Both the position numbers and the translations under genes were made by a program. Below, in pieces: positions 1 through 23,036 of a stretch of DNA of 23,036 nucleotides (its first letter is position 1; each line of letters opens with the position of its first letter). This DNA comes from a virus. The notes under the pieces were generated by a model. The model saw only the letters and a program-made list of their open reading frames with translations. It was not told the DNA's origin and made no database searches. Where the stretch lies: IMG/VR virus record IMGVR_UViG_3300050821_007121, positions 1 to 23,036 of that record; one strand, 5' to 3'.

Positions 1-167
1 AGCGCCGAAACCGGCGGCGCGCCAATAACGAACGCCACGAAGTGGCGTAGGCCAAGCTCGGTCATGCCGGGCATACCGAAATCGGCATAGCGGAACCGGT
101 GGCAGAGCAGGTCACGCTGGACCGCATGCGGATGGTCGGCCACGACACGGGCCAGCGTCATCATTCC
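1..167 (-). CDS. Tail assembly chaperone, frameshift extension (partial)
   Basis: This is the second tail-assembly-chaperone frame, cut by the left edge of the window and open all the way to it. It lies in the -1 frame relative to the chaperone gene at 161-577. A ribosome that slips back one base on the G-run just before that gene's TGA would read on into MMTLARVVADHPHAVQRDLL and then FRYADFGMPGMTELGLRHF. In lambda G/GT and HK97-like systems the longer fusion, made in small amounts, helps the tape measure protein and the major tail protein assemble. The tape measure gene should lie just beyond the edge. Two in-frame ATG codons at 164 and 161 could also start it independently, but position directly after the first chaperone frame and major tail gene favours frameshifting. 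Confidence 0.75.
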
Positions 168-577
168 CCCGGACTCGCCCCGGCGCCCTGGTGCATCCAC
201 TCGTCGTAGAACCGCGCCCACTCCCCGTCGCCCAGCAGCATGATGCGTTCCTGCACCGGGTCGGGGATGCCGGCCTGTTCGAGCCAGAAGATCGGCTGTT
301 CGAGGCCCTGTAGCTTGCGCAGCTTCCAGAAGAACCAGCGCTGGCGTCCCTCGGGGATGGCGGTGGCCACCCCCGGCACGGTGATTGGGTCGCTGCCGTC
401 CTTCGGTACGAACGTGAACTCCGACACCGTCTCGGGCTGGTCGTCGGAATCGGACTCGGGTGGTGGCACAACGGGTTCGGTGGCCTGCTCGACGTGGCCG
501 TTCGGTTCCGGTTGCGGTACACCAGCTTCGGGGTGCTGTTCGACCTGGTCGCTTGATTCCTGTTGCGACACAAGCAT
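161..577 (-). CDS. Tail assembly chaperone, first frame
   Basis: A 138-aa protein placed directly after the major tail protein, one base beyond its stop codon, where tail assembly chaperones normally lie. The first 60 residues are acidic and rich in Pro, Glu and Gln, and look disordered. The folded part begins near residue 75 and contains RWFFWKLRKLQGLEQPIFWL, a Trp-rich helical stretch, and ends GAGASPGE. The last codons are CCG GGG GAA TGA, giving the string GGGGGAA on which P-site tRNA-Gly can re-pair one base back. The start is ATG at 577. Function is inferred from position, size and the overlapping -1 frame; chaperone sequences diverge strongly between phages. Confidence 0.8.
   Translation of the reverse strand: MLVSQQESSDQVEQHPEAGVPQPEPNGHVEQATEPVVPPPESDSDDQPETVSEFTFVPKDGSDPITVPGVATAIPEGRQRWFFWKLRKLQGLEQPIFWLEQAGIPDPVQERIMLLGDGEWARFYDEWMHQGAGASPGE
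165..171 (-). other. Predicted -1 ribosomal frameshift site
   Basis: On the minus strand the bases GGGGGAA are read in frame as the last G of CCG, then GGG, then GAA, directly followed by TGA. Slipping back one base in the G-run joins the 138-aa chaperone to the downstream -1 frame, which stays open to the window edge. The heptamer is not a perfect X-XXY-YYZ site, because the A-site Glu tRNA would mispair, so single-tRNA slippage of GGG in the P site is the likelier mechanism. Confidence 0.6.
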
Positions 578-578
578 T

Positions 579-1193
579 TCAGCTGCCACTGAGCGTGGTG
601 ATGCCGTCGTTGGTGTACAGGTAGGCGTGGTTGTTGGCGGTGTCCGGGAACGCCTTGAGCGTCGCTTCGACCGTGGTGAACGCACGGTGGGTCCAGTCGA
701 CGTCCCCAACCTGCACGATGCGCGCGATCGGGACGACCTTGCACACCAACGCTGAGCGGTAGAAGCCCTGGAACACCCACGACAGCGTGTCCAGCAGCAC
801 CGAGTTGAGTGCCACCGCAACCTCGGTGCCGGTCATAGAGGTCGCCGGGGTGACCTGAGTGTTGTTCTGTCCGTACGCGGCCTCAAGCACGTTAGCGTCG
901 AGGTACTGCATAAACCGGATGGTCATCGTCCGGCCGTAGGACTGCTGGACGTTGCCGACTAGGCCACCGCCCCAGGCGAACACGTCGGTGTTGCGGCGTT
1001 CCTCACGGTCACGGATGCCGTTTTCGTCGCAGTAGCCTAGGTCGACGAAAGCGCTGCTGAGCACGGCGCCGGTCGAGGTCGGCAACGGTGTGCCCAGCGG
1101 GGCTTTAAGCACACTGCCGCCGAGGCCGGGTCCGGTTCCGGGGGACGGGGCGATCAGCTGCAGCGAATTGTACTGTGCGGTTGGCGCTGCCAT
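579..1193 (-). CDS. Major tail protein
   Basis: A 204-aa protein that should form the tail tube. It lies between the tail terminator and the tail assembly chaperone, the conserved siphovirus order. The start is ATG at 1193, preceded by the ribosome binding site GAGAGGAAAAGCC; a TTG at 1208 in the same frame lies upstream of this site and is rejected. The sequence shows no membrane segment and alternates short strands, for example RTMTIRFMQYLDANVLEAAY and WVFQGFYRSALVCKVVPIAR. It ends in HAYLYTNDGITTLSGS, typical of a compact beta-rich tube protein. A stem-loop (1214-1241) and three short repeats (1251-1289) lie just upstream. The assignment is by gene order more than by a recognised motif. 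Confidence 0.8.
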   Translation of the reverse strand: MAAPTAQYNSLQLIAPSPGTGPGLGGSVLKAPLGTPLPTSTGAVLSSAFVDLGYCDENGIRDREERRNTDVFAWGGGLVGNVQQSYGRTMTIRFMQYLDANVLEAAYGQNNTQVTPATSMTGTEVAVALNSVLLDTLSWVFQGFYRSALVCKVVPIARIVQVGDVDWTHRAFTTVEATLKAFPDTANNHAYLYTNDGITTLSGS

Positions 1194-1213
1194 GGCTTTT
1201 CCTCTCAAATGAC

Positions 1214-1241
1214 AAGCACCCCAACGAGTGCTGGGGTGCTT
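1214..1241. terminator. 10-bp stem-loop before the major tail gene
   Basis: AAGCACCCCA at 1214-1223 is perfectly complementary to TGGGGTGCTT at 1232-1241, with an 8-nt loop. On the plus strand a run of T follows (1240-1244), so it has the form of an intrinsic terminator for rightward transcripts. On the minus strand, the coding direction here, no U-tract follows; the hairpin sits about 20 nt upstream of the major tail gene start. There it could protect or process the mRNA 5' end. Which role is real cannot be decided from sequence. Confidence 0.65.
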
Positions 1242-1250
1242 TTTGTGCTA

Positions 1251-1289
1251 TTCGGTTGTGTTTATTCGGTTGTGGGTGGTTCGGTTGTG
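1251..1289. repeat. Three direct copies of TTCGGTTGTG
   Basis: The 10-mer TTCGGTTGTG occurs at 1251-1260, 1265-1274 and 1280-1289 (CACAACCGAA on the coding strand), with periods of 14 and 15 nt. All copies lie in the roughly 100-nt gap between the tail terminator stop and the major tail gene, next to the stem-loop at 1214-1241. The string is exact in all three copies. It could be a protein or RNA recognition array; no function is known to me. Confidence 0.7.
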
Positions 1290-1307
1290 GTGTTGAGTTG
1301 TGTTTTT

Positions 1308-1769
1308 TCAGCCGGCTTGCGCCACCGGTTGGCCAGCGACGGTCCAGGTGGCGAAGGACATGTAGCGCAGCAGGTTGACTTTCGGGTCGTCGCGGCGCTG
1401 CACGACGGTGGCGTGCGGGACATCGACGACGTACCAGCCGCCGATCGTCAGCCCGGCCGCCGCCGACATGTAGGCGATGACGTTGTTGGCGATCTGGGCG
1501 CCCTGCACCTCGAACTCATCTGGCACGTAGGTGTGCAGCAGCACCGTCTGGTTGTATTCGGTGTAGTTCTTCTTCGTTCCGCCGCCGGCTTCGACGCGGA
1601 CGAAGCCGTTCTGGGTGTCCGACGGTGAGGTGTCGTTGGGCAGCCTGGTGGCCACCGGTGTCGGCGTGATCAGCGGGGTCAGGAAATACAGCGCCATCCA
1701 CTCGATGTCGGCGGGTGTGACGACCGGGTAGATGAAACCTGGAGGGGGCGCACCGGCTGGCCGGGTCAC
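1308..1769 (-). CDS. Tail terminator
   Basis: A 153-aa protein starting at GTG 1769, whose GTGA overlaps the stop of the 35-aa membrane gene upstream. In siphoviruses the tail terminator caps the finished tail tube and docks it to the head connector. It is encoded directly before the major tail protein, as here. The central part contains GFVRVEAGGGTKKNYTEYNQ and a strand-rich segment around residues 80-130 with GWYVVDVPHATVVQ, consistent with the alpha/beta fold of gpU-like terminators. No signature motif is decisive; gene order and size are the main support. Confidence 0.7.
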   Translation of the reverse strand: MTRPAGAPPPGFIYPVVTPADIEWMALYFLTPLITPTPVATRLPNDTSPSDTQNGFVRVEAGGGTKKNYTEYNQTVLLHTYVPDEFEVQGAQIANNVIAYMSAAAGLTIGGWYVVDVPHATVVQRRDDPKVNLLRYMSFATWTVAGQPVAQAG

Positions 1770-1873
1770 TGGTCACCGCTGGTGAACGTGTACGCCAACA
1801 GAACCACGTACGCGGCCACGCATGTGCCGACGCCGGCCGCGTAACCGATGACCCCCCAAGCCCATCCGGGCAT
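1766..1873 (-). CDS. Small single-pass membrane protein
   Basis: A 35-aa protein, too short for most gene finders, beginning MPGWAWGVIGYAAGVGTC and continuing through one hydrophobic segment (about residues 5-29) to a short polar tail, TFTSGDQ. Its ATG at 1873 overlaps the upstream stop by one base (TGATG) and its own TGA overlaps the GTG of the tail terminator. It therefore tiles exactly in the operon, which is the best argument that it is translated. The function is unknown. A membrane protein inside a head-tail completion block is unexpected. Confidence 0.65.
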   Translation of the reverse strand: MPGWAWGVIGYAAGVGTCVAAYVVLLAYTFTSGDQ

Positions 1874-2193
1874 CAGTGGCCCGCCATGTTCGCCGCGGAC
1901 TTCACCAGCAGTGATTCGCTGAGTTCCTCGTGGATGCCGTCGTTGTTCTTCGGCGCGCAGTAGGCGCGTGGCCGTTGGGTCTCCGGTTCGTTTTGCAGTA
2001 CGACCTCGAAGTTGTTCGAACCGGTCATGTCGATGCATTCCTGGGCCTTTTTTTGCATGTAGGCCACCACGCCGGGCAGGTGCCGGATCGCCTTGTCGAT
2101 CTCCTGCAGGTCACCGGGGTCGTAGCCCTCGCCGGACACTGCGGCGACGCTGCCGCCGCTGCGGGCGGTGAACGTCGCGTGCGGTTCGGTCAT
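1873..2193 (-). CDS. HK97 gp10-like neck/tail completion protein
   Basis: A 106-aa protein starting with ATG at 2193, in an ATGA overlap with the upstream gene. It lies between the head-tail stopper and the tail terminator, the usual place of the HK97 gp10 family. A helix near residues 25-55 (EIDKAIRHLPGVVAYMQKKA) is followed by a strand region and RPRAYCAPKNNDGIHEELSE. The combination 'RPRAY ... A ... N ... H.E' followed by a Leu/Ala-rich end (LLVKSAANMAGH) resembles the C-terminal pattern of this family as I know it. The role would be joining head and tail; it is inferred from position and pattern. Confidence 0.6.
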   Translation of the reverse strand: MTEPHATFTARSGGSVAAVSGEGYDPGDLQEIDKAIRHLPGVVAYMQKKAQECIDMTGSNNFEVVLQNEPETQRPRAYCAPKNNDGIHEELSESLLVKSAANMAGH

Positions 2194-2375
2194 TGTTGGA
2201 CTCCTTGGTCGAGGTCGGTGGCCACGTCGGCGGCAGACCCGGTGACCAGCAGCTGCTCGCCGCCGACGAGGAAGAGCGCCGTGTTGGTCTGGTCGGGGGC
2301 CGGGCGCGCCGCCACCACGAGCGCAGGGTTGACATAGACCGCGCTGCCGTTGGTGAGCGTGAGCGCCACCATCAT
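2190..2375 (-). CDS. FlbD-like small beta protein
   Basis: A 61-aa protein whose ATG at 2375 overlaps the stopper stop codon and whose TGA overlaps the next start, both as ATGA. The pattern MVALTLTNGSAVYVNPALVV, then FLVGGEQLLVTGSA and a final ADVATDLD, matches the layout of FlbD-like proteins: short strands with a conserved Asn, followed by a V-x-G/E-S-x-x-V turn and helix. Such small beta proteins occur in phage head-tail gene blocks without a proven role. The similarity is by eye and the function is unknown. Confidence 0.6.
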   Translation of the reverse strand: MMVALTLTNGSAVYVNPALVVAARPAPDQTNTALFLVGGEQLLVTGSAADVATDLDQGVQQ

Positions 2376-2848
2376 TGGCCGGCCAGCACTCCCGTGGATG
2401 TGACGCGGCGGCAATGGAGCTCACCGCCGATGAGCATCCCGTAGGAGGCTGCCGGGAACGGCAGCGCCGACGCCCAGTTCGTCGGCAACCCCTCGACGCG
2501 GTACGTCAACCATTGCGGTGCAGCCGAATCGGACGACACGTTCACCTGCACCTGATCGAACTTGTTGTAAGGGTTTACGTCGTCGACCAGGATGTGGATG
2601 TCGCTCTCGATGCGCGCCACCACATCCGGGTCGACCGGGTCGATTTGCCAGGTGCGCCGCTCCAGCGGCCACCAGCAGATGCAGACGCGGTTCACCGGTG
2701 CGGCGTAGCTGCCAGTTGGGTTGCCGTGGGCGTCGAGCACAGGGTTGCCGTGGTCGTCCACCCCTGGCCGCCACGGAATGTGGATGATCGGTGTTGATGA
2801 CGGCAGGAAGGTCTTCGACTGTCGCGGCGGCAAGAAGGGGGCGCTCAT
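2372..2848 (-). CDS. Head-to-tail stopper
   Basis: A 158-aa protein starting with ATG at 2848, 7 nt after the adaptor stop. Stopper proteins (HK97 gp7 or SPP1 gp16 type) close the connector after DNA packaging and receive the tail. The protein sits between the adaptor and the neck/tail genes. It begins MSAPFLPPRQSKTFLPSSTP and is strand-rich afterwards, with IDPVDPDVVARIESDIHILV in the middle and YGMLIGGELHCRRVTSTGVL near the end. The sequence between residues 25 and 50 contains two VDDHGNPV/LDAHGNPT-like turns. The assignment is from order and size. Confidence 0.6.
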   Translation of the reverse strand: MSAPFLPPRQSKTFLPSSTPIIHIPWRPGVDDHGNPVLDAHGNPTGSYAAPVNRVCICWWPLERRTWQIDPVDPDVVARIESDIHILVDDVNPYNKFDQVQVNVSSDSAAPQWLTYRVEGLPTNWASALPFPAASYGMLIGGELHCRRVTSTGVLAGQ

Positions 2849-2855
2849 GGATGAC

Positions 2856-3485
2856 TCATGTCAGCGACGGCAGCATGTATTGAGAGAGCCGGTTTTTCTG
2901 ATCATTGGTCAGCACGAGACCGAACTCGCCGAACCGGAACTGGTAAGGCCCAGCCTGCACCTGCTGCGCCACACCGGCAGGCTTCTCCAGTGCACGCATC
3001 ACCAACTCGTATCCCACCGCCGCGACCGTCGGCGGTATCTGTGAATAGCCGTGCGTGAACGTCACATTCATGCGCGCCTCGTGTTTGCGGTAGGCGTCGA
3101 ACAGCCGCACCGTGTCGAGCGGCCACAGGTCCGCGCTGGTTGGGGTCGGCGCGAACCCGTACGACATGGGCAGAAAGCTGATCCAGCCGCGCTCGTCGAA
3201 GGTGTACGCCGTCTCGTCGATCGCCGATGCGCCGGGCCACGGCGGCGACACCTGCACCACTGCGGTCAAATGCCGTGTGGGCAGCAGGATCGTGCCGTCA
3301 CCGCTCAGGTAGCACAGCCGGGTGGTGGTCAGCGACGGGAACAGGTGCCAGCCGAGGTATTGGCGGATGCGGTCACCTGCTGCGGCGAGGAAGTAGTCGG
3401 TGTCCAGGCTGGCGAACGTGCCGTAATCGTCGTCGCTGAGGAGCGCCGGCACCGGGTCGTTTTCACCGGGAAACGGTGTGCTCAT
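2856..3485 (-). CDS. Head-to-tail adaptor
   Basis: A 209-aa protein starting with ATG at 3485 in an ATGA overlap with a tiny upstream ORF. Adaptors of the HK97 gp6/SPP1 gp15 type form the ring that attaches below the portal. The N-terminus is typical: LLSDDDYGTFASLDTDYFLA, then DRIRQYLGWHLFP, an early helix bundle with the aromatic-rich 'YLGWHLFPS' segment. A middle strand region with FDERGWISFLPMSYGF follows, and a C-terminal helix (VGYELVMRALEK) leads into FRFGEFGLVLTNDQKNRLSQ. It follows the capsid block and precedes the stopper, as expected. Confidence 0.75.
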   Translation of the reverse strand: MSTPFPGENDPVPALLSDDDYGTFASLDTDYFLAAAGDRIRQYLGWHLFPSLTTTRLCYLSGDGTILLPTRHLTAVVQVSPPWPGASAIDETAYTFDERGWISFLPMSYGFAPTPTSADLWPLDTVRLFDAYRKHEARMNVTFTHGYSQIPPTVAAVGYELVMRALEKPAGVAQQVQAGPYQFRFGEFGLVLTNDQKNRLSQYMLPSLT

Positions 3486-3550
3486 GTGCTTTTGTTTGAC
3501 GTCACTTCCACTTCGATGCCGACGCGTTGAAAAGCGAACGGCGGGATCAC
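3482..3550 (-). CDS. Possible 22-aa tiling ORF
   Basis: A tiny ORF, GTG at 3550 to TGA at 3482, encoding MIPPFAFQRVGIEVEVTSNK plus two residues. Its start overlaps the stop of the 52-aa gene as GTGA and its stop overlaps the adaptor start as ATGA, so it fills the gap with no spare base. It may be translated by re-initiation, and may serve mainly to couple translation of the adaptor. No domain can be recognised. Without conservation data it remains a candidate. Confidence 0.4.
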   Translation of the reverse strand: MIPPFAFQRVGIEVEVTSNKST

Positions 3551-3705
3551 AGGTAGTAGCAGGGAACCGGCATGTTGACGGTGGCGATCTCGTGGTCGTT
3601 GATGATCGTTGTCACCGGGCGGATCACGTACGCCGGCATGCCGGCCGCCGCGTTCGGTAGTGACGGGTCATAGAACGGTGGCCAGTAGCCGAACCCTGAG
3701 TCCAT
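3547..3705 (-). CDS. Small protein of unknown function (52 aa)
   Basis: A 52-aa ORF, ATG at 3705 with the ribosome binding site AAGGGA six bases upstream, ending with TGA at 3547. The sequence starts MDSGFGYWPPFYDPSLPNAA, a short aromatic and proline-rich lead, and continues into strand-like MPAYVIRPVTTIINDHEIAT. It ends PVPCYYL. It lies between a strong stem-loop and the adaptor gene. I do not recognise the family; its place in the capsid-connector block suggests a structural or assembly role, which is inference. Confidence 0.65.
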   Translation of the reverse strand: MDSGFGYWPPFYDPSLPNAAAGMPAYVIRPVTTIINDHEIATVNMPVPCYYL

Positions 3706-3734
3706 TGCAATCCCTTATCGTGAACGCGCTTGGA

Positions 3735-3782
3735 GTGTGGCCGGGGCACCGATCCGAGGCGTAGCGGCACCCCGGGCCACAC
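3735..3782 (-). terminator. Long stem-loop after the 77-aa gene
   Basis: On the minus-strand transcript GUGUGGCC-C-GGGGUGCCG (from 3782) pairs with CGGUGCCCC-GGCCACAC (ending 3735). This gives about 17 pairs with one bulged base and a 13-nt loop. Two of the pairs are G-U wobbles in this RNA, but would be C-A mismatches in the opposite strand, so the fold is best on the coding-strand transcript. It begins three bases after the TAG of the 77-aa gene. No U-tract follows, so it may act as a partial terminator, a processing site or a 3'-end stabiliser. Confidence 0.7.
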
Positions 3783-3784
3783 GT

Positions 3785-4018
3785 CTAGTCGGGCTCGGAT
3801 GCGGTGAACACGAGCCTGGTCGCCGCAATGCCAGCTTGCTCGCGGCGGCATTCCCAACCGGTGATCGGCAGCTGCAGCACCTTCTCACCGCCGATGGTGA
3901 TCTCGATTTCGAGCGGGCCGGGCCAGTCGCGCATGTTCGTGTCGTAGTGCAGCGCGCCGCCGCAGCCGAGGCGGCCGAGCACCTTGCCCAGCAGCCCGCT
4001 GTTGGTGTTATCGATCAT
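3785..4018 (-). CDS. Small protein after the capsid gene (77 aa)
   Basis: A 77-aa protein, ATG at 4018 with AAGGGAC just upstream, ending with TAG at 3785. It contains LLGKVLGRLGCGGALHYDTN in the first third, then a strand-rich part PLEIEITIGGEKVLQLPITG and a C-terminal RLVFTASEPD. The gene is first after the major capsid gene and is enclosed by two strong stem-loops (4044-4081 and 3735-3782), so its mRNA level may be set separately from its neighbours. A capsid decoration or minor head role is possible but unproven; I do not recognise the family. Confidence 0.7.
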   Translation of the reverse strand: MIDNTNSGLLGKVLGRLGCGGALHYDTNMRDWPGPLEIEITIGGEKVLQLPITGWECRREQAGIAATRLVFTASEPD

Positions 4019-4043
4019 GTCCCTTCTCGGGGTATGGAGGGCG

Positions 4044-4081
4044 GGCCGGGTCGCCGCCCGGTTGGCATGGGCGACCCGGCC
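4044..4081. terminator. Perfect 12-bp inverted repeat after the capsid gene
   Basis: GGCCGGGTCGCC at 4044-4055 is the exact reverse complement of GGCGACCCGGCC at 4070-4081, with a 14-nt loop. It lies in the 98-nt gap between the stop of the major capsid gene (4117) and the next start (4018). No U-run follows on the minus strand; mycobacterial terminators often lack one. It probably limits read-through or stabilises the capsid mRNA. Confidence 0.75.
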
Positions 4082-4116
4082 GCACCGTTAGGGGGGGATC
4101 AATCAGGTTGCAGCGC

Positions 4117-5625
4117 TTAGCTGCTCCAGGCACCGCTGGTGGTGATAACACCCAGCTCGAACAGGTACGGACGTTCGATCAGCAGCCCCACGCGGGCCTC
4201 CGCTCGCGCGGTCCACATGTTCTGCTCGAAATCCGTGCCATTCAAGTTGGTCACGTCCACCCGTAGGCCCGCAATCCGCAAAACGCTTCCCGCGTCGGCG
4301 AAGTCACCGACGAGGATCAGCCCGGCCGGCATCACCGGCGTGCTGACCAGCTTTTTGCCCCACAGGCCGAACGTGTCGACACCGCCCGCAGTGAGCTGGC
4401 CCTGATCGTTCGGGTAGCCGTAGTCGCGACCCCAGAACGACCCGCCGAAGTACTGCCCGTTTTTGTCGGTCGCCAGCCGCAGCGTCAGGTAGTCCATCGG
4501 ATTGACGACGACCGCATCTGGCTCAAAGAACGTCAGCGTGCGGATGTCGACCAGCATGTTGAGGATCCCGATCGCGATGTCGTTACCGGTGGGGGCGTTG
4601 CCCGCCCCGGCCGCGGCCACGATCGACCGGCCCGGCGTCACCGACGACACCAGCTCCGAGCTGCCCATACCGGCGCCGAACGGGCCACCGATAGACGGCG
4701 GGATCGGCACGTTGGACACCGCGCTCACGGTCTGCGGCGCGGTGAAGCTTGCGCTTCGTCCGAGCAGCCCGTTGATGCCGGGATACCCCGTGCCGGCCAG
4801 CAGTTCGACCTCGGTGCGGCGCTGCACACCCATGACGAGCCTGCGCTGGAACAGCGCCCACACGTATGCCGCGTCCTGGATCATTTCGTCGGTGGTGCGT
4901 TCCAGGTTCGCGATTTTGCCGACCTGTTCGGTGTAACGCGTCAAGCCGTGCGCGGAGGTCGGCTTGGTCGCGCCTTCACCGGTGGCCGCTGCGGCGTTGG
5001 TCCACGACGTTTCAGCCACGTACGTGACGACCGGCGAACTGACCGGCAGCGTCGGGAACAGCGACTCGATCACCGTCGGGAAGAACCGCATTTCGACGAT
5101 GCCCGGCACGAACTCGGGTTCGACTGCCGGACCCGCGGTGCCGGTCAGGAAGTACTGCCCTGCGCTGAGCGCCGACCCGGGGGTGGTGCCGGAGGCGTTC
5201 ACGCCGGTCATGTTCGTCACGCCCTGGTAGGGGCCGATCGGCATGCCGGTCTTCAACGCGATGTCGTCGCGGTCGAAATACGACTTGAGGCCGAAGTTGA
5301 AGCTGGACGAGCAGCGGTCCTTGGTTTTCGGGTTCGCTGCACGCGACATCTTCGAGTACTGCTGGCGGTATTCCCTGACGCCGTCGGGTGGCTGGTCGGG
5401 ATCCTGGGCACCCTCGGCGATGGTGCCGGGGCCGGGGGCCGCGAACTGGTTGGCGCGCTGCTTGTTCTTGAACAGAACGCCGTTGCGTTCGTTCTCCTTT
5501 TCGCAGTGCTCCATTGTCTGGTCGAACTCGGCCTCGGTGATCCGGCCGCTGTTGAAGTCCTCGTAGGCTTTGTTCGCGGCGTCTCGTAGCTCGTTGGCTT
5601 TTTGCCGCAGAGTCTCCTTGTCCAT
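4117..5625 (-). CDS. Major capsid protein, HK97 fold
   Basis: A 502-aa protein that builds the phage head shell. Residues 1-60 form a charged helical region (ETLRQKANELRDAANKAYED) like the N-terminal delta domain of HK97 gp5, which serves as scaffold and is normally cut off by the head protease. The region after about residue 120 is the shell domain, with MPIGPYQGVTNMTGVNASGT, a long stretch RTTDEMIQDAAYVWALFQRR typical of the spine helix, and PDAVVVNPMDYLTLRLATDK leading into a C-terminal part with GVDTFGLWGKKLVSTPVMPA. The start is ATG at 5625; a GTG at 5628 directly precedes it. The protease gene lies upstream, as expected. A fragment similar to residues 127-170 occurs upstream at 5798-5959. 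Confidence 0.92.
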   Translation of the reverse strand: MDKETLRQKANELRDAANKAYEDFNSGRITEAEFDQTMEHCEKENERNGVLFKNKQRANQFAAPGPGTIAEGAQDPDQPPDGVREYRQQYSKMSRAANPKTKDRCSSSFNFGLKSYFDRDDIALKTGMPIGPYQGVTNMTGVNASGTTPGSALSAGQYFLTGTAGPAVEPEFVPGIVEMRFFPTVIESLFPTLPVSSPVVTYVAETSWTNAAAATGEGATKPTSAHGLTRYTEQVGKIANLERTTDEMIQDAAYVWALFQRRLVMGVQRRTEVELLAGTGYPGINGLLGRSASFTAPQTVSAVSNVPIPPSIGGPFGAGMGSSELVSSVTPGRSIVAAAGAGNAPTGNDIAIGILNMLVDIRTLTFFEPDAVVVNPMDYLTLRLATDKNGQYFGGSFWGRDYGYPNDQGQLTAGGVDTFGLWGKKLVSTPVMPAGLILVGDFADAGSVLRIAGLRVDVTNLNGTDFEQNMWTARAEARVGLLIERPYLFELGVITTSGAWSS

Positions 5626-5797
5626 CACTAAATCCGTTCTGTGTCAAAGGTTTTAGAATGTTTTTGCGCACGCCAAAGGCGCGCAGGGCTGCCACGGGGG
5701 TCGGCGGGTGTGGCGGCGGCGGCGGCCCCTCGTTGGGGCGGCGGCGGCGGTCGCACCGGTGGACGGCGGCAACGACTGTGGGGGTGACCCGGTGGGT
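5626..5797 (-). other. Gap before the capsid gene, GGC-rich, no gene
   Basis: About 170 nt with no convincing ORF. Much of it (5710-5760) consists of GGC triplets on the plus strand, interrupted by GCCCC-TCGTT-GGGGC, a 5-bp inverted repeat that could form a small hairpin. The last part before the capsid start is less GC-rich. TTGACA occurs on the minus strand near 5645, but I see no matching TANNNT box at the right distance, so a promoter is not claimed. Confidence 0.5.
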
Positions 5798-5959
5798 CTA
5801 GACGGCTCCGGGTGCAATAGCTGGACCGGCGGTGCCGGTCAGGAAATATTGGCCGGGTTCCAGCGATGATCCGGGGCTGGTTCCGGTGGCGTTTTCACCG
5901 GACAGTTCCTCGACGCCTTGGTAGGGGCCGACGGGTCTGCCCGGTAGTGCGTCGGTCAG
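5798..5959 (-). pseudogene. Diverged fragment of a major capsid protein
   Basis: On the minus strand, immediately after the protease stop, a frame encodes LTDALPGRPVGPYQGVEELS and continues with SSLEPGQYFLTGTAGPAIAP to a TAG at 5798. Over 44 residues, 30 are identical to the segment of the complete capsid protein encoded at 5116-5247 (GMPIGPYQGV ... GQYFLTGTAGPAVEP), with similar residues at several other places and no gap. There is no ATG, GTG or TTG start in this frame. A CTG overlaps the protease TGA as CTGA, so translation would need that start or a frameshift from the protease. Probably a remnant of another phage's capsid gene left by recombination, or of an old duplication. Confidence 0.8.
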
Positions 5960-7422
5960 GACGCGGCCTCGTTTTCGGTGATGCCGGTGTCGAACCGGAA
6001 CCTGCGCAGCCGCGCGGCGCGGGCCGCGACATCTCCGGGTGTGACGGCGGCGGCATCCTTCGCAACGTCCTTTGTGGCGTCCTTGGCGGGGGCGGCCGGG
6101 GCACCGGTTGGCGGGGCTTCCGCGCCACCATCGCCGCCAGCAGCGGTCACGGCCACTGCGGCGGTGACGCCCGCAGCCTCTTCGGTTTCGCCGTCGGGCT
6201 TAGCGGTCAGCGATTCGAGCTGGCCATGGCCGACGACGGTGTCCTTGTGGCGCAGCGTGTACATCTCAGAACCCGGCGGCCCGGCGACGGTGATGCTGTA
6301 ACCGTCGAAGCCTTGAACCGCTGGGCGAACCGGCACGACGATCGCGGCACCCTCGGCGCTCTTGGTGATGGCCGATTCCTCGCTGGCACACGAGGCACCG
6401 AGCGACACCGCAGCGTCATGCAGCGCCTGCGTGAGACCGCCCGGTGCCCCGGCCTCGTCTGCGGCATCCTCGTCGTCCTCGTCTTCGTCTTGGCCTTCGC
6501 CGTCCTCGTCGTAGACGCTGCTGGCACCGAGATCCTCGCCAGTAGGCGTATGGCCGGGCATGGTCTGCGAGGCGTCCTTGAAAGTGACCGCCTTGCACAG
6601 CGCCCAGGCCAACGTCTTCTCGTCCGAGTCGCTGACATCGACACCGAGCCGGCGCGCGGCGCTGCGGATGCGGCCAAGGATGGCGCTGCGCTGGCTGGCC
6701 GTGTAGCTGGCGTCACCGGCGTTCTGTGAGAACCGTGCCAGCGCGTTACGCACGTGCGGGGCGTCGTCGATCTGGTAGCGCGGGACGCCGTTTCCGCTCT
6801 TGGCTGGCTGGCCCTTCCGGTCGAGGTAGCCGGGGTCTGCGTGACGGCTTCCCGCGGTCAGCGGTGCCGCCGTCTTCGAGTTGACCGCCATAGAGTCCTC
6901 CTGTTGATCGCTGTCGCCGTCGGCGTCTACGGATTTCGAACTGAGCACCACGGCCTTCGGGTTGGCGGGGACGCCGGTGAACGTGCCGTTGAGGATTTCG
7001 CGCACCACCCTGCCGTCGTCGAGCACACGTTCCTGGTAGGAGACGCTGGCCTGCCATATGTGTTTGCCGTTGACGAGTTTTCGGGTCAGCTGCCCGTGCG
7101 GGGTACCGGCGTAGACGCCTTTCACGAGAATCTCGCCGTTCTCGGTGAGTTCGGGAACGCCACTACCGGCGGTGTACGGGACGCTCAACCCCTTCTTGAA
7201 GGCGTGGTCGGTGTCGAAATGGACCCGGTCCGGCAACGGGTCCATCCACTCGTCAGCCCACAGGTTTTCGTCGTCGCGGTCCAGGTTGTCCGTGCTGAGT
7301 AGCAGCTTGAACTCGCCGTCGGGATGCTCGCTGTCGACCGGCTCGATAGTCGCTTGGATGGCTTTCACGCGCACACCGGAATCGCCGTCCAGCTCCAAAC
7401 CCGCGTAGGTGACCTCGTCCAT
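5956..7422 (-). CDS. Capsid maturation protease with DUF6582-like and scaffold-like regions
   Basis: A 488-aa protein that should cleave head proteins during maturation. The N-terminal 165 residues are HK97-prohead-protease-like: DRVHFDTDHAFKKG (candidate catalytic His69 or His73), HIWQASVSYQ (candidate Ser126) and GTFTGVPANPKAVVL. Residues 190-268 (RHADPGYLDRKGQ, APHVRNALARFSQ, ILGRIRSAARRLGV) resemble DUF6582. A stretch at 304-322 (YDEDGEGQDEDEDDEDAAD) is extremely acidic, and the C-terminus is Ala/Pro/Lys-rich. No separate scaffold gene exists between protease and capsid, so this tail may serve as scaffold (inference). Start: ATG at 7422 has AGGAG eight bases upstream; an ATG at 7482 overlaps the upstream stop but adds an atypical 20-residue leader. 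Confidence 0.85.
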   Translation of the reverse strand: MDEVTYAGLELDGDSGVRVKAIQATIEPVDSEHPDGEFKLLLSTDNLDRDDENLWADEWMDPLPDRVHFDTDHAFKKGLSVPYTAGSGVPELTENGEILVKGVYAGTPHGQLTRKLVNGKHIWQASVSYQERVLDDGRVVREILNGTFTGVPANPKAVVLSSKSVDADGDSDQQEDSMAVNSKTAAPLTAGSRHADPGYLDRKGQPAKSGNGVPRYQIDDAPHVRNALARFSQNAGDASYTASQRSAILGRIRSAARRLGVDVSDSDEKTLAWALCKAVTFKDASQTMPGHTPTGEDLGASSVYDEDGEGQDEDEDDEDAADEAGAPGGLTQALHDAAVSLGASCASEESAITKSAEGAAIVVPVRPAVQGFDGYSITVAGPPGSEMYTLRHKDTVVGHGQLESLTAKPDGETEEAAGVTAAVAVTAAGGDGGAEAPPTGAPAAPAKDATKDVAKDAAAVTPGDVAARAARLRRFRFDTGITENEAAS

Positions 7423-7478
7423 TGATCTGCTCCTAGCTTCGGGGACGTTGCCGTACATCCCAACGGACCCAGCGCATT

Positions 7479-7718
7479 TCATCTCCTGGTTAGGGCTTCG
7501 TCGGGTGCGTAATCATTGCCGCGTTGACCGGCCATCGCAGGCAGCACTTCCACGGTGTCTCCGGGTTCACAATCCCCCGACAACTGCATCCACGCCTCGT
7601 CCCACGACTTGTAACGCATCCAGTCATTGGATGGCCAGTCGCTGCTGAAGATGATGGCGTCGCCTTCCCCGCCATCGCCGGGCATGTCGGGCCATTCCTG
7701 AACGCGGTAATGCGTCAC
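7479..7718 (-). CDS. Small acidic protein of unknown function
   Basis: A 79-aa protein, GTG at 7718, one base after the stop of the upstream gene. It is acidic and rich in Trp: HYRVQEWPDMPGDGGEGDAI, then SDWPSNDWMRYKSWDEAWMQ, then DCEPGDTVEVLPAM. No membrane segment or known motif is seen. It is one of three small genes between portal and protease, which probably travel with the head operon. The function is unknown. Confidence 0.7.
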   Translation of the reverse strand: MTHYRVQEWPDMPGDGGEGDAIIFSSDWPSNDWMRYKSWDEAWMQLSGDCEPGDTVEVLPAMAGQRGNDYAPDEALTRR

Positions 7719-7719
7719 G

Positions 7720-7962
7720 TCAAATCCAGCCCCGTGCTTGCCATTCCGCTAGATGGACGGTGATTTCCGCTTTGACATCTTCGGCCTTGCCGTCAATGAT
7801 TTTGGCGGTCGCGTAACCGATTCCAGCGATATAGCCGGTGATGAACGCGGCGCGTTCGTTGTCGGAGACATCCTCGCTGCACAGGATCAGGTCGGTCTGA
7901 TCACGCAACTGGTCGGCGTTGGTGATGACCGGGTTGGCGGCCAGCACATCGTCGATTTTCAA
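7720..7962 (-). CDS. Small helical protein of unknown function
   Basis: An 80-aa protein, ATG at 7962 following AAAGGGAGCCTGTTTGAA, in which AAGGGAG is a strong but distant ribosome binding site. It starts MKIDDVLAANPVITNADQLR and has a Gly/Ala-rich middle (ERAAFITGYIAGIGYATAKI) followed by AEDVKAEITVHLAEWQARGW. It looks like a compact soluble helical protein. The stop lies two bases before the next GTG. I do not recognise the family. Confidence 0.7.
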   Translation of the reverse strand: MKIDDVLAANPVITNADQLRDQTDLILCSEDVSDNERAAFITGYIAGIGYATAKIIDGKAEDVKAEITVHLAEWQARGWI

Positions 7963-7973
7963 ACAGGCTCCCT

Positions 7974-8285
7974 TTATCCGGCTTCGTACATGGCGACCAA
8001 ACCCAGGATCATTTCGACAACCTCGGGAATCGCCTTAATCCCTTGGCCCTTAAACATCTTCAGGTCTTCCAAGATCTCTGTGAGCGCTTGGATTTTCTGC
8101 TCGTCAGTCATCGGCCATCCTTTGCCGTACCGGTGCGGAATCGACCGGCTGCGCACTTCGTGACCGCCGGGCAGCACCTCGGCGTCGGTGCCGTGCGCCG
8201 CCTCGCGGCGTCGATTCTCGTCTTCGCGGCGTGCGGGCAGCACCATGTCCTTGCGGGCATGTGACGGCTTCCTGTGAGCGCTCAC
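7974..8285 (-). CDS. Small basic/helical protein after the portal gene
   Basis: A 103-aa protein starting at GTG 8285, whose GTGA overlaps the portal stop. The first 58 residues are basic (HRKPSHARKDM, RREDENRRREAAHG, RSRSIPHRYGKGW). The rest is a helical segment, MTDEQKIQALTEILEDLKMF to VAMYEAG. An internal ATG at 8111 is preceded by AAAGGATGGCCG, a good ribosome binding site, so a separate 45-aa product may also be made. The two halves differ in composition. No function is assigned. Confidence 0.65.
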   Translation of the reverse strand: MSAHRKPSHARKDMVLPARREDENRRREAAHGTDAEVLPGGHEVRSRSIPHRYGKGWPMTDEQKIQALTEILEDLKMFKGQGIKAIPEVVEMILGLVAMYEAG

Positions 8286-9721
8286 AGTTGCCGTTCCAGC
8301 AGGTATTCGAACGCCGCCTTCACACCCTCGCGGTCACCGGTCTTGTCCAGCATCTGCTCAGCCGCCTCATGCAACGTTTTGCCGCGACCGATCAGCCCGC
8401 TGATATCGCGGATGTACTTGCTGGCGTTCGTCAGCGGCGGTGCCTGCGCAGGCGTGGGCGTGGTGTGGTCACCGCCAGCACCAGGAGGCAGCGAAGCCGC
8501 GCTGCGGGCCGGTGGGGTGCCGATCGCGACGAGCTGCTGCTGACCGAAGAGCTGGTCGGCGAGCGGGCCAGCGTCGGGAAGATCCATGTCCTCGCGGGCC
8601 TCCGACGGCTTCTCGATGAAGTTCTGCACCATCTGCGCGTGCACCGCACCGCGCTTCTCCCAGTCGCCGCGCAGCACATGGCGCATATCGAACTTCGCCA
8701 CCTTCGGTCCGTAAAAGTCGTTACCGACATGGGTGCGCAGCACCGACTCGATGAACTCCACCCGCGGCGTAAGCGATTCGCGATACAGCGAACGGTTGTT
8801 CTCCACACTGTTGCTGAACGTGCTGCGTGAATGATCCTGCAAAGCGGTCGGCGGCAAATCCATGCCCGCCAGCACCTCCTCGCGGGAGAACTGCCGCGTC
8901 TGGATGTACTGCATCTCGTCGGCGGTGTTCTGCACCAATGTTGGTTCTTCGAACTCGTCGGCCTCCAACACGATCGCCCGGCCCGTGTTGCCGCTGCCGC
9001 CGTGCTTCGCGCTGAGCGCGTCGACCACGCGCTGGCGTCCCCCCTCACCGAGTTCACGCTTGGCGCGCAACAACATCGACGGGCGCATCCGGTTCTGATA
9101 CCAAGCCTGCATAGCGCGCCGGCTCGAATCATCGGTCATCAACGTTGACCGCAACGCCTCCAGCCTGGACAGACCCCGCATCGTGTTGTCGGGGTTGTAG
9201 CGGCGGAACGGAACCACGTCGCGCTCATAGAATTTCTCGTTCGGGCGCCCAAGGAACTGGTACAGCTGTTCGCCGTACTCGTCGCGGCGAATCATCGTCA
9301 TACTCGGATGCATCGGCAGCAGGCTGGTTACCTGGTTGCCGCGACCCTCACGGATCTTGAGAAGATAAGCCTCGCCGTAGATTTCGATCGTGGCCGCCAC
9401 CCACTGGATGAAACTGAACCGCGGCATGGTGACGCACGGCTCGGCCATCAGCTCCGCGTACGGACCCGCCTCGTCGATCTTCTTCCCGTTCGCCGAAGAC
9501 GTGTCCCAAACGTGCAGCGGCAGCCGGGCGATCGAGTCGGCCACCTTGTTCACCGCAGCGTGTATCCACACCTGCGACCTGTACAGCTGCCCGTACGACG
9601 CGAACGCAGTCTCCAGCGGCAACCCGAGCCGCGGCAGAAAGTAGCTGGGGTAGAACTGCGGCGAGGTCTCCGCGAAGGCCTGCGGCGCAAGCGCTTTGAA
9701 AGCACCCGAGCTTGTGATCAA
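8282..9721 (-). CDS. Portal protein, HK97 family
   Basis: A 479-aa protein forming the dodecameric channel through which DNA enters and leaves the head. Features of HK97-type portals are visible: SQVWIHAAVNKVADSIARLP near the N-terminus (the usual 'V...CI..IA..IA.LPL' stretch), YGEAYLLKIREGRGNQVTSL, a run of MRPSMLLRAKRELGEGG, and REEVLAGMDLPPTALQDHSR with SNSVENNRSLYRESLTPRVE (the clip/stem region). The C-terminus is Pro/Ala-rich, then helical. The start is taken as TTG at 9721, whose TTGA overlaps the stop of the ribbon-helix-helix gene. A longer frame begins at ATG 9844 but would run through that gene. Confidence 0.92.
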   Translation of the reverse strand: MITSSGAFKALAPQAFAETSPQFYPSYFLPRLGLPLETAFASYGQLYRSQVWIHAAVNKVADSIARLPLHVWDTSSANGKKIDEAGPYAELMAEPCVTMPRFSFIQWVAATIEIYGEAYLLKIREGRGNQVTSLLPMHPSMTMIRRDEYGEQLYQFLGRPNEKFYERDVVPFRRYNPDNTMRGLSRLEALRSTLMTDDSSRRAMQAWYQNRMRPSMLLRAKRELGEGGRQRVVDALSAKHGGSGNTGRAIVLEADEFEEPTLVQNTADEMQYIQTRQFSREEVLAGMDLPPTALQDHSRSTFSNSVENNRSLYRESLTPRVEFIESVLRTHVGNDFYGPKVAKFDMRHVLRGDWEKRGAVHAQMVQNFIEKPSEAREDMDLPDAGPLADQLFGQQQLVAIGTPPARSAASLPPGAGGDHTTPTPAQAPPLTNASKYIRDISGLIGRGKTLHEAAEQMLDKTGDREGVKAAFEYLLERQL

Positions 9722-10008
9722 CCGGTGGTTTCCGATCCTAAAACGGTCAGCGAAGGCCCCGGCTCTGTGACAAGATAGGCGCCGCGCAGCGCGGATTGAC
9801 GCAGGTAGGCGCTGATAGTCAACCCCCGCGCCTGCGCCGCCCATTCGATCGATGCCAGCTCCTGCGCACCGACACGGAAGCTGAGCATCACAGCGCGCCG
9901 CCGCCTCTCCGAGCGCGGCTTGACCGGCAGCGGCTCACCCCACTCGTCGGGATCATTCATGGCGCGCTCGATTTCTGCGTAGTCGAGGGTGCGTGATTGA
10001 GGTTTCAT
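9718..10008 (-). CDS. Ribbon-helix-helix-like DNA-binding protein
   Basis: A 96-aa protein, ATG at 10008 with GGGAGTAACAGG as ribosome binding site. After a charged N-terminal 45 residues with SERRRRAV, the segment AVMLSFRVGAQELASIEWAA continues ARGLTISAYLRQSALRG. This pattern, a short strand with alternating residues, a helix, then 'G-L-T/S-x-S-x-Y-L-R', is that of CopG/MobC-like ribbon-helix-helix proteins. Such proteins bind DNA as dimers and act as repressors or antitoxins. Here it lies directly upstream of, and translationally coupled to, the portal gene. A role in regulating this operon or in packaging is possible but not shown. Confidence 0.7.
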   Translation of the reverse strand: MKPQSRTLDYAEIERAMNDPDEWGEPLPVKPRSERRRRAVMLSFRVGAQELASIEWAAQARGLTISAYLRQSALRGAYLVTEPGPSLTVLGSETTG

Positions 10009-10036
10009 CCTGTTACTCCCTGGGTATGCGCACCCC

Positions 10037-10049
10037 ACCCGCTTCGGGT
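10037..10049. other. Short stem-loop before the ribbon-helix-helix gene
   Basis: ACCCG at 10037-10041 and CGGGT at 10045-10049 are complementary around a 3-nt loop; another CGGGTG at 10052-10057 could pair instead with CACCCG. It lies in the 61-nt gap upstream of the gene starting at 10008. The two alternative pairings could form an mRNA switch or an operator; both are guesses. Confidence 0.3.
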
Positions 10050-10069
10050 ATCGGGTGTGTCGGTATGGC

Positions 10070-10429
10070 TTACGACCCAGGCGGTGTCGGAGCAGGCGGC
10101 TCGATGTTCTGCAACGCGGTGATCGCCGCAGTAATGTTCGCCTCGTCGGCGGCTGGCAACGGGATGGCCTGGTTAGCAAGCAACTGCTGAATATAGGGGC
10201 CCAAAACACCTACCGCCGAGGCGATCTCGGAGGTGAACGTGTCCAGATCGCTCTGCAGAATCTGCACGAAGCCAGTCGGTACTGTCATCAATCTTCCTTT
10301 CATTTCAGCGGGGACCAAAGCGGTAAGACCCGCGATTGCTTCCGAGAGCCCGTCTGTGTCCGCATTCGGCAGCGGCTCAATGGATTCGAGGGCCTTCGTC
10401 ACAGTGGCCAACAGGGACAGCCAGTTCAT
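10070..10429 (-). CDS. Helical protein of unknown function, possible internal start
   Basis: A 119-aa protein, ATG at 10429 in an ATGA overlap with the upstream gene. It is predicted almost entirely helical. The N-terminal half is MNWLSLLATVTKALESIEPL with a following AIAGLTALVPAEMKGR. The C-terminal half starts MTVPTGFVQILQSDLDTFTS and ends in a Pro-rich tail NIEPPAPTPPGS. An internal ATG at 10288 has AAAGGAAG four bases upstream, better than the site for the first ATG. The second half alone looks like a complete small protein of a kind I know from actinophages. Either one protein with two helical halves, or a long and a short product, may be made. The function is unknown. Confidence 0.7.
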   Translation of the reverse strand: MNWLSLLATVTKALESIEPLPNADTDGLSEAIAGLTALVPAEMKGRLMTVPTGFVQILQSDLDTFTSEIASAVGVLGPYIQQLLANQAIPLPAADEANITAAITALQNIEPPAPTPPGS

Positions 10430-10668
10430 ATTTGAGGGTCAATCTCCTGTAGGTAGGGTGCCGGGGACTGGGCGTGTTTCACCCAAACCCGGCCTGGCAG
10501 CTCATCTGGTGTGCCACCCGGCTGTGTTGGCACCGTCCGGCACTGTTCGAAGCGCCAAAACACGTCGTCATAGTCGACGAGCACGCCGGAAAAAGCGCCC
10601 TCGTTCGCCGGGAGGGTAACCACAAAATGGCGACGAATCGCCCTATTTATCAACCGTTTTCGATACAT
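10426..10668 (-). CDS. Small Sm-like beta protein
   Basis: An 80-aa protein with ATG at 10668, four bases after the upstream stop. It begins with a basic helix, MYRKRLINRAIRRHFVVTLP, and then has strands in the order FVVTLPANEGAFSGVLVDYD, DDVFWRFEQC and RVWVKHAQSPAPYLQEIDP. The 'V-T-L ... G-x-F-x-G-x-L-x-D-x-D' pattern followed by 'V ... F' and a late 'Y-x-Q' recalls Sm-like small beta barrels. Similar short proteins are common near the terminase and portal genes in actinophages. The fold is inferred by eye; no function is known. Confidence 0.6.
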   Translation of the reverse strand: MYRKRLINRAIRRHFVVTLPANEGAFSGVLVDYDDVFWRFEQCRTVPTQPGGTPDELPGRVWVKHAQSPAPYLQEIDPQI

Positions 10669-10672
10669 TTCG

Positions 10673-10930
10673 TCACATCGCGGGCGAACCGACGAACACC
10701 CCGCAATGCACACACCGCGGGTTGTCCTTAACAAGCTCATGCGGGCAGCCGGTTCTCGGGCATCCCCGCGAACCGCGCTCGACATACGCGTCGCAGCCGC
10801 AGCCATGCTGGCCGGCGAAGCTCCGCGCCGAATCATCCCAACCGGTCAGCACTTTGACGCGGCAACCCGTGTCGTCGTGCTGCCACGCGGAATGGCCACA
10901 GCCCGGCCGGGCGCAGCTCATGTGGTCCAT
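10673..10930 (-). CDS. Cys/His-rich zinc-binding protein
   Basis: An 85-aa protein. ATG at 10930 is preceded by CGGAGGCGTG, the best ribosome binding site in the area; an ATG at 10963 would overlap the upstream gene by 13 nt. Two groups of metal ligands are visible: CARPGCGHSAWQHDDTGC with GCGC in the first half, and GCPRTGCPHE followed by RCVHCG near the end. It is most likely a small protein with two zinc-binding modules. Its neighbour at 10951-11328 is also Cys-rich. DNA, RNA or protein binding is possible; nothing in the sequence decides. Confidence 0.65.
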   Translation of the reverse strand: MDHMSCARPGCGHSAWQHDDTGCRVKVLTGWDDSARSFAGQHGCGCDAYVERGSRGCPRTGCPHELVKDNPRCVHCGVFVGSPAM

Positions 10931-10950
10931 CACGCCTCCGGGCGCCCTTT

Positions 10951-11328
10951 TTAATCCGGCCATCTGCCGATGAGTAGGTTGGTTGGGGTTTTACCGTCGG
11001 CGAAATACGCGTCGAACAGCTCCCATGTCCAGCGTGTGCCGCTGTGGTCGAGGTGGATGAACAGCCGCGCCTGCGAATCTGTGGCGCTGGTGACACCACC
11101 GCCGAAACCTGGCCGCCGCCGCGGCCCGTGTTCGAGCAGCTGCCGCACGTAGTCGTAGCCGGTGAGCACCAGCTGGTCGATGCCGCGCCTCGGGTCGGCC
11201 TCGGGGTTGCGCAGCACACCCCAGTCGCACTCGAAGTAGTGCCGGCAGGTATACGCCAAGCCAGCTTTACGTGGTGCGCCGCAATCGCATTCGCCCTCAA
11301 CGACACTGTGTATCTCGACGGCAGTCAA
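10951..11328 (-). CDS. Unknown protein following large terminase
   Basis: A 125-aa protein. The start is taken as TTG at 11328, one base after the terminase TGA; no ATG or GTG lies nearby in this frame without overlapping the terminase deeply. The N-terminal 35 residues hold CDCGAPR and YTCRHYFECDWG, giving Cys14, Cys16, Cys28 and Cys34, a possible metal site. A second half with IDQLVLTGYDYVRQLLEHG and ARLFIHLDHSGTRWTWELFD looks alpha/beta. I do not recognise it. Its place after the terminase suggests co-expression with the packaging genes. Confidence 0.65.
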   Translation of the reverse strand: MTAVEIHSVVEGECDCGAPRKAGLAYTCRHYFECDWGVLRNPEADPRRGIDQLVLTGYDYVRQLLEHGPRRRPGFGGGVTSATDSQARLFIHLDHSGTRWTWELFDAYFADGKTPTNLLIGRWPD

Positions 11329-11329
11329 C

Positions 11330-12901
11330 TCAGACCACCAGCACCTCGCGGCCACCACCAGCATCCGAATAGATGCTCGGCCGATCATCGGGCAGATACG
11401 CCAGCCCCCACACCGCGCCGGCCGCCGCATACAGCGGTGCCATATCGCCCGGCGACTTCACCGGGTCCACCACCCAGCCGCCGCCGGCCTGCACCTTGGG
11501 TACCGCGCTGCACGCCGCGCCGTCTAGACCCGGATGCGACAGGTGCCGGATCGTGTGGTCCCGCACCCGGTCATAGAGCTGGCCGAACGCGGCACCGATT
11601 TCGGCGCCCTTCCACTCGACGACCGGCAGCTTGGCGTCGGTGAACTCCTGCAGCAGCGACAGCACCGGCGAACCCGCGCCCGAACGAATAACCACCCCGG
11701 TAAAAGAATCCCGCTGCGCCAGCAACCAGCCGCGCACCCAGTCGGTACCCGGCTGCATCTCCGCGACACCGAGCACCACCCGCCCCTCGGCGTCGAGCGC
11801 GGCCTTGGTGACCACCGCCGCCGACCGGGTCGTCGACACCTCCACACACACCGTGCTGCGCGCATCCGCGGCAGGAACAGCGTCGTCGTCGAGCGTGTCG
11901 CGCCACGCACCCTCCGGGAACGGGCCGCCGTCGGCGAACGGCACGTAACGACACATCACCTCTTGGTCGAACACGCTCGCCGGGTCGGTGCGCAGCGCGT
12001 GCGCAATCGCCCGCTCCGTCACGCAATCCGACACCACCCCGGTGTGGTTCATGCTGCCGTTGGCCTGCGCCCACGCCTGCCGGTCGGTGCGCGCCGCGTT
12101 CGGCGGCGCCGACCACTCCATCCAGCCGGTTCCCATGTCGTCGCCGAGTTCCTTCTCCAACTCGGCTAACAACTCAGCCATCCCCGGATCGGCGTCCTCG
12201 ATCACCGCGGCGTCAGCGTCCCCGTCCGGCCAACCCAGATCGCGGTGCGCCAACGCCCGCTGATAGCGCCACACCACGCTGCACGCATCCCCCGCGTTGG
12301 AAAACGCCCACGCCTGCGCGCGTGGCCGCGCCATCTGCGTCTTCGTCACCGCCGCCCACGAATCCCACGACTGATGCTCCCGCAGCTCATCGAGCAACAC
12401 CAGATCCCCGGAAAACCCGCGCGCCCCACGCCGGCTCGTCGAAGCCACCCGGTACTCGCACAGCTTCCCGGTCAGCGGATTGAGCACCCGCAACAACTTC
12501 GGGTGCGCCAGACTGATCTTGCGGATCAGTTCCGCCAGCTCCTCGTTGGACTGCGCCCACTCCACCGCGGCGCCCCACGCGTCCTCAGCCTTGGACAAGT
12601 CCTGCGCTGTGGCGATGACGGTGCGGGAACCTTTGCAGTACAGGTGCCACAGCGCCAGGATCACCAGCAGCAACGTTTTGCCGTTTTGGCGTGCGTGCTC
12701 GATGATCACCGTGCGCCAGCGGTAGGTCAGATCCTCGTTGAGTTCCAGACCGTGGATCAGCGCGAACCGCTGCCAGCCGAACAACTTGAGGTCGAGCAGC
12801 TCCTCGGCGAACGCAATCGCCGCCCAACCATCGCTGGTAGCGGGAGTCAGCTCGCGGCGCGGCGGCGTGAAGATCCGCGGCTGATCACAACCCAGCAGCA
12901 A
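11330..12901 (-). CDS. terL: Terminase large subunit
   Basis: A 523-aa DNA packaging motor with ATPase and nuclease domains. The N-terminus ends in the adenine-binding Gln motif, LFGWQRFALIHGLEL. Walker A is ARQNGKT (residues 70-76) and Walker B is DLVLLDE (166-172), with the coupling motif AFSNAGD near residue 200. The nuclease half contains STVCVEVSTTRSAAVVTKAA, where the usual first catalytic Asp of this family appears as Glu, and KSPGDMAPLYAAAGAVWGLA near the C-terminus with the last acidic residue. The start is TTG at 12901: AAGAGG lies about six bases upstream and an in-frame stop precedes it. The length is normal for HK97-like phages. Confidence 0.95.
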   Translation of the reverse strand: MLLGCDQPRIFTPPRRELTPATSDGWAAIAFAEELLDLKLFGWQRFALIHGLELNEDLTYRWRTVIIEHARQNGKTLLLVILALWHLYCKGSRTVIATAQDLSKAEDAWGAAVEWAQSNEELAELIRKISLAHPKLLRVLNPLTGKLCEYRVASTSRRGARGFSGDLVLLDELREHQSWDSWAAVTKTQMARPRAQAWAFSNAGDACSVVWRYQRALAHRDLGWPDGDADAAVIEDADPGMAELLAELEKELGDDMGTGWMEWSAPPNAARTDRQAWAQANGSMNHTGVVSDCVTERAIAHALRTDPASVFDQEVMCRYVPFADGGPFPEGAWRDTLDDDAVPAADARSTVCVEVSTTRSAAVVTKAALDAEGRVVLGVAEMQPGTDWVRGWLLAQRDSFTGVVIRSGAGSPVLSLLQEFTDAKLPVVEWKGAEIGAAFGQLYDRVRDHTIRHLSHPGLDGAACSAVPKVQAGGGWVVDPVKSPGDMAPLYAAAGAVWGLAYLPDDRPSIYSDAGGGREVLVV

Positions 12902-12903
12902 CG

Positions 12904-12909
12904 TAGCCT
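12904..12909 (+). promoter_or_regulatory. Possible -10 box for a leaderless plus-strand gene
   Basis: TAGCCT fits the actinobacterial -10 consensus TANNNT. It ends seven bases before the ATG at 12917, so transcription would begin at or next to the A of the start codon, as in leaderless mycobacterial mRNAs. No clear -35 box is seen, which is common in mycobacteria. On the other strand the same bases hold the ribosome binding site of the large terminase gene. Confidence 0.4.
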
Positions 12910-12916
12910 CTTACCT

Positions 12917-13057
12917 ATGTCCGATATGCCGCCACCGCTGCGGTACACCTACCAAGGCTTCGTGGCGCTGTACACCAACGCGTGCTGGCGTCAATTGGCG
13001 AGCTGGATCGACGTCGACAAAGCCCCCACGCAGGCCGAATACCTGACCGCGCAGTAA
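12917..13057 (+). CDS. Plus-strand small protein (46 aa)
   Basis: A 46-aa ORF on the strand opposite to its neighbours, fitting exactly in the 185-nt gap between the 89-aa gene and the large terminase gene. It reads MSDMPPPLRYTYQGFVALYT, then NACWRQLASWIDVDKAPTQA and EYLTAQ, a plausible soluble sequence with a helix rich in aromatic residues. It has no Shine-Dalgarno sequence but a TANNNT box seven bases upstream of its ATG, which suggests leaderless expression. No minus-strand gene fills this gap. The function is unknown; a control function in the packaging region is a guess. Confidence 0.5.
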   Translation: MSDMPPPLRYTYQGFVALYTNACWRQLASWIDVDKAPTQAEYLTAQ

Positions 13058-13086
13058 GGTCGAACCCACGCCTCGGCGGGAACTCC

Positions 13087-13356
13087 CTACCCCGGACGGG
13101 GGGCGGACCCGGTAGTGGATCCCGGATCGCCTTCCGGCCCCGCCGGGGCTCTCACATCCGTCCCGGCCAGCTCATCGAACAAGCAGAGAACCGCATCGGA
13201 GCCGCGCGACGGCCCGTGCGTCGGGCTCCTTCGCACCAGCCGCTCGCGCACGCCCGGCCGGTCGTCGAGCATCGCCTTAAGCAGCTCCTCCTGCCACGGC
13301 TCAAGACGCAGATCATGGGCCGCACAAAAGTCGACCATCCGCTCGGCTGTGCTCAT
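13087..13356 (-). CDS. Small protein between terminase subunits
   Basis: An 89-aa protein, ATG at 13356, lying between the small and large terminase genes. The start MSTAERMVDFCAAHDLRLEP and the following WQEELLKAMLDD resemble the N-terminal 'L-x-P-W-Q' segment of large terminases, in which the Gln contacts ATP. The remainder is basic, then Gly/Pro-rich (GPEGDPGSTTGSAPRPG) and probably disordered. It could be a vestige of a terminase or an accessory packaging protein. Only 6 nt separate it from the small terminase stop. The function is inferred from context alone. Confidence 0.6.
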   Translation of the reverse strand: MSTAERMVDFCAAHDLRLEPWQEELLKAMLDDRPGVRERLVRRSPTHGPSRGSDAVLCLFDELAGTDVRAPAGPEGDPGSTTGSAPRPG

Positions 13357-13362
13357 CCGCGC

Positions 13363-13860
13363 TTAACCCGTTTCGCCCTTCTGCTGGCCCTGCGCCGACA
13401 CCGGCGACATCGCCGCCACCGACGCCAACTTCCCCTTCCGGCCCACACTCGCCGTCCACAACTTGTCCAACGTCGCCACCAACTGGCGCTGCGCGGACGG
13501 ATGCGTCGTCGCCAACTGCGGCTTATCGAGAAGCCGCGCCATCGCCAACGCCGCCTCAACCATCCCCGGATGCTTGGCAGCCGCCGAAAGCGTGTCGATC
13601 TCCGCGCGCACCTTGGCCTCCACCGGGCCAGGAGGCGCACCCTTCCCCGGCGTCGGCGGGGGCGGTGGCTCATCTTGGGTGGGTAAAGCAGGCAAAGCCT
13701 TCAAGACCGGCGACTCCTGCCAGCCGCGAATGGGACCGGTCTCACCGCGCCTACGTGCGTTGAGTTCACGCTGGTAGAGGGTGTTCGCATCGGTGCATGG
13801 TTGGCAGCGACAGCCGCGGACGTAGAGTGTGCGGCTACCGTGTCGTGCCTTACGTGCCAT
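13363..13860 (-). CDS. Terminase small subunit (probable)
   Basis: A 165-aa protein, ATG at 13860. The N-terminus MARKARHGSRTLYVRGCRCQ, followed by PCTDANTLYQRELNARR, is the short Cys-containing 'HG-x-x-x-x-Y-x-x-G-C-x-C-x-x-C' segment seen at the start of several actinophage proteins. A Pro-rich linker (PPPPPTPGKGAPPG) leads to a helical C-terminal part with IDTLSAAAKHPGMVEAALAM and QRQLVATLDKLWTASVG. That layout, a DNA-binding N-terminus followed by an oligomerising helical region, fits a small terminase, which recognises the packaging site and loads the large subunit. Position and layout support the call; no typical helix-turn-helix is clear. Confidence 0.65.
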   Translation of the reverse strand: MARKARHGSRTLYVRGCRCQPCTDANTLYQRELNARRRGETGPIRGWQESPVLKALPALPTQDEPPPPPTPGKGAPPGPVEAKVRAEIDTLSAAAKHPGMVEAALAMARLLDKPQLATTHPSAQRQLVATLDKLWTASVGRKGKLASVAAMSPVSAQGQQKGETG

Positions 13861-13947
13861 GTGGGTGCATTCTTTGCTGGTGTTAGCTGATCTTGTTGTG
13901 CAGCAAACGCTTACATCGTGTTGAAACGTTGCTTAATCTGGGCTTTA

Positions 13948-14045
13948 GGGGGGGTATGGCATGTTTTTAGCAAATCGCGTCCGCTAAAATCTCGATTGCC
14001 TGCCAGTCGAGCTAATAATTTGCTGGCGCAAAAAGGATTCCCCCC
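13948..14045. repeat. Nested inverted repeats between a G7 and a C6 run
   Basis: Within about 100 nt a G7 run (13948-13954) faces a C6 run (14040-14045). Inside them AGCAAAT (13969-13975) is complementary to ATTTGCT (14018-14024), and CTCGA (13991-13995) to TCGAG (14007-14011), all correctly nested. The segment can fold into one branched or long imperfect hairpin. Each arm is short, so a chance origin of some of them is possible. Confidence 0.45.
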
Positions 14046-14169
14046 TTTACGCAGGTCATGAGGCATTTCCCGGATCTTGATGTGTTTGCTCACGACACAC
14101 CCTACCGTCCCATCGCCGGGCGTGTCTAAGCCTCTGACCTGCGATAACACGCCCGAGCGCGTGATCACT

Positions 14170-14189
14170 TCAAGATCAAATCAAGATCA
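14170..14189. repeat. Tandem TCAAGATCA with 11-bp period
   Basis: TCAAGATCA occurs at 14170-14178 and 14181-14189. The 11-bp period places both copies on nearly the same face of the helix, as for a protein-binding array. A further TGATCA lies just before them at 14162-14167. Confidence 0.55.
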
Positions 14190-14221
14190 GTGCCCTGACC
14201 TGCGGAAATAGAAGTTTGCTG

Positions 14222-14266
14222 ACTGGATACCAGTAGGGGGTACCCTCTATACCACCTAGGGGTATG
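14222..14266. repeat. Three adjacent palindromes
   Basis: ACTGGATACCAGT (14222-14234) is a 5-bp inverted repeat around ATA. TAGGGGGTACCCTCTA (14234-14249) is a 16-bp palindrome with one non-matching pair. ATACC at 14249-14253 is complementary to GGTAT at 14261-14265 around a 7-nt loop. The three follow each other without gap, which is unlikely by chance and suggests a protein-binding site or a structured end. Confidence 0.6.
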
Positions 14267-14323
14267 GGTTAGCCACCCTTGCGGATGCCCATGTCCAGCT
14301 ATGCCTATACGGGTTAGCTGGCT

Positions 14324-14638
14324 TCACCATGCGGCCCGCACCCACTTGCCGTGGGCTTGCGGTGCTGGGCTGGACGGCTTGGCTTGGCGTGAGCGGTTGC
14401 AGGACACGTGTGAGGGTGCCCAGTTCGCTAGGACGTACGCCAGGTGCGGGTGGGTGGACAGCGGCAGCACGTGGTCGAGTTCGAACGCGCGGCTGGTTTG
14501 TGGCTCCGCGTAGTAATCGATGGGGCCTAGTTCACCGTGGCAGATGTGGCAGGCGGCGTTGACCGCCTTGCACCTGGCCTTGAACTGGGCACGTTGTTTC
14601 TTGTAGAGGTGGGTGTTGCGTGGCGGGAGGGGTGACAT
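14324..14638 (-). CDS. HNH endonuclease
   Basis: A 104-aa protein, ATG at 14638. A zinc-binding CHICH motif at residues 30-34 is followed by FELDHVLPLSTHPHLAYVLA, with the catalytic His56 in LDH, then NWAPSHVSCNRSRQ with Asn72, His77 and Cys80. This is the beta-beta-alpha-metal HNH fold in its usual order. HNH proteins of this size are frequently encoded beside the terminase genes in HK97-like phages, where they assist the terminase in cutting at the packaging site. Here it lies upstream of the small terminase, across the gene-poor region. No good ribosome binding site precedes the ATG. Confidence 0.88.
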   Translation of the reverse strand: MSPLPPRNTHLYKKQRAQFKARCKAVNAACHICHGELGPIDYYAEPQTSRAFELDHVLPLSTHPHLAYVLANWAPSHVSCNRSRQAKPSSPAPQAHGKWVRAAW

Positions 14639-14641
14639 CGC

Positions 14642-14782
14642 ATGGGTTCTGGTTGGGGTCGTGATGGGCGCTGGGTGCCCTTGTGGGGCAGCGACGAGGA
14701 CGGTGGCTATATGCCCACCGGCCGAACCCGTCAGAGGTCCGTGTGGGCGATGGTGGAGCGGCTGGACGCGTTGTTCAGATAG
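14642..14782 (+). CDS. Possible plus-strand small protein (46 aa)
   Basis: A 46-aa ORF on the plus strand filling the gap between the HNH start and the 60-aa gene, with which it overlaps tail to tail by eight bases. It reads MGSGWGRDGRWVPLWGSDED, then GGYMPTGRTRQRSVWAMVER and LDALFR. The Trp/Gly/Arg-rich start and the closing amphipathic helix look natural, and GGGAGGGG lies 11 nt upstream of the ATG. Its ATG lies only three bases from the divergent HNH start, which leaves no room for a promoter between them, so any promoter would lie inside the HNH gene. No function is recognised. Confidence 0.45.
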   Translation: MGSGWGRDGRWVPLWGSDEDGGYMPTGRTRQRSVWAMVERLDALFR

Positions 14783-14957
14783 TCAGCGGCGATTGGTTCA
14801 ACGGGATCAGTCCGTCATGGATGGCACCGGTGGGGCCTCGTGTGGCCTTCAATGTCAGTTCGGTGCGGCCAATGTTCATCTGCAGGTCGTCGTAGTTGAA
14901 TTCCTGGATGCATTGGTCGCCGATCAGGATTTTTAGGCGCGGGTTGGGTCGGCTCAT
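14775..14957 (-). CDS. Small beta protein of unknown function (60 aa)
   Basis: A 60-aa protein, ATG at 14957, eight bases after the stop of the membrane-protein gene. The sequence MSRPNPRLKILIGDQCIQEF, then NYDDLQMNIGRTELTLKATR, alternates polar and hydrophobic residues as short strands; a polar end GAIHDGLIPLNQSPLTI follows. It shows no membrane segment. I do not recognise the family. It belongs by spacing to the same leftward gene series. Confidence 0.6.
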   Translation of the reverse strand: MSRPNPRLKILIGDQCIQEFNYDDLQMNIGRTELTLKATRGPTGAIHDGLIPLNQSPLTI

Positions 14958-14965
14958 CGGCGGCG

Positions 14966-15157
14966 TTAGTACCAGTACCGTCGGCCGCCGAGTGAGCGTC
15001 CGGTGAATGTGCTGTAGAAGAACATGATTAGTCCGACGACGAGGAAGATCCAGCCCAGTACGACGGATAGGTGGTCTAGTGGTGGGGGGATATTGGGTAC
15101 CAGGTCTGGTAATAGCCAATATCCGAGGACGAGCAGCACGACGCCTAGGATTATCAT
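14966..15157 (-). CDS. DUF6131-like hydrophobic protein
   Basis: A 63-aa membrane protein, ATG at 15157 in an ATGA overlap with the glycosyltransferase gene upstream. It has two hydrophobic helices, MIILGVVLLVLGYWLL (residues 1-16) and HLSVVLGWIFLVVGLIMFFY (about 29-48), then STFTGRSLGGRRYWY. Two helices, the MIILG start and the terminal G-R-R-aromatic motif match the DUF6131 family found widely in actinobacteria and their phages. Its function is unknown. Confidence 0.75.
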   Translation of the reverse strand: MIILGVVLLVLGYWLLPDLVPNIPPPLDHLSVVLGWIFLVVGLIMFFYSTFTGRSLGGRRYWY

Positions 15158-16032
15158 TGCGATCTTTCTTTTACGGCGAGGTATTCGTGGCTGATTTCGG
15201 CGTAGCGCTCTCGCCAGGGCGGTTCGAGGCAATCGGTGCCGGCCTTATGCTGCGGGTCGTAGGACAGGTGCGCGGCGAGGAAGCCTTGGCATATGCGGCG
15301 GGGCAATATGTTCACCGCGCCCTCGTCTCCAACTGGCTGCGTCGTCGTCCCTTCGGGTATCTCCGGTCCTACAGAGTCGAACGCTCCGTGCTGGGGTTTC
15401 GTGTTGAGAAGGTGGAATATTCGGGATGCCATCTGCCAGTTGTAGCCAATTACGTTGATGGATAGCCAGCTTTGGGGTTCTATCAGTTCCACGGGTTGGT
15501 TTAATAGTTCGCGCCAATGTTGGAACATGAAGTTGTGGCTCATGTCTGCGTATTCCGGGCATTTGTAGACGTCGCGCAGTGACACTGGCAGTGTGGTGGC
15601 CAGTTTTTCGAAGCGGCGCCAGATGCCTGGTTCGGTTGCTGTGCATGCGCCGTTGTTGATGACCTTGGCGCTAACGATGTGGTCGGGGTTGGCCTCGATG
15701 GCGGCTACGAATTTTGTCCAGCTGTCGGTTTCGAGGAATACGATGTCGTCGTCGATTTTGACGAGCAGGTGATCTTGAAACCACGGCATTGTGTAGTGGT
15801 GATAGATGCGGTTAAAGGCTTTCCAGGGTTCTTTGCTGCTGTAGAACCAGTTGTTGACCCATATCCGTTCGCCGCTGATGGTTTTCAGGTATTGGTAGTC
15901 GTCGTCGTTGCGGGCTGTATTCCAGATATGGTATTCAACGTCGGAATGCTCGGCTAAAAGCCTTCTGATGTACGGCAGTTGGAGTTCCATGTTGGCTCTG
16001 CGACCCGCGAAGCAGAAGATCGTCGTTATCAT
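15154..16032 (-). CDS. GT-A glycosyltransferase-like protein
   Basis: A 292-aa protein, ATG at 16032 with GGGGAG six bases upstream. The N-terminus MITTIFCFAGRRANMELQLP enters a Rossmann-type first strand, and LLVKIDDDIVFLETDSWTKF (residues 89-108) contains a DDD motif (94-96) that would bind the metal and sugar nucleotide. Later segments such as NFMFQHWRELLNQP and the conserved-looking GDEGAVNILPRRICQGF could form the acceptor side. It is probably a cytoplasmic enzyme transferring a sugar from a nucleotide donor to a phage virion protein or a host glycan. The donor and acceptor cannot be read from the sequence. Confidence 0.7.
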   Translation of the reverse strand: MITTIFCFAGRRANMELQLPYIRRLLAEHSDVEYHIWNTARNDDDYQYLKTISGERIWVNNWFYSSKEPWKAFNRIYHHYTMPWFQDHLLVKIDDDIVFLETDSWTKFVAAIEANPDHIVSAKVINNGACTATEPGIWRRFEKLATTLPVSLRDVYKCPEYADMSHNFMFQHWRELLNQPVELIEPQSWLSINVIGYNWQMASRIFHLLNTKPQHGAFDSVGPEIPEGTTTQPVGDEGAVNILPRRICQGFLAAHLSYDPQHKAGTDCLEPPWRERYAEISHEYLAVKERSQ

Positions 16033-16051
16033 CGCGATCTCCCCTTTATTT

Positions 16052-16207
16052 TCAGGATCCGCCGAGCTTGCTTGAGATGTTGATCAGAAAGGGGATTATT
16101 ACGTCTTCGTCCCATTGCCGTTTGCGGTTCCAGTCGAGCCATTGTGTGACGGCGATTTCGGCGGCGAGGAGTGCGCCGATGATGATGGGCACGAGGATGT
16201 CGGTCAT
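16052..16207 (-). CDS. Small membrane protein (51 aa)
   Basis: A 51-aa ORF, ATG at 16207 to TGA at 16052. MTDILVPIIIGALLAAEIAV forms one membrane helix, followed by a charged segment WLDWNRKRQWDED and IIPFLINISSKLGGS. The order, N-terminal helix then basic face, suggests a cytoplasmic C-terminus. It is followed by the glycosyltransferase gene, with 19 nt between. The function is unknown; it could anchor a neighbouring enzyme, but that is a guess. Confidence 0.6.
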   Translation of the reverse strand: MTDILVPIIIGALLAAEIAVTQWLDWNRKRQWDEDVIIPFLINISSKLGGS

Positions 16208-16221
16208 TTTAGCCGCCTGTG

Positions 16222-16362
16222 CTAATCGCGGTCATTGCTGCGTTTCCGGTCGGGCTTGGGTGTGGTTTTGGGTTTTGGGAATCGGAGTGTCTTGATGTTG
16301 TTGGCGATCCATACTCCGGTGCCGACGGCTACGGTGATGGCGATCCATTCGATTGGTTCCAC
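16222..16362 (-). CDS. Small membrane protein (46 aa)
   Basis: A 46-aa ORF, GTG at 16362 to TAG at 16222. Residues 3-20 (PIEWIAITVAVGTGVWIA) form a membrane helix; the rest is Lys/Pro-rich and basic (TLRFPKPKTTPKPDRKRSND). It lies nine bases after the preceding ORF. The single helix with a strongly basic tail is common among phage small membrane proteins. No specific function can be assigned. Confidence 0.55.
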   Translation of the reverse strand: MEPIEWIAITVAVGTGVWIANNIKTLRFPKPKTTPKPDRKRSNDRD

Positions 16363-16371
16363 GGGTCGGGT

Positions 16372-16614
16372 TTATTTCCTCACTCGTTCTGTTATCTGGT
16401 GCTGCAGGTCGAAGCGTTCTGCGGCGGCTTTGGCTGCGGCGGCGGTTTTGCGCAGTGAGCCTGGTATGGGTGTCCAGTTGCCGTGGGTGGGGCAGGATCC
16501 GGGTTCGGCGTGTAGTGCGTGCCAGCATTCGCCGCTTTTGGTGACCATGTAGGCGTGGCGTTGTTTGGCGAAGTAGCCGCCGTAGCCGGTGCGCCAGGCC
16601 AGTTGGGGTGTCAG
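16372..16614 (-). CDS. 80-aa protein with apparent CTG start
   Basis: An open frame from CTG at 16614 to TAA at 16372. The first residues read (M)TPQLAWRTGYGGYFAKQRHA, then YMVTKSGECWHALHAEPGSC and PTHGNWTPIPGS, with a helical end KTAAAAKAAAERFDLQHQIT. No ATG, GTG or TTG precedes the segment in this frame; the first ATG (16548) would drop the first 22 residues, which look like part of the fold. The CTG overlaps the upstream TGA as CTGA, the same layout as the ATGA overlaps elsewhere in this arm. Translation from CTG by coupling is therefore plausible. The paired Cys and His residues (C30, H32, C41, H44) could bind a metal. The family is unknown. Confidence 0.6.
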   Translation of the reverse strand: MTPQLAWRTGYGGYFAKQRHAYMVTKSGECWHALHAEPGSCPTHGNWTPIPGSLRKTAAAAKAAAERFDLQHQITERVRK

Positions 16615-17132
16615 TTGGGGCCACCGTAGGGCAGCCGCACGAGGTTGGGGTCGGTGAGGCAGATGGCGGTGTTGGTGGTCGGCGCTTCGAAGGCGAAGTC
16701 GGTGATCGTCTGTCCGGCTTCGGCGTAGATGACGCTGGAGAAGTGGACGTCGTAGACGAGTTGGCCGCTGGTGAGGTTGTTTTTTTTCAACCAGTTCGGG
16801 TCGATGGTCGCTAGGGCGGTTGCGATGGGTGCGGTGTTGGCGAGTAGTTGGATTCCGGCGGTGTCGCCGACGTTGATGGTTTCGAGTTGCCCGGACAGTG
16901 CGCGGGCTTGAATTGGGGCTATCGCGAGGGCCGTGTCGGCGCTGCTGGCGGGGTCGGTTTGTAGGTCGAGGTTGGCGATGTAGGCGACGAACCCGATCGG
17001 TACGCGGGGGTAGAAGGTGACGAATCCGGTGACGATCTGGAACAGCAGCTGGTTGCTGCTGCCGGAGGGATCGGGGTTTTCGATGTCGTACCAGTTGCCC
17101 GATACCGGGAAGTACACCAGTTCGGTGGTCAT
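16611..17132 (-). CDS. Possible virion-associated protein
   Basis: A 173-aa protein, ATG at 17132 in an ATGA overlap. It begins MTTELVYFPVSGNWYDIENP and has a strand-rich middle, QIVTGFVTFYPRVPIGFVAY, then a segment with TALAIAPIQARALSGQLETI and a C-terminal LVYDVHFSSVIYAEAGQTIT. No membrane helix or catalytic motif is visible. The strand-rich, turn-rich sequence is like that of phage head-fibre, decoration or minor tail proteins, and the gene lies in the arm with the glycosyltransferases, for which it could be a substrate. That role is inference. Confidence 0.55.
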   Translation of the reverse strand: MTTELVYFPVSGNWYDIENPDPSGSSNQLLFQIVTGFVTFYPRVPIGFVAYIANLDLQTDPASSADTALAIAPIQARALSGQLETINVGDTAGIQLLANTAPIATALATIDPNWLKKNNLTSGQLVYDVHFSSVIYAEAGQTITDFAFEAPTTNTAICLTDPNLVRLPYGGPN

Positions 17133-17428
17133 TCGATGACCGCTTTGCGCCAGATGTGGCGGAAGTCGTGCTGGCTCATGATGGTTGGCAGTTCGCCGTA
17201 GTTGTGTACCAGAATTTGCCCGATCTGGATTTTGACGGTGTCGTTGGTGACCTTTTTGAGGCCGATGGTGAGGCTTTCGGCGGATTGCCAGCCGATGTCC
17301 ATGGAGACTTGGTAGCCGTTTTTGGCGAGTTCTTGTGCGACGTCGGCGATGTTGTGTGGTTCGAGCCGGACGGCGATGCATTGCCGTGGGCGTTCGTCGT
17401 AGAGGTCGAACGGGCCGTGTGGTGTCAT
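17129..17428 (-). CDS. Unknown protein (99 aa)
   Basis: A 99-aa protein, ATG at 17428 overlapping the upstream TGA and with its stop overlapping the next start. The parts FDLYDERPRQCIAVRLEPHN, DVAQELAKNGYQVSMDIGWQ and GLKKVTNDTVKIQIGQILVH suggest a small alpha/beta domain. Compact length and absence of Cys pairs distinguish it from the Cys-rich neighbours. I do not recognise the family. Confidence 0.65.
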   Translation of the reverse strand: MTPHGPFDLYDERPRQCIAVRLEPHNIADVAQELAKNGYQVSMDIGWQSAESLTIGLKKVTNDTVKIQIGQILVHNYGELPTIMSQHDFRHIWRKAVIE

Positions 17429-17610
17429 GGCAGGTGGGAGGGGAACGGGTCTTCGACGTAACGCACGGTTCCGTCGGGCATTTCGGCGACGATCACCGAG
17501 CGGCCTTCTGCACGCCTACCTGCGGCTCTGGCGGCGCCTAGCAGGATTCCGGCGATTAGGTAGCCGATGACGTGGCCGATGGTGTGTGCGGCGCGTTGGG
17601 TGCCGTTCAT
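17425..17610 (-). CDS. Small membrane protein (61 aa)
   Basis: A 61-aa protein, ATG at 17610 in an ATGA overlap with the glycosyltransferase upstream. HTIGHVIGYLIAGILLGAAR (residues 9-28) is a Gly-rich membrane helix, followed by a basic turn AAGRRAEGRS and a C-terminal strand region VIVAEMPDGTVRYVEDPFPS. It is probably inserted in the host membrane with the basic side inside. The function is unknown. Confidence 0.65.
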   Translation of the reverse strand: MNGTQRAAHTIGHVIGYLIAGILLGAARAAGRRAEGRSVIVAEMPDGTVRYVEDPFPSHLP

Positions 17611-18278
17611 GCGGCTCCGGTGGCGCGGTTCGGGGCGATGAGCGGGACGCTGATCGGTGTCCAGCGGCGGCGGGTGCCGTGGCGCCAGGCGACGCGTCCT
17701 GGTGGGCGGGGTTCGCCGTCGCGGTGTTGGATCAGGCTGGGTATGTCGTCGGCGTGGTTGACCAAGGATGGCAGCGCGTAGGCGATGTCGATGTTGTTGC
17801 GGCTGGTCCACATGCTGACTGCTTCGTCTACGGGGTAGACGCCGTAGAGGGCTAGCGCGGTGGTGACGGTTTTGACGAGTTGCCGGTCGGCGGCGAGTGC
17901 TACTGCGTGTAGGTTGTGTCGTCCGGTGATCCAGCAGGCTCTGGCTTTGTCGGCGCGGGTGATGGCTTTGCCGATGATGTCTTGCCAGTGTGGGGGGCGT
18001 TGTTGGCCGAGGTAGAGGCTGACTAGTTGGGTGGGTGCGTTGCCGAGTGCTTGCTGTAGTTGGTAGCGGAATGAGGGGCACGGCACGGAGTCGTCTTCGA
18101 GGACGATTGACCAGTCGGCGGGGTGGTGTAGGTGCCAGTTCCATGCGGCGCGGTGGTTGGCGGCTGCGCCGAGGCCGCCCTGGTCCCAGGCGATGTGGTC
18201 GGCGTCAATGGTTTCGGCGAGTTTGCGGGCGGTGTCGCGGCGTTGTTTGTGGGCGACGATGGCGATGTTGGTTTTCAT
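17607..18278 (-). CDS. Glycosyltransferase-like protein, GT25-like
   Basis: A 223-aa protein, ATG at 18278 in an ATGA overlap. It starts MKTNIAIVAHKQRRDTARKL and has WDQGGLGAAANHRAAWNWHL, a typical segment of GT-A enzymes in which a helix begins with G-x-x-x-N-H. Then DWSIVLEDDSVPCPSF (residues 55-70) carries the EDD metal motif seen in GT25-like and related enzymes. In the second half KARACWITGRHNLHAVALAA and YPVDEAVSMW, with the Asp of 'VDEAVS', are probable acceptor-site elements. It likely transfers a sugar to a protein or glycan. The specificity is not readable. Confidence 0.75.
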   Translation of the reverse strand: MKTNIAIVAHKQRRDTARKLAETIDADHIAWDQGGLGAAANHRAAWNWHLHHPADWSIVLEDDSVPCPSFRYQLQQALGNAPTQLVSLYLGQQRPPHWQDIIGKAITRADKARACWITGRHNLHAVALAADRQLVKTVTTALALYGVYPVDEAVSMWTSRNNIDIAYALPSLVNHADDIPSLIQHRDGEPRPPGRVAWRHGTRRRWTPISVPLIAPNRATGAA

Positions 18279-18619
18279 GTGCTTTCTGGGTGGGCGTCGC
18301 GTGTTGTCCTGATTTGGCCGACGCGGCTGCACCACCACGGCGGTGTGGGGCGTGGCCAGCAGGCGGCGAGCCAGCGGTGTATGGGGCCGCGGTCGCTGAG
18401 CATGTCGAGGCATGGCGGTGTGAGTCCGCCGAGGTGGCCGGCGATGACGGCGACGACGAGCCGGGTGAGCCATGGGTGGCAGCTGCGGTAGCGGATTGCT
18501 GCCATGCTGAGTAGTTCTTCGCCGATGAGGGTGGCGAGTAGTTCGTAGGCGATGGCGCTGGCGGCGACGGCGAGCCAACCGAAGTCGCCGAATTGTCGCT
18601 CGCGGGCGCGGGTCGTCAT
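18275..18619 (-). CDS. Membrane protein (114 aa)
   Basis: A 114-aa protein, ATG at 18619 in an ATGA overlap. The first hydrophobic stretch is FGWLAVAASAIAYELLATLI (residues 13-32), the second lies around LTRLVVAVIAGHLGGLTPP, linked by RYRSCHPW. A third Trp-rich part LAACWPRPTPPWWCS may lie at the membrane surface. The segment 'R-Y-x-x-C-H-P-W-L-T-R' before the second helix recurs in small actinophage membrane proteins I know, whose role is not established. Overlaps on both sides place it in one transcription unit with the glycosyltransferase. Confidence 0.65.
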   Translation of the reverse strand: MTTRARERQFGDFGWLAVAASAIAYELLATLIGEELLSMAAIRYRSCHPWLTRLVVAVIAGHLGGLTPPCLDMLSDRGPIHRWLAACWPRPTPPWWCSRVGQIRTTRDAHPEST

Positions 18620-18819
18620 TGTCGGCGGTTTCGTATCGCCTGGATGGCGAATGTTCTTTCGATGGAGGCGAAGATGCTTTTGACTACCGGTGCGACGCTT
18701 CTGGGCACCGTGGACCATAGTTCTTCGGATTCGCGCATTTGCTTGAATAGGACGGCCATTTCGTGGCGCACGATGCGTCGCACGTCGTCGTCGTCTGGTG
18801 TGTGCTCAGGTTGGGTCAT
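18616..18819 (-). CDS. Small helical protein (67 aa)
   Basis: A 67-aa protein, ATG at 18819, stop overlapping the next start. An acidic lead MTQPEHTPDDDD is followed by helices with alternating charge, RRIVRHEMAVLFKQMRESEE and SVAPVVKSIFASIERTFAIQ, ending in basic AIRNRRQ. It could associate with the membrane protein encoded next. No family is recognised. Confidence 0.6.
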   Translation of the reverse strand: MTQPEHTPDDDDVRRIVRHEMAVLFKQMRESEELWSTVPRSVAPVVKSIFASIERTFAIQAIRNRRQ

Positions 18820-18829
18820 GGTGAGGTTG

Positions 18830-19024
18830 TCACAGTCGTCGCAGGCTGCCGGCGAAGCTTCCGTTCCATGCCATCGAGGCGACGAGTTTGTGCCAGTGGA
18901 TCCAGTCGGGGCTGTGGGATTGTGGCGCTGTCCAGTGTTCGCCGGGGTGGCCGGGCACCTCGGGTGGGTGCCCTTCCCAGAGTTGGCAACGCATTTCGCT
19001 GCTGCCTTTGCAACGGCATCGCAT
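18830..19024 (-). CDS. Small Trp/His/Cys-rich protein (64 aa)
   Basis: A 64-aa ORF, ATG at 19024, two bases after the redoxin stop. It reads MRCRCKGSSEMRCQLWEGHP, then PEVPGHPGEHWTAPQSHSPD, WIHWHKLVAS and a final AWNGSFAGSLRRL. Three Cys in the first 13 residues with several His could form a metal site. It is short and unusual, but sits squarely between two well-supported genes. The function is unknown. Confidence 0.55.
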   Translation of the reverse strand: MRCRCKGSSEMRCQLWEGHPPEVPGHPGEHWTAPQSHSPDWIHWHKLVASMAWNGSFAGSLRRL

Positions 19025-19026
19025 GG

Positions 19027-19284
19027 TCAAGGTAAGGCTGTCAGCAGGGCGTCTATGCGGTCGGGGCGGTAGCCGCACCAGGATTGTTCGCCTTGGGGGG
19101 TCGCGACGCAGACGACCGGGGCTGCTGTGAATCCTAGTTCCGTTATTGCGGCGAGTGTGCAGCCGTCTTCGTGGATGGGTATTTCGGTGAATGGTATTCC
19201 GCGGCGGGTGAGGTGGCGTTTCGTTTGGGTGCACGCCATGCAGTTGGGGCCGTTGGTGTAGACGTTCACCAATAAGTGGCTCAT
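19027..19284 (-). CDS. nrdH: NrdH-like redoxin
   Basis: An 85-aa thioredoxin-fold protein, ATG at 19284 in an ATGA overlap. VNVYTNGPNCMACTQTKRHL contains the active-site C-M-A-C (residues 15-18), and IPFTEIPIHED, then FTAAPVVCVATPQGEQSWCG with the cis-Pro after A55, complete the glutaredoxin-like pattern. The WCGYRPDRIDAL end matches the W/S-G-F/Y-R-P-D motif of NrdH proteins. NrdH reduces ribonucleotide reductase; no reductase gene lies in the window, so it may act on the host enzyme or on another disulfide protein. Confidence 0.85.
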   Translation of the reverse strand: MSHLLVNVYTNGPNCMACTQTKRHLTRRGIPFTEIPIHEDGCTLAAITELGFTAAPVVCVATPQGEQSWCGYRPDRIDALLTALP

Positions 19285-20711
19285 CGTTTGATGAGTTCCC
19301 GCATGATGCGTGGCCTGCCGCGGGCGAATTCGTAGAGCGCGAAGCGGGCCTTGTTGGGGTTGTTGTCGGTGTAGTCGCGGTCGGGTTGGCCACCGGCGTT
19401 GGTGGCGTGGTTGAAGCTGTAGACGGTGCCCGGAATCCGTTGCACGGTTCCTAGTGTTTCGACGACGTGACGGAAGCTGGTGTCGTCGAATGACATGGCA
19501 CCGGGGGTGAATAGTTCGTCGAATCCGCCGAATCCCCATAGCGTTTCGCGGCGCATGACGAAGATTCCGCCGGGGCTGTCGTGGTAGCGCTGCTGTACCC
19601 GCGCGGTGGTGTAGTCGTCGTCGGTGGCGGCTTCGCCTGGGATGTGCAGGAATTCGGTGTACGGGTAGACGAGGTCGGCGCCGCCGTCGCTGACTATCGC
19701 CAGCGCGGCGTGGATTTGTTCGATGCGTTCGGGGACTGTGTCGGCGTCGGCGATGATCACCAGGTCGGTGTCGGCTTGCCGGGCGGCGTTGTTGCGGGCC
19801 TGCCCGCACAGGAACGGCAGGTCGGTGTCGCTGTCGGCTTCGATGACCGGGTAGCCGTGTCCGGTCCAGTACTTCATGCAGCGGTCGTGCGCGCCGATGC
19901 GTTCCGGTGTCGGCCGCCATGGCACGCACACGGTCGCTGCGGGGTGTTCGCGCTGGTAGGGCACGAAGTCGGTGCTGTCCCGGTATTCCAAGAACAGCCT
20001 CCAGTTGCGTTCGCGGTGTGCGTTGCGGATTTCGGGTGGCACGCAGGACCGTTTGCCGGTGGCGTAGGCGTCGACCGCGTGGAAGCGGCTGTCCCGCAGC
20101 GCGAGGAATGGGTATGTGGTGCCGAGCGCGTTGTGGATGCGGTAGGAGTATTCCCAGGTTTCGGCTGACCAGCGGCCGAACTGTTCGCGTAGTCCGCCTA
20201 CGCGTTCGACGACGTCGCGGTGCAGGTAGTAGACGACGCCGGCCGCCCATTTCGGGGCGAATACCTCGTGGTCTTGGTAGAGCGGTGCAACGTCGGCGAC
20301 GCAGTGGGTGCAGTCGAAGCGGCCCTCGATGGTGTTGTAGATGTGCCAGCGTTGTGTGCGGCAGATGGGGCACATCTGCATGGTGTTGGGCTGGTGCAGC
20401 AGGTGTGGGTGGCGGGATTCGGTGTAGGGGCGCCACCAGTCGGGTGCGTTGGGGTGGACGTCGTCGTCGGAGAGGAACAGGTGCTCGACACCGGCGTCCA
20501 TGAGGAGCGCGATGGAGGCGTTTTTGGCGGCGGCGATACCTTGGGGTGTCGGGTTGCGGTGCTGTGCGCCGGGCGCTGGTTGTTCGGAGCCGTCGTCTAC
20601 CACCAGGATCGGGATGTCGGGTGGGGTGTGGCGGCGGTAGGCGCGCATGGTCTGGTCGAACAGTTGGCGCCGGTTGAGGGTGGTGATGGCGACACCGAAC
20701 AGCGGTGTCAT
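19281..20711 (-). CDS. Tandem GT-A glycosyltransferase-like protein
   Basis: A 476-aa protein, ATG at 20711, four bases after the 58-aa gene. It carries two GT-A type modules. The first (1-255) has MTPLFGVAITTLNRRQLFDQ, ILVVDDGSE and LFLSDDDVHPNAPDWW (DDD at 82-84). The second (259-476) has VCVPWRPTPERIGAHDR, FLCGQARNNAARQADTDLVI, the IIADADTVP motif (DAD at 322-324) and WGFGGFDELFTPGAMSFDDT, like the C-terminal motif of GalNAc-transferase-type enzymes. CPIC (114-117) and CTHC (134-137) form a possible zinc ribbon inside the first module. It may add two different sugars in sequence, or be a bifunctional polymerising enzyme; the substrates are unknown. Confidence 0.8.
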   Translation of the reverse strand: MTPLFGVAITTLNRRQLFDQTMRAYRRHTPPDIPILVVDDGSEQPAPGAQHRNPTPQGIAAAKNASIALLMDAGVEHLFLSDDDVHPNAPDWWRPYTESRHPHLLHQPNTMQMCPICRTQRWHIYNTIEGRFDCTHCVADVAPLYQDHEVFAPKWAAGVVYYLHRDVVERVGGLREQFGRWSAETWEYSYRIHNALGTTYPFLALRDSRFHAVDAYATGKRSCVPPEIRNAHRERNWRLFLEYRDSTDFVPYQREHPAATVCVPWRPTPERIGAHDRCMKYWTGHGYPVIEADSDTDLPFLCGQARNNAARQADTDLVIIADADTVPERIEQIHAALAIVSDGGADLVYPYTEFLHIPGEAATDDDYTTARVQQRYHDSPGGIFVMRRETLWGFGGFDELFTPGAMSFDDTSFRHVVETLGTVQRIPGTVYSFNHATNAGGQPDRDYTDNNPNKARFALYEFARGRPRIMRELIKR

Positions 20712-20715
20712 CTGG

Positions 20716-20892
20716 TTACAGCCACGGGGTGTGCCACAGCACTTTGCCGTGCGGGTCGTGTGAATACGTCGGACGGCCGCCGATCAGGCACAGGTAGTGA
20801 TAGCTGCCGGCCCGCAGCATCAGCTCATGGATTTTGATCAGTTCGGAGTAGAACAGGGTACGGATCTCGGCCCGTTCGTCGTCGCTGAACAT
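20716..20892 (-). CDS. Small protein of unknown function (58 aa)
   Basis: A 58-aa ORF, ATG at 20892 to TAA at 20716, just short of common length cut-offs. It reads MFSDDERAEIRTLFYSELIK, then IHELMLRAGSYHYLCLIGGR, PTYSHDPHGKVLWHTPWL. A helix with alternating charge is followed by strands and aromatic residues. It is followed by the tandem glycosyltransferase gene after four bases. It has no strong ribosome binding site. The family is unknown. Confidence 0.6.
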   Translation of the reverse strand: MFSDDERAEIRTLFYSELIKIHELMLRAGSYHYLCLIGGRPTYSHDPHGKVLWHTPWL

Positions 20893-21050
20893 CTCGTCGG
20901 TTGGCTTTGGTTAATCACAGTCGGGTTGTTGGTGAATGTTTCGGTTTTCGGGTTGGGGGCGCGGCGGCGCGGCTGGTTGAATCGCTAGGATTTCACGCGT
21001 ACCGCGCAACGAATCGCGGTGCGCCATCCCCACCTTTGGAGCGGAGAACA
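20893..21050. other. Intergenic region before the plus-strand gene
   Basis: About 160 nt between the divergent starts of the 58-aa gene (minus) and the 77-aa gene (plus), so promoters for both directions should lie here. TAGGAT (near 20985) fits the plus-strand TANNNT -10 box, but no clear -35 box accompanies it. For the minus strand I see no good promoter. Repeated GGTTG and GCGGCG elements occur without obvious symmetry. Confidence 0.35.
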
Positions 21051-21284
21051 GTGTTGACCTTTTCCGATATGTTTGGCTCGGTCCTTGCCGGCGGCGCGGC
21101 AGCGTTGGTTGTGACGACGCTGTGGTTGCAGATGCAGCTGTTGCGCATGCTCAGGCGGCGAGAACTCTGCGATGCAGCGGAGATGGCGGCTGGCGGCGGG
21201 GAATCTGCCCTGATTTCGGGAACAGCAAAGGAACCGACGTCATTATGCACCCAGGAGGCATGTGACACCAAACATGTTGCTTAA
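21051..21284 (+). CDS. Plus-strand small membrane protein (77 aa)
   Basis: A 77-aa ORF, GTG at 21051 (a TTG follows at once), with GGAGCGGAG ending a few bases upstream. MLTFSDMFGSVLAGGAAALV and the next residues VTTLWLQMQLL form one membrane helix, followed by basic RMLRRRELCDAAEM and a polar Cys-containing tail. It fills most of the 440-nt gap between two minus-strand genes. A minus-strand frame over the same bases (20993-21271) starts only with TTG, lacks a ribosome binding site and is less convincing. The function is unknown. Confidence 0.5.
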   Translation: MLTFSDMFGSVLAGGAAALVVTTLWLQMQLLRMLRRRELCDAAEMAAGGGESALISGTAKEPTSLCTQEACDTKHVA

Positions 21285-21298
21285 AATGACATGATCCT

Positions 21299-21331
21299 GG
21301 GCATTGCTCTGGTACTTGGGCATTGCACTGG
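21299..21331. repeat. Imperfect 14-bp direct repeat
   Basis: GGGCATTGCTCTGG (21299-21312) and GGGCATTGCACTGG (21318-21331) differ at one base and are separated by five. They lie in the 47-nt gap where the plus-strand gene and the minus-strand zinc-binding gene converge. No hairpin with a U-tract is seen there. Confidence 0.55.
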
Positions 21332-21523
21332 TCACAGGCATTCGCCTACGTGGATGGTCCAGCAGTGTCGGCACACCTGGCTCAGGTCGTCGCGCTTGGG
21401 AAGCGACACCACATCGCAGTGGGCGTGGATCAGTTCGTCGTCTTCGTACTTGGCGTGGTCGCCGGGGTAGATGGGTTCACCGCAGGCACCGCAGCGACCG
21501 GGGTATTTCGCTTCGAAACTCAT
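21332..21523 (-). CDS. Small zinc-binding protein
   Basis: A 63-aa protein, ATG at 21523 in an ATGA overlap. MSFEAKYPGRCGACGEPIYP has the C-x-x-C pair (11, 14) of a domain common in actinobacteria, completed by HAHC (33-36) after GDHAKYEDDELI. A second pair, CRHCWTIHVGEC (51-62), follows. Both look like compact treble-clef or LIM-like metal sites. It may bind nucleic acid or protein; the sequence does not tell which. Confidence 0.7.
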   Translation of the reverse strand: MSFEAKYPGRCGACGEPIYPGDHAKYEDDELIHAHCDVVSLPKRDDLSQVCRHCWTIHVGECL

Positions 21524-22353
21524 GGGTTTTGTTGTTGTTTGTTCTTGGACAGCTCGTGCACTGCGGCGTCCCCGCCGATCAACTCGAAGCCGCTGTCGCT
21601 GGTTTGCCTTGTCACGAAGCTGCCGATCGACGAGCCGGCCGCCACGAACGCTTCGGCCTGCTCTCGATTCAATGGCTGCGAGATGCCGTAGGTGTTGGCT
21701 GGGGACATCAGCCAGTCGACTAGTTGTTCTCTGTGCGCGAATACCGGGGAGATTGGGGAGCCCTCGGAGACTGTTTCCCACACCTGCCAGCCTTCGCCTT
21801 CGGGTGGGTCGGTCTGTGTCCATGCCGCGGCTTCGGCGCGCTGGCCGGGGTAGCGTTCGATGGTGCCTTCGCCGTCGCAGGTGGGGCACCAACTCCATTG
21901 TTCTGGGAGGCTGGCCGCGTTCATCAGCGCGCGGAACAGGTTGTCGGAGTTGCTGTTGCCGAGGCGCCCGATCTGCAACGGGGTGTGCCGGTCGTCGTTC
22001 TGGTGGTTGAGGAGCGCTTGTGCCCATTCGATGATGTCGGTGTCTGGGCGGATGCGGTGGGTGGCCGCGAATTGGTGGTGCGGGTATTCGCCTTGGTATT
22101 CATCCCAATGCGGGGCCAGCGGCAGCTCGTTTAACCATGGGTGCATGGGGCGCTTTTGGTCGGCGGAATCGCAGAGCACCATGTCCAGAAGGCGGACCAG
22201 CGCGTTGAGCCACTGCATCCCTCGTTTGGAACCGCGGCCGTCGCAGTTCGGGCACCAGTCACCTTCGAGGCTGGAGGGCTGAAGGTAGCCTTCCCAGATT
22301 TCGTTGAGTGGCCACGTGAAATCGGTGGGCACTCGCTTGATTTCACGGCTCAT
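21520..22353 (-). CDS. Unknown protein with two CxxCxGxG motifs
   Basis: A 277-aa protein, ATG at 22353 in an ATGA overlap. Two zinc-knuckle motifs lie 120 residues apart: CPNCDGRG near residue 34 and CPTCDGEG near residue 155, both of the DnaJ-like C-x-x-C-x-G-x-G type. Each is preceded by similar contexts (SLEGDWCPNCDGRG, LPEQWSWCPTCDGEG) and followed or preceded by an acidic or aromatic segment, including LNALVRLLDMVLCDS and LFRALMNAASL. This suggests an internal duplication. The C-terminal third (QLVDWLMSPANTYGISQPLN, FVAAGSSIGSFVT) has an alpha/beta look. The function is unknown. Confidence 0.7.
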   Translation of the reverse strand: MSREIKRVPTDFTWPLNEIWEGYLQPSSLEGDWCPNCDGRGSKRGMQWLNALVRLLDMVLCDSADQKRPMHPWLNELPLAPHWDEYQGEYPHHQFAATHRIRPDTDIIEWAQALLNHQNDDRHTPLQIGRLGNSNSDNLFRALMNAASLPEQWSWCPTCDGEGTIERYPGQRAEAAAWTQTDPPEGEGWQVWETVSEGSPISPVFAHREQLVDWLMSPANTYGISQPLNREQAEAFVAAGSSIGSFVTRQTSDSGFELIGGDAAVHELSKNKQQQNP

Positions 22354-22730
22354 TGATCCGCTCTCCTTTGTTGCACTGCGAGCAGTACGTCGGGGTTGTC
22401 GTCGACCGGCTGTAGGGTGTAGCGCCAGCGTTGTTTGCGCTGGTGTTTGGATTTCGCGCCGCCGCGGTGCGGGTGCGGAAGGTCGACTGGGCCGACCACA
22501 TCGAAGTCGAGGACCAGCACGTCACCGATGCGTGATGCGATGCATGGGACGCCTCGGGTGATCACGCGTGGTTGGAAGTTCAGCCGCCCGACTGCGGCGC
22601 GGTTGACGACGAACGCTGCGGGGGGTTTGTCGAGGAGGTGCACGCATGGCCGGCCCAGGTCGGGGTCGTGGAAATCGGTGCGCAGCACCCCGGGTTTCGG
22701 GTGTGTGGTGGTGGTGGCTGGGGTGCTCAC
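22350..22730 (-). CDS. Unknown protein (126 aa)
   Basis: A 126-aa protein. The start is taken as GTG at 22730, whose GTGA overlaps the stop of the upstream gene; a longer open frame exists but would run through that gene. It begins MSTPATTTTHPKPGVLRTDF and continues with strand-rich DLGRPCVHLLDKPPAAFVVN, LNFQPRVITRGVPCIASRIG and DVLVLDFDVVGPVDLPHPHR, then a basic region GGAKSKHQRKQRWRYTLQPV. No catalytic motif is seen. It may be a small nucleic-acid or protein-binding beta protein; this is a guess. Confidence 0.65.
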   Translation of the reverse strand: MSTPATTTTHPKPGVLRTDFHDPDLGRPCVHLLDKPPAAFVVNRAAVGRLNFQPRVITRGVPCIASRIGDVLVLDFDVVGPVDLPHPHRGGAKSKHQRKQRWRYTLQPVDDNPDVLLAVQQRRADQ

Positions 22731-23036
22731 GCGGTTCTCCCGTAGCCGAGAACCTTGCCGAGCAGCGGCAGCCGTTCGATCGGCCAGTGCGCCCGACAGT
22801 TGCCGCACGTGGCACCGAGGTCGGTGATTTGTAGCGCGGAGTTGCGGACTTGTTCGCCGTCGCTGTCGTGGTAGACGTGCGCCACACCGCACTCGGGGCA
22901 CGGGTCGGGCAGCCGGATGGGTCGCGGCGCGAACAGGGTGTCGATGCGTTTGGTGAGTGCGTCGAGCACTCTGGCGTAGCGGAAGATCACTTCGCAGTCT
23001 TCTGGGCGCCAGCGGCGTTCGTCTAGCGCCTGTAGG
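22727..23036 (-). CDS. Zinc-ribbon protein, partial at the right edge
   Basis: The frame is open from its TGA at 22727 to the right edge of the window, so the gene starts outside. A GTG at 22990 could start an 87-aa form, but the upstream residues LQALDERRWRPEDCEVIFRY read as a natural continuation of the helix. The domain contains PCPECGVAHVYHDSDGEQVR and ATCGNCRAHW: two C-x-x-C pairs that form a zinc ribbon. A short tail, IERLPLLGKVLGYGRTA, follows. Similar zinc-ribbon proteins with a helical N-terminus occur in actinophages; function unknown. Confidence 0.7.
   Translation of the reverse strand, partial: LQALDERRWRPEDCEVIFRYARVLDALTKRIDTLFAPRPIRLPDPCPECGVAHVYHDSDGEQVRNSALQITDLGATCGNCRAHWPIERLPLLGKVLGYGRTA

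Follow-up and report, generated by a model that had tools for sequence, protein, structure and literature searches.

What is a second, diverged copy of part of a capsid protein doing between the protease and capsid genes of a phage? The question is raised by a metagenomic IMG/VR virus record, analyzed here as a single stretch of 23,036 bases (the window; features in Table 1). A sequence-only reading had reported 44 minus-strand residues that align without gaps, 30 of them identical, to capsid residues 127-170, in a frame that runs intact to a TAG and lacks a normal start. These observations are borne out. Using tblastn within the window (minus strand 5941-5810) we obtained 30/44 identities, 37/44 positives and zero gaps with E = 7e-20, and E = 2e-19 in a second search, numbering the capsid residues from its ATG. 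The similarity is far above chance; an alignment to capsid no better than chance, which would have made the homology wrong, is not what was found. The earlier span of 5798-5959 needs trimming, as the similarity occupies 5810-5941 and the remainder lies outside the match. With the protease ORF as reference, the segment is read in the -1 frame, which remains open until the TAG at 5800-5798. From the preceding stop, at about 6202, to the segment this frame contains no ATG, GTG or TTG, and the CTG at 5959 is its only start-like codon. A BLAST extension of the capsid match beyond the TAG, as far as capsid residue 190, was unsupported at the DNA level and was discarded.

Table 1. Coordinates of features around the capsid-like segment in the window
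Feature	Position	Strand	Basis or remark
Major capsid protein (502 aa); its family is the source of the segment	4117..5625	-	PF05065, E 2.6e-17; phrog_10
Spacer with apparent remnants of Ala-rich protease linker and tail	5629..5797	-	DNA match to L003 protease tail; matching pieces in different frames
TAG stop ending the segment frame	5798..5800	-	Reading frame
Capsid-like segment, 44 residues	5810..5941	-	30 identical to capsid residues 127-170; 31 identical to in-frame L003 protease segment
CTG, sole start-like codon of the segment frame	5957..5959	-	Overlaps protease TGA (CTGA); GAGG 7 nt upstream
Head maturation protease ORF, 508 aa from first ATG	5956..7482	-	phrog_2753, E 4.5e-22; alignment with L003 and 27 relatives

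The protease upstream of the segment matches the head maturation protease family phrog_2753, as does that of the closest relative described below (E = 8.5e-27); neither protein reaches Pfam S78. The homologous part of the window protease begins at about 7374 and ends at the TGA at 5958-5956. The protein has its own complete C-terminal tail, which aligns with the C terminus of the relative's protease and contains no capsid-like segment. No tRNA or Rfam family was found in the window and a promoter scan found none, while the one terminator-like site lies on the opposite strand at chance level. Elsewhere in the window, a small HNH endonuclease is encoded at 14324-14638 (minus strand), near the terminase end of the late genes, and a glycosyltransferase at 19281-20711 (minus strand) apparently comprises two glycosyltransferase-like parts (phrog_1579/2456 and phrog_1721).

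Which region of the capsid has been copied? The capsid alignment places one end of the copied stretch at an [LMF]K[TA] motif that hardly varies and precedes QG, and the other at PEF, where the HK97 fold starts. In HK97 itself the cut falls at K103/S104, within a portion of the shell that is flexible (PMC10275583), and in phage D3 the first ~24 residues of the N-arm are flexible, whereby, its authors suggest, the cleavage site is exposed (PMC12749128). On the strength of these parallels the copy probably covers the cleavage junction, i.e., the boundary of scaffold domain and N-arm with its conserved K-[T/A/S], together with the N-arm itself. The alignment to HK97 would also permit a cut further downstream inside the segment.

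Comparison with the capsid genes of related phages, which had been proposed as a check on the origin of the segment, led to an intact counterpart. Scanning viral contigs with the window capsid gave as closest relative IMGVR_UViG_3300050821_003885 (L003), whose capsid is 70% identical. Its protease ORF (3738-5405, 555 aa) carries in frame the sequence KTGAPVGPYQGVEGMSGENASGTEPGQPLADGQLFQEGTAGAAIAP. This segment corresponds to protease residues 424-473 and matches the phage's own capsid with E of about 1e-15; the stretch is 57% identical to that capsid over 56 residues and 70% identical to the window segment. A capsid-like segment thus exists inside a maturation protease in an intact gene. It is not a protease-capsid fusion, since both L003 and the window have a separate, complete capsid ORF. 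Among the two copies only that of L003 retains the K-T of the junction (SK-TG); the window segment has lost the K, reading ALPG at this place.

The L003 protease is arranged as catalytic domain, DUF6582, acidic stretch, small beta domain, capsid-like segment, Ala-rich linker and C-terminal helix. A fold search with the predicted model gave the T4 gp21 protease (5jbl) at probability 1.00, but with E of only 0.016 and a TM score of 0.52 to the target, the herpesvirus protease scoring lower. The segment falls within a stretch of low pLDDT, residues 419-513, and is thus predicted to lie in a disordered linker, preceded by the small beta domain and followed by the C-terminal helix.

DUF6582 (PF20223; function unknown) is found inside the maturation proteases of the window (residues 235-285 of the ORF at 5956-7482), L003 (3738-5405), the Mycobacterium prophage L042 (3668-4993) and locus L007 (3514-4989); it is absent from most relatives, e.g., L004, and has the look of a mobile accessory domain. 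The L007 protease is also fused at its N terminus to a VG15 domain (PF25310, E = 1e-13). Homologous glycosyltransferases (phrog_4447; 40% identical) are encoded in the window at 15154-16032 (minus strand) and in L003 at 2929-3771 (plus strand). Their placement differs: the L003 gene directly precedes the protease, and the window gene lies ~10 kb past the protease-capsid region.

How widespread is such a segment? Capsid-based scans yielded 37 viral loci and the one Mycobacterium prophage, to which the cluster E phage Toto (L005) was added. A second copy was sought in each locus in two ways, by BLAST with the capsid of that locus and with an N-arm profile; some of the loci were short and three had no visible protease ORF. 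Among these loci a convincing second copy was present only in the window (E = 2e-12) and L003 (E = 7e-11), the next match having E = 7. No capsid-like segment was seen in the proteases of 30 Mycobacterium prophage loci, which had short flanks, or of eight annotated phages including Toto, and in 50,697 annotated phages neither the segment nor the L003 protease stretch had a tblastn match. Viral contig scans with the window and L003 proteases returned nothing further, and those aimed at the segment recovered no more than L003 and an ordinary relative. The GMPxGPY insert that follows the K-[T/S] position occurs, among the surveyed capsids, only in those of the window and L003. Literature searches turned up no description of a maturation protease that is separate from the capsid and contains a capsid-like segment. 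The intact segment in the related protease is the more interesting find, with one intact gene known so far.

The spacer between the segment and the capsid gene (5797-5629) bears on where the window copy came from. At the DNA level it is colinear with the protease linker of L003, scoring 48 where the null mean is 22.5 (p = 0.0005, order-2 Markov controls), with p = 0.006-0.015 under other scoring schemes; given the low complexity of the linker, p values in the range 0.0005-0.015 count as moderate evidence. One of 8,116 control windows scored as high, rising to 36 of 8,116 in a gap-tolerant scheme. Comparison with the tail of the window's own protease gave p = 0.006 for protein and p = 0.01-0.02 for DNA. 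The likeness to the L003 tail was significant in the DNA comparison alone, the protein comparison giving p = 0.30, and the spacer went unrecognized by a profile built from the C-terminal tails of the family. It has no resemblance to capsid sequence (p = 0.13-0.42). Because the tail-like pieces of the spacer sit in different frames, frame-breaking indels are likely. The window thus seems to hold two protease tails, one in frame without the segment and one broken with it. The last ~40 bases before the capsid start (within 5629-5700) are markedly AT-rich for this phage and are preceded by an inverted repeat rich in GC (GCGCGCCTTTGGCGTGCGC, minus strand); this stretch may have a part in regulating the capsid gene.

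We also analyzed the history of the two segments and the selection acting on them. With protein data the two protease segments cluster together (bootstrap 90). Selection was assessed by simulation, matched to the synonymous divergence from each phage's own capsid and assuming origin from that capsid. On this basis the nonsynonymous differences observed in the two segments, 18.3 and 25.2, fall below the neutral expectations of 33.6 and 44.9, and none of 400 simulations was as low. Neutral evolution is therefore rejected for both segments; the fitted omega is about 0.3-0.5, between the value for capsid (0.15) and neutrality. This result replaces a hand count that had put the branch omega of the window copy at about 0.75. 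The constraint supports a function as protein during much of the history of both segments. Current use of the window copy is not proven by constraint: the copy may have fallen out of use only lately, and some of the constraint could date from a time inside a capsid gene. The window copy has some signs of a pseudogene (no normal start, the TAG and apparent frame changes), yet its omega is 0.3-0.5 and not 1; any decay is therefore recent on that scale.

Since the segment stands in frame within the L003 protease, and the spacer resembles the protease linker and not capsid, the region 5958-5629 is most likely a decayed second C-terminal tail of a protease, and not the remnant of a capsid gene. Recombination would have joined a segment-free protease to the tail of a segment-carrying one, and the order in the window would fit such an event: a protease with its own tail and stop, followed by segment, linker and tail remnants. 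Of the earlier suggestion, that recombination or duplication had left a remnant here, the capsid homology and the remnant find support; what changes is the likely source, a segment-carrying protease in place of a capsid gene. The window copy is probably no longer part of a usable gene. In its intact form the segment might provide a substrate-like internal site at which the protease cuts itself after prohead assembly, and/or an N-arm-like handle by which it docks on capsid subunits in the prohead. Self-processing of a prohead protease is known for gp245 of SPN3US (PMC7411985). Taken jointly, a decayed protease tail brought in by recombination and a substrate-like or docking role for the intact form make the best explanation, to which we give slightly better than even chances. 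Counting against it are the single intact example, the low complexity of the linker, the highest DNA identity being to the window's own capsid, and the loss of the K. We advance more tentatively, as a possible but doubtful proposal, that this phage lineage builds a copy of the capsid cleavage junction and N-arm into its maturation protease. The enzyme would then dock in the manner of a capsid subunit and, on cutting the substrate copy within itself, be released or switched off; the window would have a broken or alternatively expressed version.

Could the segment instead be the remnant of a capsid gene, either the phage's own after partial duplication or that of another phage, left between protease and capsid, with L003 an independent duplication? 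In DNA identity (96/132) and in synonymous similarity the window segment is indeed closest to the capsid of its own phage, and an AU test does not reject the origin of each segment from its own capsid (p = 0.17). The GC3 of the segment, 0.64 against 0.81-0.86 in the window protease and capsid, is as expected for imported DNA. But what follows the segment looks like protease linker and not capsid, the same capsid stretch would have had to be duplicated twice, independently, into or beside a protease, and V4 and E11 are common to both segments and present in neither capsid. We think this origin unlikely. An assembly chimera, in which the protease of one phage was joined to the protease tail and capsid of another, would suit a metagenomic record and a junction that falls where two protease types would differ; no shared repeat is seen at that junction, however, and an intact donor tail would be free of the TAG and the frame changes, making such an artifact very improbable.

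The remaining alternative is that the segment is expressed now, either fused to the protease by a -1 frameshift or on its own, as a peptide of ~53 residues that begins at the CTG. The sequence-only reading had named the former as a more exciting alternative, a capsid-mimicking tail of the protease. Such a segment does occur in frame in L003, but the proposed mechanism finds no support in the window: the 82-codon overlap, although open in the -1 frame, as is the segment, contains no slippery heptamer X XXY YYZ, the C terminus of the protease is already complete, and the tail-like sequence is apparently spread over frames. An open -1 frame is in any case expected in GC-rich DNA. The CTG, with its CTGA overlap and the GAGG, is the best remaining candidate route of expression and a minor rival. 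CTG starts are rare. Rejection of neutral evolution would agree with expression, but the junction K-T has been lost and GC3 is low for this phage. We regard present expression as quite improbable.

Returning to the explanation we prefer, a decayed tail from a segment-carrying protease, its interest extends beyond this locus. How maturation proteases enter the prohead and are later shut off is incompletely known, and a protease carrying a copy of the presumed capsid cut region would make targeting and self-processing directly testable. The case also shows that short pieces of capsid can spread into neighboring genes in mosaic phages.

These phages may be compared with three known systems. With HK97-type gp4/gp5 and the mycobacteriophage cluster E relatives (phrog_2753) they share the portal-protease-capsid order, the N-terminal scaffold domain of the capsid and the protease family, and K103/S104 of HK97 is comparable with the conserved K-[T/A/S] junction. 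They differ in the capsid-like segment, in frame in L003 and out of frame in the window, which is unseen in the proteases of Toto and the other phages tested. Fusions of prohead protease and major capsid protein (NF045541; phrog_4523) likewise place protease and capsid sequence in one polypeptide, whereas here the protease takes in only ~50 capsid residues and is followed by a capsid gene that is separate and complete; given the 57-70% identity to the phage's own capsid, the segment is a younger copy. The proteases of herpesviruses and lambda have a C-terminal part in common with the scaffold protein, produced from nested genes and containing cleavage sites. The likeness lies in a C-terminal part of the protease that is common to an assembly partner and holds cleavage sites; but theirs is scaffold, made through nested genes, while here it is a diverged copy of the scaffold/N-arm junction of the capsid.
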